Shown here: positions 1 through 64,000 of the stretch, in pieces
Numbering within the stretch: position 1 is the stretch's first letter
Layout of the letters: each line of letters opens with the position of its first letter
Origin: Terriglobia bacterium
GTDB taxonomy: Bacteria; Acidobacteriota; Terriglobia; Terriglobales; Acidobacteriaceae
DNA: 64,000 nucleotides
Direction: 5' to 3'
NCBI GenBank assembly: GCA_020073465.1
Contig: JAIQFC010000001.1
Location: 186,001-250,000 of the forward strand
The notes under the pieces: generated by a model
Databases searched by the model: none
Seen by the model: the letters and a program-made list of their open reading frames with translations, nothing else
Told to the model about the DNA's origin: nothing
Position numbers and translations under genes: made by a program

Positions 1-415
1 AAACGAGCGCGCGCGCCGCCACATGACTGGCGGACGTGCCGTAGTGGATCAGCGAGTGGCCTGCCTTGGCGTGCAAGAACTCGGTAACGTCGGGGGCTCC
101 GATTTCCATTTCCAGCGCGGTGGTTACACCGTCGAGCGCCTTGACCCGCTGGCTGTCGAGCTCCTGCCCGTGTTGGTGCAGATCAATGAAGCCGGGTGCG
201 ACCACGAGGCCGTTGGCACTCACAACCCGGCGTCCGGCGAGCTTCTCCGGCGAAATGCGGACAATCTTCCCCTCGCGGATGCCCACGTTGCGCACCGCAT
301 CCAGACCAGTCTCTGGGTCCATAACTCGGCCGCCCTCGAGCACAAGGTCGTATTGCTGAGCCGCAAGAGTGGTCGTCGCGAGCAGAAGGCAGAGAGAAAC
401 AATCAGCTTGCGCAT
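1..415 (-). CDS. Exported amidohydrolase (N-aminoacylase/dihydroorotase type), 5' part only
   Basis: Reading leftward from the ATG at 413-415 gives an open frame to the window edge (138 codons). It begins MRKLIVSLCLLLATTTLAAQ, a classic Sec signal peptide, followed by YDLVLEGGRVMDPETGLD, the typical beta-sandwich opening of amidohydrolases, then VVAPGFIDLHQHGQ, which carries the HxH metal-ligand motif of the TIM-barrel. The mature enzyme should therefore act in the periplasm on an amide or ester bond with bound divalent metal. The closest family guess is D-aminoacylase-like. The substrate is unknown because the C-terminal two thirds lie outside the window. Confidence 0.85.
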   Translation of the reverse strand, partial: MRKLIVSLCLLLATTTLAAQQYDLVLEGGRVMDPETGLDAVRNVGIREGKIVRISPEKLAGRRVVSANGLVVAPGFIDLHQHGQELDSQRVKALDGVTTALEMEIGAPDVTEFLHAKAGHSLIHYGTSASHVAARALV

Positions 416-774
416 AGTTGCTCCGTCACAACGGGCATTCCAATCGGGTCCTCGAAGGTAGCGATGTTACCAGTTTCAGTCGCACGGCGAGAGCTGGCGG
501 GGACTGCGGTAGTGGTGCAGTGTTGGATATTTGGAACCCTTATCAAAGGCGTCATCCCGAAACCCGGCGTTCTCCAGCCGGGTGAGGCATCTGGCGTGGA
601 GTTTCCCCGAACCTATGGCCGGGCACGCGCAAGATCCTTCGCTCCGCCTGAAAAGCGGCTGCGCTCAGGATGACGCCTTTGGAAATGGAAACTGCCGGAA
701 CTCAAGCTGTACCACTACCACGGCCGCTTCCAGCCTGACACACCCTTGCCGATTCACGTACACTAACTGTTCCC
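416..774. other. Gene-free stretch with a MITE-like repeat
   Basis: This lies between the divergent amidohydrolase and VTT genes. The long rightward frame starting at 23 is an antisense shadow and was not called. The only structure seen is the inverted-repeat element at 545-680; no clear promoter was recognised. Confidence 0.6.
545..680. repeat. MITE-like family A element with 13-bp terminal inverted repeats
   Basis: The left end aaaggcgtcatcc (545-557) is the exact reverse complement of the right end ggatgacgccttt (668-680). The inside holds further palindromes (acccggcgttctccagccgggt) and the family A words gtcatcccga and ctcaggatgac. The 136-bp length, terminal inverted repeats and absence of coding capacity fit a small non-autonomous mobile element. 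Confidence 0.7.
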
Positions 775-1410
775 TTGAACAAGATTGGACACATTCTGGC
801 GCGCTATACCGCGTGGGTTTGGGGGCTGCTCGCGCCGCTCGGGATCTGGGGCGTGTTTGTCGTCGCCTTCGCCGATTCCGCCTTGCTGGGCATGCCCGTG
901 GATGCCGTGGTGGCGGCCTACGTCTACAAAGACCGCAGCCACCTTCTTCTCTACGTGGTCCTGGCATCGCTCGGGTCAGCGCTGGGCAGTATCCCGCTTT
1001 ATATCCTGGGATACCTGGGCGGCGAGAAAGTGCTGCGCAAGCGGATCTCAGAGGAACGATTCCTGAGAATCCATCGTTCGTTTGAGCAGCATGAATTCTG
1101 GGCGCTGATGTTTCCCGGGATGCTGCCTCCACCGACGCCATTCAAGGCCTTCGTGCTCGCTGCCGCTGTGTTCGAGATGCGATTCGGCCACTTCCTGGTG
1201 GCGATTCTTGCTGGAAGATTTGTGCGGTTTGGGGTGCTCTCGCTGCTAGTGCTTTGGTTTGGACCCCAGATCGTTGGGCTCGCTGGAAACCTCTTCCGGC
1301 AGCATTTCTACTGGGTCCTGGGCGCGCTGGCGGTGGCAGGGGTGGTTTGGCTGGTGCTGTGGCGGAGACGGACCGCCAAAACGAGTCCATCGTCGCCAGG
1401 GACAAGCTAG
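775..1410 (+). CDS. VTT-domain (DedA/SNARE-associated type) inner membrane protein
   Basis: 211 residues with hydrophobic segments near residues 13-35, 60-85, 105-130, 135-155 and 175-200, typical of the VTT/DedA superfamily of polytopic membrane proteins implicated in lipid flipping or membrane homeostasis. The central stretch LGSALGSIPLYILGYLGG and the PGMLPPPTPFKAF segment match the re-entrant-loop region of the family, with its conserved glycines and prolines. The start is a TTG at 775; no ATG exists upstream in frame. A basic tail RRRTAK ends the protein. It stands alone between repeats and its exact substrate is not predictable. Confidence 0.8.
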   Translation: MNKIGHILARYTAWVWGLLAPLGIWGVFVVAFADSALLGMPVDAVVAAYVYKDRSHLLLYVVLASLGSALGSIPLYILGYLGGEKVLRKRISEERFLRIHRSFEQHEFWALMFPGMLPPPTPFKAFVLAAAVFEMRFGHFLVAILAGRFVRFGVLSLLVLWFGPQIVGLAGNLFRQHFYWVLGALAVAGVVWLVLWRRRTAKTSPSSPGTS

Positions 1411-1573
1411 TTGGGTCCTGTTAACCCGCTTGCGGCGGAATCTTGTCAATAGGCATAAATTACACTTTCTGGGTTAACTTCTTGCAAATGACGGGAATAT
1501 ATATTTCCACAAATGTCCAGTTGCCCCCGGTCAAAATGCTATTGTGGAATTAGAGAGTAGATTTTGAGAAAAG

Positions 1574-1600
1574 AGGCGCAGCCCATAGCTGCGCCTTTTG
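1574..1600. terminator. Hairpin with T-tract upstream of the nuclease remnant
   Basis: aggcgcag (1574-1581) pairs with ctgcgcct (1589-1596) across a 7-nt loop and is followed by ttttg. A-rich sequence precedes it, so it could work in both directions. It lies just before the start of the gene at 1622, so it may terminate upstream transcription or attenuate that gene. Confidence 0.5.
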
Positions 1601-1621
1601 TATTTTCAGGGGCCGAGCCTT

Positions 1622-2126
1622 ATGGGACGCGGGAAACAAAGGACTTTTGCCACTTATAAGAGACGGGGAGAGTGGGTCGAGCTGTTGTTCATGACGCGGG
1701 CGGCAGAGCGCGGGTTCAACGTATCGCGCCCCTGGGGCGACACCGCGCGTTACGACGTCTCCATCGAGCGTGAGGCCCGCTTTCTGCGGGTGCAGGTCAA
1801 GTCTGCCAGCCATTGGATCAGGAGTGCCTATGTGTCCCTTGCACGGCTTCGGTCACCGCTTGTACAGGGCAGGAGAACTGGATTATTTCGCGATTTACGT
1901 AGTCCCTGCGGAGGTCTGGTACATCTTTCCAGCCAAGCGTCTTCTTGGCCTCAGTGCTGTTTCGCTCACTCCCGATCGCAAGGGGTACAAATATGAGCGC
2001 TACAAGGAGGCCTGGTGGCTCCTGCTCCGCGAGCATAAGCGCAGAGGCAGCCGCACCATTGTCCCCGACGAAGAGGCAGATCCCATCCCTCCAGTCGAGG
2101 AGAGGTCAGATCGGCGTGTGCAATGA
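1622..2126 (+). pseudogene. PD-(D/E)XK endonuclease-like protein, frameshifted
   Basis: The first frame (ATG 1622) encodes TYKRRGEWVELLFMTRAAERG, then GDTARYDVSIE and FLRVQVKS, the E...D...QxK core of PD-(D/E)XK nucleases of the PDDEXK_5 kind. From about 1830 this frame degenerates, while the frame one base on continues with HGFGHRLYRAGELDYFAIYV and AEVWYIFPAKRLLG, the normal C-terminal half, ending in a basic/acidic tail at 2126. One inserted base (or two lost) near 1830-1840 would explain it. The whole protein would be about 165 residues. It is either a decayed gene, a programmed frameshift or a sequencing error. An upstream ATG (1598) exists, but the family-like sequence starts at 1622. 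Confidence 0.7.
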
Positions 2127-2168
2127 CTCGTTCACCCCGCGGGAGTCACGCGACTCAATCGCTATCAG

Positions 2169-2308
2169 CCATCTCATAAATGGGTTTTGGGAGGGATTGG
2201 GTTTTGGGAAGGGCACGGCTTCCAGCCGTGCCGTCTAAGGCCCCAAGAAGTGCGGGCTTCAGCCCCTGGGGTTGTGAGCCGCGTGCTCCCCTGGCATTTA
2301 TGGGATGG
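2169..2308. repeat. MITE-like element with imperfect terminal inverted repeats
   Basis: The left end ccatctcataaatgg (2169-2183) and right end gcatttatgggatgg (2294-2308) are imperfect inverted repeats. Inside are two stem-loops: gggcacggcttccagccgtgcc and the family B word gcgggcttcagcccctg. A close, one-ended copy lies at 22432-22518 after the E1 beta gene. Confidence 0.65.
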
Positions 2309-2315
2309 CTCTTAG

Positions 2316-2882
2316 TCAGGCCGCAGCGATGTGGTCGCCGGAGGACTTGTGCAACCAGCCAGAGAGCGCGTGCAGGAACACGGGCGTTCCAAACATGGCG
2401 AGGGAGAAGAACAAGTCACTCTCCACAGTGCCGCGGAAGAACGGTACGCCGGCGGCATAGGACATCATCACTCCCGACAGAGTTTTCGGGTACATGTCCG
2501 AGGCGGCCCAGACAGCGAGGTTGCTCAACAGAAAGAACGACACTGAAGTGCCAAGCGCGGCGCCAATCACGCGGACCACGCCCGAGTTTTCCCGCAGGCT
2601 CGTGCCCAGCCACAGGATGGCGGCATACCACGCCCAGGTCACGTATTGGTCCCAGGTGATGGGATAGGCATAGACGAACCGGTTCAGAGCGACGTCAGTC
2701 GCGATCAGCAGCGCGACCGGGATCCACATCTGACGCCGCGAGCCGCGCGCGCCGAAAAACAGCAACGAGGCTCCGAGGGGCGTGAAGTGCCACGCGTGCG
2801 GAAGAACGTTGAACGGACCGGCAAACGGCAGGAAGCGGACCGCAATGGCCAGCAGCACAAACAGATAAGGCAGCATGATCAC
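2316..2882 (-). CDS. DUF6580-type membrane protein (putative ECF-like transporter component)
   Basis: 188 residues with about five hydrophobic helices. The opening PYLFVLLAIAVRFLP plus HAWHFTPLGASLLFFGARG, and later KTLSGVMMSYAAGVPFFRGT, match the DUF6580 family: small integral membrane proteins resembling substrate-binding components of vitamin transporters. No ATPase partner is adjacent, so transport is a family-level inference. The start is the ATG at 2880-2882. The 3' end lies a few bases from the MITE-like repeat at 2169-2308. Confidence 0.75.
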   Translation of the reverse strand: MIMLPYLFVLLAIAVRFLPFAGPFNVLPHAWHFTPLGASLLFFGARGSRRQMWIPVALLIATDVALNRFVYAYPITWDQYVTWAWYAAILWLGTSLRENSGVVRVIGAALGTSVSFFLLSNLAVWAASDMYPKTLSGVMMSYAAGVPFFRGTVESDLFFSLAMFGTPVFLHALSGWLHKSSGDHIAAA

Positions 2883-3040
2883 CTCGCGACGAATTCCTAT
2901 TCTGGGCGCTGGGGCGGGAGGACGTCAAGGTCCGGCAATGGTTGATTCGAGTCTCTCGCAAGATTGCAGGTGAAATCCTGAGATTTTCTTGGGCAAGAAC
3001 CTAATTGCACACCCTGTTAGCTATAGTTGCCGTGACAGGG

Positions 3041-3832
3041 CTAGTTCTTGCATTCGTCGTCAACACAGTTATATCGATAGCAGGCGTTCTTGACTTCGAG
3101 GCTATGCACGCTGATTTTGGACGGATTCATCTCGTTGGTGTCAAATTCTTCACAGAATCTAGTCTCGTGCTCCGGTGTTCCCTTGAACACGTCGGAGTAT
3201 CTTGCCCATCCCCAAACATAGAGATACGAGGGCGGATGCTGAAGTTTGGCGAGGGGGACATGGAGCTCAATACCGTTAAGAAAGGATTTGGCTCCGGCTG
3301 TCACGCTGATGCCGCCATGGTCCTTTCCATCTTCCCAAGTGTTCGGGAAATCGAAGTTGTCTGGAAGTGGACTGTGTCTAATACCGCTCTGACTCATGTG
3401 CATTGTCATATGGTTAGTCGGTGTTTCTCCCTTATTTTCCCATCTAATCGTAACCCGTAAAAATTGCCCCTCTACGGCTTGGGTAAAGGAATCGACCATG
3501 TAAGCACGCTGTCCAATAACGAGAGCTTCGTGGGCCGTATCGGCAGCACCTTTGGCAGCCTCGGCGGATACTTTCGCAGCAATAGCCGAGCGATTGCTGG
3601 CTTTGTAGATTTCGATGGTGTAGCCCGTATAGACGACAAGTGCAACAAGGGTTGCGAAAGCAAGAAAGTGCCCAGCCTGTTGATGGAAATAAAGCTCATT
3701 CCATCTCGTCTTGAAAACGCGCAATCCGCTGAGGAGGAGGAGGCCAATTCGCCTTACGCGGTCTTCAAATTCCTCGTAGGCGTCCTTCTTTTCTCGGTCG
3801 CTACTTACGGTTTCGGGGTCATGCTCATCCAT
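3041..3832 (-). CDS. Single-pass membrane protein of unknown function
   Basis: 263 residues. An acidic N-terminus (MDEHDPETVSSDREKKDAYE) is followed by a basic stretch and one transmembrane helix near residues 55-72 (FLAFATLVALVVYTGYTIEIY). A probable short coiled-coil rich in alanine (residues 80-105) follows, then a beta-rich domain with VTIRWENKGETPTNHM and YVWGWARYSDVF. This architecture recurs in uncharacterised proteins of soil bacteria. Base composition (nearer 50% GC) is lower than that of neighbouring genes, hinting at acquisition. Long rightward frames over the same DNA are shadows. Confidence 0.65.
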   Translation of the reverse strand: MDEHDPETVSSDREKKDAYEEFEDRVRRIGLLLLSGLRVFKTRWNELYFHQQAGHFLAFATLVALVVYTGYTIEIYKASNRSAIAAKVSAEAAKGAADTAHEALVIGQRAYMVDSFTQAVEGQFLRVTIRWENKGETPTNHMTMHMSQSGIRHSPLPDNFDFPNTWEDGKDHGGISVTAGAKSFLNGIELHVPLAKLQHPPSYLYVWGWARYSDVFKGTPEHETRFCEEFDTNEMNPSKISVHSLEVKNACYRYNCVDDECKN

Positions 3833-3930
3833 AGTTGGCTTACTTGGAAGCTGTCTTTGGTGCGCTTGATACTCGCAAGTGTAGGAATTCTTCTAATGCA
3901 ACAGTTCCTAAGCGCGCAGACTTTTTAAGT

Positions 3931-4101
3931 ATGAAGCAACCTGAACACACAGAGGGGCCGAAGGCACAAGAGAACTTTGAGCGCATGGCGACAGCCATCT
4001 TCAAAGCTCCCACAGCCGGGGGAAGGAAAGGGCGCAAGAAGTCTAGCAAAACTGCTAGCGAGCGCAAGCCGAAAAACTCTGACAAGGGCGTGGTTTGTTA
4101 G
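3931..4101 (+). CDS. Small basic protein of unknown function
   Basis: 56 residues starting MKQPEHTEGPKAQENFERMA, then a short hydrophobic patch (TAIFKAP) and a lysine/arginine-rich tail. The pattern EGP-A-NFERM---IFKAP resembles a widespread group of tiny uncharacterised proteins in which that motif is the conserved core. The ATG at 3931 was chosen because everything upstream in the frame overlaps the divergent gene's promoter side. It converges with the YdjM-like gene, whose stop is at 4105. No function is assigned. Confidence 0.45.
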   Translation: MKQPEHTEGPKAQENFERMATAIFKAPTAGGRKGRKKSSKTASERKPKNSDKGVVC

Positions 4102-4104
4102 AAG

Positions 4105-5172
4105 CTACTTCGGTTCCGGAACAACAATCCGACTCTTTCCTGAGCCGAAGATGTCGGCAACGGGGCGAAGATTCCGATCAAGTTGCACACCTGCACCGAG
4201 CACGCGGCGGGTTCCCCGGCGGCTGAAGAGACCGGGCAACTGCAGGAAACGCAGATCCTGGAAGTAGACGATGTGGCCCTGTTCCGGAGGCGCCAGGACT
4301 TCGGTCTCGGTGATGGGATATTGCGCCCAGTCCAGATAGACGCGTCCAAGATAGGACTGCTTTGCGGCCAGGGTGATGGGCGTCTCCTCTGGCTTGTAGC
4401 GAATGTTGAGTTTGCCCTCGGGATCAACCTCAGGTCCCAACGAACTGACTGGCATGAGGGCGAAGAAATCGGGAGTCTCGACGACACCATACCAGTGGAA
4501 GGGATCGACGTAGGTGGGATAGGCGGAGACGCGGATGGGATCGGCGCCCGCGTAGGTGCGAGCCTCCAGAGCGTTGACCGCGCGGCGGTGCTCGTAATCG
4601 CGCAAGCCCCACATCAGCACCACGCCCAGCAGAGCCAGGGACGCGGCAAAACGGCCCCGCGGTCCACGGGGGCGGGCGCCGATTTCGCGGTCGATCAACG
4701 AACCAAATCCGGGCACGATCAATCCCAGCAGCAACAGAACCCACATCACCGGCTCCGCAATGAAGACGATGTCCCACGAGTACCACTTTTCAGAAAACGG
4801 CCAGAAGGGGCGTACGCCGTAGTTGTTGGTGAAATCGAGCAGGATGTGGCTGAGCCCGGCCAGGCATGCGTAGAAATACAGCAGTCCCCAGCGAGGCGGG
4901 AGGTTGGGATCCTTCGTCTTGCGGCCGCGTAGACGCCAGATCAGATAGACGAACCCGATCACGACGGCCGATACCAGTGGGACGCCGAGAAACGAGTGGG
5001 TGAAGCCGCGATGATGGGCGAAGCCGAAGGCCGGACCCCAGAAGCGGCCGAGAACATCGAGATCGGAAGCCTCCGCGGCGAGCGTGAGGGTCAGCGTGGC
5101 TAACGCTGTCTTGCGGTTGAAGCCGGCGCGCCCCAGGCATGCGCCGGTGAGGAAGTGGGTGATGGGTTCCAA
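4105..5172 (-). CDS. YdjM/DUF457-type membrane-bound metal-dependent hydrolase
   Basis: 355 residues. The N-terminal half has the family hallmarks: MEPITHFLTGACLGRAG, LAAEASDLDVLG, FAHHRGFTHSFLG and LAGLSHILLDFTNNYGVRPF, with His/Asp residues that would bind metal at the membrane face. Four to five hydrophobic helices end near residue 200. The remaining C-terminal 155 residues form a soluble, probably periplasmic, domain not present in the short family members. The start is TTG at 5172. The family is annotated as inner-membrane hydrolases, but the true substrate is not established. Confidence 0.8.
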   Translation of the reverse strand: MEPITHFLTGACLGRAGFNRKTALATLTLTLAAEASDLDVLGRFWGPAFGFAHHRGFTHSFLGVPLVSAVVIGFVYLIWRLRGRKTKDPNLPPRWGLLYFYACLAGLSHILLDFTNNYGVRPFWPFSEKWYSWDIVFIAEPVMWVLLLLGLIVPGFGSLIDREIGARPRGPRGRFAASLALLGVVLMWGLRDYEHRRAVNALEARTYAGADPIRVSAYPTYVDPFHWYGVVETPDFFALMPVSSLGPEVDPEGKLNIRYKPEETPITLAAKQSYLGRVYLDWAQYPITETEVLAPPEQGHIVYFQDLRFLQLPGLFSRRGTRRVLGAGVQLDRNLRPVADIFGSGKSRIVVPEPK

Positions 5173-5238
5173 GCGATCTGAAGGATTCTATTTGGTTGGG
5201 GTGGGGAATACCAAGTTGTGAGTCGGTGTCGTTTGCTT

Positions 5239-5280
5239 GTCATCCCGAGCAAGCGTTCTTTGCGTAGCGAGGGATCTGGG
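5239..5280. repeat. Family A-like repeat, divergent copy
   Basis: gtcatcccgagcaagcgttctttgcgtagcgagggatct carries both family A ends (gtcatcccgagc and cgagggatct). It is followed to about 5345 by further short palindromes (gcgaagcgtcgcgtcctttgcgacgc). It fills the gap between two leftward genes. Confidence 0.55.
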
Positions 5281-5355
5281 CGAGCCGCGCGAAGCGTCGC
5301 GTCCTTTGCGACGCATTACTCGCGCGTTTGGCTCGCTTCCTTGCCAAACTGCACC

Positions 5356-6321
5356 TCACTCGGACGGTGCCAGTATTGTCAACGCATCCGGCACAATCGT
5401 GATTTCGGCGGGCAGCGTGCCCAGCAGTTCGCCGTCGGCTTCCACATAGACAGGTGGCTGGACCTCTGGCCCAGCATTCGTCGAGGCCGCCGCTAAGTAT
5501 CGGCAGGAAACTCTCTTGCTGTACGCGAGTTCGATGCCGGGGATGGTCCAGTTCCGGCGCAGCAGTCCGCGAGTTACGTATAGCAGATACGCCAGCCGGC
5601 TTGCGGTGCGGCAGATCACCACGCGCAGTTCGTCACGATCGAGAGAAGCGCCCGGGGCCAGTTCCTGCAGCACGCCGCCGAAGTTGCGGATGCGGACGGC
5701 CATCAATTCCGTAACGTTGGCCTGCTTCGCGGAGCCGGCACCGGTCTCAACGTATTCGGCCATGAAGCGGATCATGATGTGGGTGAACCAGAGGTGCCAG
5801 GCTTTCATGTAGTAGGCGCCCATCCCCAGGCGCTGCTTGGCTGCAGGACGCAACTTGTGGAACAGGTGGGCGTCGACGCCCGCACCAGCTGCGACGATGA
5901 AGTAGCTTGCGGAGGGCTTGCCCTGCAGGTCGAAATACTCCAGTTGGCCGAGCGCGATCCGCCGTGGCGAGGCCCGCAGTGCCGTCTCCGCGGCCGCCAC
6001 GAGATCGAAGGGAAGCCGCAAATCGTGTGCCAGCGTGTTGCCGGTGCCCATCGGAAGAATTGCCAGCGCAACCGCGGACTTGGCGAGCACCTGCACGATG
6101 TCGTGAACGGTGCCATCGCCTCCGCAAGCGAAGATAGTGTCGCAGCCGGAAAGCATTGCCCTCCGGGCCTGTTCCTTCGCATGCTCGGGGGATTGGCACA
6201 AAACCAGCTCCGCTTCAACGCCAGAGCTTCGCAGCAAGGCGAGCACGGACTCCAACTCCGCGTGGCGCGGGATCCGGCTGCCGCCGGAGACAGGATTGTA
6301 GAGCAAAGCCGCCTTGCGCAT
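5356..6321 (-). CDS. Diacylglycerol/sphingosine-kinase-family lipid kinase (DagK/YegS type)
   Basis: 321 residues. The opening KAALLYNPVSGG is the family N-terminal NP.SG motif. FACGGDGTVHD (GGDGT near residues 67-71) is the nucleotide-binding signature, and ILPMGTGNTLAHDLRLP (residues 89-105) is the conserved P.GTGND-like motif, here with Thr in place of Asp. The C-terminal beta-sandwich ends with YVEADGELLGTLPAEITIVP, the usual D-G-E motif. It should phosphorylate a membrane lipid with ATP and Mg2+. Length is normal and the start is the ATG at 6319-6321. Confidence 0.9.
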   Translation of the reverse strand: MRKAALLYNPVSGGSRIPRHAELESVLALLRSSGVEAELVLCQSPEHAKEQARRAMLSGCDTIFACGGDGTVHDIVQVLAKSAVALAILPMGTGNTLAHDLRLPFDLVAAAETALRASPRRIALGQLEYFDLQGKPSASYFIVAAGAGVDAHLFHKLRPAAKQRLGMGAYYMKAWHLWFTHIMIRFMAEYVETGAGSAKQANVTELMAVRIRNFGGVLQELAPGASLDRDELRVVICRTASRLAYLLYVTRGLLRRNWTIPGIELAYSKRVSCRYLAAASTNAGPEVQPPVYVEADGELLGTLPAEITIVPDALTILAPSE

Positions 6322-6399
6322 GGCCGGATCGAGGTTAGGTCAGAACAGGCTGGATTGTACCTGAGAAGAAGAACTCAACTGGAGGTGTCAAGGGAGAAG

Positions 6400-6987
6400 T
6401 CAGCGCGAGCCCCATTCCCAGATTCCGAACATGGCCTTTGGTGGCAGAGGGTTGCCGGATTGGCGGGCCAGCATGGCGATCTGGCCGCGGTGGTGCGCAT
6501 CGTGCGCGATCAGGTAGCCAACGAAACCCGCGACGTCGGGCCGGAATCCCTTGATGCGGCCGTCGCCCTCTAATGCCTGACTCATGATCACGCTGAGGGC
6601 GTGGCGACTCTGCTCCAGGGCACGAAGGGCCTGCGAGGGCGTGACCCTGGCGCGATCGAGTTGCGCCGGGATCTTGTCACCCTGATTCTCGCTGCCCCGC
6701 GTGGCGGCCTTCAACCACATGATGCGGACGTTGTGCATGTGCGCAATGATGGCTGGGATGGCGCGCCCTTTGCCATCGGGCGGCTTCGCGTGCCAGGCTG
6801 CCGGTGGAATGTTGTCGATCAAATACTGATTGATGCGATTGTTGGTGTTGAACGCATTGAGCAAGGCTACCGGCAGGCGGGCCGCAAATCGAGTCGACAG
6901 CTGCCTCGCGGCAGGGGCGTCCGAGGGTCTTGGCATGGTGGCGCTGCGCTTCGATAGAACGAGTTGGCAGGAACTCCAATTTGTCAT
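6400..6987 (-). CDS. DinB-family four-helix-bundle protein
   Basis: The frame encodes 195 residues. A second ATG at 6936 gives 178 residues and is as likely a start, since the first 17 residues look unconserved. The C-terminal HDAHHRGQIAMLARQSG is the DinB hallmark, and with an earlier histidine (IIAHMHN) supplies the usual three-His metal site. DinB proteins are metal-binding helical bundles, some of them thiol-dependent S-transferases. This one's substrate is unknown. It diverges from the secreted TPR gene, with a hairpin in the shared gap. Confidence 0.85.
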   Translation of the reverse strand: MTNWSSCQLVLSKRSATMPRPSDAPAARQLSTRFAARLPVALLNAFNTNNRINQYLIDNIPPAAWHAKPPDGKGRAIPAIIAHMHNVRIMWLKAATRGSENQGDKIPAQLDRARVTPSQALRALEQSRHALSVIMSQALEGDGRIKGFRPDVAGFVGYLIAHDAHHRGQIAMLARQSGNPLPPKAMFGIWEWGSR

Positions 6988-7002
6988 AAGCTAGGGCCGC
7001 TT

Positions 7003-7032
7003 GCAAGGCGTATTTTGCACAGCACGCCTTGC
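7003..7032. promoter_or_regulatory. Inverted repeat in the DinB/TPR divergent gap
   Basis: gcaaggcgt (7003-7011) pairs perfectly with acgccttgc (7024-7032) over a 12-nt loop and is followed by ggttttg on the plus strand. It sits between divergent genes, so it could be a regulator site or a weak terminator. Confidence 0.4.
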
Positions 7033-7076
7033 GGTTTTGACGGGTTGCCAAGAGATCTTCAGGGAGGGGGTAGCGC

Positions 7077-8723
7077 ATGAGAATTCTGGGACAAATTCTT
7101 TGTGGAGTGCTGCTGTGTGTGGGCGTCGCGGCGCAGGAGCACGCGATGCATTCGCAGGGCCGGCCGGTTACGCTGGTGACCGGTCTGGGAGACCTTCATC
7201 ACCCGGTCTCAACGAAGAATACGCAGGCACAGCAGTTCTTCGATCAGGGCCTGCGCTTCATCTACGCGTTTAATCACGACGAGGCGGCGCGGTCGTTCCA
7301 GCATGCCGCCGAGCTTGATCCCAAGCTGGCCATGGCCTATTGGGGCGTTGCCGAGGCGGTAGGACCGAACTACAACGATCCCGCCGATCCCGATCGCTAC
7401 AAGAAAGCTCATGAGGCGGCGCAGAAAGCTGTGGATCTCTCGGCTGGCGCTTCTCCGAGCGAACAGGCTTACATCGCGGCCATGGCGAAGCGCTTTCCCG
7501 CTGATCCGAATTCCGATTTGAAGAAGGCGGCGGAGAGTTACCACGATGCCATGCGGCAGGTGGTGAGCCAGTTTCCTGACGACCTTGATGCCGCGACACT
7601 GTTTGCCGAGTCGGGCATGAACCTGCACCCGTGGGGCCTGTGGCACCCGGATGGCAAGCCGGAAGCGGGCACCGAGGAAATTGTGGCCACGCTGGAGTCG
7701 GTGCTGAAGCGCGACCCCAACCACCTCGGCGCGATCCATTACTACATCCACGCGGTCGAGGCTTCACCGACTCCGGAGCGCGCGTTGGCGGGAGCCAACA
7801 AATTGGCATCCCTCGCGCCGGCCGCGGGACACATCGTCCACATGCCCGCGCACGTCTACATTCGCACCGGCGACTACGAAGCCGCGGTGAAGACCAATCA
7901 GCAGGCCGCCGCCGTCGACCGGGCCTACATCAAAGCGACCGGCGTGCAGGGCATCTACCCGATGATGTACTACAGCCACAACCTGCACTTCATCGCCATG
8001 TGTGGGGCCATGAACGGCAGCTATGCCGAGGCGCGGAAAAACGCCGACTTGCTGGTGGCGAACGTCGGACCGCACGTGAAGGACATGCCCCCACTCGAGG
8101 GATTCATGACCATGCCCGTGGCGGTAGAGGTGCGCTTCCACCACTGGGACGAACTGCTCAAGATGCCTGCGCCGGACCCGGCGATGAAGACGGCCACAGT
8201 CTTCTGGCACTTCGGGCAAGGCATGGCGCTGGCCGGCACGGGCAAACTGAACGAAGCCCAGGCTGAGTACAAGATTGTTTCCGACGCTGAGGCTGCTACT
8301 CCTCCCGACGTTATTTTCGCCATGCCCATCAACAACAAGGCCAAGGACATCATGAAGATCGCGAAGGATGTTCTGGGCGCGCAGATCGCCGTCGCGCAGA
8401 AAGACAATGCGGGAGCGATCGTAATGCTTCGGGAAGCGGTCGCCATCCAGGACACGCTCAAGTACGGCGAGCCGCCCGACTGGTTTTTCCCGGTGCGCGA
8501 ATCGCTGGGAGCAGCGCTGCTGATGACGGGCGACGCCGTGGGCGCGGAAAAAGTCTTTCGCGCCGACTTGGATCGCAATCCGCGGAACCCGCGTTCGCTG
8601 TTCGGCCTGCATCAGGCCTTAGTGCAGCAGAAGCGCGACTACGACGCGGGATTCATCCAGAAGCAGTTCGACGCATCGTGGAAAGGCGGAAAGCAGGAAC
8701 TGAAGCTGGAAGACCTGGTGTGA
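7077..8723 (+). CDS. Secreted tetratricopeptide-repeat protein
   Basis: 548 residues with a signal peptide (MRILGQILCGVLLCVGVAAQ). TPR-type helices follow: FFDQGLRFIYAFNHDEAARS and AAELDPKLAMAYWGVAEA near residues 45-95, and repeated alanine-rich pairs to the end (VFRADLDRNPRNPRSLFGLH). Conserved histidines (ESGMNLHPWGLWH, HYYIHAVEASPTPERAL, MPAHVYIRTGDYEAAV) are characteristic of a periplasmic TPR family common in Acidobacteriota. A strong Shine-Dalgarno (gggaggggg, 7062-7070) precedes the ATG. The role is probably a protein-binding scaffold in the envelope; no enzyme activity is evident. Confidence 0.8.
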   Translation: MRILGQILCGVLLCVGVAAQEHAMHSQGRPVTLVTGLGDLHHPVSTKNTQAQQFFDQGLRFIYAFNHDEAARSFQHAAELDPKLAMAYWGVAEAVGPNYNDPADPDRYKKAHEAAQKAVDLSAGASPSEQAYIAAMAKRFPADPNSDLKKAAESYHDAMRQVVSQFPDDLDAATLFAESGMNLHPWGLWHPDGKPEAGTEEIVATLESVLKRDPNHLGAIHYYIHAVEASPTPERALAGANKLASLAPAAGHIVHMPAHVYIRTGDYEAAVKTNQQAAAVDRAYIKATGVQGIYPMMYYSHNLHFIAMCGAMNGSYAEARKNADLLVANVGPHVKDMPPLEGFMTMPVAVEVRFHHWDELLKMPAPDPAMKTATVFWHFGQGMALAGTGKLNEAQAEYKIVSDAEAATPPDVIFAMPINNKAKDIMKIAKDVLGAQIAVAQKDNAGAIVMLREAVAIQDTLKYGEPPDWFFPVRESLGAALLMTGDAVGAEKVFRADLDRNPRNPRSLFGLHQALVQQKRDYDAGFIQKQFDASWKGGKQELKLEDLV

Positions 8724-8725
8724 GC

Positions 8726-9256
8726 TCACGCAGGGACAGCCGCCTCGGCTGTCCCGCCGAGCCCGGCGAGGCGGTTCTTGTCAGGAGCGTAAGGATTCTC
8801 ATCCCGCCTGCACCACGCCCACGGATGATTCTCCCACCGGTCCACTAACCCTCCACGAACCGGATTCTCCAAAACGTACGCCACCTTGGCGTCGAGACTC
8901 TCTGAGGAACGCAACACGCGATCAAACGACTCTGTCTGCCACACTCTTCCACGACGATCCAATTTACGATTGGTCAACTGCGCCGACGCGCCCTTAATCC
9001 CGCCCATGATTTCGGCCAGGGAATAGATTTCATGCATCTTTGAATTCACCACAGGAGTGAAGATCAAATGCACGTGATCCGGCATGACAACGGCGACGTG
9101 GAGGAAATACTTAACATCATTCTCGTGCAGACAGCATTGCAGCGCGATAGAGCGAGCCGCATCGGGCAAGAGCCATCGATGAAATGTACAGAATGTGACA
9201 AAGTGGCGCTTGTCATCGCGCTGCAGATGCGGAAGTTTGCGTCGATAGAATCCCAC
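8726..9256 (-). CDS. REP-associated tyrosine transposase (RAYT, Y1/IS200-like)
   Basis: 176 residues. VAVVMPDHVHLIFTP holds the HUH motif (H61, H63) and DAKVAYVLENPVRGGL holds the single catalytic Tyr (Y127), the two signatures of Y1 transposases. The mid-region GIKGASAQLTNRK and VWQTESFDRVLRSSE are typical of RAYTs rather than full IS200/IS605 elements. Such proteins nick and rejoin REP hairpins as single strands. The gene overlaps a REP at its 3' end: the last residues GTAEAAVPA are encoded by the repeat at 8733-8754. A REPIN lies just beyond its 5' end (9279-9519). It converges with the TPR gene, with stops 2 bp apart. Confidence 0.92.
   Translation of the reverse strand: MGFYRRKLPHLQRDDKRHFVTFCTFHRWLLPDAARSIALQCCLHENDVKYFLHVAVVMPDHVHLIFTPVVNSKMHEIYSLAEIMGGIKGASAQLTNRKLDRRGRVWQTESFDRVLRSSESLDAKVAYVLENPVRGGLVDRWENHPWAWCRRDENPYAPDKNRLAGLGGTAEAAVPA
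8733..8754. repeat. REP hairpin (family D) at the 3' end of the RAYT gene
   Basis: gggacagccg cct cggctgtccc is a perfect 10-bp stem with a 3-nt loop and lies inside the RAYT coding end. The same core (gacagccg...cggctgtc) recurs at 9279, 9475, 35754, 38270 and 44604. Confidence 0.8.
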
Positions 9257-9278
9257 GGGCCACCCGGAACCACGTAGC

Positions 9279-9519
9279 GACAGCCGCCCTTCGACTTCGC
9301 TCAGGGCAGGCTCTCGGCTGTCCGGCGAGAGCGAAGCTCAAGCCGCTAATCTAGGGTACTTTGAAAATCTAAGGTTATATATGGTTAGAGTGTCTAGCAA
9401 AGACAACACGACATTGAGTGCCCGAATTGGGAAGACACGCTGTCGTGCAGGGTGCAGCCTCGCTGCGCTTGGCTGGACAGCCGAGAGCCTGCCCTGAGCG
9501 AAGTCGAAGGGCGGCTGTC
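9279..9519. repeat. REPIN: exact 45-bp inverted repeat around a 151-bp centre
   Basis: The arm 9279-9323 begins gacagccgcccttcgactt and ends ctctcggctgtcc. It is the exact reverse complement of 9475-9519. The two arms face each other across 151 bp that include an AT-rich piece (ggttatatatggtt, 9372-9385). Two REPs in inverted orientation are the definition of a REPIN. It sits between the RAYT gene and ligA. The inner part of each arm contains cttcgacttcgctcagg, which resembles family A. Confidence 0.88.
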
Positions 9520-9538
9520 TCTACGTGGGTCGTTATAA

Positions 9539-11584
<2,046 letters not shown>

Positions 11585-11674
11585 AGGCTCAACCTTCAAC
11601 AAATCGGGTCGCAAGTTCCTGAGTCAAATAGGGCTATGCTGGTGTCAGTTACTAGTTGAGGTGGATTCTACGGT

Positions 11675-12784
11675 ATGCGACGCGCCCGAATGATCGCTCT
11701 AGGGCTCCTGGGTCTCGTATTCTTAATTGTCATTTCCATACATACCTACGCCTGGGTCTTTCGGCTAAGGACAGAACATCTCCTAGCGGAACTGAAAAAC
11801 CTGCGACTTGAGCAGACGCCAGGTGCAACTGTGCTCGAGTTGCGTAATAGACATTCAGCCCATGTGATGGATAAAGGCCCCTGCTCTGAGGCACAGTGTG
11901 CCTTTTCCGTGGAATTCGTAGAGTGGGATTCGATCCGAAGACTAGCGCAGAAGCAGACCTGGCTCGAACGACCAACCTACTACTTGCTGAAGGGACTCCA
12001 ACCATTTGGATTACGTTTCAACTATTTCACGGCACAGCTGCGGATCGACAACAGCAAGTTGCGTGGCGTAGATGCCTGGTTCGCTTCGAGGTCATACGTC
12101 GAGCCCGGATTCTTGTCGAATGTGTCAATAGAGGCTCGTACGGTCGGCAATTTTCGTCATGAGGTCGGGTGGCCGGAGATCTACGAGCATCCTAATCTGT
12201 TTGTCGACAAGCCAAGCATGTGCACCGGATGTAAGTGGTCTGTCGATGCGAATGTCACGTGGCAGGCGAGTCCGGAAGAAGTCGAACGTGCTTTTGGGTT
12301 TGACTTGTCTTGCATCACACGATTTCGCGAGTGCCGCACGCCCGTTGAGTTCTTCCCAGCCGCAGTTCAGGTACTCAACGACGACGCGGCCAAAAGGCCG
12401 GCAAACGTGTGGGGGGATTTTCCGTGTGACACGCGCATGGCGCACATTTTGGGACGTGACAGTGATGTAATCGGGCTGGTACGAATCAAGAAAGTGGAAC
12501 GCTTAGATAAGGATTTCACAAGCATCGACTATGATTTATTGAAACTCCTCAAGGGCCGCAACCTGCAATTGAAGGATGTCCGATTTCGAACGCCGTCCGC
12601 ATCGGCTACCGCCTCGGCGCAGTCTATTCAGCTCGGCTCCGAGAGGATTGTCCTCGTCAACGAGCTATTCGAAAATCAGTCCTCGAGTTCCGGATGCGCT
12701 GTTATGTTACCGACCCCCGAGAACATGAACGCTGTGCAGGCAGGGATTGCGGACGATCGTTCTGGCGTTCTTGAAGCCCGCTAG
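11675..12784 (+). CDS. Membrane-anchored protein of unknown function
   Basis: 369 residues. One N-terminal transmembrane segment (MIALGLLGLVFLIVISIHTY) is followed by a soluble, probably periplasmic region. It has several cysteines (CSEAQC, CTGCKW, CITRFREC, CDTRMAH), possibly disulfide-bonded. No known domain was recognised. GC content is lower than in ligA and the HIT gene on either side, suggesting a lineage-specific gene. It converges with the HIT gene, with stops 12 bp apart. Confidence 0.65.
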   Translation: MRRARMIALGLLGLVFLIVISIHTYAWVFRLRTEHLLAELKNLRLEQTPGATVLELRNRHSAHVMDKGPCSEAQCAFSVEFVEWDSIRRLAQKQTWLERPTYYLLKGLQPFGLRFNYFTAQLRIDNSKLRGVDAWFASRSYVEPGFLSNVSIEARTVGNFRHEVGWPEIYEHPNLFVDKPSMCTGCKWSVDANVTWQASPEEVERAFGFDLSCITRFRECRTPVEFFPAAVQVLNDDAAKRPANVWGDFPCDTRMAHILGRDSDVIGLVRIKKVERLDKDFTSIDYDLLKLLKGRNLQLKDVRFRTPSASATASAQSIQLGSERIVLVNELFENQSSSSGCAVMLPTPENMNAVQAGIADDRSGVLEAR

Positions 12785-12795
12785 GCGAATCTCAA

Positions 12796-13278
12796 TCAAC
12801 TCTTCCCTAGAGCTTTCGTCATCCTCTTCCACGTCTCCTCCAGCGTCTCCGGCAGAACCCTCGTTTCTCCCACTACCGATACGAAGTTTGCATCCGCCAC
12901 CCAGCGCGGCAGGACGTGCATGTGAATGTGTCCCGCTATCCCGGCGCCCGCCGCCTTGCCGATGTTCATGCCCAGGTTGATGCCGTCCGGGTGATAGAGC
13001 TCGCGCAGCGCTGACTCCATTCGCTGCGACAGCGCCATCATCTCCGTGGCGGTGTCAGCCGGCAGCTTTCGCAATTCATCCAAATGCGCATAGGGGACGA
13101 TCATCACGTGGCCGGGCGTGTAGGGGAACGTGTTCAAAATGACGAAGCACAGTTTTCCGCGGTAAACGATGCGCGCCTTCGCGTCGTCCTCCTTGACCGC
13201 ATCGCAAAACACGCAGCCGGAGGCCTTTTCCGTGGTGGAAACATAGGCGTAGCGCCACGGGGTCCAGAGGTAATCCAT
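12796..13278 (-). CDS. HIT-family nucleotide hydrolase/phosphorylase
   Basis: 160 residues from the ATG at 13276-13278 (MDYLWTPWRYAYV). The longer open frame upstream runs through repeats and was trimmed. GCVFCDAV near the N-terminus is the usual CxxC of AP4A-phosphorylase-like HIT proteins. LNTFPYTPGHVMIVPYAHL and the catalytic triad AGHIHMHVLPRW (HxHxH) complete the family signature. It should act on nucleotide phosphoanhydrides such as Ap4A or adenylylated substrates. Confidence 0.92.
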   Translation of the reverse strand: MDYLWTPWRYAYVSTTEKASGCVFCDAVKEDDAKARIVYRGKLCFVILNTFPYTPGHVMIVPYAHLDELRKLPADTATEMMALSQRMESALRELYHPDGINLGMNIGKAAGAGIAGHIHMHVLPRWVADANFVSVVGETRVLPETLEETWKRMTKALGKS

Positions 13279-13370
13279 AGCAGGCGAGGGTAGCAGATCG
13301 GTGCGGCTTGGCAAAAGCGGAAGTGGTTGTGGAACCTCAGGGGGCCGAACAGTGTGCGTGAGAACCATTC

Positions 13371-13454
13371 TTTCGCCCCGCTGGGGCTTGTCTGCTTCCC
13401 ACCTCCCCCCACGGCTTGCGCCGTGGGCTGCATTCTTACGCCGCTTCGCGGCTA
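13371..13454 (-). repeat. Family C repeat (three stem-loops), reverse orientation
   Basis: It contains gccccgctggggc, cccacggcttgcgccgtggg and ccgcttcgcggc in this order. The forward copies at 25001-25085 and 30287-30376 carry the same three hairpins in reverse order. Confidence 0.75.
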
Positions 13455-13620
13455 GGCGCCGGAGCTTTGGTCCACCGCGCCGCAGATTCTCGTTCTCACG
13501 CACGCTCTGAAGCCCGCGCTGCAATCATGCCGTTTCTCGCAGCGCTGAAGCGCTGCGCCACCCAAAGCCATCAGGGAACCCCGCTTTGCAACCTGGCTGT
13601 AACACGCGCCCAATTTGCGT

Positions 13621-13650
13621 TTGACACTGTTCGGAAGCGGTTGCTATAGT
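13621..13650 (+). promoter_or_regulatory. Sigma-70 promoter of rpsA
   Basis: A perfect -35 TTGACA (13621-13626) is followed after 18 bp by TATAGT (13645-13650). It is the best consensus promoter seen in the window and lies about 170 bp before the rpsA start. Confidence 0.75.
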
Positions 13651-13817
13651 CGAGGAGTTCCCTTTGGACGCGGGTTCTCTGTAAAACGTCCGGCAGCTGG
13701 GATTGTCACAAGTTCACTCGCCAGGGTGGGCCAAACACAACCTAACGACTCACTCCAGCAGTCCGCCACGCAGGTTCCCGCATCCCCCGCACCAAGTGCG
13801 AGGCTCAGCAGAGAGGC

Positions 13818-15647
13818 ATGACCTTGTTCGACGACACCACCGCCCACAACTCCGATTCCACCACCATCGTATCCGAACCCGAGACAGCGACGACCGAGCA
13901 GGACGCCAGCGCTGCTTCCGAACCGCAAGCGGCAGCCACGGCTCCGGCAGCTGAGGATAAGCCTGCCGCCGCCGAGGACTTCGCCTCCGCGCTCGAAACC
14001 TTCACCACGGAAGCAGAAGAAGCCGTCAGTGAGGATCGGGTCATCAAAGGGACCGTGCTCAAGCTCACGGGCACCCACGTGGTGGTCGACATCGGGGCCA
14101 AGTCGGAAGGCATGCTCCCGCTTTCGGAGGTGCTCGACCACGAAGGCAATCCCAAGTTCAAGCCCGGCGATGAAATCGATGTGATGCGCGACAAGGGCGA
14201 GGCCGAGGAAGGCTACATCAACCTCTCGCACCAGAAGGCGCAGCGCATTCATGCCTGGGACGAAATTGAGAAAGCGCACAACGAGAAGAAGCCGATCAAG
14301 GCGGTCGTGATCGACCGCATCAAGGGTGGTCTGACCGTCGATATCATGGGCGCCCGCGCCTTTCTGCCGGGCTCGCAAGTCGATCTCCGGCCCATCCGCA
14401 ACCTGGATGGCATGAAGGGCCAGACCATCGAAGTTGCCATCATCAAGCTCAACAAGAAGCGCGGCAACATCGTGGTCTCGCGCAAGGACCTGCTCGAAGG
14501 CGAGCAGAACGAGAAGCGCTCGAAGACGCTCGAGCACCTCGAAGAGGGTTCAATCCTCACCGGAGTGGTCAAGAATCTCACCGAGTACGGCGCATTCGTC
14601 GATCTGGGCGGACTGGACGGCCTGCTGCACATTACCGACATGTCGTGGGGCCGCCTGACGCATCCCAAAGACCTGGTCAACGTAGGCGACCAGATTCAAG
14701 TCAAGGTCCTCAAGTACGACAAGGAGAAACAGCGCGTCTCGCTCGGCTTCAAGCAGCTGACGCCTGATCCGTGGCTGGATGCGGAACACCGCTATCCCGT
14801 GGGCGCGCACGTTTCCGGGCGCGTCATCAGCGTGACCGACTACGGCGCATTCGTCGAGCTTGAGCAGGGAATTGAAGGACTCGTCCACGTCAGCGAGATG
14901 ACGTGGTCCAAGCGCATGAAGCATCCCTCGAAGCTGGTCAATGTTGGCGATCACGTCGAGTGCGTGGTACTCAACGTGAATCCTACCGAGCGGCGCATTT
15001 CGCTCGGCATGCGGCAACTGGCGGCCAATCCCTGGGATTCGTTGCACGAAAAATTCCCTGTCGGCATGACGGTGGAAGGACGCGTCCGCAACTTGACCGA
15101 CTTCGGAGCCTTCATCGAAATCGAAGACGGCATCGACGGCCTGGTGCATGTCAGCAACCTGAGCTGGACCAAGCGCGTGAAGCATCCTTCGGAAGTGCTG
15201 AAGAAGGGTGATCGTGTGAAGGCTGTGGTGCTCGCGATCGAACCCGACAAGCGACGCCTGTCGCTGGGCGTGAAGCAGTTGCAGCCGGATGTCTGGGAGT
15301 CGTTCTTCGCGACCCACCACATCGGCGACGTGGTTCACGGAAAGGTGTTGCGTGTGGCCGCATTTGGCGCGTTCGTCGAAATCGCAGAAGGCGTCGAAGG
15401 CTTGTGCCACAAATCCGAAGCGGTGGATGGCAACGGCCAGCCCCTTCATCTTGAGCCCGGTGTTGAGCACGAGTTCAAGATCATCAAGATGAGTCCGGAA
15501 GAGAAGAAGGTCGGGCTCAGCATTCGCGCCGTCGGCGAAGAGGCCTCGCGCTCGGAAGTGGAAGCTTACAAGCAACCAGTTTCCAGCACGAGTTCGACGA
15601 TTGGTGAGCTGATCTCGTGGAAGCGCGCCAGCAACGAAGGCAACTGA
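13818..15647 (+). CDS. rpsA: 30S ribosomal protein S1
   Basis: 609 residues. After an acidic, Ala/Glu-rich N-terminal extension of about 70 residues come six S1/OB RNA-binding repeats. These include GTVLKLTGTHVVVDIGAKSE, GVVKNLTEYGAFVDLGGLDG, GRVISVTDYGAFVELEQGIE, GRVRNLTDFGAFIEIEDGID and GKVLRVAAFGAFVEIAEGVE. The protein binds mRNA on the 30S platform and helps initiation on structured leaders. The long N-terminal acidic tail differs from the E. coli protein. The gene has its own strong promoter and a long leader, consistent with the autoregulation known for S1. Confidence 0.97.
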   Translation: MTLFDDTTAHNSDSTTIVSEPETATTEQDASAASEPQAAATAPAAEDKPAAAEDFASALETFTTEAEEAVSEDRVIKGTVLKLTGTHVVVDIGAKSEGMLPLSEVLDHEGNPKFKPGDEIDVMRDKGEAEEGYINLSHQKAQRIHAWDEIEKAHNEKKPIKAVVIDRIKGGLTVDIMGARAFLPGSQVDLRPIRNLDGMKGQTIEVAIIKLNKKRGNIVVSRKDLLEGEQNEKRSKTLEHLEEGSILTGVVKNLTEYGAFVDLGGLDGLLHITDMSWGRLTHPKDLVNVGDQIQVKVLKYDKEKQRVSLGFKQLTPDPWLDAEHRYPVGAHVSGRVISVTDYGAFVELEQGIEGLVHVSEMTWSKRMKHPSKLVNVGDHVECVVLNVNPTERRISLGMRQLAANPWDSLHEKFPVGMTVEGRVRNLTDFGAFIEIEDGIDGLVHVSNLSWTKRVKHPSEVLKKGDRVKAVVLAIEPDKRRLSLGVKQLQPDVWESFFATHHIGDVVHGKVLRVAAFGAFVEIAEGVEGLCHKSEAVDGNGQPLHLEPGVEHEFKIIKMSPEEKKVGLSIRAVGEEASRSEVEAYKQPVSSTSSTIGELISWKRASNEGN

Positions 15648-15672
15648 CTTTTCGAGCCTCACCTTCTCCCCT

Positions 15673-15733
15673 GTCATCCTGAGCGGAGTAGGAGCTTCGC
15701 GAATAGCGAAGCTGCTGCGTAGTCGAAGGACCC
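15673..15733 (+). repeat. Family A repeat
   Basis: gtcatcctgagcggagtag at the left and tagtcgaaggacccc at the right bracket a hairpin: agcttcgc (15693-15700), loop gaata, gcgaagct (15706-15713). It lies between rpsA and lpdA. Confidence 0.8.
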
Positions 15734-15887
15734 CGTGTCCGCCTCTACCATCACAGCCCCGTCAGGGAGATTCCACGACGATCCTCCGAGCAACGACCTC
15801 ATCCTCCGCCGTTTGGCCCCGTCCCCCGCCCTGTTCTAGAATCATTCGTTTGCCCAAAGTCATCTCTTCCTACTGAGGACCATTCCT

Positions 15888-17303
15888 TTGCCTGAAACCA
15901 TCTACGACGTAGCCATCATCGGCAGCGGCCCTGCCGGATACACCGCCGCCATCCGCGCCGGCCAGTGGGGCCTGAAAACCGCCCTCATCGAAAAAGACGG
16001 ATTCCTCGGCGGCACCTGCCTGCACGTGGGCTGTATCCCAACCAAGGCGCTGCTGTTCAACGCCGAACTTTGGGACCACCTCAAAGATGCCAAAGAGTTC
16101 GGGATCGAGGGCGTTGACGCGCGCAAACTGAACTGGGCTGCCGTTCAGGAGCGTAAGGGGAAGATTGTCGCCAAGCACGCCAAGGGCCTGGAATTTCTGA
16201 TGAAGAAGAACAAGGTTGAAACGGTGAAAGGCTACGGCAAGCTCACCGGCCCGGCGCAGAACGGCATCCACACGGTCGAAGTCAGCAACGAAGGCAAGGC
16301 CAGCCATCTCAAGGCGAAGAACGTCATCCTTGCTACCGGCTCCGAAGCCCGCATGCTGCCGGGCCTGGAAGCCGACGACCGAGTGCTCACCAATATTGAA
16401 ATCCTCAGCCTGAAAGACATCCCGAAATCGCTCGTGATTGTGGGCGCGGGTGCGGTCGGAGTTGAATTTGCGTCGATCTATCGCTCATTCGACACGGAAG
16501 TGACGATCATCGAAATGCTGCCAAGGCTCGTGCCGGTCGAAGACGAAGAAGTTTCCAAGGAACTCGCCCGCGTCTTCCGCAAGCGCGGCATCGCGTTTCA
16601 CACCAGCGCCAAGGTAGAGAAAGTCGACAAGACTAAGTCTGGAACCGCCGTTACCATCACTGTCGACGGCAAGCAGCAGAAGATCGAAGCGGATAAAATC
16701 CTGATCGCAGTGGGCCGCAAGCCCCGTACAGAAAACATCGGCCTCGAGCGCACGAAGATCAAGCCCGACCGCGGCTTTATCAAAACTGATTCCTGGATGC
16801 AAACCGCCGAGCCCGGCGTCTACGCCGTCGGTGACATCGTGCTGGGCACGCCGCAACTGGCGCACGTCGGATCGATGGAAGCGATCGTCGCCGTAGCGAA
16901 AATCGCCGGCAAGCCCGGCAAGCCAATTAACCCTGAGCACATCCCCGGAGCCACGTACTGCCATCCCGAAATCGGCAGCGTGGGCCTCACCGAAACCAAA
17001 GCCCGCGAGGCCGGATACAACGTGAAGATCGGCAAGTTCCCCTTCACCGCGAACTCGCGAGCCTCCATCGTCGGCCAGCACGAAGGCTTCATCAAAATCG
17101 TCTCCGACGCCGACTACGGCGAGATTCTCGGCGTACACATCATCGGCCCACAAGCGACGGAGTTGATTGCCGAAGCCGTTACTGCCATGGAACTCGAAGC
17201 CACCGTTGAAGACCTGATGTGGACCATCCACGCCCACCCGACATTGGCGGAAGCCATGCTGGACGCGGCGAACAGCGTATACGGGGTCGCGATCAACGCA
17301 TGA
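15888..17303 (+). CDS. lpdA: Dihydrolipoyl dehydrogenase (E3)
   Basis: 471 residues from a TTG start. VAIIGSGPAGYTAAIRA is the FAD-binding fold, GGTCLHVGCIPTKALL holds the redox disulfide (C44, C49), VIVGAGAVGVEFASIY is the NAD site, and the C-terminal WTIHAHPTLAEAM carries the His-Glu dyad. It reoxidises the lipoyl arm of 2-oxo acid dehydrogenase complexes. It lies upstream of lipB and the E1/E2 genes, so it is very probably the E3 of the complex encoded here. Confidence 0.96.
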   Translation: MPETIYDVAIIGSGPAGYTAAIRAGQWGLKTALIEKDGFLGGTCLHVGCIPTKALLFNAELWDHLKDAKEFGIEGVDARKLNWAAVQERKGKIVAKHAKGLEFLMKKNKVETVKGYGKLTGPAQNGIHTVEVSNEGKASHLKAKNVILATGSEARMLPGLEADDRVLTNIEILSLKDIPKSLVIVGAGAVGVEFASIYRSFDTEVTIIEMLPRLVPVEDEEVSKELARVFRKRGIAFHTSAKVEKVDKTKSGTAVTITVDGKQQKIEADKILIAVGRKPRTENIGLERTKIKPDRGFIKTDSWMQTAEPGVYAVGDIVLGTPQLAHVGSMEAIVAVAKIAGKPGKPINPEHIPGATYCHPEIGSVGLTETKAREAGYNVKIGKFPFTANSRASIVGQHEGFIKIVSDADYGEILGVHIIGPQATELIAEAVTAMELEATVEDLMWTIHAHPTLAEAMLDAANSVYGVAINA

Positions 17304-17352
17304 ACTTCATGGCCACGGATTCACGCGGATGACCACGGATAAAGCGAGTCTT

Positions 17353-17416
17353 GTCATCCTGAGCGAAGCGAAGGACCTATGCATTCCTCTGCGCCCTCAG
17401 TGTCCTCCGTAGTGAA
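17353..17416 (+). repeat. Short family A copy followed by a family E copy
   Basis: gtcatcctgagcgaagcgaa continuing to ggacct (17353-17378) is a minimal family A unit lacking the variable hairpin. It is followed by cctctgcgccctcagtgtcc and tccgtagtg, a variant of the family E word cctctgtgtcctctgtggtt seen at 28618-28648 and 37411-37437. Confidence 0.65.
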
Positions 17417-17467
17417 AAGGGTTTTGGTTTTGATCTGCGTGAAGCAGCGAAATCTGCGGTAAGACTT

Positions 17468-18325
17468 TTGATCTCCGTCGTCCAACTCGGCACCATCGAC
17501 TACGCGACAGGCCTGCGCCTGCAACAGCAACTTGTTGACTTGCGCAAAGCCGACAAAATCGGCGACGTCCTCCTCCTGCTTGAACACACACCCGTCATCA
17601 CGTTAGGCCGCAACGCCAAGGCCGCCAACGTAATCGCCTCCCCCGAACTCCTCGCCCGTCGCGGCGTCGAGCTCTTCGAATGCGACCGCGGCGGCGACGT
17701 CACCTTCCACGGCCCCGGCCAGATCGTCGGCTATCCCATCTTCGACTTGCGCGGCTTCGCCACTCCCGACGGCAAACGCAAGACACTCGGCGCCGTCGAA
17801 TTCGTGCGCCGCCTGGAAGAAACCCTGATCCGTACATGCGCCGACTTCGCCATCCCGACCAAGCGAATTGCCGGTCTCACGGGAGTCTGGACCGCCCCCC
17901 ATCCCCTGTCATCCCGAGCGGAGGAGAACGACTCGGCTACGAGTCGTTCTCAGGAGTCGAGGGACCTTGGGTGTGCTCTTGAAGCCGAAGCCAAACTCGC
18001 CGCCATCGGCGTCCACATCTCCCACTTCGTCACCTCGCACGGCTTCGCCCTCAATGTCAACACCGACCTCAGCTACTTCAACCTGATCATCCCCTGCGGC
18101 ATCACGTCGAAGCCCGTCACCTCGATGCAGCAAGAACTCGGCAGAGAACTCGAACTCAACGCCGTCGCCGAATCCATCTCCCGCAACTTCGGCACCGTCT
18201 TCTCCAGCCAGATGCTCTGGGTCGAAACCCTCGACGCCCTCCTCGGCCGCGCCGTCGGCGTTCCTATGAAGCCGCCCACCGAACTCCGCCAGCTCCACAA
18301 AGAAGACGATACGACCTGGGCGTAG
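17468..18325 (+). CDS. lipB: Octanoyltransferase with an in-frame repeat insertion
   Basis: 285 residues from a TTG start. RGGDVTFHGPGQIVGYPIFD is the LipB signature, AKLAAIGVHIS carries the conserved Lys (about K176) and LIIPCGITSK the catalytic Cys (about C210). It moves octanoyl from acyl-ACP to the lipoyl domain of E2, matching its place beside lpdA and E1/E2. Residues about 147-168, between GLTGVW and EAKLAAIG, are encoded by a family A repeat (17908-17970). In typical LipB this is a tight surface turn, so the enzyme probably tolerates the extra 21 or so residues. The last 253 bp overlap an antisense frame. Confidence 0.92.
   Translation: MISVVQLGTIDYATGLRLQQQLVDLRKADKIGDVLLLLEHTPVITLGRNAKAANVIASPELLARRGVELFECDRGGDVTFHGPGQIVGYPIFDLRGFATPDGKRKTLGAVEFVRRLEETLIRTCADFAIPTKRIAGLTGVWTAPHPLSSRAEENDSATSRSQESRDLGCALEAEAKLAAIGVHISHFVTSHGFALNVNTDLSYFNLIIPCGITSKPVTSMQQELGRELELNAVAESISRNFGTVFSSQMLWVETLDALLGRAVGVPMKPPTELRQLHKEDDTTWA
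17908..17970 (+). repeat. Family A repeat inside lipB
   Basis: gtcatcccgagcggagga ... caggagtcgagggacctt, with the stem gaacgactcg (17926-17935), loop gcta, and cgagtcgttc (17940-17949). The element is about 63 bp, a multiple of three, and contains no stop in the lipB frame. Confidence 0.9.
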
Positions 18326-18801
18326 TTTCGGAAGCAGCACCCGACCGCGGAAAGCAATCTCCGATCTACGTTGTGTGCGCCCTTCGAGCGGAATCGTTTC
18401 TGGATGGCACACCCCACCATCAACCACTGTCCAGTAGCCACGGCAAAAAGTAAACCCGCGCTAATGTAGGAGCCCTCGTACCTGCCAACGTGTCTGCTAA
18501 ACGAGATAGGCCACAAGAGCAGATCGCCAACAGACGCGACGAGCATCGAAGGTAAATCCGCCAGTAGGACCGACTTCAAAACCCATGATTGGTAGGTGAA
18601 GTGAAAGGGTCTTCCGGCAAAGAGAGTCCAGTCGGCACCTTGCACACTCTCCAAGAAATTGGCGGCAGCTCGGGAGGGAGGTCCCATGCTGCGGATACCA
18701 AGATCGAGCCAGAGCGCATGAATCGCTGCTAAGAGCCACCCCAAGCGACTTCGTACACACGCCCGAAACAGCAGAGCGACCTTTCTGAACCAGTGTGACA
18801 T
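18073..18801 (-). CDS. Membrane protein of unknown function, 3' end antisense to lipB
   Basis: 242 residues. Residues 1-160 look genuine: basic start (MSHWFRKVALLFRACVRSR), hydrophobic segments near residues 20-32, 75-98 and 112-130, and a plausible loop between. From about residue 160 the frame runs through the 3' end of lipB on the other strand and looks like a shadow. The gene has probably lost its own stop, or ended earlier before lipB decayed into it. No family was recognised. Confidence 0.45.
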   Translation of the reverse strand: MSHWFRKVALLFRACVRSRLGWLLAAIHALWLDLGIRSMGPPSRAAANFLESVQGADWTLFAGRPFHFTYQSWVLKSVLLADLPSMLVASVGDLLLWPISFSRHVGRYEGSYISAGLLFAVATGQWLMVGCAIQKRFRSKGAHNVDRRLLSAVGCCFRNYAQVVSSSLWSWRSSVGGFIGTPTARPRRASRVSTQSIWLEKTVPKLREMDSATALSSSSLPSSCCIEVTGFDVMPQGMIRLK

Positions 18802-18930
18802 GCGCCCTTCCTAGTTGGTATTAGACACCAGACTAATCGGCTCCAGGCGACCCGGATAATAAACTGAACTAGCCCTTCATTCCCCACTCGCGATACCATC
18901 TAATACATCGCGCTCTCGCGCCGCTTTCAC

Positions 18931-20250
18931 ATGGGGACCAAAAAACCAAAGTCCAGGCACAACTCCAGCGGCAACCGTCCGCGCAACGGGGCTTCTCGGT
19001 CGAAGCCCAACAACACAGGGGCGCGAAATAACGACCTCCGCACCTACTCCATCCCCGATTACCGCCTGGAGCATCCCGACTTCACCGTTCGCCAGCGCAT
19101 CGAGAAAGACCGCCACGGCGCCGAGCACGTCCATTACGAAGTCGAAGGCGACCTAAACGCGCCCGTCCCACCCATCCGCGACTCCAAGTATCTCGACAAG
19201 CAGCAGTCCATCGAGATCTACCGCTACATGCTGCTCAACCGCAAAATGGAGGTCGCGCTCGAAAACCTCTACAAGCAGGGCAAGGTCGTCGGCGGAGTCT
19301 ACTTCGGACTCGGCCAGGAAGCCTGCTCCTGCGCCTCTGCCTACGCGCTCGACAAAGACGACTGGTTCGCCCCCATGATCCGCAACCAGGGATCGCTGCT
19401 GGTCCGCGGCTTCGGCGCCAGCGTCACCATGATGCAGTACATGGCCAAAGCCGACTCGCCCACCAAGGGCCGCGACGGCACCTCGCACTTCGGCGACATC
19501 AAAAAGAACAACATGGTCTCGCCCATCTCCATGCTCGGCGATCTCATTCCTGTGATGTCGGGCGTCGCCCTCGGCGCGCGCCTCCAGGGACGCAATCTCG
19601 CCGTCATGACCTACATCGGCGATGGAGGCCAGTCCACCGGCGTCACCTACGAAGGCATCAACTTCGCCGCCGTGCAGAATCTAGGCCTCGTGCTCTTCGT
19701 CGAAAGCAATCTCTGGGCTTATTCGACGCCGTCGGAAATGCAGTACCGCTGCAAAGACCTCGCCGAACGCGCCATCGGATACGGCATCCCCGGCGTCATC
19801 GTCGACGGCACTGACGCCTGCCAGGTCTACGACGCCGCCCACGAAGCCGTCGAGCGCGCCCACCGCGGTGAAGGCCCCACGCTGATCGAAGCCAAGATGA
19901 TGCGCATGAAAGGCCACGCCATCCACGACGCCGCCAGCTACGTGCCGAAATCGATGTTTGATTTCTGGAAGAAGCGCGACCCGATCGTGCGCTTCGAGAA
20001 TTACCTGGTGAAAGAAAAGAAGTGGCTGACGCCGAAAGAGAATCAAGACCTGATCGCGGAAGTGGAGAGGATCATCGAGGAAGAGAGAGAAATCGCCGTA
20101 AACTCTCCCATGCCGACTCCAGAATCCGCAGAAGGCGGCGTCTTCTGCGAAGACGGCTGCCATGAAATCAAACCGAAGTACGGCATGCCGAAAGTGAAGA
20201 AGGGAATCGGCGGCTTCAAGCAGACAGAGGCGGCCGTGCATCTAAAGTGA
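18931..20250 (+). CDS. pdhA: 2-oxo acid dehydrogenase E1 component, alpha subunit
   Basis: 439 residues. A basic, Asn/Ser-rich N-terminal extension (about 40 residues) precedes the fold. YIGDGGQSTGVTYEGINFAA followed by VQNLGLVLFVESN is the thiamine-diphosphate/Mg2+ motif (GDG...N-type), and HAIHDAASYVPK is the phosphorylation-loop equivalent. It pairs with the beta subunit at 21455 to decarboxylate a 2-oxo acid and acylate the E2 lipoyl. Sequence alone cannot tell pyruvate from branched-chain 2-oxo acids; the split alpha/beta form is shared by both. A repeat-bracketed nuclease gene and an unrelated secreted protein lie between the two E1 genes, which is unusual. Confidence 0.88.
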   Translation: MGTKKPKSRHNSSGNRPRNGASRSKPNNTGARNNDLRTYSIPDYRLEHPDFTVRQRIEKDRHGAEHVHYEVEGDLNAPVPPIRDSKYLDKQQSIEIYRYMLLNRKMEVALENLYKQGKVVGGVYFGLGQEACSCASAYALDKDDWFAPMIRNQGSLLVRGFGASVTMMQYMAKADSPTKGRDGTSHFGDIKKNNMVSPISMLGDLIPVMSGVALGARLQGRNLAVMTYIGDGGQSTGVTYEGINFAAVQNLGLVLFVESNLWAYSTPSEMQYRCKDLAERAIGYGIPGVIVDGTDACQVYDAAHEAVERAHRGEGPTLIEAKMMRMKGHAIHDAASYVPKSMFDFWKKRDPIVRFENYLVKEKKWLTPKENQDLIAEVERIIEEEREIAVNSPMPTPESAEGGVFCEDGCHEIKPKYGMPKVKKGIGGFKQTEAAVHLK

Positions 20251-20321
20251 AGCGCGGCTGTGGATTCCTGGGTTACGCGTCACAGACGCTAGCGCGACTA
20301 TGTGGAATGCTCCTCCCAAGT

Positions 20322-20386
20322 GTCATCCCGAGCGGAGCAAGATGATTCGCAAAGCGAATCATTTTGCGCAGTCGAGGGACCTTGTG
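20322..20386 (+). repeat. Family A repeat, left flank of the GIY-YIG gene
   Basis: gtcatcccgagcggagcaag ... gcagtcgagggaccttgtg, with the stem atgattcgc (20342-20350), loop aaa, gcgaatcat (20354-20362). It is in opposite orientation to the copy at 20704-20766. Confidence 0.9.
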
Positions 20387-20405
20387 TTTGGCCGAGAGGA
20401 AGCAA

Positions 20406-20765
20406 ATGCGCCGCGAATATGTTTTCTACGTCTACATTATGCAAAGCGCCTCAAGACGGGCTCTGTACATAGGCATGACGAACAATCTTCGCAAACGCGT
20501 GTGGCAGCATCAGAATCACGCATTCGAAGGTTTCACCGACGACTACAACGCGACGCGCCTCGTATACTGGGAAAGTTTCGATGATGTCCGGAACGCGATT
20601 GATCGTGAGAAACAACTGAAGCGCTGGCGTCGCGAAAAGAAGATCTGGTTAATAGAGAGAAAGAATCCCGGCTGGAAGGATTTGGCAGCCGATTGGCATG
20701 AAACACAAGGTCCCTCGACTGCGGTGCTCGTTCACTCCGTGAACGAGCATCCTCGCTCGGGATGA
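20406..20765 (+). CDS. GIY-YIG nuclease (single domain, YhbQ/UPF0213-like) bracketed by inverted repeats
   Basis: 119 residues from the ATG at 20406. YVFYVYIMQSASRRALYIGM is the GIY-YIG motif in the variant VYI...YIG. It is followed by NNLRKRVWQHQN (catalytic Arg), YNATRLVYWESFDDVRNAID (catalytic Glu region) and REKQLKRWRREKKIWLI, the terminal helix with Lys/Arg; the fold is complete. The last residues (ETQGPSTAVLVHSVNEHPRSG and stop) are encoded by the right-hand repeat. Such mini-nucleases make single- or double-strand cuts; the cellular role of this subfamily is unknown. Its placement between two inverted family A repeats suggests that these repeats are its substrate or that gene plus repeats move together. 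Confidence 0.88.
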   Translation: MRREYVFYVYIMQSASRRALYIGMTNNLRKRVWQHQNHAFEGFTDDYNATRLVYWESFDDVRNAIDREKQLKRWRREKKIWLIERKNPGWKDLAADWHETQGPSTAVLVHSVNEHPRSG

Positions 20766-20766
20766 C
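20704..20766 (-). repeat. Family A repeat, right flank of the GIY-YIG gene (inverted)
   Basis: cacaaggtccctcgactgcg ... cctcgctcgggatgac is the reverse complement of the family A ends. The stem is tgctcgttcac (20725-20735), loop tcc, gtgaacgagca (20739-20749). The left and right copies share their ends exactly but not the stem. Confidence 0.9.
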
Positions 20767-20787
20767 ACAACCTTAGCGGCGCGAAGT

Positions 20788-21435
20788 ATGAACTGCTTCC
20801 TTAATGCGAGATGCTGTGCTCGGTTGAACAGCACTATTCTGCCGCTACTTTTTATCGCACTTACAGTGCCGGCCACTGGTCTCGCCCAGACTCAAGGCAA
20901 CCAAGAAAAGACGGCGATACCAAGCAATCAGCGGGTGACGATCGAGTTAGAGCGGTTCGATGAAGCAAGTGGAAAATTGTGGCTTCGGTTACGCAACTCG
21001 ACGGCCTGGGACATACGCATTCCGGTGGAGACGGCCTTTCCGGGTGAAAAGATTACAGGCGAGGTCGTGAAGTCAGCCAGGAGCCACAAGGATGGAGCGG
21101 AGGCACCCGTTCGGTACTATTTGGAGGAATTTAGCGTAAACAACCCATCGGCCGCCGCAAAATTACCGCCCGTTCCGAAGATACATCGTTACGATTTCCT
21201 CACCGAATGGTGGATCCCGAAGGGCGAGAGCATCCTATTCGTCGTGCCCAAAGAACGTCTCGCGATGAATGTCATGCTGTCGGTATCTCTGAGATATGAA
21301 TGGGAGGATCTGGGGCCGGAAGTCCTCGACGGTCCAGTCCACCTTGTCTACTTTCGAGGGATCGACTTGCCGGATGACGTGCAACTAAAGATCAATAGCA
21401 AATTCTGGAAGGACTGGACAGCACCGAAACCTTGA
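20788..21435 (+). CDS. Exported protein of unknown function
   Basis: 215 residues. An N-terminal hydrophobic signal (STILPLLFIALTVPATGLAQ) is preceded by a Cys/Arg-rich stretch; the true start may be a few residues later. The mature part is beta-rich (VTIELERFDEASGKLWLRLR and later VSLRYEWEDLG) and lacks recognised motifs. It sits between the GIY-YIG module and the E1 beta gene, 19 bp upstream of the latter, so it may be co-transcribed with it, though its content suggests it is a bystander. Confidence 0.65.
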   Translation: MNCFLNARCCARLNSTILPLLFIALTVPATGLAQTQGNQEKTAIPSNQRVTIELERFDEASGKLWLRLRNSTAWDIRIPVETAFPGEKITGEVVKSARSHKDGAEAPVRYYLEEFSVNNPSAAAKLPPVPKIHRYDFLTEWWIPKGESILFVVPKERLAMNVMLSVSLRYEWEDLGPEVLDGPVHLVYFRGIDLPDDVQLKINSKFWKDWTAPKP

Positions 21436-21454
21436 AACTCTGAAACCTGACTCT

Positions 21455-22426
21455 ATGCAACTAACCTACCTCGAAGCCATCCGCCAGGGAATCTGGGAAG
21501 AAATGGACCGCGACCCAACCGTCTTCTGCCTGGGCGAAGACATTGGCATTTACGGCGGCGCCTTCAAAGTCACCGACGGATTCATCGACCGCTTTGGACC
21601 CGAGCGCGTCATCGACACGCCCATCGCCGAGTCCGCCATCGTGGGCGCGGCCTTCGGAGCGTCGCTCACCGGCATGCGCCCCGTCGTCGAATTCCAGTTC
21701 ATGGACTTCATCGGCTGCGCCTTCAACCAGATCTCCAACATGGTCGCCAAGACGCATTACCTCTGGGGTGCGCCCGCCCCGCTCGTCCTCCGCGGCCCCA
21801 GCGGCGGATACGTCCACGGCGGCCCCTTCCACTCACAAAATCCCGAGATGTGGTTCGTCCACAATCCCGGCCTCAAAGTCATCTGCCCAGCCACGCCCTA
21901 CGACGCCAAAGGTCTGATCAAGGCCGCCATCCGCGACAGCAACCCCTGCATCTTCTTCGAACACAAATATCTCTACCGCCGCATCAAGGGAGAAGTTCCC
22001 GCGGAAGATTACGTCGTTCCCATCGGCAAGGCGAACATCGCCCGCGAAGGCCACGACCTGAGCGTGATCACCTATGCCGCGATGGTCCACACCGCGTTGG
22101 AGGCCGCCGAGGTTCTGAAGAACGACGGAATCGATCTTGAGATCCTCGACCTGCGCACCGTCTCGCCGCTTGATCGTGAAGCCATCGCGCAGACCGTGAA
22201 GAAAACCAACAAAGTCATCATCCTTCACGAACACTCTCGCACCGGAGGCCTGGCCGGAGAAATTGCCGCCATCATCAACGAAGAGGCGTTCGACGACCTC
22301 GATGGCCCCATCGTCCGCATCGCCGGCCTGGATTCCGCAGTCCCGTTTTCCCCTCCGCAGGAGCATCACTACCTGCCGAAGGTGGAAGACGTAGTCCGCG
22401 AAGCCCGCCGCCTGAAGGCATACTAG
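21455..22426 (+). CDS. pdhB: 2-oxo acid dehydrogenase E1 component, beta subunit
   Basis: 323 residues, normal length. MQLTYLEAIRQGIWEEMDRD, FCLGEDIGIYGGAFKVTDG, VIDTPIAESAIVGAAFGASL (ThDP-contact Glu) and the C-terminal AGLDSAVPFSPPQEHHYLPK are standard for E1 beta of the split type. It forms the alpha2beta2 decarboxylase with the subunit at 18931. It lies after the secreted protein and before the cytochrome c gene. Confidence 0.93.
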   Translation: MQLTYLEAIRQGIWEEMDRDPTVFCLGEDIGIYGGAFKVTDGFIDRFGPERVIDTPIAESAIVGAAFGASLTGMRPVVEFQFMDFIGCAFNQISNMVAKTHYLWGAPAPLVLRGPSGGYVHGGPFHSQNPEMWFVHNPGLKVICPATPYDAKGLIKAAIRDSNPCIFFEHKYLYRRIKGEVPAEDYVVPIGKANIAREGHDLSVITYAAMVHTALEAAEVLKNDGIDLEILDLRTVSPLDREAIAQTVKKTNKVIILHEHSRTGGLAGEIAAIINEEAFDDLDGPIVRIAGLDSAVPFSPPQEHHYLPKVEDVVREARRLKAY

Positions 22427-22431
22427 AAGTT

Positions 22432-22518
22432 GGTCTCATAAATGGTTTTGGGAAGGGCACGGCTTCGAGCCGTGCCGCTACCGGTCAAGAGGAATGCGGG
22501 CTTTAAGCCCCTGAGGGG
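22432..22518 (+). repeat. Partial copy of the MITE-like element at 2169
   Basis: ggtctcataaatggttttgg, then gggcacggcttcgagccgtgcc and gcgggctttaagcccctgagggg, repeat the order of 2169-2270. No right terminal inverted repeat is seen. Confidence 0.65.
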
Positions 22519-22568
22519 AACCGGCATCTTCCCTCGGAACTTTTGTGAGGCCAGTTCAAGTGAACCGG

Positions 22569-22847
22569 ATGAGCATGAGCACATGGAAGAGAGTCGCCGT
22601 AGTGAACATATCGGGACTCCTGGGAATCTTCGTATCGCTGTTCATCGTTCCAGATCGAACGCCGCTGTGGATGTGGGCTGTAACTTCAGTGGCTGTGCTG
22701 GCTCTGTTTAACTACATTGTCCTTACGCGCAAAAGCAAAAGCCCCAAGATTCCGGCCAACAAGAGCAGGCCTTGGGGCACCACGGCAATTGCATTCGGCC
22801 TGGGAGTGCTACTTCTTGAGATAGCCATGCGATATCTCCACAAATGA
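22569..22847 (+). CDS. Small two-helix membrane protein
   Basis: 92 residues from the ATG at 22569 (an upstream start at 22545 is possible). Hydrophobic segments lie at about residues 8-50 (VAVVNISGLLGIFVSLFIVP and LWMWAVTSVAVLALFNYIVL) and near the C-terminus (TAIAFGLGVLLLEIAMRYL), joined by a basic loop (RKSKSPKIPANKSR). No family was recognised. It lies between the E1 beta gene and the cytochrome c. Confidence 0.55.
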   Translation: MSMSTWKRVAVVNISGLLGIFVSLFIVPDRTPLWMWAVTSVAVLALFNYIVLTRKSKSPKIPANKSRPWGTTAIAFGLGVLLLEIAMRYLHK

Positions 22848-22935
22848 GAGCGCCTCGATCCCGTCCGCGACAGACTCGCGCCCAGCTAGCGCCTCACCCT
22901 CTCCATCTGCCACAATAATCAATTCCGGAGGCCCC

Positions 22936-23499
22936 ATGAGTAAGTTCATCCTCGGCATCATCGTCACCCTGCTCGTACTCATCCTCGGCGGACTCGGCAT
23001 CGCCACGCTCGGTTTCTTCCCCACCCACGCCAACGTCGCGCCACCGCATTGGGAGCGTCACTTGGCCAACGCTGCCGTAGACGCCTCGATGGAGCGCCAC
23101 GCCCCCCATGTCACCAACCCTCTGCCTCCTACCGACCAGAACCTGGAGGACGGCATGAAGCTCTACACCATGAACTGCGCCGTCTGCCATGGAGGCCTTG
23201 ATCGCAAGCCGGCCTCACTCGCCAATTCGTTTTATCCTCCAGCCCCGAATCTCGCGACCCATCCCCCCGACGATCCCGAGTGGCACATCTTCTACACCAT
23301 TCGCACCGGCATCCGCTACACCGGTATGCCCGCCTGGGACAAGACTCTGAGCGAACAGGACATCTGGAAAATCACGTCCCTGCTTTCTCACCTGGAGAAA
23401 CTCCCCGCGGGCGCGCAGGAGTACTACAAGACGAACTTTGGCGTTGTGCCGGGAGGCGATGAAAAGAAGGAAAGCGGAGGGAAACAAGGTCACGATTAG
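22936..23499 (+). CDS. Membrane-anchored class I cytochrome c
   Basis: 187 residues. One N-terminal membrane anchor (FILGIIVTLLVLILGGLGIA) precedes the heme-binding motif CAVCH at residues 81-85; the axial Met is likely M131 in RYTGMPAWDK. It is oriented to carry electrons on the periplasmic side of the membrane. ILGGLG and THANVAPPHWERHLA match a monoheme cytochrome family frequent in Acidobacteriota. Strong Shine-Dalgarno sequence gga ggccccatg upstream. It is placed among 2-oxo acid dehydrogenase genes but no direct link is evident. Confidence 0.9.
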   Translation: MSKFILGIIVTLLVLILGGLGIATLGFFPTHANVAPPHWERHLANAAVDASMERHAPHVTNPLPPTDQNLEDGMKLYTMNCAVCHGGLDRKPASLANSFYPPAPNLATHPPDDPEWHIFYTIRTGIRYTGMPAWDKTLSEQDIWKITSLLSHLEKLPAGAQEYYKTNFGVVPGGDEKKESGGKQGHD

Positions 23500-23711
23500 G
23501 CTGAAGCAATTCCTTAGGAACCTCCAGGCGAGAAGGGGAACTGCGTTCTCTGCGGTCGTTCTCCGCGAGCTCTGGGATCAGTTTTGTGGCCGCCGACCAA
23601 GCGAGGGATATGCCTGCGGCGTCGTAAACCCAACCCCAACTCCGTCACCCGCTATAATATTTGTTTGCATCCGGCCTTCTGTCGCAAACTGTGGGCCCAC
23701 GGAAGGAAATC

Positions 23712-24995
23712 ATGCCGACTGACATCATCATGCCCCAGATGGGCGAATCCATCGTTGAGGGCACTATTACCAAGTGGCTGAAGAAGCCCGGCGACAAGGT
23801 CCAGCGCGACGAACCGCTGTTCGAAATCTCCACCGACAAGGTCGACGCCGAAATCCCTGCGCCCGCCTCCGGTATTCTGCGCGAGATCAAGGTGTCGGAA
23901 GGCACGACCGTGGGCATCAACACGGTAGTTGGCACGATCGCGACCGACGGCGAGGCCGCTGCCGCACCCGCGAAGCCAGCCGCCCCGCCACCGAAAGAAG
24001 AGAAAAGAGAGGAAAAGAAAGCCGCTCCTGCCCCACCGCCCGCCGCAGCGCCCGCAGCAACTCACGAAGAGGATGAAGAGGCCCGCTCCTCCCCGCTGGT
24101 TCGCAAGATCGCCCGCGAGCACGGCATCAGCCTTTCGCAAATTTCCGGTACCGGCCTCGGCGGCCGCATCACCAAGCAGGACATTATGTCCTTCATCGAG
24201 CGCCAGTCGGCTGCTCCGGCGGCTGCGCCCAGTTCCACGCCCTCAGCTCCCGCGCCTGCCACGCCCCGGCCCGCCGCGCCCGCACCCTACCCCGGCGACC
24301 TCGTCCCCCTTACCAACATGCGCAAGATCATCGCGCAGCGCATGATCGAGTCGCGCCGCACCAGCGCCCACGTCCACTGCATGTACGAAGTGGATTTCAC
24401 CCGCATCGTCAACCTGCGCAACAAGCTCAAAGCCGGCTTTGAGCAGCGCCACGGTGTCCGCCTCACCTACATGCCCTTCTTCGTGCGCGCCGCCATCATC
24501 GGCCTGCAGCAGTGGCCTATCTGCAATGCCTCGCTCGAAGGCGACAACATCCGCTACCACCGCAACATCAACGTCGGCATCGCTGTCGCCCTCGACTGGG
24601 GGCTCATCGTCCCCGTCTTGAAGAACGCCGGAGACCTCAATTTCCTAGGCCTGCAGCGCGGCATCACAGACCTCGGCGAGCGCGCCCGCAACAAGAAGCT
24701 CAAGCCGGAGGATGTCGAAGGCTCCACCTTCACCGTCACCAATCCCGGCCAGTTCGGGGCCGTCTTCGGTCTGCCCATCATCAACCAGCCCAACTCAGCC
24801 ATCATGGGCGTCGGTGGCATCACCAAGCAGCCGCTGGTCGTCACCGACAGAGAAGGAAACGACTCCATCGCGATCCGGTCCGTGGTCCATCTGACCCTGG
24901 GCTACGACCATCGCCTGATCGACGGCGCCGTCGCCGACCAATTCATGGCATTGGTGAAGAAGAGCCTGGAGACCTGGAGCGAGGAGATCGGTTAA
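23712..24995 (+). CDS. 2-oxo acid dehydrogenase E2 (dihydrolipoyl acyltransferase)
   Basis: 427 residues from the ATG at 23712. One lipoyl domain (IIMPQMGESIVEGTITKWLK; lipoyl Lys at EISTDKVDAEIP, K43) is followed by a Pro/Ala linker, the peripheral subunit-binding domain (SSPLVRKIAREHGISLSQIS, residues about 125-162), a second Ala/Pro linker and the catalytic domain. This ends in LGYDHRLIDGAVADQFMAL with the HxxxDG active site (H400). It is the acyl acceptor for the E1 encoded upstream, with LpdA as E3 and LipB supplying the lipoyl precursor. The exact acyl group (acetyl, branched or succinyl) is not decided. Confidence 0.94.
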   Translation: MPTDIIMPQMGESIVEGTITKWLKKPGDKVQRDEPLFEISTDKVDAEIPAPASGILREIKVSEGTTVGINTVVGTIATDGEAAAAPAKPAAPPPKEEKREEKKAAPAPPPAAAPAATHEEDEEARSSPLVRKIAREHGISLSQISGTGLGGRITKQDIMSFIERQSAAPAAAPSSTPSAPAPATPRPAAPAPYPGDLVPLTNMRKIIAQRMIESRRTSAHVHCMYEVDFTRIVNLRNKLKAGFEQRHGVRLTYMPFFVRAAIIGLQQWPICNASLEGDNIRYHRNINVGIAVALDWGLIVPVLKNAGDLNFLGLQRGITDLGERARNKKLKPEDVEGSTFTVTNPGQFGAVFGLPIINQPNSAIMGVGGITKQPLVVTDREGNDSIAIRSVVHLTLGYDHRLIDGAVADQFMALVKKSLETWSEEIG

Positions 24996-25000
24996 CACTA

Positions 25001-25085
25001 GCCGCGGAGCGGCGAAGGAGTGCAGCCCACGGCGTAAGCCGTGGGTCGCCAGCGATCAAGCGCCAGCCCCAGCGGGGCGAAAGAA
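25001..25085 (+). repeat. Family C repeat
   Basis: gccgcggagcggc, then cccacggcgtaagccgtggg, then gccccagcggggcgaaag. It lies exactly at the border between the E2 gene and the phage-derived region. Confidence 0.75.
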
Positions 25086-25098
25086 TCCTGATTCCAGA

Positions 25099-25386
25099 TC
25101 ACTGAGGGCGCACACCAGATGGTTGCGAGCTGCTCTTCGCCCAGGTGGATGCATTCAGGCATTCCACCGTGCCGTCGATTATTTTCGAAATCCCGTCCTT
25201 AAATCTCTCCGGTTGGACAATTTCCCGCGCTGCGATGGCATCTGTCATGGCTAGCGCATTCTGCAGGAACGACATCGCCGCATCTTTCTTTTCGGCGCCG
25301 GACTTGCTTGCGAACAGCCCTTCAATTCCATTTACCAGTGCTGGGACAAACGCAATCCCCCGCAACAACTGCGACAAAAAGTTCAT
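25099..25386 (-). CDS. Small protein at the distal end of the phage-like operon
   Basis: 95 residues. A weak amphipathic or hydrophobic N-terminus (MNFLSQLLRGIAFVPALVNG) is followed by an alanine-rich helical body and a Ser/Gln-rich tail. A good Shine-Dalgarno (aggaggag) precedes the ATG at 25386. It is the last gene of the leftward set and lies next to a tail/hub cluster, so it could be a tail or lysis accessory, but no motif supports a specific role. Confidence 0.55.
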   Translation of the reverse strand: MNFLSQLLRGIAFVPALVNGIEGLFASKSGAEKKDAAMSFLQNALAMTDAIAAREIVQPERFKDGISKIIDGTVECLNASTWAKSSSQPSGVRPQ

Positions 25387-25570
25387 GGGTCCTCCTCCTG
25401 AAGCTCGTTCTTTTTACGCGTACCCCGGCATCGCACACGCGGATTCACGGCCGTGAATCGGCGCTGCGTGCACCAACTTGATTGCCTGAAATGCGCCGCT
25501 GAGTGGCTGGGAGCCGGCAGCTAACTCCACGTCCGCCTGATATGGTGCCTGACGCGCCGCGGGCTTCTTC

Positions 25571-26095
25571 TCACTGACGGCCCTGTCTCTGATCTTCCCT
25601 GGCGGACTGCGCCTTCTCTCGACGACTGTCTTCGCCCCGGATCCCGGTGCTTTCTTTGTCACGCGCCTTGATCATGTTCTTGATCTCAATCTGTCCATCG
25701 CGCAGCTCTCCAAGTTGCACTTCTGTGCGTATACGTCCTTCGGTGTTCGCTTCCGCAATCTGTTCCAGGCGCGTAACCCGCGTTTTGGTTGTCTCAATTT
25801 CCGTATCCTGTCTTGTCTTGTTGCGCGCATCCTGCAGAACGTAGCCCGTCAGAGAGAGTGCGATGGCGCCGATGGCGACTAGGGTTCGACCATCGAACCT
25901 CAGCAATCGCTCGTCTCTGGCCATTCTGGAGGCCGCCTGCAGCGAGTCCTGCAACGACCCTGCCAGCGCCTGCGTCTCCGCCAGCTTCCCGAGCACCTCT
26001 AGCTGAAAATCCTTGTCCGTATACTGCACCGAGGGCGGTTGCTTCCCCAAACCGGCACGCTGTCTCGGTTTGCCCACAATGTCATCGCTGTTCAT
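25571..26095 (-). CDS. Membrane protein with coiled-coil, phage tail region
   Basis: 174 residues. A central hydrophobic segment (TLVAIGAIALSLTGYVLQDA, residues about 72-90) is followed by a heptad-rich coiled-coil (TKTRVTRLEQIAEAN) and a very basic, Arg/Gln-rich tail. Its ATG overlaps the stop of the hub gene as ATGA (26092-26095), so the two are translationally coupled. The form could suit a spanin- or holin-like membrane component, but no sequence proof exists. Confidence 0.65.
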   Translation of the reverse strand: MNSDDIVGKPRQRAGLGKQPPSVQYTDKDFQLEVLGKLAETQALAGSLQDSLQAASRMARDERLLRFDGRTLVAIGAIALSLTGYVLQDARNKTRQDTEIETTKTRVTRLEQIAEANTEGRIRTEVQLGELRDGQIEIKNMIKARDKESTGIRGEDSRREKAQSAREDQRQGRQ

Positions 26096-28434
26096 AGTGG
26101 GTAATCCAGGTGCAGCGCTGCCGAGTACCGCGAGTATCGCGGCGGAGACGAGCTGTCATACATCCGCAGAAAGTAGTTCTGCGTCCGCGCCAGCCGCGGC
26201 AGGCTGAAGGTCTGCGTTGCGAACCGTCCCAGCAGGTTACGATCGTTCGCCGGTCCCCACCCGTAATCGTGAATCCGAACCTCAATTCCGCATCCGCCCG
26301 GCGGGACCAGCCCCACATCCACCTGCACCGTCGTCGAACTCACTTGCGAGATCTGCGCCTCCTTCAAGTCCGCCGCGTAGTACGCCCCAACCTGCGCCAT
26401 CGTGAGCTGTGGAGGCATGGCCTGCAACGGAACCGGTGTCGCGCTCGGTTCCCATCGCATGGCTAGCGGTGCTGCCAGCTCATTCGCAAACTCGATCGTG
26501 TACATCCCTCGATCGCCCGCTGGATCCACTACCTCGACTCCGACCTGCCGGATGATCGCGGTGAACGAAGCTCCCTGTGAAGGCACACTCACTGCCAGCG
26601 CATCTCCTGGGAAAATGTCATCCGCGCCCCCAGGCAGAAAATCGCTCCAGGTCTGGTAAGTCCCCGACCATGCCGGTGAAGCTGCGTTGTCCAGAATTGC
26701 GAGCGCCGCGTTCTCGCAATCCGTCCCCGTGCGCACTCTCGGAGTGTTCACCGCTTGCACGGTTCCCCGCAACCCGTCGTCAGCGCCATTCTGCAAGCTC
26801 GCAATACTGACGCTGTTGTTTACTTCCGCGACGGCCCGCCCATACCCGCGATAGCTGACCACGATGAGTTCATCGAGCGCCGGCGCATACTGCGAGTGGA
26901 AAGTGAGCGCAGGGTCGTTCGTGATGCTGCATTGCGCGCCCTCCGCCAGTGATCCCACCAGTTGAGTCACGAAGTTTTCATCCTTCAAGGCCGTGCGCAC
27001 TTCGGCCAGCGAAATATGCGTCACATACGTGTACGCGATGCTGCAGTGCAGGCTCGCCGCATTTACCAGGGCGTAAGTGCAGAATCCCGAAGCATCCACA
27101 ATCACTCCGTCGTACAAAACGGTCGCTGGAGCCACCATGGTCGCCGGATTCGCCGGGTCCACATCATGGACTTCCAGCACAAACCGCACATCCGACGGAA
27201 CGTTTCCGCCTCCCCAACCTTCCCCCGCCGGGTGCGACGAAGAATGGTAGATTTCTCGCGATCGGTACACCTCCATCGAATACAAGTGGGTGGTCAGCAC
27301 ATACCGATGTCCGGCCTGCGTTGCGATCGCAGGTCCCGCTGGCTCTCCGTTGATCAGTGCCTTGATCCTCGACCCGCCGCCGGAGGGCGTAACTTGAAAC
27401 CCTGCCAGGCACCCTCCCTCTGAAATGGCGCCCCCGTACAATCCGCCTAATACTCCTTGCGATGCTCCGGAAAAGCTCACATCCCCATGCTGCAGTTCCA
27501 GTGCACCACCCAGTTCAATCTGCTCGACGAAGATTACCGTGGTCTGACCGTCCTGCCCGGTTCCCCCATCGACCTGCAGCGTCTGCGCCGCCACCGAAAC
27601 CGCCGCCGTCGGGTCGTCCATCGCCCAAACCGTCGGATCCAGCGCCGCCCCCGCATACTTTTCGTCAACCAGCGCGCGCCGGCTCTGCGCAAATGGATTC
27701 TGCGAAAGGTAGAACCTCAGGCTCAGCCCGTCTCCCACAAAGTAGTTCCGAACATAGTCCTGCGGTTCCTCGAGCCCGATCACGGTGACATCGTTCACCA
27801 GCATGTTCGGGCTAACCAGCGTCAACCCCGCCGGTGAAAAAGTCTCATCCCTCTCAACCAGCGAGTAGCTGGACGCTCCGGCCGGCTCCAGGATGAGGGC
27901 TCCATTCATCGCCCGGTAGCTGCCCCGCACCGCCAACGCAATCTCTGCTGCGTGGTAAGAAAATTGTCTCTGTGGGTTTACCGCGTACGAGGTCAGAGTG
28001 TCCACATCCTGCACTCCACTCGTGTCGAACCATCCCGGCAGCAAGTCTTCCGCCAGCTGCCGGAGCGCGTCACCGGCGCTCCGGCCCACGAAAGGGGGTC
28101 GATTGGGCAATGCCTTCTGATCGAGAAGAACTTCATCGCTCTCCGCCACCAGGTTGTACCGGTAAACCGGCCCCGCCTCTCCCCAGCCGAGATACTCGAA
28201 GTGGGGAGACTCCGTCAGATATCCCGTGAAAACGTCGCTCCCATTCGTCTTGCCTAGAGTCACACGCGCGCCCACTGAGGGCACCTCGAACGTCGGAGAG
28301 CTCGCGACCAGGCTGAGCCGCAGTTTCGCTGGCTTGTTCAACTTCCTTTCAATCTTGGGCGAAACTGTCCCATCCAGTGCTGCCGTATAGTCTTTCGGGC
28401 CGTTACCCTGCAGATTGTCTATGGTAAGTTTCAT
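26092..28434 (-). CDS. Phage tail/baseplate hub-like protein
   Basis: 780 residues. The first 200 residues (KLRLSLVASSPTFEVP, ARVTLGKTNGSDVFTGYLTE, NPQRQFSYHAAEIALAVRGS) resemble gpD/gp27-type hub proteins of contractile or siphophage tails. The middle carries a jelly-roll-like insertion, and the last 120 residues look like a fibronectin-like domain (ISQVSSTTVQVDVGLVPPGG). It is the largest gene of the left tail cluster, downstream of the tail-tube-like gene, matching usual phage order. No tape-measure gene precedes it. Confidence 0.7.
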   Translation of the reverse strand: MKLTIDNLQGNGPKDYTAALDGTVSPKIERKLNKPAKLRLSLVASSPTFEVPSVGARVTLGKTNGSDVFTGYLTESPHFEYLGWGEAGPVYRYNLVAESDEVLLDQKALPNRPPFVGRSAGDALRQLAEDLLPGWFDTSGVQDVDTLTSYAVNPQRQFSYHAAEIALAVRGSYRAMNGALILEPAGASSYSLVERDETFSPAGLTLVSPNMLVNDVTVIGLEEPQDYVRNYFVGDGLSLRFYLSQNPFAQSRRALVDEKYAGAALDPTVWAMDDPTAAVSVAAQTLQVDGGTGQDGQTTVIFVEQIELGGALELQHGDVSFSGASQGVLGGLYGGAISEGGCLAGFQVTPSGGGSRIKALINGEPAGPAIATQAGHRYVLTTHLYSMEVYRSREIYHSSSHPAGEGWGGGNVPSDVRFVLEVHDVDPANPATMVAPATVLYDGVIVDASGFCTYALVNAASLHCSIAYTYVTHISLAEVRTALKDENFVTQLVGSLAEGAQCSITNDPALTFHSQYAPALDELIVVSYRGYGRAVAEVNNSVSIASLQNGADDGLRGTVQAVNTPRVRTGTDCENAALAILDNAASPAWSGTYQTWSDFLPGGADDIFPGDALAVSVPSQGASFTAIIRQVGVEVVDPAGDRGMYTIEFANELAAPLAMRWEPSATPVPLQAMPPQLTMAQVGAYYAADLKEAQISQVSSTTVQVDVGLVPPGGCGIEVRIHDYGWGPANDRNLLGRFATQTFSLPRLARTQNYFLRMYDSSSPPRYSRYSAALHLDYPL

Positions 28435-28663
28435 CTGAGTTCTCGGATGCCACCTTCTCCTCGAGCGACAACATTCCCTCAGCCGCAGATTTTATGCAGC
28501 CCTCGAAACTCCGTTGTCGATGTGGAGCCTTATCGAAAACAAGCGCCTAGAGTGGCACCAGATTGACGCCTTCGGCGTAAGAAGCCCTACCCGTCACACT
28601 TTTCGAACACGGAAGTGCCTCTGTGTGCTTTATGTCCTCTGTGGTTAAGATTCTTGAAGGCGG

Positions 28664-29677
28664 CTAGTACACTGCCGCCATCGCAGCCGGAAAATAGCTC
28701 CGGTAGCAGAGTGCAGCCTGACCGTCATTAGAATCGATATTTGGCATTGCCACAAACGACGCTCGCAGCGATACCGCCATGAGCGGTTTGGCGATGGGCA
28801 GGAAGTCTTCTCGCACGAACGGCCCCCTCGCCCCCCCGGTCCCCGTCGATGCAATCCGTGGATTCGGGCTTAGCCGCGGATAGTAAAAACAAACCCGCCC
28901 CCCCGATTCCTCTTCCGCCACAAATAGCGCTGACCACTCCTGAAAGAACGTTCCGCCCTCCCGATCCACAAACGCAACGACAGCCTGCGCTGAAGCTCCA
29001 ACCGGAACCCCTGCCAGCAGCGGCTGGGTCAGGACCGCGGAGGTCGCCGTGACTTCCGCGACTCGGGCCACATTGAATGTCACCCGCCGTACATAGTTCA
29101 CATCCTGCCTGACCGCCATCGGGCTGCTCACGTACGCCGCGGCAATTCCCGATCCGACAAACCCAGTCTGCTGTTGATAATCCACATCCACCGCAACCAG
29201 CGTTCCCGCCGGAAAGCTGTTCGCCGCACCTGCACCCAATACCAACTCGCTTGCCGTGGACCCAGGCAACACTGCCACTGCTGGTCTCGGTGTCCCTCCC
29301 GAAGGCGCCGGCGTCGCGCTCCCCACCGTTGCCAACACGTTCATGTGCTCCGACCCGCAAGCCAGGGCCATCTGCAGCTTGCCCCACTGCCGGAAGACAA
29401 ACTCCACCCGTGCCTCCAGCGGACCTCTAAACTGTAGCGCCGGCAGCGCCCTTACTCCCGAGCGCACGACATCGGCCGGCGTACCGTAGGAGCGTTCAAA
29501 ATTCTCTACCCACCCCAAGTCCATCCAGGGAACGGGCGGCGAGTCGAGCGAAAACGCTCCCCCAATAGCCGGGTCAAATATCGTCGGGATATTGGTCGTT
29601 CGGTCCACCGGTGCGAAATAAGCCCGCATTTGCCGTGTCACCGGAACCATCGCTGCCCGTAAAGGAGAAGAGCTCAT
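28664..29677 (-). CDS. Phage structural protein, possibly tail tube/tail sleeve
   Basis: 337 residues, beta-rich and Gly/Ala/Ser-rich with few charged clusters. The N-terminus (RAAMVPVTRQMRAYFAPVDR) and the GTPADVVRSGVRALPAL segment suit an assembling subunit. Its ATG overlaps the stop of the upstream 176-residue gene by 4 bp (ATGA, 29674-29677). Position between a tail-terminator-like gene and the hub suggests the tail tube. Sequence alone is inconclusive. Confidence 0.55.
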   Translation of the reverse strand: MSSSPLRAAMVPVTRQMRAYFAPVDRTTNIPTIFDPAIGGAFSLDSPPVPWMDLGWVENFERSYGTPADVVRSGVRALPALQFRGPLEARVEFVFRQWGKLQMALACGSEHMNVLATVGSATPAPSGGTPRPAVAVLPGSTASELVLGAGAANSFPAGTLVAVDVDYQQQTGFVGSGIAAAYVSSPMAVRQDVNYVRRVTFNVARVAEVTATSAVLTQPLLAGVPVGASAQAVVAFVDREGGTFFQEWSALFVAEEESGGRVCFYYPRLSPNPRIASTGTGGARGPFVREDFLPIAKPLMAVSLRASFVAMPNIDSNDGQAALCYRSYFPAAMAAVY

Positions 29678-30204
29678 GACGCCTTCACCTCCGTAAAAAA
29701 GAACATCGTCACCCGAGCCCTGCGTTCTGCACGTGAATCCGTCTGCCGCGCTGCATCGTCAGCAACGCTGCTTTTCTTAGCGCCATCAAACCCCGGCTGA
29801 TTCCAGAACACGCCGGTTCCCAGATCCACACTGGGAGCCCGGGTGTAGTCACGCTTCTCCGTATTCGCAGGCTGACAAATCGCCAGCAACTCGGAATCCA
29901 ACTCTCCCTGCACCCGCCCACGATCCACCATACTGTCAACCGATCCGAGCGTGTAATACGAAATGACGCACTCCATGCTCATCAGTACACCATTCCCCGC
30001 ATGCCCCTCCACCACATTGGCAAGTCCCCACTCGAGATAAAACGTGTTGGCCTGCCGCTCGGCAGACGAAGGCGGAAGATTCTCCACCACCAAGACAGCT
30101 GGCACTGTGGTACCGCCGATCGTCACCACGCGAGCCGGATTCAACCCCGCCAGCCGTTGTTGCAGCGCAAGAAAAAAACTGTCTTTGGCAAATTGCATAA
30201 ACAC
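29674..30204 (-). CDS. Tail-completion/terminator-like phage protein
   Basis: 176 residues. MFMQFAKDSFFLALQQRLAG and TFYLEWGLANVVEGHAG, followed by CVISYYTLGSVDSMVDRGRV, match the general size and layout of tail-completion proteins. It is coupled to the next gene downstream by an ATGA overlap. Its place after the connector and before the tail-tube-like gene agrees with that role, but the assignment rests mainly on gene order. Confidence 0.55.
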   Translation of the reverse strand: MFMQFAKDSFFLALQQRLAGLNPARVVTIGGTTVPAVLVVENLPPSSAERQANTFYLEWGLANVVEGHAGNGVLMSMECVISYYTLGSVDSMVDRGRVQGELDSELLAICQPANTEKRDYTRAPSVDLGTGVFWNQPGFDGAKKSSVADDAARQTDSRAERRARVTMFFFTEVKAS

Positions 30205-30286
30205 CAGCTTTCAGCCGTCAGCTATCAGCCTTCAGCCCAACCCCGCAGTCGACTAGTCAGTTGAAGAAGCCAGTCGCGAAGCTCCA

Positions 30287-30376
30287 GCCGCGAAGCGGCG
30301 ACAGAATGCAGCCCACGGCGCAAGCCGTGGGCAGCAAGTCAGAAGGGAACGAGCCCCAGCGGGGCGAAAGAGAAGG
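30287..30376 (+). repeat. Family C repeat plus flanking simple repeats
   Basis: gccgcgaagcggc, cccacggcgcaagccgtggg and gccccagcggggcgaaag recur. On both sides (30208-30237 and 30413-30440) are short tandem words of the type tcagccgtcagctatcagcc and gctgacggctgacagctgat, which are inverted relative to each other. Confidence 0.7.
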
Positions 30377-30445
30377 TCTCGCATATCAGAAGGAAGCTTC
30401 CGTCGCCACGTTTAGCTGACGGCTGACAGCTGATAGCTGCTTTCC

Positions 30446-30853
30446 TCACTCCACCGCCGTCACCACATAGAAATACGCCGTCCCCGCAAAGTTCTCCGTG
30501 ACTACCGTCTCGATATGAAAGAGTTCACTCCCATACTTCAATCCCAGCGCAGCATTGAACAAATCCTCCGCCGTTCCCATCCCCAACTCCGGCAGATGCG
30601 CCGCAATCGCCGACGCCGGCAGCGTGAACTCAATCCTCCGCCGTGGCCCCACATTTCCCGTTGTTAGCGCTCGCGCCACCGCCGGCGAAACAAGCAACTC
30701 CTGTACGCCCGGATCGACCAGTCCCAACTGTCCACCACTGTCGCTGGCCATCGCCATCGCCGGCAGAAGCAACCAGATCTCGTCTCCCCCCAATGCCGTC
30801 AACATGGCATTGGCCGCTCGCACCAAAGCTGCTCCACAGATTCCGCTGCTCAT
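30446..30853 (-). CDS. Phage head-tail region protein of unknown role
   Basis: 135 residues from the ATG at 30851-30853 (MSSGICGAALVRAANAML). The longer frame upstream reads into the family B repeat and was trimmed. PRRRIEFTLPASAIAAHLPE and FAGTAYFYVVTAVE have a beta-rich C-terminus. It lies between the connector and the tail-completion gene and is probably structural. Confidence 0.6.
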   Translation of the reverse strand: MSSGICGAALVRAANAMLTALGGDEIWLLLPAMAMASDSGGQLGLVDPGVQELLVSPAVARALTTGNVGPRRRIEFTLPASAIAAHLPELGMGTAEDLFNAALGLKYGSELFHIETVVTENFAGTAYFYVVTAVE

Positions 30854-30905
30854 AAAGTGCTCCTTCCGGGTGCTGATGCCCGCTCGTGCCGGTCGCTGGG
30901 ATTTT

Positions 30906-30975
30906 GGGTGGCGCAGCGCTTCAAGCGCTGCGATAAGGCCCGTCACTCCCGATGGGGGCTTTAGCCCCTGAGGTA
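30906..30975 (+). repeat. Family B repeat (two stem-loops)
   Basis: gggtggcgcagcgcttcaag then cgctgcg, and gggggctttagcccctgagg. It is repeated at 33477-33545 and in part at 13543-13563, 22490-22518 and 50239-50385. Confidence 0.75.
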
Positions 30976-31006
30976 ACCCGCAGGCTCATCTCAAACCGAA
31001 GTCAAC

Positions 31007-31633
31007 CTACGCGCCCTTCCTCGCCACATATGGCTCCAGAAGACTACGCACCGTCTCATCCACCAGCGAGTCAGAGAAATACTCCAGCCGCATCCGGTCG
31101 ACACTGCCTGACTTCACATTGAGTGCCGGCGTCGCCTGCGCATTCTTCACAATCTGCGCACACGCGATCTTGACTCGACTCGGAATCGTAGCCAGTCCCG
31201 CGTTGTAGACGACCGCCACCTCATTGAAGGAGAGTCCCAGCGCGTTCACCGGAAAGCTAAGCTCGCCACTCCCCGCCCAGATGTCTATGCTTGCCGGATC
31301 CACGGTTGTCCACGACCCAGGGAGCGCGAACACCAAAGCAAATTCCAAACTGAGTTCCGGGAACGGCCATTCCCCACGCCTCGGAATGCCATACCGTCCC
31401 TTCAGCGAGACGATGGGTGTCGCTGCCGGCGCCACCGTGACCAGCGGCAGATAACTTACCCGCACCGTGTTCAACTCCGGCGGCATCTTCAGCCGCTCTT
31501 CATATTGATTCACTCCCAGCGTGGTTCTCCGGCAATGGGCATCGATAATCGCAGACGCCGCTGTCACCCATGACTGGTCCGTAGCCGCATCCAGTCCGTA
31601 CGTGAGGTACTCGGTCGTATCCAAATAATTCAT
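31007..31633 (-). CDS. Phage head-tail connector (adaptor) protein
   Basis: 208 residues. MNYLDTTEYLTYGLDAATDQ and VTAASAIIDAHCRR form the helical opening of gp6/gp15-like adaptors, and the C-terminal VKIACAQIVKNAQATPALNV resembles their second helical part. It lies directly after the major capsid gene (about 107 bp), as in HK97-like modules. Family membership is inferred from sequence shape and order. Confidence 0.72.
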   Translation of the reverse strand: MNYLDTTEYLTYGLDAATDQSWVTAASAIIDAHCRRTTLGVNQYEERLKMPPELNTVRVSYLPLVTVAPAATPIVSLKGRYGIPRRGEWPFPELSLEFALVFALPGSWTTVDPASIDIWAGSGELSFPVNALGLSFNEVAVVYNAGLATIPSRVKIACAQIVKNAQATPALNVKSGSVDRMRLEYFSDSLVDETVRSLLEPYVARKGA

Positions 31634-31637
31634 AGTG

Positions 31638-31738
31638 AACTCTCAGTTCTCAGTTCTCAGTTCTCAGCCCCGCTCCCAGGGCCCCTCCCCATGGAAGGTT
31701 CCAACTGAGAACTGAAAACTGAGAACCGAGAACTGGTT
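31638..31738. repeat. Tandem simple repeats between capsid and connector genes
   Basis: tctcagttctcagttctcag (31638-31665) and, inverted, aactgagaactgaaaactga with gaaccgagaactgg (31695-31736) form short tandem words that can pair with each other. Similar words occur at 38470-38500. No promoter was recognised. Confidence 0.55.
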
Positions 31739-31740
31739 TC

Positions 31741-32709
31741 CTACCTCTGCACCTTCACTTCGTAGTGCGCGAAGTTCGCCCCCTTCACCACCGGAGCCCC
31801 AAACTTCACCACCACGTTCTGCTGGCTCAGCGATCCTGGCAGCCCCAGCCGGAACACCCGCGGATTCGGATCCGTCAGCCAGTGATACTCGATCAGGTCC
31901 TCGGTCACGATGTACGCTGGCAGCACCGCGTTGGTCCCGATTACTCCCGTGTATCCCAGTGCCCACTCCGGGATCAGCGGCAGTTCTCCCGCTTGCGTCG
32001 CCAGTGCCTTCACCGAGTACCCAGCCGTGATCTCGACCGAGTTCAGCACCACGTTGAACTCCGTCTTCATCTCCCGGTCGATCAAGTCCAGCAAAACCGG
32101 GTTGGCATAGATCGCCGTCGGCCGTACCTGGTACGAAGAGTTCGCCACCATCGCTGCCACCGTGCTCTTGATCCCGTCCACGATGCTCGCGGTGGTTCCA
32201 ATCGTCGTCGTGTTTCCCCCGGCCACGATCTGCCCGACTGCTCCGAAGTACTGCGGAGTGGTTGGCGCACTCAGCGACGTGTCGCTGCCGTTCCACAGTG
32301 CCACGTCGTGGGTCCGCAGCAACCCGTCGACGGCATCCGCTAGGTCCTTTGCCTGCAGATAGGCAAACTGGCTCTGCTGTGCCGTTACTTCCAGGTCGAA
32401 CAGGTTGTAGTTGATCTGTGACACCAGCGCCTTCAGCGGCACTGACAACTCGATTCGTGTTGGTGAAATCGTGGTTGCCGAGATGCTGCGAGGGTCCACA
32501 AATGCCTGCGCCGCCGTGGGCGCTGGAATCGCCGTCTCCTCGAAGAATCGCGAAGGGTGTCCCGTCGCCGGTACCTGCTTGATCCTTTGTCCGAATGCCC
32601 CTCGCCGCCGCACGATGTCAAAGATCTCCGACTGGTACCGGTCAATCTCCACCGCGCCCGGCCCCAGAAAATCCGCCGCTGCAAACAAATCCACAAATTG
32701 TCCCGTCAT
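31741..32709 (-). CDS. Phage major capsid protein (HK97-fold type)
   Basis: 322 residues. SVPLKALVSQINYNLFDLEV, DLADAVDGLLRTHDVALWNG, YQVRPTAIYANPVLLDLIDR (P-domain-like) and the beta-rich C-terminus suit the HK97 major-capsid fold. The short N-terminus would not include a long scaffold or delta domain, matching the separate coiled-coil gene just upstream. The order portal, protease, scaffold-like, capsid, connector is the classic one. Confidence 0.8.
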   Translation of the reverse strand: MTGQFVDLFAAADFLGPGAVEIDRYQSEIFDIVRRRGAFGQRIKQVPATGHPSRFFEETAIPAPTAAQAFVDPRSISATTISPTRIELSVPLKALVSQINYNLFDLEVTAQQSQFAYLQAKDLADAVDGLLRTHDVALWNGSDTSLSAPTTPQYFGAVGQIVAGGNTTTIGTTASIVDGIKSTVAAMVANSSYQVRPTAIYANPVLLDLIDREMKTEFNVVLNSVEITAGYSVKALATQAGELPLIPEWALGYTGVIGTNAVLPAYIVTEDLIEYHWLTDPNPRVFRLGLPGSLSQQNVVVKFGAPVVKGANFAHYEVKVQR

Positions 32710-32780
32710 GTTTTCTCCTCTGTTTGATTTTTCCTCGTCCGAAATTCAATTGCCTATTTCTTCCATTCCCCATCAGCCCT

Positions 32781-32839
32781 GTCATCCTGAGCGCAGGAGT
32801 TGCTTCACGAAGTGAAGCAACTCCGGAGTCGAAGGACCT
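32781..32839 (+). repeat. Family A repeat with a 13-bp stem
   Basis: gtcatcctgagcg ... gagtcgaaggacct encloses ggagttgcttcac (32796-32808), loop gaa, gtgaagcaactcc (32812-32824): the longest perfect stem of the set. Confidence 0.9.
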
Positions 32840-32938
32840 CGTGCCTGCGTGCAGTGCCAATGGCTCCGAAAGGAGTTTCCTTTTCGGATCCCAACCTTGG
32901 GACTGAACTCAAACTGCCTGCTCTTCATTGCAGGCAAC

Positions 32939-32968
32939 AAAAAAGGCACGACCCATGTCGTGCCCTTT
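32939..32968. terminator. Bidirectional hairpin terminator or attenuator
   Basis: aaaaaa precedes ggcacgac (32945-32952), loop ccat, gtcgtgcc (32957-32964), then cttt. On the minus strand a T-tract follows the hairpin. It lies in the capsid gene's upstream leader. Confidence 0.55.
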
Positions 32969-33010
32969 CGTTGCTCCGGTTCAGCTAGAAGCTAGTAGCT
33001 AGAAGCTGCC

Positions 33011-33436
33011 CTACTCGATCATCCCAGCTCGCGCCAGCTCTGACTTCACTGCGATCCGCTGTTCCACACTCAAACTCTGCAGGGTCTTGTCCAGCACTCC
33101 CCGGTCGAGCTTTTCGTTGGATTCTCCGCAGGTCTTCTCCAGGATCGCTGAAACCATCGGTGGCAGCGTCTTGCGCGCCATCCGTGCTGCCTGGGCCTTC
33201 AGGTCGGCATTCGACTTCTCCAGTTCAGCCACCCGAGCCTGCAACTGCCGCCCGCCATCGTCGTGTTCCGGCTGGTACGACGCTCTCTCGTCTACCGCCG
33301 CCACAATCCGGTCCACCTTCGCGTTCAGCGCCTCCTGCTGTGCATCGAGCCGCCCCAACACGCGATCCAACGATTCAGCCGCGTTTGCCAGCCGCTCCGC
33401 CGTCGCCATCAACTGCAACACCATCTCCTCGTTCAT
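33011..33436 (-). CDS. Coiled-coil protein, likely capsid scaffold
   Basis: 141 residues, almost entirely predicted helical. MNEEMVLQLMATAERLANAA and later LQARVAELEKSNADLKAQAA have heptad pattern. The C-terminal LQSLSVEQRIAVKSELARAG is short and charged. Size, helical content and position just before the major capsid gene are those of phage scaffolding proteins. No database match can be claimed. Confidence 0.6.
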   Translation of the reverse strand: MNEEMVLQLMATAERLANAAESLDRVLGRLDAQQEALNAKVDRIVAAVDERASYQPEHDDGGRQLQARVAELEKSNADLKAQAARMARKTLPPMVSAILEKTCGESNEKLDRGVLDKTLQSLSVEQRIAVKSELARAGMIE

Positions 33437-33476
33437 GCTTTTCTCCTCCGCAGAATTAAGTCAGCTTTTGCTCTTG

Positions 33477-33545
33477 GGTGGCGCAGCGCTTGCAGTGCTG
33501 CGATTCATGGTTTTCCAAAGGAAGGGCTTTAGCCCTTGAGGGACT
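33477..33545 (+). repeat. Family B repeat
   Basis: gggtggcgcagcgcttgcag tgctgcg, then gaagggctttagcccttgag: the same two stem-loops as at 30906. Confidence 0.7.
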
Positions 33546-33553
33546 TCTCAGTC

Positions 33554-34327
33554 CTAAATCTCTAGCTCAATCCATGTGTCTTGGTAGGCCGCTTTGTCTC
33601 TCCGCAAAATGGCCGCCCCCGTGAATGTCACCTTCGTCAAGGTCCACACCCGCGCTCTCGCATCCGCCAGCAGCACGTCCGTAACTTCGTACGACATTCC
33701 CAGTGCCCTTCCCGCCGCGCCCAGCCCCTCCGTTCGAAGCACATCGTGAGACTCTCCTCGGAGGCCCTGCGAGTGCTTGGGACTGGACCGAATCGCTGTC
33801 GTCAGACCGAGAAGTCGTCCCGCAGTAGCCGACAGGGAAGACTTCCAACCCGACGATTGCGAATCACCTCGCCGGCCCCACCACGCCCCGCCACCACCAT
33901 GCACTGCGCGACGCTGCACGCTCCCGCCGCGCCCACCGGCTGCAGACTTGCCCTCCGCTTTCCCCGATTTCGCGATCTCCTCCACAATTTCGGGAAAGTC
34001 TCTGGCGAACAGATACCCGCCAAGCTCGAGCTTCCGCCCCACGATCTCCGCCCGCGTGATCACGCCCACCTTCCGCCGCACATCGTGCCGATCCAAGGCA
34101 GGCGCGTAATCCAACGCCATGCCCAGCAGCGAAGGCAAAGCCGTCTCCGCCGCCGCCCTCGTCAGCACCACCAGGTGTCCCTTTGCCCCTGATGGCGCCC
34201 GTTGCGAAGGCACATCCACCACCGTCAGCACTCCCCGAAACCCCACCCGGTTCGGATGCCCCGCCACCTCCGGCATCGCCACCGCCATACTCGCCAGTTC
34301 AATCGTCATGATGTTCTCGGTTTCCAT
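33554..34327 (-). CDS. Putative prohead protease with an internal insertion
   Basis: 257 residues. Residues 1-123 (ELASMAVAMPEVAGHPNRVG, KGHLVVLTRAAAETALPSLL, KVGVITRAEIVGRKLELGG) and 208-257 (LGMSYEVTDV, VTFTGAAILRRDKAAY) form one plausible fold. GMSYEV, with a Ser in the position of the S78-protease nucleophile, and VTFTGAAIL match the end of HK97-type prohead proteases. Between them lie about 84 Gly/Ser/Arg-rich residues with little predicted structure. Position between portal and scaffold-like genes agrees with a maturation protease. Catalytic identity is inferred, not shown. Confidence 0.5.
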   Translation of the reverse strand: METENIMTIELASMAVAMPEVAGHPNRVGFRGVLTVVDVPSQRAPSGAKGHLVVLTRAAAETALPSLLGMALDYAPALDRHDVRRKVGVITRAEIVGRKLELGGYLFARDFPEIVEEIAKSGKAEGKSAAGGRGGSVQRRAVHGGGGAWWGRRGDSQSSGWKSSLSATAGRLLGLTTAIRSSPKHSQGLRGESHDVLRTEGLGAAGRALGMSYEVTDVLLADARARVWTLTKVTFTGAAILRRDKAAYQDTWIELEI

Positions 34328-34374
34328 TTCATGGTCTTTTCATTCATGCTCTGTCATCCTGGAAAAACAAATCT

Positions 34375-34400
34375 GTCATCCTGAGCGAAGCGAAGGACCT
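34375..34400 (+). repeat. Minimal family A repeat
   Basis: gtcatcctgagcgaagcgaa ggacct, without the variable hairpin. It lies between portal and protease genes. Confidence 0.75.
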
Positions 34401-34500
34401 CTGCACCTCTTGCGTCGCCACTGCCGTTGCAGGGTGTTCTCCCCGCACAGCGTGTCGTTCTTATTTGTCCGAAAACCGAAGCCCGACACTCGAAGCCGCC

Positions 34501-35721
34501 TCACCCCAACTCCGGCAACCCTCGCATCCTTCTCACCTCGTTCACCGTCAGCACCCCGTTCTGCAGCAGGATCTGCTGGATCTGCGCCTCCTCCATCGGA
34601 TCGGTCGCATCCACATCTGCAAACACAAACTCGAGATCTGTCCACCCCAGCTTCTTCGCGATCGCGTCTCGCGTCAGATGCTCCGCCAGCAGTCGCGCTG
34701 TCGGTACAATCGCCTGCCGGAACGCCAGGTCATTCATCTCTCCCGCCGTCGAACGGTTCACATCCCGCTCCACTCCCAGATAGAAAGGAGGAAGGTCGAA
34801 AGCATTCGCGACCACCCGCAGCAGAAATTCCTGCCACTGCAGTCGCAAATCGGCGTCGGTCCCGCCCCCGAATCGCAACACTTCCGGCTTGCTCTCGACC
34901 GAAAGAATGGGCACCTTCCCCGTTCCCTCAATCTCATCCTGCCACCACCGGATCAGCCGCTCGTGATGCTCCGGCGTCAAATCCTGCAACCACAGCGCAT
35001 ATTGCACGACGGTGTTCGACGCCAGCCGCGACGCATACCGGTGCGCTCCCAGAAACGCGTTGATCGTTTCAAACGCCACTTCCAGCCGCCCCAACCCAAA
35101 CGGCGTATGCGTCCGCGGATTCAGCCGGATGTAGCTCAGCTCATCGTCATCCAGCTTGATCTGGCTGTTTGGTCCCGATTGATTGCTCACCTGCATGTAC
35201 CGTTGCGAATGCGGCGAACCGTTCCACTCCACATTCATCCGGATCGACGCCCCATCCACCGGCCACATCAATAACGGCCGCGCCGGATCGCCCGAAGCCT
35301 GCACCTCCACCGCCCCATACCCGCCTACGATGATGTCTTCCAACACCTGCTCCGCGAACGAGCGAAACGAATCATCCGGATTCGGCGCATCAAAGTTGTC
35401 CGTCAGCGTGCGCACTCGCAACGCCCCCTCCGGAATCGCATCGAGCGCGTATCCATGCCGCGGCTGAATCCTCCACCGCATCCCGGCAATCCGGTCCTTG
35501 ATGCAGTTGATCGCCCGCCGCGCAATCGGCGTCTCCGAAAACCGCCGCAAGTTATAAGGCGTCGGCTTCGGCATCGCCTCCGTCAGCGGCCCGTAAGAAT
35601 TGAAAATGGACGGCAGCCCCGAAGTCCGCCGCTTCTTCTCCGCCCCTCCCGTCAGGGAAGACGTCGAAGACACTCCCGCAATCCGGCGCCAGGCGCCGCG
35701 CACCGTCTCTGTAATTTTCAT
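34501..35721 (-). CDS. Phage portal protein
   Basis: 406 residues. PYNLRRFSETPIARRAINCI, RPLLMWPVDGASIRMNVEWN, DELSYIRLNPRTHTPFGLGR, and the helical region ending VVANAFDLPPFYLGVERDVN are standard for HK97/lambda-type portals, and EEAQIQQILLQNGVLTVNEV is the usual C-terminal helix. It forms the dodecameric ring at the capsid vertex. It is separated from the terminase by the HipA/DUF3037 cargo. Confidence 0.88.
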   Translation of the reverse strand: MKITETVRGAWRRIAGVSSTSSLTGGAEKKRRTSGLPSIFNSYGPLTEAMPKPTPYNLRRFSETPIARRAINCIKDRIAGMRWRIQPRHGYALDAIPEGALRVRTLTDNFDAPNPDDSFRSFAEQVLEDIIVGGYGAVEVQASGDPARPLLMWPVDGASIRMNVEWNGSPHSQRYMQVSNQSGPNSQIKLDDDELSYIRLNPRTHTPFGLGRLEVAFETINAFLGAHRYASRLASNTVVQYALWLQDLTPEHHERLIRWWQDEIEGTGKVPILSVESKPEVLRFGGGTDADLRLQWQEFLLRVVANAFDLPPFYLGVERDVNRSTAGEMNDLAFRQAIVPTARLLAEHLTRDAIAKKLGWTDLEFVFADVDATDPMEEAQIQQILLQNGVLTVNEVRRMRGLPELG

Positions 35722-35744
35722 GATGTTTTGTGCCCTACTCGAAC

Positions 35745-35822
35745 TGTGTGGGGACAGCCGCCCCTCGGCTGTCCGTCGAGCGTAGCTCGATACTGTGTGG
35801 CGCGGGCGCCTCGCCCGCGCAC
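35745..35822 (+). repeat. Family D repeat
   Basis: gtgtggggacagccgcccct cggctgtccgtc, then gagcgtagctc and gcgcgggcgcctcgcccgcgc hairpins. Similar units lie at 38262-38322 and 44599-44640, and the RAYT-linked copies share the gacagccg...cggctgtc core. Confidence 0.75.
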
Positions 35823-35861
35823 TCCATCCACCAGCAATAAACTTGTCCCAAACAAAAAGCC

Positions 35862-35904
35862 GGGTGCCCCATCCTAGCCGCGTCCTTTGCGGCTAGGGTG
35901 GGGG
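35862..35904 (+). repeat. Family F repeat
   Basis: gggtgccccatcctagccgc gtcctttgcggctagggtgg ggg. The stem ctagccgc...gcggctag is perfect. A second copy lies inside the lipoprotein gene at 40314-40360. Confidence 0.75.
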
Positions 35905-36072
35905 ATTCTGACCTCCTCTGTGTTGCCCAGGGTCCTCGGCTAATCTCCCACCCCAACCAAAAAGCCCCGCCGCAGCGGAGCCTAGCCTGTCGCTACCTCT
36001 CTCTTGGACTACCTTTACTCTGTCATCATGACTGGAGTGAAGGACCTATGCGTTTCACAGAAGAAACAACTG

Positions 36073-36582
36073 TCAAAATTGCGACCTTTTCATAATGTCA
36101 TTGAAAATGATCGACGCCAGAACAAAACTGCTCAATGCGACCTGTAAACGAATTCGTACAGGGCCCAAAATGCCGGCTCCGAGCCCCAGCACAGACACTG
36201 CAAAACAGCCCCACATGCAAACCGCAAAATTAGTCGCATTCATCCACTCAATCGGGGGGACGGCCGGATGATCCGGTGTAAAAATGAACTTGATAGTTCG
36301 ATAACTAAACACCACAACCACCGTGCAGATCAGGGCAAGCGACAATGTGTTGGTCACCAATCCAAGCGCCCCTAGGGATTTCCGCAAGCGTGTCGTCTCT
36401 ACCTCATTTCGCACACTCCTCCACCGACGCCAACCTATTACATTGAGCACAAATGGCAGCGCGAGAACGGTCACATAAAGAATGCCCCGGACCTCACTGA
36501 ACATAGAACGACTGAACAAACCGAACCAAACAAGTAAAACCACGCCCAATGCAATTACCACCTCTCTTAGCCGAGGTCTCAT
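36073..36582 (-). CDS. Membrane protein of unknown function (phage-region cargo)
   Basis: 169 residues with four hydrophobic helices: EVVIALGVVLLVWFGLFSRS, GILYVTVLALPFVLNVIGW, SLALICTVVVVFSYRTIKFI and FAVCMWGCFAVSVLGLGAGI. A fifth may lie near the end. No family was recognised. Lower GC than the neighbouring phage genes suggests separate acquisition. It starts 4 bp after the DUF3037 stop, so it is probably expressed with that gene. Confidence 0.65.
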   Translation of the reverse strand: MRPRLREVVIALGVVLLVWFGLFSRSMFSEVRGILYVTVLALPFVLNVIGWRRWRSVRNEVETTRLRKSLGALGLVTNTLSLALICTVVVVFSYRTIKFIFTPDHPAVPPIEWMNATNFAVCMWGCFAVSVLGLGAGILGPVRIRLQVALSSFVLASIIFNDIMKRSQF

Positions 36583-36586
36583 TCGT

Positions 36587-37399
36587 TCATACCCTCAACT
36601 CCCGCCTCGCTTCCTCCGCAATCCCCGCCATCTCTCCCGCCGCCGCTACTCTGATCTCCGCGTCCTTCATCATGCCCAGCGCGAATCCAACCTCTTCCTC
36701 ACCGGCATTCAGCCCATCATCCACCACCGCTGTTAGGAAAGGCGTCACCCCGTCCTTCGATTTCAATATGCCTACCGCGATTGTTGGATACCTTGCAGCC
36801 AGCATCACGGCCGCATCCACGCTCGCCTTCAGCGAAACCGCATGAAACAATTTGATCTCATTTCCCAGTCTGTACCCAAAATCAAACTTGAACGGATCGC
36901 CCGGCTTTGTATAAGGAGTCACAGGAAACGGATTCAGAAACTTCACCACCCCCGCCTGCTCAAACGCCTCCTGCATCTTCCTCAGAATCCTCTGCCGCCC
37001 GCCGAGCTTGTGCACTCCCGCAACCTTCGCTGCCTCCAGATACATCGAAGCCATCGTCTCAATCTCCACCGCCGGATCCTCCGCCAAGCACCCCTTCGTC
37101 GGCGACAACTGAATCACATTCGAGAACGAATCTTCCAACCGCCGCAGCAAAGTCGCCCGATCCTTCACCTCGCCGAGCTGCCCACGAATCTCCCGCTCCA
37201 GCGCTTCCAGCATCTCCACATCCGCCTGCGGATCCAGACATCGAACCCGCCGCCAGTCTCGCGTAAACCGCACGTCCGCGAACCCCGCCCCATTCGCCCC
37301 GGGCTCCACCATGACCACGCCAATATTGACAAACTCATCCTTCACCGCGTCCGGGACATACCGCAGCAGGAAGAACTCGAGCTGTCGCCGATCAGCCAA
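36587..37399 (-). CDS. DUF3037 protein, partner of the HipA-like kinase
   Basis: 270 residues from the TTG at 37399. The longer frame to a GTG at 37456 adds residues TTEDTEEH encoded by a family E repeat and was not accepted. RRQLEFFLLRYVPDAVKDEF, VNIGVVMVEP and RDWRRVRCLDPQADVEML match DUF3037, a family commonly found next to HipA_2 kinases. Its function is unknown; the pairing suggests a two-gene unit acting with the kinase. Confidence 0.8.
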   Translation of the reverse strand: MADRRQLEFFLLRYVPDAVKDEFVNIGVVMVEPGANGAGFADVRFTRDWRRVRCLDPQADVEMLEALEREIRGQLGEVKDRATLLRRLEDSFSNVIQLSPTKGCLAEDPAVEIETMASMYLEAAKVAGVHKLGGRQRILRKMQEAFEQAGVVKFLNPFPVTPYTKPGDPFKFDFGYRLGNEIKLFHAVSLKASVDAAVMLAARYPTIAVGILKSKDGVTPFLTAVVDDGLNAGEEEVGFALGMMKDAEIRVAAAGEMAGIAEEARRELRV

Positions 37400-37410
37400 C
37401 GAATTGCCCT

Positions 37411-37437
37411 TCCAGTGTTCCTCTGTGTCCTCTGTGG
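37411..37437 (-). repeat. Family E repeat between HipA and DUF3037
   Basis: On the minus strand accacagaggacacagagga acac. The same word (plus strand cctctgtgtcctctgtggtt) occurs at 28618-28648 and, diverged, at 17385-17410. Here it fills the space between the stop of the kinase gene and the start of DUF3037. Confidence 0.7.
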
Positions 37438-38244
37438 TTAAGCCTGTTCCCTCCACCCCGGAAACGGTCTTCGCGGCGAAGTCCGAAACGCCTCAATCAA
37501 TTCCCGCACCGTTCCCCGCCGCGCAATCAACGTCCGCGCCAGCTTCTCCAGTTCGTCCCACTCTCCGCCGTACCACTCCGGAGGAATCTCTCCCGCCAGG
37601 CTCCAAACCACATTCTCGTCCATCTTCTCGATCCGCGAGAGCCACGGCTCAAACGACTCCCACCCGCGCACGTCCGCGTAAACCTCATTCCGCGAATACA
37701 CCCCGCGCAGCGGGTAGTCCGGAAACGTCCACTCCCCCGCGTTGAAGCAATATCCCTGGTCGATAAATGACGCCGTATACTTCCGCTCCCGCAACTTCCG
37801 CCAAAACGCTGCCTGCCGCCCGTTCGCATTCCCGGTCCACTTGTCGACGACAAGCATCCCGGCAAACGTCTCCAGGTTGCGAACCATCCCAAACATCTCT
37901 ACTGGAAGGTAGTCGAACACCTGCCCCTCCAGCGGACTCACCACATACCGCGACCCGAATTGTAGCCCCGCCTGGCACTGAATCACATTGTGCGCCAGCT
38001 GAATATGCAACTCCGGCGTATGCTCGACCAGCCATTCCCCAACCTCGACCACTTCCGTAGCCGGCACCGGCAACCCGCTTCGCTCCGCCAGCCGCGTCGC
38101 CAGCAACTCATTCGCCAGCACCCTCAAATGCTGTGGATTGTTCCGAAACTTCACCACATAGAAGTGCCCGTCAGAGCAGCGCATCAAATGCCCCTGCGCC
38201 CCGCCCCGCATCCGCCTCACGTGTTGGACCGCCGCCACCGCCAC
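37438..38244 (-). CDS. HipA-family (HipA_2) kinase-like protein
   Basis: About 268 residues. The start was set at a GTG (38244) with GGAG five bases upstream, because the longer frame to 38331 runs through a family D repeat. QHVRRMRGGAQGHLMRCSDG, YVVKFRNNPQHLRVLANELL, MLVVDKWTGNANGRQAAFWR (kinase catalytic D..N) and KYTASFIDQGYCFNAGEW (DxG-like) are the HipA_2 signatures. The protein should have a Ser/Thr-kinase-like fold. It is directly followed by DUF3037, a recurrent pair of unknown role, here carried between phage terminase and portal genes. Confidence 0.82.
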   Translation of the reverse strand: MAVAAVQHVRRMRGGAQGHLMRCSDGHFYVVKFRNNPQHLRVLANELLATRLAERSGLPVPATEVVEVGEWLVEHTPELHIQLAHNVIQCQAGLQFGSRYVVSPLEGQVFDYLPVEMFGMVRNLETFAGMLVVDKWTGNANGRQAAFWRKLRERKYTASFIDQGYCFNAGEWTFPDYPLRGVYSRNEVYADVRGWESFEPWLSRIEKMDENVVWSLAGEIPPEWYGGEWDELEKLARTLIARRGTVRELIEAFRTSPRRPFPGWREQA

Positions 38245-38261
38245 CCGCACTCCAAAACAAT

Positions 38262-38322
38262 CATGTGGGGACAGCCGCCCTCGGCCGTCCAATGTGGCGC
38301 AAGCGCCCTCGCCCGCGCAGCC
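38262..38322 (+). repeat. Family D repeat
   Basis: gtggggacagccgccctcgg ccgtccaatgtggcgcaagc gccctcgcccgcgc: the same order as at 35745. It lies just upstream of the HipA start. Confidence 0.7.
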
Positions 38323-38506
38323 CCAGCGCAACGATGCACCCTGAGGACTCTACACCGCAGAAACCACAAGGCCCGAAATCTTACCTCAACCCCCCTCAAT
38401 TCCGATGTGACGAGTGAACATCCCTGGATCCTGATCGATGGAATTCGCGGCTTGCTCCCCGCCACCCGGCAGCTGAGAACTGAGAACCGAGAGCTGACGT
38501 CCGCTC

Positions 38507-40018
38507 TCAAACCTCCAAACTCGACATCTCCACCCCCCGCCGCCTCGACACCCTACCCGCTTCCTCCCGCCGCACTGCCAGGGCAATCGCCATCGCCATC
38601 ACGCAATCATCATGCGCTCCCTCCGCCGCCGCCGCATTCCCATCCGCATGCCGCACAAACGTCCGAAACTCTCCCAGCAGCCGCGGACTATGAAACAACT
38701 CCGGCTTCGCCATCAGCACCATCGCCAGGTTCTCAATCATTGCCGGACGGCTCGCCGCCGAAGTCAGCCATCCTTCCTGTCCGTTTTGCAGAAAGACGTT
38801 GTCGTACGGCAAGTCCCGTAGATGTGCGAGCACTCCATACCCATGATTGTTCCGCTCTACCGCCACCAACGCCGACTCGTACCTCAGCCCTAGCTCCGCC
38901 ACCCGCCGCGCCAGTTCATAAGGAGGAAAATGTCCATGCAGTTCCGCGCACTGCAGCCCCATCGTCCGCTCGATCACCTGTGCGCAGGCATAGTCCCCGT
39001 CCGAGCCGCCCCCAGCCGCGTCCACTCCAATGATGTACTTTCTCCCCGCGCTAGGTGGAAACCAGGTCATCAGCCTCCCGCTGTCCTGCGTCTCAACCGC
39101 ATGTGCCGCATGGCTCGCTGCCCTTTCGATCGTGGCCAGATCAAAGACGCACTCTCCCGACGCCAAAAAACACGACACCGGATCTTCCGCATACTCCTGC
39201 GCCGCCAGCTCCCGCAGTGTTTGCCACCGCGATCGCCGCCATGCAATCTGCCCCTCCGTCAGCCCATGCTGCGTCACCAATTCCTTCTCTTGCTCCGCAA
39301 GTGGCAGCACCTTCCCTTTCTTTACCTCCTCGCAATACGACGCTTCGTACCACCAGGGAAAGAAATGTTGCGTGTATCCCGTCTCCGGAGCTGACTGCCA
39401 CTCCTCGTAAAACAATCCCGCCGCACCCCGTGCCGTCGACTCCAGAACAACTTCGCCTTCTGGCACGACTGCCGCCCGCAGCGAAGCCAGCGTCTCCTGC
39501 CCACCGCGGGGCCAGCGGGAGACCTCCGAGCAATGCAGATTATGGATGGTCATCCCCCGCCCCGCGTTGTCGTCCGCCGCCTCCACCCGGTACTCGCTGT
39601 CCAGGTGTGAGAACACGAGTTGGCGGACATTCGCGCGTGAGTGTATCAACGCGCCCTTGCGCAGCGCATCGGGCAGTTTCTCCCAGAAGCGCCGCACGAT
39701 GTTAAAGATCGCCTCCGCCGATTCTTCGTTGTGCGCCACCTGCACCGTAAGCGTCCCCGGCCGCGTGATGGTCTGAATGAAGTACCGCGCAGCAACGTAG
39801 GTTGTGATCCCCAGCTGCCGTGCTTTCAAGACGATGTTCCTCTTGCCGCATCTCCTCGAATACTCCTCCTGTGCCCGGTTCAGCTTCATCAACCGGACCC
39901 CGCCATGTTTCGGTCTGATCTTCAGCAGCCCCGAGATCAACAGATCCCGCACCGTCTCCTCGCCCACCCGCCTGTCCAACAGCGGCCCGAATTGTTCCAA
40001 CAAGTAAAGATCGCTCAC
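38507..40018 (-). CDS. Phage terminase large subunit
   Basis: 503 residues from a GTG start. KRNIVLKARQLGITTYVAAR is the ATPase Walker A region (variant) and NLHCSEVSRW the Walker B-like segment. The nuclease half has YIIGVDAAGGGSDGDYACAQ (first Asp cluster) and GAHDDCVMAMAIALAVR (last Asp pair). The protein packages DNA into the prohead. No obvious small terminase subunit is adjacent; the basic protein at 51018-51503 is a weak candidate. Confidence 0.9.
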   Translation of the reverse strand: MSDLYLLEQFGPLLDRRVGEETVRDLLISGLLKIRPKHGGVRLMKLNRAQEEYSRRCGKRNIVLKARQLGITTYVAARYFIQTITRPGTLTVQVAHNEESAEAIFNIVRRFWEKLPDALRKGALIHSRANVRQLVFSHLDSEYRVEAADDNAGRGMTIHNLHCSEVSRWPRGGQETLASLRAAVVPEGEVVLESTARGAAGLFYEEWQSAPETGYTQHFFPWWYEASYCEEVKKGKVLPLAEQEKELVTQHGLTEGQIAWRRSRWQTLRELAAQEYAEDPVSCFLASGECVFDLATIERAASHAAHAVETQDSGRLMTWFPPSAGRKYIIGVDAAGGGSDGDYACAQVIERTMGLQCAELHGHFPPYELARRVAELGLRYESALVAVERNNHGYGVLAHLRDLPYDNVFLQNGQEGWLTSAASRPAMIENLAMVLMAKPELFHSPRLLGEFRTFVRHADGNAAAAEGAHDDCVMAMAIALAVRREEAGRVSRRRGVEMSSLEV

Positions 40019-40042
40019 GAAATCGAACCCTCACCCCTCCAT

Positions 40043-40081
40043 GTCATCCCGACGCCCGAGCATAGCGAGGAAGGAGGGACC
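40043..40081 (+). repeat. Degenerate family A repeat
   Basis: gtcatcccgacgcccgagca tagcgaggaaggagggacc preserves the two ends but not the hairpin. It lies upstream of the terminase. Confidence 0.5.
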
Positions 40082-40156
40082 ATGCGACAAACGTTCTTGC
40101 CGGTGCCGTCGACAGGGACTCCACTGTCCCCAGTCTGACCTCTGGCCCCAAGACCC

Positions 40157-40819
40157 CTACTTCAAAACTCCCGCCGACACCACTCGCGCCACTTTCCCAT
40201 GTCCATGAATCCCCAACCCCGCCGTCACCCGATCCAGTTCTGGCTTGCCCGTCTTGGCTCTCATCGTCGCGTTATACGAAGCCACAAACTCCCCCGCCGT
40301 CAGCGGAGCCTTCGGGTGCCCTGTCCTGGCCGCGCTCTTTGCGGCTAGGGTCGGGGGGGACGCACTCACCAGCGGCACAATCGCCGCTAGAGACTGCACC
40401 TCCGACAACACGATCCCTACGACGGCCGTGATCTTCGCCTGAGTCGCCGCATCTTTGATGTGCAAAGCCGGCAACAAGCTCTCCAGATTCGCCTGCACCG
40501 TCCCGATCGCTGTTTGAATCTTGTTGAGAATCGCGGGCTTCGTCGACTCATCCGCCTTCTGATACTGCGTGATCAGCGCCAGGATCAACTGCAGATCCCC
40601 GCTCGCCTGCGTCCCCGCGTTTTGGATCATCCGCAAATCCTGCGCCGAAACACTCTTCCCCTCCAGCGCCGCCACCAGGGCCACAACATTCGTAGCCGCA
40701 GGAACCAACACCGCCACAATCTCCTGCGCTTGCCCCACCCAATCCGTCGAGCACGCTGTGAACGAGATGGTCATGCACAGAATCAGCGCCACCACCGCCG
40801 TACCTTTATTTGCCTTCAT
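40157..40819 (-). CDS. Lipoprotein in the phage region, with an embedded repeat
   Basis: 220 residues from the ATG at 40817-40819, preceded by gagaggagattt. MKANKGTAVVALILCMTISF followed by TAC is a lipoprotein signal with lipobox (FTAC). The mature protein is alanine- and valine-rich and helical (AATNVVALVAALEGKSVSAQ, LNKIQTAIGTVQANLESLLP). Residues encoded at 40314-40360 (SPPTLAAKSAARTGHPK) come from a family F repeat. It precedes the terminase in transcription order. A surface or superinfection-type role is conceivable, but nothing proves it. Confidence 0.72.
   Translation of the reverse strand: MKANKGTAVVALILCMTISFTACSTDWVGQAQEIVAVLVPAATNVVALVAALEGKSVSAQDLRMIQNAGTQASGDLQLILALITQYQKADESTKPAILNKIQTAIGTVQANLESLLPALHIKDAATQAKITAVVGIVLSEVQSLAAIVPLVSASPPTLAAKSAARTGHPKAPLTAGEFVASYNATMRAKTGKPELDRVTAGLGIHGHGKVARVVSAGVLK
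40314..40360 (+). repeat. Family F repeat inside the lipoprotein gene
   Basis: gggtgccctgtcctggccgc gctctttgcggctagggtcg ggg, matching the intergenic copy at 35862-35904, with the frame of the gene kept open. Confidence 0.8.
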
Positions 40820-40913
40820 CAAATCTCCTCTCGCAAGTTTCGAACACACGTATGTGCCCCGGCGGGCATGAGTGCCAGCCGCGATGCCACTCTGATTTTG
40901 ATTTATTGCGCTG

Positions 40914-40940
40914 TCATCCTGAGCGGAGTCGAAGGATCCC
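40914..40940 (+). repeat. Minimal family A repeat
   Basis: gtcatcctgagcggagtcga aggatcc, between the lipoprotein and the glycan-active protein gene. Confidence 0.7.
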
Positions 40941-40971
40941 TCCCCAAATGCCTTCATCCTGCGCGCCCGCC

Positions 40972-43900
40972 CTACTGCAGCAGAATCGGCTTCGCCCCGA
41001 TCTGTACCGTCCCCCCCGTGATCGCATGTGCCGTCGGCCCGCTCAGATCCAAATAAGACGTGTACCGGGGATCCACCCCATAACTCGAATAAGTGCAACT
41101 CCCCCCCGAGCAACTCCGCTGCGTATCCCAAACTGCCAGCACCTGCGTCCCATTGGCCTTCGTCAACCCACAACTCCACACGGTCCCCACGCTCGCACAA
41201 GGTGTAGTCATCCGATTTCCCGCCATCCAGCTGTAAACCTGCCCATACGCCGTACCCGCCTTGGTTAGACAGCCCAGCCCGCTTCCTCCGTCATTGCATC
41301 CATTTGTCCCGTTGGCATTCCACAAGGTTCCCCACGATGGACTGTCATACGCATACCAGTACAGCCGCGAGAATCCCTGCGCCCATCCCACCAGGTAGTA
41401 CCGCGCCACAAAGGCCGCCTGCAGATCGGGGTCTGGCAGATTCGGAGTTGATTGTCCCCAGCTACCTTCCGTGCTCCAGATCGGCAGCCCTGTGGCCGAC
41501 GACGGCATCAGGGCGCGCAGCCCCGTCATCCGCGCCACCAGCGTTTCCGCCGCGGCACAGCACGTCCCAGTCTGTACGTACCCGTGAACCGCAATCACAT
41601 TGGCAGCATCCACCGCGCCAGGGGTCTGCAGATAAGCCTGGTAACTATTCTTCTCCGGCGCTGTCAGCACGCTGTCCGGGGTCGTGATCAATGTGGCGCC
41701 CGCAGCCAGCCCCACTGCTGCGACTGACATATTTGCCGCTGTGCAGGCCTCCCCGGTCGCCGTAATCATTCCCCGTCCCGTCAGCACGCACTTTGCATCC
41801 TGCACCAGGCGCACCATCTGTACATTCGTTCCCGTCCACGACTCGGTGTCGCGCGTAAACTCATTCCACATTCCAAAGTCATTCACCGTCGCATAGGTCG
41901 CGGGATTCAATCCCACCACATGACTCACCAGCTCATAAATGTAGTCACGCCAGTACTGGTTCGTCCCACTCCCATCTGCATTCAGCAACAGAGGCGCCGC
42001 ACAGCTCCCCGGAGCGGTTGACGCGTAGTCACACTCCGTATTCGTCGGGTCCGACGACGCCCACTGCGGAGTACCACTCACTGTCAGCAGCATTTCGTTC
42101 AGCCCGTGGCCCTTCGCCAGCGACAGATAAGTATCCAATGTGCTGAAGTTGTAGACGTCATTGCTGGCCTCCGTCTGCTGCCACCTCGTGGCCGAATCCC
42201 ACAGCCGCAAACTGCCAAACGGAATCTGCGGCCACGGCGTCCCGCTCTTGAAGTGCAATCCAAAAAACGCCGCCGGAATCACGTTGATGGGCGGCCCTAT
42301 CGAGAAGTGCGCTCCTCCTCCAGAACCATAGATCGAGTACCCGGCGTACACATGCGCCCCAATCTCCCAGGCGCTGCCATAGCGGCTCTGATTCACCCCG
42401 TTGATGTCGACCTGATACAACGTCCCCAGATTCTGTCCCGCATCGACCACCGGCGAACTCGCCGTCGGACGAAAATCCAGATCCGCACTCGCGGCCGGTA
42501 GTTTGTAGTAATAGTTTCCCGCTGTTCCCGTCTCCAGCGTTCCGCCTCGAAGCCAGTTCACCAGCCCGGTATTCGACTGGATCGTTGCTCCGCTATTCTG
42601 AAAGTCTTGAATCAGAGTTGCGACGTCTGGGCCCTGCAACTCACCCATGTGCCAGAAAATTCCCCACGGCACGCCCCACACCATCTGCTTCCAAACCAAG
42701 GCCTGAATCTTCTGATTCAAAGCCGCCGGTGCCAGCCCCAGCCACGTCGGACTCACGCCAAAGCTCGTAATGTTCTGCACATCAAATCCGCTTGCGTAGG
42801 TGTCCTTTACTCCCAGGTCTTCCTTCAGCGCCCCGCGAGCCCCACTATATGGAACTCCCGCCGCGATCCCCTGCATCGCAAAAGTCTCATATCCGCCCGG
42901 ATACACATACACGGCCGTTGCCGGCAGCCCCGTCAGGTTCGATGTCATCCACTGCCGCGACAGCGTGATCTCGTCCGTCGTCAGCCGCGTCACGTCCATC
43001 TGCATGTGATAGACAGAAGTCTTGACGTCTTGCCCGCTCACATCCGCCAGATCCTGTGCCAACAGGGCTTCCCTTGTGTAGGCCGAACACCCTGTCCCGT
43101 ATGGCCCTTGGCAGGTTGGATTCTCCGTCGCTGTGAAATGTCCCGTTGCGTTCAGGGCTTGCTCCAATCCCAGAATCGTTCCCTGCGGTTGCCCCTGCGC
43201 CAGGTTGTACGTCACACTATCGCTTGTCCCACTCACCGTGATCGTCAACGTCTTGTTGGCAACGCTCAACGTTGCCGCCGACCCGCTCCCCGTGTACTGA
43301 ATCTCCAGCGCATCTGTATTCGTGTAATACGTGTGTGAGATCGAATGCGAGGTCACGTCCCGACCCGCGTTGACCCATCCCTGAAATGTTGGCACCAGCG
43401 TCTGGGCCAGCGGATATCCCACCGTAATCGCCGCCCCCACCGGCACTCCCGCCGCATCCGCAACCGGCAGGACCGTATTCGCATAGTACGTATCCGCCCC
43501 CGCTGTCATACCCGCGTCATCCAGAGTCAAACTCACCACCGCCGGGTACCTCTGGTACACCTGCACCGCCGGAGCTGTATCCGCCGCAACATTCCCCGCT
43601 CCCACCGTTGGTCCCGTACCCGTCGTCCATTCCACATCCGTCGAACTCGCCACTGCCAGACTCGATGCATAAAAATGACAGTACGAGTACGTGACCGCTC
43701 CTGTATTGTCGACCAGCGCACCATCGCGGTTCGCATACGCCTTGTCATTCACCAGCGTGATTGCCGTTGCCGCCCCATCAAAGCGGAACCCGTCGTAATT
43801 CAGATGAGCCTCCGCGTTGTAGATCTTGATGTCCCCCGGTCCAGGCGCACTCTCGTTCACATAGAACCCCAACGGCTGCGTCCCCTGCGGAATCATCGAG

Positions 43901-44574
43901 TCCGATTCCATGTTCGCGAATGTCAGATGATCGCTGGCCCCCTGCACGTACACCCCATATTGATCGAACCAGTTCACCAGGAAATGCTGGAACGTCAGCC
44001 ACGACTTCCCATTGATGTTGATGACTGGAACATTACTCAAAGCCATCGGCACAATCGCCGTGTTGTAGTAAGTCGCCGGATTCCCCACCGAGAAAACGTA
44101 AAGCGATCCATTCGCAAAATAGAAATCCCACTGTCCCTGTAAGTTCACGGACGAAGCCGCAACCTTCTGCCCCCACACGGACCCGAACAAGCAGAAGTTG
44201 ATCGTCGAATACACGGCCGGCAGCGCCGCCTTCCAGGCGTTCCCCGACACCAGTTGCCACGCCTGCGCTGGTACCGCGTGATACCCCGTCAGATTCGGTG
44301 CTGCCCCCGACCCATAGGCGTCAAACGCAATCGGATTTTCCGAAGCACCCGAAGAAGAAGGATCCAGACTCTCATTCCAAACATCCCCCCGCCGGAACAG
44401 AACCGAATCCCCCGGCAGAAACGTCTGCCCATTCACCTTCCCCACCGTTTGCCAAGCCGTGCCCGAAGACGTTCCCGCATTCGAGTCGCTCCCCGTACTC
44501 GAGCTCACGTAGTAAGTCGTTGCCGTCGCCGCTTGGCTGAGCCCGATCAGCAACATGATCCAGATCTTTTTCAT
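40972..44574 (-). CDS. Exported multidomain glycan-active protein (beta-helix, NodB-like and GH39/GH5-like parts)
   Basis: 1200 residues from the ATG at 44572-44574. A signal peptide (MKKIWIMLLIGLSQAATATT) leads into YYVSSSTGSDSNAGTSSGTA, the usual opening of right-handed beta-helix proteins, which continues to about residue 345 (DHLTFANMES, ITLVNDKAYANRDGALVDN). Near residues 350-600 is a polysaccharide-deacetylase-like region (VVSLTLDDAGMTAGADTYYA; HSISHTYY resembling the NodB H-box). The last 420 residues (FGSLRLWDSATRWQQTEASN, TVNDFGMWNEFTR, WSTEGSWGQ) look like a clan-A glycosidase with N-E and E candidates. It may degrade surface polysaccharide. A phage-region gene with a Sec signal is odd. 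Confidence 0.72.
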   Translation of the reverse strand: MKKIWIMLLIGLSQAATATTYYVSSSTGSDSNAGTSSGTAWQTVGKVNGQTFLPGDSVLFRRGDVWNESLDPSSSGASENPIAFDAYGSGAAPNLTGYHAVPAQAWQLVSGNAWKAALPAVYSTINFCLFGSVWGQKVAASSVNLQGQWDFYFANGSLYVFSVGNPATYYNTAIVPMALSNVPVININGKSWLTFQHFLVNWFDQYGVYVQGASDHLTFANMESDSMIPQGTQPLGFYVNESAPGPGDIKIYNAEAHLNYDGFRFDGAATAITLVNDKAYANRDGALVDNTGAVTYSYCHFYASSLAVASSTDVEWTTGTGPTVGAGNVAADTAPAVQVYQRYPAVVSLTLDDAGMTAGADTYYANTVLPVADAAGVPVGAAITVGYPLAQTLVPTFQGWVNAGRDVTSHSISHTYYTNTDALEIQYTGSGSAATLSVANKTLTITVSGTSDSVTYNLAQGQPQGTILGLEQALNATGHFTATENPTCQGPYGTGCSAYTREALLAQDLADVSGQDVKTSVYHMQMDVTRLTTDEITLSRQWMTSNLTGLPATAVYVYPGGYETFAMQGIAAGVPYSGARGALKEDLGVKDTYASGFDVQNITSFGVSPTWLGLAPAALNQKIQALVWKQMVWGVPWGIFWHMGELQGPDVATLIQDFQNSGATIQSNTGLVNWLRGGTLETGTAGNYYYKLPAASADLDFRPTASSPVVDAGQNLGTLYQVDINGVNQSRYGSAWEIGAHVYAGYSIYGSGGGAHFSIGPPINVIPAAFFGLHFKSGTPWPQIPFGSLRLWDSATRWQQTEASNDVYNFSTLDTYLSLAKGHGLNEMLLTVSGTPQWASSDPTNTECDYASTAPGSCAAPLLLNADGSGTNQYWRDYIYELVSHVVGLNPATYATVNDFGMWNEFTRDTESWTGTNVQMVRLVQDAKCVLTGRGMITATGEACTAANMSVAAVGLAAGATLITTPDSVLTAPEKNSYQAYLQTPGAVDAANVIAVHGYVQTGTCCAAAETLVARMTGLRALMPSSATGLPIWSTEGSWGQSTPNLPDPDLQAAFVARYYLVGWAQGFSRLYWYAYDSPSWGTLWNANGTNGCNDGGSGLGCLTKAGTAYGQVYSWMAGNRMTTPCASVGTVWSCGLTKANGTQVLAVWDTQRSCSGGSCTYSSYGVDPRYTSYLDLSGPTAHAITGGTVQIGAKPILLQ

Positions 44575-44598
44575 GAACTCCGTTCCCTCATCCAAAAC

Positions 44599-44640
44599 AG
44601 TGTGGGGACAACCGCCCTCGGCTGTCTGGTCGAGCGCAGA
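44599..44640 (+). repeat. Family D repeat
   Basis: gtgtggggacaaccgccctc ggctgtctggtcgagcgcag; a short diverged copy upstream of the 1200-residue gene. Confidence 0.6.
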
Positions 44641-44761
44641 CCGACCGCTCATCCAGCGTTCCAGCTGCTTACCGTCCCCAGGTGGGCGACGAGCCCTTCG
44701 CGGACGGCCATCAGACGTTTCTCAAAATCCCCCGCGCAGACCGAAACGCTTTCTCATCGCC

Positions 44762-44992
44762 TTACTTCCTCTTCGCCACCACGATCTGCTCACATCCGCG
44801 CCGGTACTTCACCCGTACTCTCTTGCACTTTGGCGGACTGGTTCGTGCGTCACAATCCAGCAGTGTGATCTCCGACGCGCAACCCACCGGGATCACCATC
44901 GTCGGCGGGGAAGCGTGCGCCGCCCGGCGTGCGCAGCCCATGCCCGTCAGCAAGCAAGCTCCGAGAATCAGAATGAGGTTGCCACTGCCCAT
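44762..44992 (-). CDS. Small lipoprotein, Cys- and Arg-rich
   Basis: 76 residues. MGSGNLILILGACLLTGMGC is a lipoprotein signal with lipobox ending TGMGC. The mature part is about 57 residues with several cysteines (GCASEITLLDCDARTSPPKC) and a very basic end (KRVRVKYRRGCEQIVVAKRK). It lies between the tail-fibre-like gene and the glycan-active gene. Small basic lipoproteins can be lysis or spanin components (o-spanin-like), but that is a guess. Confidence 0.6.
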   Translation of the reverse strand: MGSGNLILILGACLLTGMGCARRAAHASPPTMVIPVGCASEITLLDCDARTSPPKCKRVRVKYRRGCEQIVVAKRK

Positions 44993-45117
44993 AGATTCAC
45001 CGCCAACACCAGCCGAAAGAGTTCAATGAAAAAAGCCACCAGCAATCACCGGTGCCCAACGCCAGGGAAAATCTGCGTTCACCTGCGAAATCAACGGCCC
45101 AAAGACGTCGGCGGCTC

Positions 45118-48100
45118 CTACTGCAGCTGCCGCACCACCACCCGCAGCGCATACGTTCCCGTCCCGGCGGTGCACCCCGTATAAGAAGTTGAGTAGGTCA
45201 GATTCACGCTCCCCGCTGACCAGACCGCGATCGACCCACTCCCAAAATTCGCGGTGTTCCCCAGTCCCAAAGAATTCCCGCCCGAAACGCCTGCCCCGCT
45301 CAGCGGCACCTGCAACGTCTTCGCACTCGTCTCATCCGTCCACCCAATCGTCAAAGACCCCGCCGCGCTCCCGGCAGTCGTGCAAGCCACCGTCGAGTCC
45401 AGGTAATAATTCACCTCATACTGACCCGCCCCGCACGTCGCGCTAAGGCAAAGCGTGCTTGACGCGACCGCCGCCGTCAGCCCGGTCGACGAAACCGTCC
45501 CATACACCGGCGCCAACCCTGTTCCCGCCGTAGCCTTCCCGTTGTAGGTCGTCGCTGTCCCGCTCATCACCAGGTTGCGGCCAAGATAGAAATCCCGCAC
45601 CCGCGCGGTCCCTGTCCCGATATCCCGCACGTTGTCGTTGAAGGGCTTGAATGCCGTGTTCGTATCCACCGCCCACTTGCACGAGTTGTTTACCCCAAAA
45701 CAGAATCCATGTTGTGATCCTGTGCCACCCTGCTGGGTTTGCAGCTCGAAGTACGTGTCGCCCGGGACATACGTCAATCCCACCCGCTCGTAATTCGACC
45801 CATCCGTCCGCGTCCCGTACACATTGAACGTCTGCACGTTCGTCCCGTTGTACTGCTCTACCGCATTCGCACCCGCGACACTGAGCGGCGCCGCCCCCAG
45901 TCCATTCGTGTTCGTCCAATAAGCAAACTGTTGAATCGCTCCGCTCCCTCCGATGGTTCCCGTTCCTGGCGGACAACCCACCGTGGTGATCGTCAGATTC
46001 CCTGTCCCGTCAGTACACAGCGGTTGCCCGGTCCCGCTGACCGTCCCCGCCGTCATCAGATTCGCTGTCGGTGTACCGATCACATTCGACAGAGCATCCC
46101 CAGCCAGCGTGATACTCGGCGTCACTACCCCCGTCCCAAAGTATCCATTCCGCACCTGGAAAGTGCTCGATCCCAAATCGTATGTGTTATCGATGAACGG
46201 TTTAAACATGTCGAGTTGATCGATTCCCCAACGCGCCGCCCCATTCACCCAGAAAGCCAGCCCCCGCTTGGTCCCGCTTCCACCCGCCTGTGCGTCGATC
46301 TTGAAAAAATTCGGATTCACCGTGTCATACGTCAAACTCAGCCGCTCGTAGTTACTCGCATCCGCCCGCGTTCCGTACACGTTCAGCCCCTGCGCACTCA
46401 ACCCGTTGTACTCCCCAACGTTGTTGGCATCTTCCTGCCACAGATTCGAAAAATAGGAACTAGTCGCTGCTGTCGCGACCTTCTGTGGAGCCCCCGCATT
46501 CGCCGAAATGTAGAAGTTGCCATCATTCGAAATTCCCAGCGCAGAAGTCCCGGCCCCCGCCGCCGCCATCGCCGTCCCCGGAATTGGTGAGCTCACCATC
46601 CACGGCCCAGCCACCAGCAGTTGCCCGTTCACTGTCAGGTTTCCGCTGAACGTTCCTGCCGCCGCCGATAACCCGCCGGCTCCCGCATAAGTCAGGGTGC
46701 CCCCGCTGTCGGTCAGCGCACTGTCTCCACTTACCGCCGTCCCCGTGCCCGTGTACATCGCGAGCTGGGTTGCACTCCCGCTGTTCACTGTCCCTGATCC
46801 GCCGCCCCCAGATCCGCAATCCGCTCCCGTCCCGCTCACCACACCCGTCGAACTCACATGCAGACACTGCGCCCCGGTTCCTGTTACCGGCAGCGTCACC
46901 GTCCCGCCCGCCACCGTCAGGTTTCCATTTACCGTCACGGGAACGTTAAACGTCTTCGCCGAAGCCGTCAGTCGCTCTTTCCAGCTGGTGTTGTCCCCTG
47001 CATTCCCGATATAACTCGAAATCGCCGCCGGAGCGCCGATTGCAAGTTGTGCCGCTGCGGTTCCCACTGAGCCGTTATCCAGCCCGAGGTAAGTGTCGTT
47101 CGCGTCATTTGTAGGCCGATGGTTCGCGTCCGCCCAAGTCTTAAAGGGATTCGAATCCACCAGCGTAATGATGTGCCCGCTGTTCAGGCTGGACCACGGC
47201 CCTGTCGTGATGTTTATTCTGCCCTTCAGGTTTGCTGTCTGCCCCCCGCCACTCGGAGCGTTCTGCAGCAGAAATCCCCCAACCGCTCCGTTGTTGTTGA
47301 CCGCGGAGTTCCCCGCCGGACAACTCACGTACAGGCCCGGCGACCCTCCACTGCACCGCTGCAGGAAGACGCTTGGAGTGTTTTGCGTCGTCGAAACAAT
47401 TGACGAAATACTTGTCTGCGACAGATCATCCCCGTACATCGTGGCCCCGCCACTTAGGACGATCGACCCCGGCCAGTTCCGTACAAAGGGAGTCAACTGC
47501 GGATTGCCCGACACTGTGTAACTTTGCGGCGAAGTAGCATTGCTGTCCGTACCCGTGCAGACAAGCGAGGCGCACTGCGGGACCGCGGATGCGACCAACC
47601 AATTTCCGGCGCCGTAGGGTGCGATGAGGGAATACCCGATCCCGGTCGTTCTCAAGATGTAGTAAGTGACCACGCCGCTGGTTTGCGACGCGTACCGCGG
47701 CCACCCAATTGTGTACGGATTGCTGTTCAGCGGTGCGGCCTGTCCAAACCGCATGGGGAGCGAGCAGTTCGCTCCATCGCAGATCACCATCCAGTATTCG
47801 TAGGTAGTCGCACCGCCTGTGGCGAACTGTGGCTCCTGTCCCACCGCTCCGCCAGTAATCTTAAGGGAGCCTCCGAGAACAGATATCCCCGCCATGTTTC
47901 GTGCCCCTACACCGGAAAATCCAGCAGCTGTCCAGTGCGGGTTTGAGCAATTGCCGACTTCGTTGTACAAGCTGTCAACGTAACTCATTGCGTACCCGCC
48001 ACGCATCGTGCCCGTCTGAATACTGAACTGCTGGAATCCCTGGATGACTGTGTTGTCGCTGACCTTGATCCCATTCCCTCCAAGCCAGTTGATGCCATTG

Positions 48101-50133
48101 CCCTGACACTGCAGCGAGATGTTGCTGTTGGTGACCCGGCCGATGGCCGGAGACTGCACATAGCCCGAGAATGGCCCTGGGTTGTAGATCACCTGTCCGC
48201 AGTAATTCGCGTCACACTGCACTCCCATGCCCCCGGTTACTAGGTTGTCCACCGTGAAGGCCTGGTCATTCAGAACCACTATGAAGTTGTTGAGTTTCCC
48301 CGCCGACCATGCCGGGCTGTCGAGATACATGTCCCGGAGAACGGTATCGGTGCCGTTGTCTTCGATGAAGGCGTGCTCGAGAGCCCACCCGCCCGGCGTG
48401 GCGGCAGAAGCGTACGTCCCTGCCCCTGGATTCTGCGCCCAGGAGCAGTTGTTGTCCGCCATCGTGAAACTGACGCCCGGATTCACCGCGAGTACCTGGT
48501 GCAGTCCCCAGTAGTGGGTGTTGTCGGTGTTCTGGATGTCGACCGTCACCGGCTGGTTGGGAGTTGGTGCAAGAGGGGTAGTCGATGTCGTAATCGTGCT
48601 CACGTTTCCGCTGCACGCGGTGTTCGTGATGGCCCCGCCCGCCATCGTCGTCTTGGTGCTGACGCGCGCGCCGTGGATCACCACGTTCCACACGGGGTAG
48701 ACAATCTTGAAGCAGGCATCGATCGCCTCGCAATCGATCGAGGCGCCGGAGAAATCGATGTCCGCAACTCCATTTGGAATCGTCACCGCCGCATTGATCG
48801 CGTAGTAAGACGTGTTCGGAGGATTCGTCGGCTGGAACACAACCCGGTAGTTCGCTTTTTTGACCCCTGTACCATTCGCCTGCGCATCGATCAGTGCTTC
48901 CTGAATTCCGGACGAAGCGCTCCCGATCGTCGGATTCGTGTACGTTCCAGTCACTGTGAAAGTGACGCTCCCCGCGCTCCCCGGTACGCACGTCCCTCCG
49001 CCCTGAAGAAGGGCGTACTCCGCTCCGCTATTAATCGAAATGAAAGTCGTATTGTCGGCCCCGAAAATTCCTTTCGGGCAGGGATTCAAGTTTGCCGTAA
49101 TCGGCCCGGTGAGATTTGTTCCCGTCACGGTCGCGGACCAGTTGAATGCCGAAGGCGACGCCGTGACGTAGCGAATCCCGTTCACGTTATCCGCCCCAAA
49201 CTGCGTCCCCGCCGGTTGAATGATGTTCTGGTTCGATGTGGGTGTCGTCGAGACATTCCCCGTCCCCGTTCCTGCAGCGCAGCTCCCCCAGGAGCCATTC
49301 CCCAGCAGGCACGTCGAGGCATTGGCTGTTCCAGAGCCAAGTTCGCTCGGTGGCACGAGTCCCGAGATCAGGTTTGCTTTCACCGCGAATCCGCCGTCCA
49401 CGTATTGCTTCGTCGACGCCTGCAGAGGAGCAACTGGATTGGCAGGCAAAGTGATCGGCCCAGTCATCGTTCCGCCCGCGGTCGACAGAAAACTTCCTGC
49501 GCCCACGGTGGCCACCGAAGTGTCCACGTACGCCTTGTTCGCAACCTGTCCCGTGCTTGTCGGCGCCGGTACACTCGGTGCAACCGCGAAATTCTTACTC
49601 CCGCTGATCGTCTCCGACCCGTTCAGGTGCACCACTGCGTTGTCATTCGCTTTGCCCGCCAATGCGGTGTTCACGTACTGCATCGAAACCGGCTGCGTGG
49701 CCAATCCCGAACCCGGGGTAGTTCGCACCGTTGCCAGGTTCGCAGGAGAAGTTGTTGGGACAAGCCAATATTCTGTCTTGACCTCGCCAGGCCCCAACTG
49801 GAACACGGCGCTGTAATACACTCCCCCCGGATTCGCCCCCACATTCGGCGCCAGAGCCACGCTCAGCGCACCATTCGCTCCCAGTGTGACGTTTGTCGTC
49901 CCAGCCGCAACCGCCACTCCGTCCGCCGTAACAAAGGCGGGCCAGGTGATGATCACGGTGCCTTGTGCCGGAGTTCCGTCTGCTCTGAAAACTGTATCGC
50001 TCACGGTCGTCATGGCTGGCCCACTCTGTGCCGCAACCAGAATCGGACGCGCCACCCCGGCAATCGCCAGCACTATCCCGACCAGCCCCAAATAAAAAAG
50101 CCGCCCTATAGGGCGGCGGCCCGCGTAACACAT
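45118..50133 (-). CDS. Very large exported tail-fibre/spike-like protein
   Basis: 1671 residues from the ATG at 50131-50133 (Shine-Dalgarno ggaggaaac). After a basic start a hydrophobic segment (LFYLGLVGIVLAIAGVARP) forms a probable signal peptide. VSMQYVNTALAGKANDNAVV, GQVANKAYVDTSV and QASTKQYVDGGF are typical phage tail-fibre repeats. The middle is a beta-helix-like spike (WNVVIHGARVST, TVLRDMYLDSPAWSAGKLNN, NGIKVSDNTVIQGFQQFSI), and the C-terminal third carries repeats with NYERLSLTYD...W and a trimeric-fibre end. It probably binds surface polysaccharide. The signal peptide is not expected for an ordinary virion fibre. A terminator-like hairpin overlaps codons 5-13. Confidence 0.75.
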   Translation of the reverse strand: MCYAGRRPIGRLFYLGLVGIVLAIAGVARPILVAAQSGPAMTTVSDTVFRADGTPAQGTVIITWPAFVTADGVAVAAGTTNVTLGANGALSVALAPNVGANPGGVYYSAVFQLGPGEVKTEYWLVPTTSPANLATVRTTPGSGLATQPVSMQYVNTALAGKANDNAVVHLNGSETISGSKNFAVAPSVPAPTSTGQVANKAYVDTSVATVGAGSFLSTAGGTMTGPITLPANPVAPLQASTKQYVDGGFAVKANLISGLVPPSELGSGTANASTCLLGNGSWGSCAAGTGTGNVSTTPTSNQNIIQPAGTQFGADNVNGIRYVTASPSAFNWSATVTGTNLTGPITANLNPCPKGIFGADNTTFISINSGAEYALLQGGGTCVPGSAGSVTFTVTGTYTNPTIGSASSGIQEALIDAQANGTGVKKANYRVVFQPTNPPNTSYYAINAAVTIPNGVADIDFSGASIDCEAIDACFKIVYPVWNVVIHGARVSTKTTMAGGAITNTACSGNVSTITTSTTPLAPTPNQPVTVDIQNTDNTHYWGLHQVLAVNPGVSFTMADNNCSWAQNPGAGTYASAATPGGWALEHAFIEDNGTDTVLRDMYLDSPAWSAGKLNNFIVVLNDQAFTVDNLVTGGMGVQCDANYCGQVIYNPGPFSGYVQSPAIGRVTNSNISLQCQGNGINWLGGNGIKVSDNTVIQGFQQFSIQTGTMRGGYAMSYVDSLYNEVGNCSNPHWTAAGFSGVGARNMAGISVLGGSLKITGGAVGQEPQFATGGATTYEYWMVICDGANCSLPMRFGQAAPLNSNPYTIGWPRYASQTSGVVTYYILRTTGIGYSLIAPYGAGNWLVASAVPQCASLVCTGTDSNATSPQSYTVSGNPQLTPFVRNWPGSIVLSGGATMYGDDLSQTSISSIVSTTQNTPSVFLQRCSGGSPGLYVSCPAGNSAVNNNGAVGGFLLQNAPSGGGQTANLKGRINITTGPWSSLNSGHIITLVDSNPFKTWADANHRPTNDANDTYLGLDNGSVGTAAAQLAIGAPAAISSYIGNAGDNTSWKERLTASAKTFNVPVTVNGNLTVAGGTVTLPVTGTGAQCLHVSSTGVVSGTGADCGSGGGGSGTVNSGSATQLAMYTGTGTAVSGDSALTDSGGTLTYAGAGGLSAAAGTFSGNLTVNGQLLVAGPWMVSSPIPGTAMAAAGAGTSALGISNDGNFYISANAGAPQKVATAATSSYFSNLWQEDANNVGEYNGLSAQGLNVYGTRADASNYERLSLTYDTVNPNFFKIDAQAGGSGTKRGLAFWVNGAARWGIDQLDMFKPFIDNTYDLGSSTFQVRNGYFGTGVVTPSITLAGDALSNVIGTPTANLMTAGTVSGTGQPLCTDGTGNLTITTVGCPPGTGTIGGSGAIQQFAYWTNTNGLGAAPLSVAGANAVEQYNGTNVQTFNVYGTRTDGSNYERVGLTYVPGDTYFELQTQQGGTGSQHGFCFGVNNSCKWAVDTNTAFKPFNDNVRDIGTGTARVRDFYLGRNLVMSGTATTYNGKATAGTGLAPVYGTVSSTGLTAAVASSTLCLSATCGAGQYEVNYYLDSTVACTTAGSAAGSLTIGWTDETSAKTLQVPLSGAGVSGGNSLGLGNTANFGSGSIAVWSAGSVNLTYSTSYTGCTAGTGTYALRVVVRQLQ
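50094..50117 (-). terminator. Perfect terminator-like hairpin inside the first codons of the 1671-residue gene
   Basis: On the minus strand gccgccc tata gggcggc (50117-50100) is followed by tttttt (50099-50094). It lies 17 to 40 bases inside the coding region, so ribosomes starting at 50133 would cover it. It could act as an attenuator. Confidence 0.6.
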
Positions 50134-50238
50134 GTTTCCTCCAACCCTGCTTGTGTGGAGCGGACACTCCTGTCCGCCCGTCAATCGTCACGACGATCGA
50201 CCAAACAACCATCAAACTTGAACACTGGAATCGTTGTT

Positions 50239-50385
50239 CGTTTAGGTAGCGCAGCGCTTCAATCGCCCCGTCAACGTCCAGCTTCCCTGGGGAAGGGCTT
50301 AATCAAGCTGGTGAAAAACCCGACGTGCGATTCAGCTTTGAAAGGGCGCGGCTTCAAGCCGCGCCGAATCCGGTCGGCCAAGTAA
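50239..50385 (+). repeat. Family B-like repeat block
   Basis: aggtagcgcagcgcttcaat, then gggaagggcttaatcaagct and gaaagggcgcggcttcaagc cgcgcc: a diverged, longer version of the family B unit between the phosphatase and tail-fibre-like genes. Confidence 0.6.
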
Positions 50386-50401
50386 CTTTTTCCGCGGCCT
50401 C

Positions 50402-50845
50402 TCAGCCTGCCCGTCCGTCCAAGAAGTTTTCAACGCTCCGCACATACACGTCCGCGAAGTCCGCGACCGAGCGTCGGGCCTCAATCAAGTCCATCGCATT
50501 CTCGAGCGTCCAGCCCATGGACCCCAGGAGCGCCAGCGCCATCATCGGTGCACGGTGCACTCCCGCCGCGCAATGGATGAACAGCTTCGCTCCGGGCTTA
50601 TCCAGGGCGGCCTGCGCAAATTGCACGCCGCGACGAAACAGCACCGGAGGCTTGGCCTCGAAGTCATCATCGGTCGGATTCCACAACACCTCGACGCCAT
50701 GCTCGGCTGCCAGCGGCGTGTCGTCAAACTCGATCTGCATGTCGATGATGTGCGTCACGCCCTCCCGCGCCACCTTCGCCATGTTGTCCGCCGTCCAGAT
50801 TCCGCCTCCGACCGCGATTCGATCGGTCAACCACGTGATATCCAT
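50402..50845 (-). CDS. Dual-specificity/tyrosine phosphatase-like protein
   Basis: 147 residues from the ATG at 50843-50845. WLTDRIAVGGGIWTADNMAK is the usual start of small dual-specificity phosphatases. KLFIHCAAGVHRAPMMALAL contains the HCxxGxxR loop (C92, R98), with Ala instead of Ser/Thr after the Arg. NPTDDDF supplies the general-acid Asp. Activity is likely but perhaps slowed by the missing Ser/Thr. It is embedded in the phage-like operon; its target is unknown. Confidence 0.82.
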   Translation of the reverse strand: MDITWLTDRIAVGGGIWTADNMAKVAREGVTHIIDMQIEFDDTPLAAEHGVEVLWNPTDDDFEAKPPVLFRRGVQFAQAALDKPGAKLFIHCAAGVHRAPMMALALLGSMGWTLENAMDLIEARRSVADFADVYVRSVENFLDGRAG

Positions 50846-51017
50846 CCCCGTCCTGTGCGGGGCGGGCGTGCTTGCCCGCCCACCCGAGTGCAGCGTGATC
50901 GGACCCCTGTGCCGGAAACGTGTTGCCAGCACGGGCTCCCACCGAAACCCTCTGGTCTGCACTGCTCGCCTCATTCTACGGTATGGATCCGTTCGGCATG
51001 TATCGTGACTGGATAGA

Positions 51018-51503
51018 TCACGGGACCACCACCGGGGCCGCATCCAGCGGCTCGTCTGCACCGCTCGTCTCAGCTTCACCTGCGTTCTTCGGCGAATTCG
51101 CGTCGGCTTGATTCTTCGCCGGCGTGTTCTCCCCAGGTTCTTCGCTGGCTGCGCCAGCCACTGTTCCTACGGGAAACTCATCCTCATGGGATACCACTGG
51201 CTCAGTCGGCAGGCCCAAATGCTTCAAGAGCGTGTGCGCCAGTGAATCCTCCGCGGGCTTGCCCTCTGTCGCTGGCGTGGGAGGATACAGGCCGGACACC
51301 TCGAACAGATACTTTACCGGAGCGAGTTGTCCTTTGAGCGCCTCTCCGACCACTGCCTTCGTCATTCCCGTGGCTTCGGAACTCACGATCTTCGTGATGT
51401 TCTTGCGCACCTCGACCAGATCCACCGGCTTCTTCGCTTTGCGCGAATGTTTCTTTGCAGGCTTCCTGATCGTGCCCTTGCTGGTTGCTTTGGATTTCTT
51501 CAC
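51018..51503 (-). CDS. Small basic protein, acidic tail (terminase-small-like or DNA-binding)
   Basis: 161 residues. A Lys/Arg-rich N-terminus (MKKSKATSKGTIRKPAKKHS) is followed by a helical region (VDLVEVRKNITKIVSSEATG, AVVGEALKGQLAPVKYLFEV) and a Pro/Ala/Glu-rich, acidic tail. This layout is shared by some small terminase subunits and by phage DNA-binding proteins, but the sequence does not decide. The gene is upstream of the phosphatase and downstream of the regulator, in the same orientation. Confidence 0.55.
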   Translation of the reverse strand: MKKSKATSKGTIRKPAKKHSRKAKKPVDLVEVRKNITKIVSSEATGMTKAVVGEALKGQLAPVKYLFEVSGLYPPTPATEGKPAEDSLAHTLLKHLGLPTEPVVSHEDEFPVGTVAGAASEEPGENTPAKNQADANSPKNAGEAETSGADEPLDAAPVVVP

Positions 51504-51566
51504 TCATTCCAGCTTCCCTCGCTTGCGGCCAGACTGCGCTAGTCTGAAATCGATGCCGCAAACGCG

Positions 51567-51594
51567 AAAGGCGCGCCTTTTTTGCGCGCCCTTC
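51567..51594. terminator. Hairpin in the leader of the small basic gene
   Basis: ggcgcgc (51570-51576) and gcgcgcc (51584-51590) pair around a T-rich loop (cttttttt), with a-rich flanks. It lies about 65 bp before the start of the 51018-51503 gene. Confidence 0.45.
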
Positions 51595-51665
51595 ATGGTG
51601 AGATTTCTTTTTTCTCACTCTCTATATTCAGAATATCAAATCGCAGGGGGGCAACTGGACATTTT

Positions 51666-52406
51666 TTAAAGTTTATTTTTGCCTTGCTTGCTATCACTTG
51701 CAGGAAATTGGTCCGTTTTACCCCCTTGACAAGATTTTTCCGGAGCCGAGTCCTGATGCTCCAGCAGTCCTACCTCCAGCAAAATCTCGCTCAACTCGTC
51801 GAGCGCCATCGGAATCGTCCGTCGAATCGTCTTCTCGTTGCAGTGAAAAAGGCGCGCCGTTGCGGGTAAGTCATGCTCTTGCAGGATGGAACGGGCGATC
51901 AGTTGCCGCGAAAACTCAGTTAGCCGCTGCAGGCAGCTTTCCATGTCGTGCACCAGGATGACGCGGTCCTCAAAGGTCCCCATCGAGTAGGAGGTGACCC
52001 GGGTACGGAAGAACTCGCGCCCCAAGAGCGATGGCAAACGTCCTGTTTCCAGCGAGTAGCGCAGATAACGCCGCAGCATGCCGATAGTCCGCCCGCGGTA
52101 CGCGCGTAACTCGGGACGCCGATCGAGCGGATCGTCTTCCGCTTGCGGAAAGTGATTAGCACCAGGTAGGCTCTGGCTTGTGGTGCTTCCAGCTTCTGCC
52201 TCAATCGATCTCGCCCCCGACTCATCTGGAGAATCCTTGTCTGGCGCTACGGAACCCGGAAACTGATGAACCGGCAACCCTTCTGCTTTGAATTTGCCAA
52301 TTACAACACTGCTTGCCCTCTCCGGAACAATGGGAGGGGGCCTCACACTACCGGGCAACTTTGGCCCCTGGGCTTCTGCCGCAATCCAGGATATGACGCT
52401 ATTCAT
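51666..52406 (-). CDS. Sigma/HTH-like phage regulator
   Basis: 246 residues. The start at 52406 overlaps the stop of the zinc-ribbon gene as ATGA (52403-52406), preceded by ggagg; an upstream start at 52430 is less likely. The N-terminal 90 residues look unstructured. The C-terminal LTEFSRQLIARSILQEHDLP followed by ATARLFHCNEKTIRRTIPMA resembles sigma region 4 or late-gene regulators of the ArpU/RinA kind. It probably controls late genes of this island. Confidence 0.6.
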   Translation of the reverse strand: MNSVISWIAAEAQGPKLPGSVRPPPIVPERASSVVIGKFKAEGLPVHQFPGSVAPDKDSPDESGARSIEAEAGSTTSQSLPGANHFPQAEDDPLDRRPELRAYRGRTIGMLRRYLRYSLETGRLPSLLGREFFRTRVTSYSMGTFEDRVILVHDMESCLQRLTEFSRQLIARSILQEHDLPATARLFHCNEKTIRRTIPMALDELSEILLEVGLLEHQDSAPEKSCQGGKTDQFPASDSKQGKNKL

Positions 52407-52672
52407 GCCGCACCTCCTGCCGTGCAGCACGCCATCGCGTCAATATCGCGGACGTCAAGCTCTCCTTCATCTTCCGGGAAGCTTTCTGCTGGCAGCCGCA
52501 GAATGTGGGGAAACTTCCACGGCGCCGGCAGCTCGCGGACCTCGGGCAAACAGCGATCGCAGTAGACTTGCCCGCCTCCGCGCTCTCGGAACCACAACAC
52601 GCCACAACGTTCGCAGTACTTCAATTCCAGGCGCACTGCCTTGGCTTCGTCACGATCGATATTGTTTTTCAA
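52403..52672 (-). CDS. Small zinc-ribbon protein
   Basis: 89 residues from a TTG at 52672 with AGAGGA just upstream; the longer frame to 52717 starts inside a terminator hairpin. YCERCGVLWFRERGGGQVYC followed by DRC is a CxxC-x14-CxxC zinc ribbon. The rest is acidic (LPAESFPEDEGELDVRDIDA). It is translationally coupled to the regulator gene. It probably binds nucleic acid or a partner protein of the same operon. Confidence 0.62.
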   Translation of the reverse strand: MKNNIDRDEAKAVRLELKYCERCGVLWFRERGGGQVYCDRCLPEVRELPAPWKFPHILRLPAESFPEDEGELDVRDIDAMACCTAGGAA

Positions 52673-52710
52673 AGATTCCTCTCTTGTCCGCCGTTGGCTT
52701 CCCGGCACAG

Positions 52711-52771
52711 AAAACAAAAGCCCTGCGCCGATCTCCGCCGTGTGGCGGAAACCGGACGCAGGGCTCGCTTC
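52711..52771 (-). terminator. Terminator or attenuator hairpin in the early-gene leader
   Basis: Outer stem agccctgcg (52719-52727) with cgcagggct (52757-52765), inner stem tccgcc/ggcgga, and on the minus strand ttttgtttt follows. It separates the first gene of the leftward unit from the zinc-ribbon gene. Confidence 0.6.
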
Positions 52772-52842
52772 TCTTGCGATGACCTGCTTGAGCTATTTAG
52801 TTTTCAGATAGAAACCCGCATTTTGGAGGTAACTGCGGTGGG

Positions 52843-53094
52843 TTAACTCCTCCCTGTGCTGGTACTTCCGTGTTCGTCGTCGGGGACAGGAGACGCCCCG
52901 TGCTGTCGGAAGTAGCCCTCCTCGTACCCCGATTTCAGAACCCGGCCGTTTTGCACAACCACACTGACCCGTCCCGTAAAGTGGAGCGCCTGCAGCAGGC
53001 GCTCCATGGCGGCGGAGAGAACTTCTGCGGCGCGCACTTTGCGCCGGAATTCCACGAAGTTCTTTTCCTCGTTCAAGTTATCCGGAATACTCAT
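52843..53094 (-). CDS. First gene of the leftward phage operon, unknown function
   Basis: 83 residues. KNFVEFRRKVRAAEVLSAAM followed by ERLLQALHFTGRVSVVVQNG, then KSGYEEGYFRQHGASP and a Ser/Thr tail. It has a strong Shine-Dalgarno (aaggagct, 53096-53103) and the -35/-10 at 53142-53170 lie just upstream. It is divergent to the repressor, the place of Cro- or early-type genes, but no HTH is obvious. Confidence 0.62.
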   Translation of the reverse strand: MSIPDNLNEEKNFVEFRRKVRAAEVLSAAMERLLQALHFTGRVSVVVQNGRVLKSGYEEGYFRQHGASPVPDDEHGSTSTGRS

Positions 53095-53141
53095 AGCTCC
53101 TTGGTCCGCTTGAATCCCAAACTCAGTTATACAACGCAGCG

Positions 53142-53170
53142 ATCGTATAGCTCCTAAATTTATCAGTCAA
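53142..53170 (-). promoter_or_regulatory. Leftward early promoter (PL/PR-like)
   Basis: Minus strand -35 ttgact (53170-53165), 17-bp spacer, -10 tacgat (53147-53142). Short repeated words gttatac (53127-53133, 53175-53181) and gctatac (53227-53233) in the 147-bp gap are candidate repressor half-sites. Confidence 0.6.
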
Positions 53171-53204
53171 GGTCGTTATACCAATAGGAGTGTGGAAAAC
53201 TTTA

Positions 53205-53234
53205 TTAATTAGCGTCATGCTATAGTGCTATACT
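53205..53234 (+). promoter_or_regulatory. Repressor promoter placing the start codon at the 5' mRNA end
   Basis: -10 tatact (53229-53234) with a weak -35 ttaatt (53205-53210, 18-bp spacer). The expected start site, 6-8 bases downstream, coincides with the ATG at 53242. No Shine-Dalgarno is seen. The mRNA would be leaderless, as for lambda cI from PRM. Confidence 0.5.
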
Positions 53235-53241
53235 CAAAGCT

Positions 53242-53958
53242 ATGAAATTCCGAGTGCTGCAGGACAATCTCCGCAAAACACTTTGGGGACGCATCGAGGA
53301 AGGCGATCTGACCGGGCTTCGACTGGCCGAGCAAACCGGCTTCAAGCAGGCGCATATCTCCAACTTCCTCAACAAGAAGCGCGGCCTCAGCCTCGAAGGA
53401 ATGGACAAAGTGCTGGCGGTGCAGCATCTTTCGGTGCTGGACCTGCTGGATCCGTCCGAGGTCAACAAGCGCGCCTCCATCCTGCCCCCTAGCGGCGACG
53501 AGTTCGAAAACGTTCTTTTGACCGACGGAACGGTTGCCGCCACCCATCCCCTGATCACCAGCATGAACGTGAAAGAAATCCTCAAATTCAAGAAAAGCTT
53601 TCTGCGCAAGCTGAAGGCGGAAACCGAAGGCGACCGCGAGAACTGGGAGCGCTTCGTGCTCATCAAGGTCGACGGCCGCGAGGGCATGAGCATGTACCCG
53701 CGTCTATTGCCCGGCGCGACGCTGTTGCTTGACCGTCACTACAATTCGCTGAAACCCTACCGCAAGGGCGAGTTCAACATGTATGCCGTACTGAAGGACG
53801 GAACCTGCACCGTGAAATACGTGGAAGTGGCCGGCAATCATCTGATTCTGCGGCCCCATAACCAGGCCTATCCCATTGAGGTGATGACCATGGAAGACGG
53901 CAAGACCGCCGCGGACTACCTGGTCGGCCGCGTCTGCCACGTGGGAATAGAGACGTAG
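53242..53958 (+). CDS. S24-peptidase-type phage repressor (CI/LexA-like)
   Basis: 238 residues. An N-terminal helix-turn-helix (RLAEQTGFKQAHISNFLNKK, residues about 27-46) is followed by a linker and a C-terminal S24 domain. GREGMSMYPRLLPGATLLLD contains the catalytic Ser (S150) and GTCTVKYVEVAGN the Lys (K192); both are present, so RecA-stimulated self-cleavage is possible if a suitable Ala/Cys-Gly bond exists in the linker, which I could not locate surely. It faces the leftward operon across a 147-bp gap with paired promoters. It probably keeps the island silent until DNA damage. Confidence 0.85.
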   Translation: MKFRVLQDNLRKTLWGRIEEGDLTGLRLAEQTGFKQAHISNFLNKKRGLSLEGMDKVLAVQHLSVLDLLDPSEVNKRASILPPSGDEFENVLLTDGTVAATHPLITSMNVKEILKFKKSFLRKLKAETEGDRENWERFVLIKVDGREGMSMYPRLLPGATLLLDRHYNSLKPYRKGEFNMYAVLKDGTCTVKYVEVAGNHLILRPHNQAYPIEVMTMEDGKTAADYLVGRVCHVGIET

Positions 53959-53964
53959 CTTTCA

Positions 53965-54041
53965 ATTTTTGATTGTTGATTATTGATTGTTGATTGAAAA
54001 CCGGAGCAGGCATGCCGACGAGCGCGCCTGGCTCCGGTTTT
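53965..54041. terminator. Tandem word array followed by a rho-independent terminator
   Basis: tttgattgttgattattgat tgttgattg (53970-53996) is a short tandem repeat. Then aaaaccggagc (53997-54007) pairs with gctccggtttt (54031-54041), followed by gtgttttt. A similar attgttgattg array lies at 61367-61394. The terminator would end the repressor transcript and, on the other strand, the propeller lipoprotein transcript. Confidence 0.7.
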
Positions 54042-54077
54042 GTGTTTTTCGATGGTTGGGTGCAGGAAACCGCCTGT

Positions 54078-55238
54078 TCATTCCCCTTGGGTGGGCATCT
54101 GGACGATGGTCAGCAACACGGGCCCGGTGGCCGGGAAAGGCGAGCCGGCCAATGGGGTCAGCGAGCCGTCGGCGGCGATGGTGAAGGCGAAGATGCCGTT
54201 GGACGCGGCCGCAGCACAGTAGAGATGAGTTCCGCTGGAATCAATCACCAGCCCGGCAGTGGCTGGAACAGAGAATGGCGAGCCTGTGACAGGAGTGAGT
54301 ACGCCGCTCCCGGGGTCAATGGTATAGGCGTAAACCGCGCCACCGGTCATGGTGTACAGGAAGTTCTTCACGCTGGTCAGGAAGATCGGCGTGATTCCTG
54401 TAGTGAAGGGCGATCCCGGCACAGGAGTAAGCACACCTGTGGTCTGATTTACGGACCAGGCGGCGATCTGGTCGGTGAACGTCAAAGCCTCATAAACGAA
54501 TTTTCCCGAGGGATCGATGGCAATGGCAAACGGGTTGCTGTTCAGCACGGTTTGATTCGGAACGGGGAACGGCGAACCTGGAACATCCGTGAGTGCCCCG
54601 GTCGTAGCATCGATGGTGAACGCGAAGACACCGTTCGGCGGATCAACATCGGTTTGGAACAGAAATTGTCCCGAGGGCGAGACTACCCCCTGCAAACCGG
54701 TGCCGGAGAAAAACGGGGAACCCGAGGTCGCAGTGGGAACGCCCGACGTTGCATTGATACCAAAGGCGTCGACTTTGGACACGTCCATCGCGTAAAGAAA
54801 TTTTCCGGTTGGCGTTGTGGCCAGACCGGCTGGAAGGCTGAGTACTCCAGTGGAGAAGGGAGATCCGTTGATCGGCGTCAATACGCCACTGCTCGCATTG
54901 ATGGAATAGCCGTAGAGTTGGGCGGTTTGAAAGTCGGATGCGTAAAGAAACTGAGAGCCCGCGGCGGCAAGCCCCAGACTCATCGTGGGACCGGCTACAG
55001 AAGCTGGCGATCCCAGCGCTCCCGAGCTGTGATCGATTGCCGAGCTCAGAACTTGGCCGGTGCTGGTGGTCGCGAAAAGGAACTCGGCGTTGGAGATGGG
55101 GCAGGGGCCACAAGTGCAACTGCCGCTTGCCGGGACGACGCACGCGATGTTGTGGCTATTGCCGCATCCTGCCAGAAACAAGGAAAGAGCGATCAGGAGA
55201 AAGGGCGCGGAACAGGCCCGAAGGATTCTGGCTGACAT
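54078..55238 (-). CDS. Beta-propeller lipoprotein (lactonase/YVTN-like)
   Basis: 386 residues. The signal PFLLIALSLFLAGC is a lipoprotein signal (LAGC lipobox). The body has seven or so repeats of the form YSINASSGVLTPINGSPFST, FTIDATTGALTDVPGSPFPV and YTIDPGSGVLTPVTGSPFSV, typical of the seven-bladed propeller of the lactonase/YVTN group. It is probably a periplasmic or surface lipoprotein. Such proteins are very common in Acidobacteriota and their role is unknown. Good start ATG at 55236-55238. Confidence 0.85.
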   Translation of the reverse strand: MSARILRACSAPFLLIALSLFLAGCGNSHNIACVVPASGSCTCGPCPISNAEFLFATTSTGQVLSSAIDHSSGALGSPASVAGPTMSLGLAAAGSQFLYASDFQTAQLYGYSINASSGVLTPINGSPFSTGVLSLPAGLATTPTGKFLYAMDVSKVDAFGINATSGVPTATSGSPFFSGTGLQGVVSPSGQFLFQTDVDPPNGVFAFTIDATTGALTDVPGSPFPVPNQTVLNSNPFAIAIDPSGKFVYEALTFTDQIAAWSVNQTTGVLTPVPGSPFTTGITPIFLTSVKNFLYTMTGGAVYAYTIDPGSGVLTPVTGSPFSVPATAGLVIDSSGTHLYCAAAASNGIFAFTIAADGSLTPLAGSPFPATGPVLLTIVQMPTQGE

Positions 55239-55549
55239 ACTTCACCTCACGACGACTACATCACGACTGCCTGCAACTCGAGTGAGCCGTTTGATGTCTG
55301 GTGCCATCGTAGTGGCGGATTGAAACCTGAGGTTACGTTGCTGGGACACTTTCCAGAGTGTCACATCGAGGGCTAGAACCCGCAATGTCCCGGAAAGTTG
55401 CTTATAACGGAAAACAATACCACTGGTGTGATGTTTCGGGCGGGATCTTTCTCGCCGTGTGGGGCGGATCACACCCCGAGATTCCAGATTTTCGGTGGAC
55501 TCCGTCGTACCACTCTTGGGTTCCGCCCCAGAGAGATTTGCTGTCTTAC
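55239..55549. other. Gap between two leftward secreted-protein genes
   Basis: Nothing coding was recognised. acact...agtgt (55348-55363) forms a small palindrome. GC is slightly lower than in the genes. It probably contains the promoter of the propeller gene, but no clear -35/-10 was found. Confidence 0.5.
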
Positions 55550-58500
55550 TCAGTTCACCTGCTGGACCACACTTCCCGTGCTTCCGTTGTAGTTGCCGTT
55601 TTGGACGAGCGTCGCCTTGATGGTGTGTGAGCCCGCAGACAGCGACGACGTGGTCAGGCTGGCGGTGCCTCCGTTGAGCGCCACTGTGCCGATGATGGTA
55701 GAGCCATCCTTGAAGGTCACGCTTCCTGTCGGTGTGCCAAACGAGGTGGTTACCGTGGCGGTGAAGGTGACAGCCTGTCCCGCGACCGAAGGATTCTGCG
55801 ACGAGGCGAGCGCGGTGGTGGTGTTCAAGCGGTTCACGACCTGGCTATACACCGGCGACGTGCTGGCGGCGAAGTTTGCCGTTGCCTTGTAGGTGGCGGT
55901 AATCGACTTCGTGCCCGTGTTGAGCGCCGAAGTGGTCAAGGAGGCTGATCCGCCACTCAAGTTCGCCGTCCCCAGAGTTGTGTTGCCCGCCTTGAAGGTC
56001 ACGGAGCCGGTGGGCGTCCCGAACGCGCTGGTAACGGTGGCCGTGAAGGTTACCGCATCTCCGTAATTCGATGGATTCAGATTGGAGGTGACCGCAGTGC
56101 TGGTGGGGGCGGCATTGACCACCTGGCTCAGCACGGGCGAAGTGCTCCCTGTGAAGTTGGCGTCGCTCGAATAGACCGCCGTGATGGATCGAGTGCCTGA
56201 GGTGGTAAAAGTTTTGTTCAAACTTGCTGCGCCACCGCTCAGGGTTATGGTACCGAGCGATAAAGTTCCAGATTTGAAGGTGATGGTGCCCGTGGGCGTA
56301 CCGCCAAACTGACCCGTGACCGTCGCCGTGAACGTGGTGGCCTGGTTCGCGAAAGATGGATTCACCGACGAAGTAACCGCAGTGGTGGTGGGCGCCGGGT
56401 TCACAAGCTGTGACAAAGCGCTTGCGCTGCTGCCAGCGACATTAGTATCTCCGCCATAGACAGCGGTGATCGAATGGGTCCCTTTGCTCAGACTGCCGAT
56501 GGTGAACGTGGCCACGTTGCCGGTGACCGCGGCGGTGCCTAGAACATTTGCTCCGTCGTTGAAAGTAACCGTGCCGGTTGCAGTCCCGCCGAATTGAGGT
56601 GAGATCGTGGCGGTGAAGGTGACGGGCTGGTTCACCACGGAAGGATTCGAGGAGGAAGCCAGCGACGTGGTGCTCGCTGTCTGGTTCACGGTCTGCGTCA
56701 GGGGCGACGACGCACTGGGTGAATCCGACGAATCGCCGCTGTACGCGGCGGAAATGGTATGGGACCCGGCGCTCAGCGAGGCAGTGGAGAAGGTCGCGTG
56801 GGCGGTGCCGTCCAGCAGTCCCGTGCCCAGGGTGTTGCCGCCGTCGGAGAACGTCACGGTGCCCGTCGGAATCCCGCTGGAAGAACTCACAGCCGCCGTG
56901 AAGCTGACGGATTGGCCGAAGGTCGAGGGATTTTGACCGGAGCTAAGCGTGACCGTGGTGGATGAAACCGTCTGCGTGCCCGTGCCGGTCAGACTCACAC
57001 TCTGCGGGTTGTCACCGGCGTTGTCGACAATCGTGATCGTGCCGGTGCGGGTTCCCGAAGCCGTCGGTGTGAACGTAACCGTGATGGTGCACGCGCTGCC
57101 GGCCGCGACGTTCGTCGTGCAAGTGTTGGTCTGCGCGAAATCGCCACTGCTCGACACGCTGTTGACGCTCAGAGGAGCAGTCCCCGTGTTCGTCAAGGTA
57201 ATGGACTGAGGGGCGCTGGTGGTATTCAGTGCCTGGCTGGAGAAGGTCAGGCTCGCCGGGGACAAACCGACCGACGGAGCAACTCCAAGCAGTCCAAAGC
57301 TGACCAGGCGAGTTTGTGCGCCCACATACACGCGACCGTTGGCAATAGTGGGAGTGGCAAAGTGCGCGGTCGGTCCGAGAGTATCGCGGCTGCCTGCCTG
57401 GTCGCTGTCGTAAAACTCCGTCGCCAGGAAAGTGGGATCGTAAGCGCGCAACGTGGCGCTGCTCGGGGTGCTGGTGACCGACCACAGGATTCCGTTGGTG
57501 TTTCCGAGCGCGGAGATCGACATCGGGTTGGGACGTGCCCAGGCCACGGTGGTCTGATCGACTGGCGAGCTGGAGAGCACACCGTTAGTGATCGAATACG
57601 CGATGGTCACCTGGTTCAGCTGCTGAAAGTACAACTTGCCATTCCAATAGGTCGGTACTCCATAGCGTTGCTTGGAAGAAAACGGAGAAACCTCCTGCAC
57701 CAACTGGTCGACGAGCGAGTTGTAGCCTCCCAGGTTGTCGCGGTCCATGACGTAGATGGTCTCGTCCTTTCCCGAACCGATGACGAGGTTGGGATGGGCC
57801 AGTGGACCGAGTCCATCGGGCAGGATGAGTGGGCCGACCGACGCTAGATCGAGATCTGCGTTGTTAAGGCTGTCCTGGGCCATAGGAGTGAATGAACTGC
57901 TCACCACAAAGCTGTCACCCAGGGAGAGCTTCATGATGGAATCGCCATAGTCGCCGCCGCCGGCGTTCATGTCGAAATCAGCGTCGGCAGTTTCGAAGTA
58001 GATGTTTCCGGCACCGTCCACGGCCGGGCCGGAGCCGCTCTGCCAGGTGCCACCGTTGTTGGTGTTAGGCGTGGTGCTGAAGGCTGCTATCTGCGCCAGG
58101 GTGGAGGCGTCGTAAGCGAGCGTCCAACCGTGATTGGCGACCTGCTTACATCCATTCGCAGAGAACGTGAGATACACCGTGTTGTGGTCCAAGACCACGC
58201 CGGTGCGCGACATCTCATTCAGAGCATTGAAATTGATGGTACTGCCTCCGTCGCCGGTGCCCGGCAGGGAAGCCGAGATCGTGACCGGCCCGCCAAATTT
58301 TTCGCTGCCATCGTTGATGCTGATGGCGTGGAGGCGTTGAAAGTACGCACCATTCTCTTTGGTCTTGGCGACCAGGTACATCGTGTTGGTGGTTGGATCG
58401 ATGACGGGCGTGCCGATGACGCCTTGTTCAGTGAATTTTGTGACATTCTGACAGCCCGCTTCCGTGGCGGGGACCGTCGTGATGCCGGATGCCGGGTTGA

Positions 58501-58966
58501 TGAAGCTGACTTGCCATAGAGGCGCGCCGCCGTTGGCGCTGCCGCTGTCGGCGTCAAAGGCGTAGACACTGTCATGCAGTGTGGCGACGTAAATCACGTT
58601 GTGCGCGCCCAGATTATTGCCTTGATTCGTGATGGTGACATTCTGCATGTAGAGCGGCTGGCCCACAATCCAGCCGTCCACGTTATAGGAGAAGAACTGT
58701 CCGAATTGAGACTGGTTGACGTTGGCGGGCGTAAGAATGCTCTCGTTCAGATTCTGGCCGGTTCGCTGGTTATCGTTGTGATAGGTGAGGACGTTTTGCT
58801 GGGCAAAGCCCGGAAACGACTGCAGGCAAAACCAACACAAAGCCAGGACGAGTGCAGAATGCACGAAGTTGAATCCTGAGCCCCGGAGCAGGGGTCGACG
58901 TTTCCCCCAGACAGACGGCTTTCGACCAAAGGCAGACCTCTGGACCCGGGACGATCCAAACTTCAT
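55550..58966 (-). CDS. Large exported protein: PQQ-like propeller plus tandem Ig-like domains
   Basis: 1138 residues from the ATG at 58964-58966. A long basic N-terminus precedes the signal hydrophobic core (FVHSALVLALCWFCLQSFPG). The N-terminal half is a beta-propeller of the PQQ/pyrrolo-quinoline-like kind (NVLTYHNDNQRTGQNLNESI, TLHDSVYAFDADSGSANGG, YVMDRDNLGGYNSLVDQLVQ). A choice-of-anchor-type domain (PQSITLTNTGTAPLSVNSVS) follows, then five Ig-like repeats, each containing TATV..FG.PTG(S/T)VTFK(D/A)G and ending V.Q.VN. It is likely a cell-surface protein. Confidence 0.85.
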   Translation of the reverse strand: MKFGSSRVQRSAFGRKPSVWGKRRPLLRGSGFNFVHSALVLALCWFCLQSFPGFAQQNVLTYHNDNQRTGQNLNESILTPANVNQSQFGQFFSYNVDGWIVGQPLYMQNVTITNQGNNLGAHNVIYVATLHDSVYAFDADSGSANGGAPLWQVSFINPASGITTVPATEAGCQNVTKFTEQGVIGTPVIDPTTNTMYLVAKTKENGAYFQRLHAISINDGSEKFGGPVTISASLPGTGDGGSTINFNALNEMSRTGVVLDHNTVYLTFSANGCKQVANHGWTLAYDASTLAQIAAFSTTPNTNNGGTWQSGSGPAVDGAGNIYFETADADFDMNAGGGDYGDSIMKLSLGDSFVVSSSFTPMAQDSLNNADLDLASVGPLILPDGLGPLAHPNLVIGSGKDETIYVMDRDNLGGYNSLVDQLVQEVSPFSSKQRYGVPTYWNGKLYFQQLNQVTIAYSITNGVLSSSPVDQTTVAWARPNPMSISALGNTNGILWSVTSTPSSATLRAYDPTFLATEFYDSDQAGSRDTLGPTAHFATPTIANGRVYVGAQTRLVSFGLLGVAPSVGLSPASLTFSSQALNTTSAPQSITLTNTGTAPLSVNSVSSSGDFAQTNTCTTNVAAGSACTITVTFTPTASGTRTGTITIVDNAGDNPQSVSLTGTGTQTVSSTTVTLSSGQNPSTFGQSVSFTAAVSSSSGIPTGTVTFSDGGNTLGTGLLDGTAHATFSTASLSAGSHTISAAYSGDSSDSPSASSPLTQTVNQTASTTSLASSSNPSVVNQPVTFTATISPQFGGTATGTVTFNDGANVLGTAAVTGNVATFTIGSLSKGTHSITAVYGGDTNVAGSSASALSQLVNPAPTTTAVTSSVNPSFANQATTFTATVTGQFGGTPTGTITFKSGTLSLGTITLSGGAASLNKTFTTSGTRSITAVYSSDANFTGSTSPVLSQVVNAAPTSTAVTSNLNPSNYGDAVTFTATVTSAFGTPTGSVTFKAGNTTLGTANLSGGSASLTTSALNTGTKSITATYKATANFAASTSPVYSQVVNRLNTTTALASSQNPSVAGQAVTFTATVTTSFGTPTGSVTFKDGSTIIGTVALNGGTASLTTSSLSAGSHTIKATLVQNGNYNGSTGSVVQQVN

Positions 58967-59191
58967 GGGGTCTCTCCAATGCGGGAAGATAGGGGCCGTT
59001 TTGGCCTGGTACAGGCCTGTGGGGGATACGGTATTGTCCGGCAGGTGCACGGGTTTGTCAATGGGAACCCGGAGCACAGAGCGGAAGGCGTGCGGGGACA
59101 CCAGCGCAATGAAAACAGGCGCTTTATCGCCGCGGCGAAGAGTCTGCTATGAACGCGGCGGAAGAACAGGTGAAGATGGGGCGGGACTGAA

Positions 59192-60697
59192 TCACAACCA
59201 GAACTTGCTTCGGGCGGCGATTTGGGGCGCTTGGGCGGTGGTGGAGGCACGAGCGGAGTTGGGCTCAACCCGGTTGCGTCCCGCATTCTTAGCCTGGTAA
59301 AGGGCGGTATCGGCGGCTTGCAGCAGCTTTTCGGCATCGGCGGCGGAATTTCCGGTGGTAATGCCGAGGCTCAGACTTACGCTGACGCTGGATCCTCCCG
59401 TGACCACGCTGCAATTCGCTACGGACGCGCGAATACGTTCGGCGAGTTCCCAGGTCTCCGCGGGGCCGCAATTGGGAGCAACGATGAAGAATTCCTCTCC
59501 GCCGTAGCGGCCAACCGAATCGTAGGGGCGGACGACCGAGGCGACTTCGCTGCTGATGATGCGCAGGACGAGATCGCCGGCGACGTGGCCGCGGCTGTCG
59601 TTGACCGATTTGAAGTGGTCCACGTCGGCCATGATGACGCCAACGGTTTCACCCTGGCGTTCGGCGCGAAGCAGTTCCCGTTCGAGAATGTCGAGGATGG
59701 CTTTGCGGTTCCACAAGCCGGTGAGTCCGTCGCGAGAAGCTTCGCGGCGGAGAGCATCCTGCGTCTGCACCAGTCGATGCTGAGTCACGAGCAGACGCGC
59801 GCTGGAGCACACGAAGGAGAAGAACACCACCGCGGCGGCCAATGCCAAACGCTCGCGCGCAATCTGTAATGACATCGACAGCACGAGTAACGGATAGAAC
59901 AGGTGAAAAATCTCGGTGTGGATCTTCTTTTCCCTGGCCGGTGCCTCGGCGTAAGGGCTTGCTGGTTCCGGCTGTTTCCAGGCCGCCGCTACGGCAATCG
60001 GAAGAACCAGCGCGATGCTCCAAATGACGTCGAACCAGGCTCCGGTCTTGAGGTTCTTTCCGGGACCATAGTAGTAGAGGACGTCCACGAAGATCGAAAG
60101 GGCCAGCAACAGGCCCAGTCGTCCGAAGAGCATGCGCGCGACGCGCGAGCGGGTAACACCTGCCCGCACCAGAAAGGCGCCAGCCACGAAGGCATAAGTC
60201 ACAAGGTAGGGCGTCCAGACCGAGTTGCCGAGTTTCCCTCCGGCCTTGGGCAGATAGAAAAAATACAAATACGCCGCCACGCAGACCAGGATGGCTTGCA
60301 CGAAGTCGAGGGCAATCAGGGAGTCAAGGCTGCCGGCTTCGTTATCCGGATCGAGAAACATCGCCAGCGCCAGCGGCGCAAACCAGAAGGAGAAGAACAG
60401 ATTGGCGACCCAGTCCACCGAGGCCGGCGTCACAAACAGATCGGTATACGTGCTGGTACCCTGGCCCATCCACCAAAGGATGTAGGAAGCGGCAGTCAAG
60501 CGCCAGAACGAGCGCGCCAGGCCCTCCGAGCGGCGGCTGGCCTGAATGCAGGCGAAGATCATCAGCCCGCCCATGATGAGCTGTACGAAGTCGGACAGGA
60601 ACGGTCCAGGTGGGACTATACCCAGCGTGGCGACCACGCCGAGGTGCGCCAGCCAAAGAATGCTGGCGGTGATCAGGACTGTATTAGTGCGTGACAA
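59192..60697 (-). CDS. Membrane-anchored GGDEF diguanylate cyclase
   Basis: 501 residues. About eight hydrophobic helices fill residues 1-310 (ITASILWLAHLGVVATLGIV and later AAVVFFSFVCSSARLLV), forming a membrane sensor. The GGDEF domain begins at RDGLTGLWNRKAILDILERE. VRPYDSVGRYGGEEFFIVAP has the active GGEEF and an RxxD (RPYD) inhibitory site five residues before it. It makes cyclic di-GMP from two GTP and is likely product-inhibited. The signal sensed is not evident. Start GTG at 60697. Confidence 0.9.
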   Translation of the reverse strand: MSRTNTVLITASILWLAHLGVVATLGIVPPGPFLSDFVQLIMGGLMIFACIQASRRSEGLARSFWRLTAASYILWWMGQGTSTYTDLFVTPASVDWVANLFFSFWFAPLALAMFLDPDNEAGSLDSLIALDFVQAILVCVAAYLYFFYLPKAGGKLGNSVWTPYLVTYAFVAGAFLVRAGVTRSRVARMLFGRLGLLLALSIFVDVLYYYGPGKNLKTGAWFDVIWSIALVLPIAVAAAWKQPEPASPYAEAPAREKKIHTEIFHLFYPLLVLSMSLQIARERLALAAAVVFFSFVCSSARLLVTQHRLVQTQDALRREASRDGLTGLWNRKAILDILERELLRAERQGETVGVIMADVDHFKSVNDSRGHVAGDLVLRIISSEVASVVRPYDSVGRYGGEEFFIVAPNCGPAETWELAERIRASVANCSVVTGGSSVSVSLSLGITTGNSAADAEKLLQAADTALYQAKNAGRNRVEPNSARASTTAQAPQIAARSKFWL

Positions 60698-60906
60698 TAT
60701 TGAGGCCCTCGTACTGGAACAGCTTCATCAATGCCGGTGCTGCAGGGGAGAACCTAGCTACACAAAGACAAACGCATGGCGCAGATACACGCCACCGGGG
60801 ACGGCTGTGCCGTATCTTGCCGTCGACAACTAGCCAGTATCAGGCATCCGGGGACTCATTTTCACGTGACCATGGTACCCACTCCGCGATTACCGGCGGC
60901 GGGGAA

Positions 60907-61410
60907 TCAAACCCAGTGGTCCAACAACCGTTCAAGGATCTCCACCGCTTTGCTCAGCTTGTGGAGTTCGTCTGGAGTGAGGACGTCGAGCTGGGCGGCG
61001 AGGGATGCGATGCGAAGTTGGCGTCCTTTTTGCAGCAGGCGCCTGCCCTTGGGCGTGGCGCGGATGTTCAGGCGGCGGGCGTCGCGGGGATCGGCGGTGA
61101 TCACGGCCAGGCGGCGGCTGGCCAAGCCGGCTGCAATGCGGCTCATGGTGGGCGGTTTGACCTGTTCGGCCGCGGCGAGCTCGCCCAGCGTTTTGGGGCC
61201 TCCGAACACGAGAACGGACAGTGCGGAAAGGCGAGCGGGTCCTTCGCCGGTGGCGACGTCCTGTTTGCGGACGCGGCGCAGCAGGTGGATGGCGGCAGAG
61301 TGGAGGCGGTCGGCTACGGCGAGGGGTGCGAGATTCGATCGTGCTGTGGCGCCTGGGATGCGATTGTTGATTGCTGATTGTTGATTGTTGATTGAGGTGC
61401 GGCGCGGCAT
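60907..61410 (-). CDS. MarR-family transcriptional regulator
   Basis: 167 residues. ADRLHSAAIHLLRRVRKQDV, ARLSALSVLVFGGPKTLGEL and AAEQVKPPTMSRIAAGLASR followed by LAVITADPRDARRLNIRATP form the MarR winged helix with its DxRDxR-like wing. The first 16 residues are encoded by a short tandem-word array (attgttgattg), so the real start may be a little downstream. It faces the VOC gene, with a perfect palindrome between them (61438-61454), and probably represses one or both. Confidence 0.88.
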   Translation of the reverse strand: MPRRTSINNQQSAINNRIPGATARSNLAPLAVADRLHSAAIHLLRRVRKQDVATGEGPARLSALSVLVFGGPKTLGELAAAEQVKPPTMSRIAAGLASRRLAVITADPRDARRLNIRATPKGRRLLQKGRQLRIASLAAQLDVLTPDELHKLSKAVEILERLLDHWV

Positions 61411-61437
61411 TGGGCTTGACTTTGGGATATCAATTAT

Positions 61438-61454
61438 AGTTAGCTATGCTAACT
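61438..61454. promoter_or_regulatory. Palindromic operator between marR and VOC genes
   Basis: agttagc tat gctaact is a perfect 7-bp inverted repeat with a 3-nt centre, the expected form of a MarR-dimer site. It is AT-rich compared with the flanks. Confidence 0.7.
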
Positions 61455-61479
61455 AATTAACCTCCGGAGGTCAAGGCTG

Positions 61480-61878
61480 ATGAGTGCGACTGCAACAGGC
61501 ATTGGGATTTCGCGGCTGGGACAGATCGCGATCAACGCGCACGATGTGGAACGCGCGGCGAACTTTTATGCGGATGTATTGGGACTGAAGCTGCTATTCA
61601 AAGCTCCGCCGGGGCTGGCGTTCTTCGATTGCGGCGGGGTGCGGCTGATATTGTCGCGGCCCGAAAAACTGGAATTTGATCATCCCAGCTCGGTTCTGTA
61701 TTTTGCCGTGCCCGACATTCGCGCCGCCCACGAAAAGATGAAAGAGAGCGGCGTGCGCTTTGAGGATGAGCCGCACTTGATCGCGCGGATGCCGGATCAC
61801 GACCTGTGGATGACGTTCTTTCGCGACTCGGAGAACAACCTGATGGGGCTGATGAGCGAAGTGCCGCATGCGGCGTAA
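61480..61878 (+). CDS. VOC-superfamily (glyoxalase-like) protein
   Basis: 132 residues. LGQIAINAHDVERAANFYAD followed by VLGLKLLFKAPPGLAFFDCG, then PSSVLYFAVPDIRAAHEKMK and HDLWMTFFRDSENNLMGLMS are the two beta-alpha-beta-beta-beta modules of the VOC fold, with His and Glu metal ligands. It is divergent from MarR and has a good Shine-Dalgarno (ccggaggtcaag). Substrate unknown: dioxygenase, isomerase and resistance members share this shape. Confidence 0.88.
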   Translation: MSATATGIGISRLGQIAINAHDVERAANFYADVLGLKLLFKAPPGLAFFDCGGVRLILSRPEKLEFDHPSSVLYFAVPDIRAAHEKMKESGVRFEDEPHLIARMPDHDLWMTFFRDSENNLMGLMSEVPHAA

Positions 61879-61921
61879 GGCGCTGGCAGTGCTTTCGGTT
61901 CTGCTGGTCGCAGGATGCTGA
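61868..61921 (+). other. Seventeen-codon frame that is only a lipoprotein signal (possible remnant)
   Basis: ATG at 61868 (overlapping the VOC stop) reads MRRKALAVLSVLLVAGC and then TGA. That is a full lipoprotein signal with lipobox LVAGC, but the mature protein is missing. It may be a broken lipoprotein gene; a second small frame (MSKRLYAVERTRLLAEKVRL at 61939) follows. Chance is possible. Confidence 0.3.
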
Positions 61922-62066
61922 CATTGCGTGGGAGGCCTGATGAGCAAGAGGTTGTATGCGGTCGAACGCACGCGGTTGCTGGCGGAAAAGGTGCGACTGG
62001 GGTAGGCGGTGGGCGGACGCCGATGTTTGCGGCCTGCTATCATCGCTGGCGGAGATTCCACGCAGT

Positions 62067-62348
62067 ATGCAGGACTTCGAAGAAGACGACGAGATTCCTC
62101 TTATTTCCGGATCAGGAGAAGGACTCATGGATGAAGCACCGGTCACGGGCGCACACGCGCGCCGTAATGAAGACATTGCACTCGATCTGATGAAGTTCAT
62201 CGCCATGACCACGGGGTACGGCAAGACGGCCAGCAGCGGCGGAGTCGGCTTCTCGGGCGGAGGTGCGGCGTCGAAACCCGAGGACTACGCTGCGCATTTG
62301 CTGGAGCTGTATGGGAAGTGTCTGCAAGCCGTGGGGGGAAAGAAGTAA
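62067..62348 (+). CDS. Small acidic-to-neutral protein of unknown function
   Basis: 93 residues from the ATG at 62067. An acidic N-terminus (MQDFEEDDEIPLISGSGEGL) is followed by NEDIALDLMKFIAMTTGYGK, a Gly/Ser-rich linker and EDYAAHLLELYGKCLQAVGG. Longer frames begin in unlikely sequence. It precedes the DUF3857 gene by 35 bp and may be co-transcribed with it. No family was recognised beyond similarity in form to small phage or soil-bacterial proteins. Confidence 0.6.
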   Translation: MQDFEEDDEIPLISGSGEGLMDEAPVTGAHARRNEDIALDLMKFIAMTTGYGKTASSGGVGFSGGGAASKPEDYAAHLLELYGKCLQAVGGKK

Positions 62349-62383
62349 TCAGGGTCCTGACAACACTCCTGGAGTGACGCCAC

Positions 62384-64000
62384 ATGCGACGAAAGACTCG
62401 GCTCACCCTGCTGTTCGCCCTATTCGTGTGCCTGCCGTGCTTCACCCAAACAAAAGCTGGAGAGAAGGCGGCATCCACTTTGCCGGATTCCTCGAAGGAG
62501 GCTTTTGTTGTCGAGCGCTACTCCACGCGCTTGACGGCCGAAAACGACGGTAGCGGCGTCCGGGAACTGACCTCGGAAGTGAGGATCCTCGCCGATGCCG
62601 GAGTCAAAGCCTTCGCAGTTTTGAATTTCACCTATACCAGCGCCAATGAAGTGGTGGAGGTCGATTACGTCAGAGTGCGCAAGCCGGACGGGACCGTGGT
62701 CAAGACGCCGGATTACAACATCCAGGACATGCCGGGCGAGGTGACGCGGACAGCTCCGCTGTACAGCGACATCCATGAAAAACATATTGCGGTTAAAGGA
62801 CTGGGAGTGGGAGACGTGCTCGAATATGCGGTCCGCCATCGCACGGTGAAACCCGAAGTTCCCGGTCATTTCTGGTTCGAGTACTCCTTCGGAAAGAGTT
62901 TTATCGTGAGGGACGAGCGGCTGGAAATCAGCGTTCCCAAGGAGAAGTACGTCAAGGTAGCCAGCCCCGAGTTCAAACCGGAGATCAGCGAGGAAGGGAC
63001 CCGCCGCGTCTATCGATGGACTCATTCGAATCTTGTGGTGGAGAGGGACCCGGACGAGATTCCGAAACGGGTTCCGCCGAATCCTTCGGTACAGGTGACG
63101 ACCTTTGCCAGTTGGGAAGACGTCGGGCGGTGGTATGGAGGACTGCAGAAAGATCCTTTGCAGGTAACGCCTGCGATTCAAGCCAAGGCAGCCGAACTGA
63201 CGAAGGGACTGAAAACCGATGACGAGAAGATACGCGCGCTCTATAACTTTGTGTCGCTGCGATACCACTACATCGGATTGGATTTTGGGATCGGCCGCTA
63301 TCAACCGCACGCCGCCGATGACGTCTTCGACAATGGATACGGGGACTGCAAGGACAAGCACACTCTATTGGCGGCGCTGCTGAAGTCGGCGGGATACGAT
63401 GCGTGGCCGGCCCTGATCCACAGCCTCCGCAAGCTTGATCCGGAGGTCCCGTCGCCGGCGCAGTTCAATCACGTGATCACGGTAGTCCCGATTGGCAGCC
63501 AGCTTATCTGGCTCGACACCACGCCTGAGGTTGCGCCTTACGGATTGCTGCTGGGGACGCTTCGGGACAAGCAGGCGCTGGTGATTCCGTCGAACAAGGA
63601 CCCCATGCTGGCAAAGACGCCAGTCAATCCACCGATTCCGCAAGATCAGGAATTCTCGATCAAAGGGAAGTTGGGTTCCGATGACACGTTTACCGGCCAC
63701 GTGGAGCAGTCCTACCGCGGCGGTGATGTCGAGGTCGCACTGAGGGAGACGTTCCGGCAAGTCTCCGAGTCGCAGTGGAAAGAGGCGGTGCAGGGGCTTT
63801 CCTATCGCCTGGGTTTCGTGGGAGACGTCAGCAATGTGAAAGTCAGTTCACCGGAAGATACAGACAAGGCCTTCGAAATCTCGTACGACTATGTACGCAA
63901 ACACTACGGCGACTGGGACAACCGGCAGATTACGGCTCCTTTGCCGCAGATGGGAGTAGAGGTCACAAAAGATTCGAAAGAGAAGAAGCCGTCGGAACCA
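62384..64000 (+). CDS. DUF3857/transglutaminase-domain exported protein, 5' part
   Basis: The ATG at 62384 opens a frame that runs to the window end (539 codons, incomplete). A signal peptide (LTLLFALFVCLPCFTQ) is followed by a DUF3857 region (YVRVRKPDGTVVKTPDYNIQ, GVGDVLEYAVRHRTV) and the transglutaminase-like core (VSLRYHYIGLDFGIGRYQPH, GYGDCKDKHTLLAALLKSAG, FNHVITVV) with the Cys in GDCKDK and the His in FNHV. It is probably a periplasmic peptidase-like or cross-linking fold. Its C-terminus is outside the window. A long leftward frame over the same DNA is a shadow. Confidence 0.88.
   Translation, partial: MRRKTRLTLLFALFVCLPCFTQTKAGEKAASTLPDSSKEAFVVERYSTRLTAENDGSGVRELTSEVRILADAGVKAFAVLNFTYTSANEVVEVDYVRVRKPDGTVVKTPDYNIQDMPGEVTRTAPLYSDIHEKHIAVKGLGVGDVLEYAVRHRTVKPEVPGHFWFEYSFGKSFIVRDERLEISVPKEKYVKVASPEFKPEISEEGTRRVYRWTHSNLVVERDPDEIPKRVPPNPSVQVTTFASWEDVGRWYGGLQKDPLQVTPAIQAKAAELTKGLKTDDEKIRALYNFVSLRYHYIGLDFGIGRYQPHAADDVFDNGYGDCKDKHTLLAALLKSAGYDAWPALIHSLRKLDPEVPSPAQFNHVITVVPIGSQLIWLDTTPEVAPYGLLLGTLRDKQALVIPSNKDPMLAKTPVNPPIPQDQEFSIKGKLGSDDTFTGHVEQSYRGGDVEVALRETFRQVSESQWKEAVQGLSYRLGFVGDVSNVKVSSPEDTDKAFEISYDYVRKHYGDWDNRQITAPLPQMGVEVTKDSKEKKPSEP

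Follow-up and report, generated by a model that had tools for sequence, protein, structure and literature searches.

Reportedly, the closest described counterpart of the locus analysed here comes from Neisseria meningitidis, for which a study by Chenal et al. in Nature Communications in 2025 is said to introduce Ssn, a site-specific single-strand GIY-YIG nuclease that acts on NTS repeats. The Ssn study is further said to cover many homologues with different specificities for corresponding sequences and to link the nuclease to natural transformation, and in Neisseria the nuclease reportedly treats its repeats as marks of the chromosome and cuts single strands that come in. The action of GIY-YIG enzymes on DNA is purely hydrolytic, with no covalent attachment of the ends to the enzyme, and their two conserved tyrosines, the arginine and the glutamate have catalytic roles.

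dRS3 of Neisseria is, like RPE-4 and RPE-6 of Rickettsia, a member of the CGTC-tagged superfamily of REPs delineated by Di Nocera, De Gregorio and Rocco in 2013 (PMC3733652), whose members, according to that paper, have a stem of 8-9 bp, a loop of 4-5 nt, a tail CCA and the tag CGTC, or else TGTC or CCTC. The same paper describes these repeats as not associated with transposase genes, a few fortuitous cases aside, and as lacking a dedicated transposase, and it leaves open what makes and moves them. According to PMC3733652 and PMC8266576, RAYTs are the known or presumed movers of REPs elsewhere, and a RAYT reads tag and hairpin on single strands (PMC8266576). The available part of the RepRanger paper (PMC12306157) names no nuclease or transposase. 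Literature linking GIY-YIG genes to REPs was not found by title or abstract in a search that left most subscription papers outside, and we do not claim that such a link is unpublished.

The window, i.e. the whole stretch of 64,000 nucleotides that was analysed, covers positions 186001-250000 of contig C19 of the 5.9-Mb genome G000. An earlier note on this DNA had described a complete single-domain GIY-YIG nuclease gene between two opposed repeats, and this description is correct. The gene (20406-20765, forward strand) is an intact ORF of 119 aa that runs from the ATG at 20406 to the TGA at 20763-20765, and its product belongs to the PF01541 superfamily, with an E-value of 2.9e-15 and 56.8 bits as compared with a curated cut-off of 22.6. 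The left repeat (20321-20389, forward strand) has an outward TGTC tag, conserved ends and a variable palindromic core, as judged by its arms, its folding and the comparison of copies, and the right repeat (20701-20768, reverse strand) is its inverted counterpart by arms and folding. Two pairs of inverted arms are each 100% complementary, namely 20367-20389 with 20701-20723 (23 nt) and 20320-20334 with 20754-20768 (15 nt), and the cores that lie between these arms differ between the left and the right repeat. When each repeat is folded alone as DNA, it beats 200 shuffles (z -4.3 and -4.2). Outward-tag brackets were found in only about 0.5% of 20,000 random 350-bp intervals of the window, and a chance origin of this bracket is therefore unlikely. 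The 445 bp that had been given for the unit (20322-20766) correspond to the distance GTC..GAC, and with the complementary outer bases the unit TGTC..GACA extends from 20321 to 20767. It had also been noted that the last codons lie inside the right repeat; in fact, the repeat provides these codons and the stop codon as well, with the TGA being part of the tag GGATGAC. On one side, the unit is neighboured by a dehydrogenase E1-alpha-like gene (18931-20250), for which we use the name pdhA, and on the other side by an ORF (20788-21435) and then by an E1-beta-like gene that begins at 21455. The names pdhA, E1-alpha, E1-beta and lipB, which we use throughout, are our assignments as read from the translations.

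As to the enzyme, the residues Y10, Y21, G23, R31 and E68 are invariant in an alignment of 17 members. The predicted fold of the window protein has a pLDDT of 84, and a Foldseek search with it first matched 1zg2 (E 9e-4) and Slx1 chains, with weaker matches to UvrC domains. PF01541 gave the only Pfam matches to the window protein at E <= 0.001, and neither an HUH tyrosine transposase domain nor a separate DNA-binding domain was found in that scan; a phage protein family annotated as “homing endonuclease with GIY-YIG motif” (phrog_5123) matched weakly (E 1.2e-4). The protein thus resembles stand-alone GIY-YIG proteins of the UPF0213 type (PDB 1zg2) and GIY-YIG homing endonucleases in fold and catalytic residues, but it has no separate DNA-binding domain in the Pfam scan, and its gene is flanked by REPs. 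With a median dN/dS of 0.06 in 58 close pairs, the nuclease is under purifying selection, and frames of <95 aa in 5 of the 71 small loci tested indicate that decay of nuclease genes also occurs. The arrangement is like that of RAYT or TnpA-REP REPtrons as described in PMC2817692 and PMC8266576, in which the gene lies between inverted REPs, solo copies are scattered and specificity is cognate, a specificity that the enzyme of the window would presumably share. However, RAYTs belong to the HUH tyrosine enzymes, which both cut and rejoin DNA, whereas the window protein has PF01541 only and a predicted GIY-YIG fold, and the GTAG tag of RAYT REPs is replaced by TGTC or CGTC in nearly all units. The latter tags are among those of the CGTC REPs (CGTC, or TGTC, CCTC).

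How far nuclease and repeat belong together was analysed in 45 genomes of the genus, 43 of which contain a GIY-YIG domain. From 76 fetched small-gene loci, 71 with 300 bp of flank on both sides were tested, with five being dropped for short flanks; twenty further matches were fetched and repeat-typed only, and the remaining weak rows lie outside the sample. A bracket was taken to be a pair of outward-pointing GTCAT[CTG]C tags, one on each side and not more than 300 bp away. Such brackets surround 49 of the 71 genes, as compared with the above-mentioned 0.5% of random window intervals and with 2.8% (4/141) of displaced intervals at the same loci. The strict 11-base (C/T)GTCAT head is present on at least one side in 69 of the 71 loci and on both sides in 59, and in 45 of these 59 the left type equals the right type (shuffled mean 10.6, maximum 22). 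The earlier note had proposed to examine whether homologues are regularly flanked by the same kind of ends, and according to these numbers the flanking is systematic. The right tag lies at -6 from the stop codon in 12 of 71 loci. When only inverted-repeat scores are considered (75 loci), cognate pairs have a median of 49 and non-cognate pairs a median of 23 with a 95% point of 43; this gain is real but partial, because related loci share repeat types. The repeat types also follow the proteins: on the protein tree, the head types require 16 changes, fewer than in any of 200 shuffles (mean 41), and between genomes repeat similarity tracks protein similarity (Mantel rho 0.56, permutation maximum 0.13), with descent contributing to both figures. 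One small head type, GTCATCCTGAA (3 rows), does not cluster on this tree. We regard the pairing of nuclease and repeat as virtually certain, and it is very likely that each protein recognises its own repeat.

Several such pairs coexist in the window genome. PF01541 matches lie at eight places, which are uvrC (L005) and seven small GIY-YIG genes, and all seven of the latter have inverted REP-like repeats nearby, whose heads are (C/T)GTCAT and whose sequences otherwise are each their own. Three of the seven (L002, L003 and L007) have repeat dimers on both sides, and L007 has a low simple inverted-repeat score of 35. L008 is less clear, since it has a shortened frame of 81 aa, whose end contains a chance tag, and the true right repeat is found at +127 from the stop codon. 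That brackets are a property of any GIY-YIG gene was considered and rejected, as the uvrC domains L005 and L037 have background scores of 24 and 21 (around the domain only), close to the non-cognate median of 23. A head-to-head repeat dimer is present inside the uvrC open frame itself (L005:733-868, G000:C66). Repeats in repair genes of other species are noted by Di Nocera et al. (PMC3733652).

Similar brackets exist outside the genus. A scan of genome contigs across many phyla gave 578 relatives, of which the best 80 were taken; the inverted-repeat test covered 79 (one dropped), including five duplicates of genus loci, and the tag test dropped 17 of the 80 (these five duplicates and 12 short ones). 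Among these best 80 of 578, the inverted-repeat score was above the 95% point of 632 non-cognate pairs in 42 of 79 loci and not above it in 37. At the loci of this set that are not labelled Acidobacteriota, outward brackets occur at 25 of 46 as opposed to none of 247 mock genes, and a tag on some side occurs at 43 of 46 as opposed to 47 of 247 mock genes. Chance or a repeat-dense background as a source of the brackets was rejected on the basis of the random and displaced intervals and of the mock genes. Of 35 matching records in a plasmid collection, 16 were fetched, and 13 of these have an inverted-repeat score of at least 36 beside the gene, i.e. the 95% point of the cross-phylum non-cognate scores, which Planktothrix just reaches. 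Homologues lacking flanking repeats, which the earlier note had named as evidence against its proposal, do occur: they comprise the two of 71 genus loci that have no strict tag (L043 and L075), which by their C-terminal halves look like another GIY-YIG subfamily, and three of the 16 plasmid-collection loci (Photobacterium, Rhizobium tumorigenes and Sphingomonas paeninsulae), in which the score test detected no inverted repeat beside the gene.

CGTC-headed repeats lie beside the homologue in Azospirillum lipoferum 4B, in Sinorhizobium meliloti and in Neisseria gonorrhoeae (a 2.17-Mb record labelled plasmid), the homologue of the latter sitting among CGTCATTCCCGC..GCGGGAATCC repeats and having 47.7% identity (E 5e-18). 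We assume that this gonococcal protein is the orthologue of the published Ssn. With Ssn/NTS, as the latter is reported, the window system shares a cognate genomic repeat beside the gene and, as far as the gonococcal homologue shows, the same kind of small GIY-YIG protein with a single domain. It differs in that there are several paralogous pairs per genome, that the repeats, with their variable palindromic core, are longer, and that the pairs act like units that are bounded by tags and for which empty sites exist. In comparison with the CGTC REPs as described in PMC3733652, the repeats are alike in an unpaired (C/T)GTC tag, with AT after it in most cases, in head-to-head pairs and in intragenic copies, and homologues from Neisseria, A. 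lipoferum and S. meliloti, taxa that are named there, lie between such repeats. Unlike in that description, family A repeats, to which those of the window gene belong, are about 60 nt long with a longer variable core in place of the 8-9-bp stem and 4-5-nt loop, the tail is not CCA, and the authors of PMC3733652 report no associated enzyme. By eye, the original format of stem, loop and tail is found at the A. lipoferum, S. meliloti and Saccharibacteria loci, and N. gonorrhoeae has stem and loop with a CCG tail.

Alike pairs also occur at unrelated addresses. Among 166 pairs that are alike in protein and repeat, both outer flanks are unrelated in 116, for which vertical descent alone is unlikely, and a flank is shared in 50, which may be plain orthologues. 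In 74 non-syntenic pairs, homology stops within 8 bp of the tag edge on the left side in 33 and on the right side in 40 (raw counts), and it does not end at the tag in 41 and 34, respectively. The GTCATGC clade has many homology ends within 1-2 bp of TGTC and GACA, as for example in L038 and L047 of one genome. In 45 of 51 bracketed units, the bases directly outside GTC and GAC are complementary to each other (T/A in 40, C/G in 5, other in 6). Clear target duplications were not seen in these 51 units, where matches of 2 bp were found in 11, of 4 bp in 4, of 7 bp in one and of 8 bp in none (raw counts), with the 2-bp matches being by our estimate close to the chance rate; the target-site duplication typical of DDE-type insertion sequences or MITEs is therefore lacking. 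In the window clade, comparison of L001 with L051 gives a sharp right end, and in L016 versus L027 and L051 homology continues past the stop codon into further repeats. On the left side, homology with non-syntenic cousins extends 45-95 bp beyond the left repeat, and the 445 bp are therefore not the exact unit on this side; the left repeat of this clade is apparently located within the unit's leader.

The extended left homology includes the motif CGTCACAGAC, which in the window lies outside the left repeat (20278-20287, forward strand). With one mismatch allowed, 25 of the 76 fetched genes have this motif upstream, at a distance to the start codon of mostly 40-60 nt, and it may be a shared operator or promoter. 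The motif at 20278-20287 is also close to ATGTTCATTCGTCACAGAC, and motifs of this kind are likewise found upstream at L002, L006, L016, L026, L029, L042, L051, L057, L061 and L067; some contain the palindrome TGTGAC-N4-GTCACA, and in the window clade the distance to the start codon is about 130 nt. The exact 13-mer TCGTCACAGACRC has three matches in the genome, two of which are at GIY-YIG genes, and the third (G000:C36) falls within an open frame of 427 aa that has no listed GIY-YIG gene in its vicinity.

The earlier note had also suggested a search for empty sites in relatives, which succeeded in part. For the window site downstream of pdhA, 30 genus loci were compared: the gene is present in G000 and G031, and the fetched stretch contains no GIY-YIG match in 27 of the 30, four of which have no E1-beta gene in this stretch. 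G002 has the order pdhA - ORF - E1-beta with the unit absent. In G037, the left tag region continues directly into the last codons of the gene and the right repeat, and the sequence is thus that of an internally deleted unit. A base-pair-exact empty site was not obtained for the window unit, as the sequences that follow pdhA are too divergent. The three carriers of unit or remnant among the 30 loci are scattered on the pdhA tree (3 changes), and insertion and loss are therefore indistinguishable there; repeated gain, transfer, or one gain followed by many losses are all possible. The 528-bp unit L073 of G025 lies at distances of 23 and 21 bp from the neighbouring frames. Its joined flanks matched in 41 of 45 genomes, 30 loci were fetched and 12 aligned, and the unit is absent in all 12 aligned genomes, with projected edges -50 to +101 nt apart. 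The nearest of these, G019, contains a short stretch with the start TGTCATGCTGA and the end ATGACA, which we read as a putative tag-to-tag remnant, and G028 (+101) may contain a decayed one.

Comparison of the genomes thus demonstrates that gene and repeat type co-occur across genomes, that alike pairs lie at unrelated places, and that empty sites as well as apparent remnants with both tags exist. In our reading, many nuclease-repeat pairs form REP-ended mobile units, for which cutting and moving are deduced from these patterns. It is likely that whole units move, and the chances that the nuclease itself drives this movement appear evenly balanced. With a systematic bracket, a repeat type that goes with the clade, unrelated addresses and empty sites, the earlier characterisation as a REPtron-like arrangement with an unrelated enzyme is fair. 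The proposal of a possible new mobile unit is supported by the unrelated addresses and by the sites without unit, but the left edge is inexact, and the kind is probably not wholly new if Ssn/NTS is as reported.

Repeats of this type also occur without the gene. The earlier note had counted more than ten loose copies in the window, which is generous: with two mismatches allowed, family A and its closest kin are found only six times, including the two at the gene, while 13 heads GTCATNC[CT]GA are present that belong to several families. The repeat scan detected related solo repeats of the form GTCATCCTGAGC .. GTCGAAGGACC at 15673-15732 and 32781-32838 (both forward strand). A solo family A repeat at 17908-17966 (forward strand), supported by scan and cross-genome comparison, lies within a lipB-like frame (17468-18325) and is read through in frame; at the same codon, G032 has no insert and G007 only 9 nt, while some genomes carry family A repeats and others different repeat-like inserts. 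Copies that match the strict pattern GTCATCCCGAGCG..AGTCGAGGGACC are present in 26 of the 45 genomes, with only five in the window genome and up to 21 in G021. They are mostly 55-61 nt long, with a tail ..GGGACC and a longer variable core. In 19 hand-picked copies of 58 nt, whose constant ends follow from the search pattern, the cores vary among copies yet are palindromic, since 87% of the positions pair within a copy as compared with 46% between copies.

Family A copies away from the gene number 3, 18, 1 and 3 in the genomes with the clade nuclease and 8 in the remnant-bearing G037, as compared with a median of 1 and a maximum of 4 in the 40 other genomes. They thus tend to be commoner where the nuclease is present (p 0.03, or 0.008 with the G037 remnant). 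Many family A repeats in genomes without the nuclease had been named as a finding that would speak against the proposal, and to some extent this is what was found, as the repeats occur in 26 of 45 genomes and the clade nuclease in only four plus one remnant (among fetched loci, with several genomes being incomplete). In G021, which has the highest count, the clade nuclease gene L051 has a stop codon in frame. About a dozen of the G021 copies share nearly one core (CAGAATTGCCG..CGGCAATTCTG), which suggests a recent burst. G001 has a solo copy nearly identical to the right repeat of the window, and the 1.4 kb fetched there contain nothing that matches the window protein. For the GTCATGC family, the association between counts of one 17-mer and its nuclease is weak (p 0.0075, then 0.035 after two more carrier genomes were recognised), and up to 8 copies occur in genomes without that nuclease.

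What mechanism could account for these observations? Probably, the gene encodes an Ssn-like GIY-YIG endonuclease that is paired with its own CGTC/TGTC-tagged REPs, with cutting by the enzyme and placement by host repair. The enzyme would recognise tag and base of the repeat on a folded single strand, as exposed at a replication fork or in incoming DNA, and would cut near the tag of the folded repeat; we infer this recognition by analogy from the reading of tag and hairpin by RAYTs. As GIY-YIG enzymes hydrolyse without covalent holding of the ends, host repair, replication or recombination would have to place the cut or released strand. Such placement could copy the whole unit, or the repeat alone, into new sites without target duplication, and later loss of the nuclease gene would leave solo repeats and tag-to-tag remnants.

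What alternatives exist for this mechanism? It is less probable, though still worth considering, that the system controls transformation or DNA uptake, with the nuclease cutting incoming single strands at repeat marks and the units being spread by gene transfer and recombination between repeats rather than by the nuclease. The gonococcal homologue among CGTC REPs, the three scattered carriers at the pdhA site, which fit lateral transfer, and the reported tie of Ssn to natural transformation agree with such a role. However, homology between cousins often stops at the tags with no shared flank, most clearly in the GTCATGC clade, which is explained less well by recombination between repeats, and the deleted derivatives that keep both tags likewise argue against it. 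It is improbable that a RAYT or another transposase moves the repeats and that the nuclease gene is passive cargo caught between two of them: although RAYTs move, or are believed to move, REPs elsewhere (PMC3733652 and PMC8266576), passive capture would not yield a repeat type that follows the nuclease clade, nor seven different pairs in one genome, and CGTC repeats are, few fortuitous cases aside, described in the former as not transposase-associated. That the repeats are only regulatory, i.e. terminators or 5' hairpins that restrain a dangerous nuclease and are shared by descent, is highly improbable; the right repeat indeed gives the stop codon in many members and the left one can sit in a leader, but solo copies exist away from nuclease genes, including those in frame in lipB, and clade-specific repeat types occur at unrelated sites.

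If the endonuclease with host-dependent placement is generalised, stand-alone GIY-YIG nucleases could be the missing dedicated enzymes of the CGTC REPs across bacteria, forming autonomous “GIY-YIG REPtrons” with two terminal repeats that spread by hydrolytic cutting of folded single strands and host repair, a generalisation to which we give about the same chance of being right as of being wrong. REP mobility would then exist in a form chemically unlike that of the HUH RAYTs, with several specificities side by side in one genome, and, if it is the enzyme that moves the units, a non-HUH, non-DDE enzyme would drive REP spread. If the units are not moved by the enzyme, the pairs may still represent a toolbox of repeat-specific nucleases. 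The data tie CGTC-type repeats to one nuclease family at loci of several phyla, and the many natural pairs, which differ in sequence, make the question testable at the bench.

Apart from the REPs, the window contains short heptanucleotide arrays. TCTCAGT is arrayed at 31641-31667 and its reverse complement at 31703-31735, 35 bp apart (in the order of the coordinates as listed), and the unit ATTGTTG is arrayed at 53965-53996 and at 61362-61394, 7.4 kb apart.
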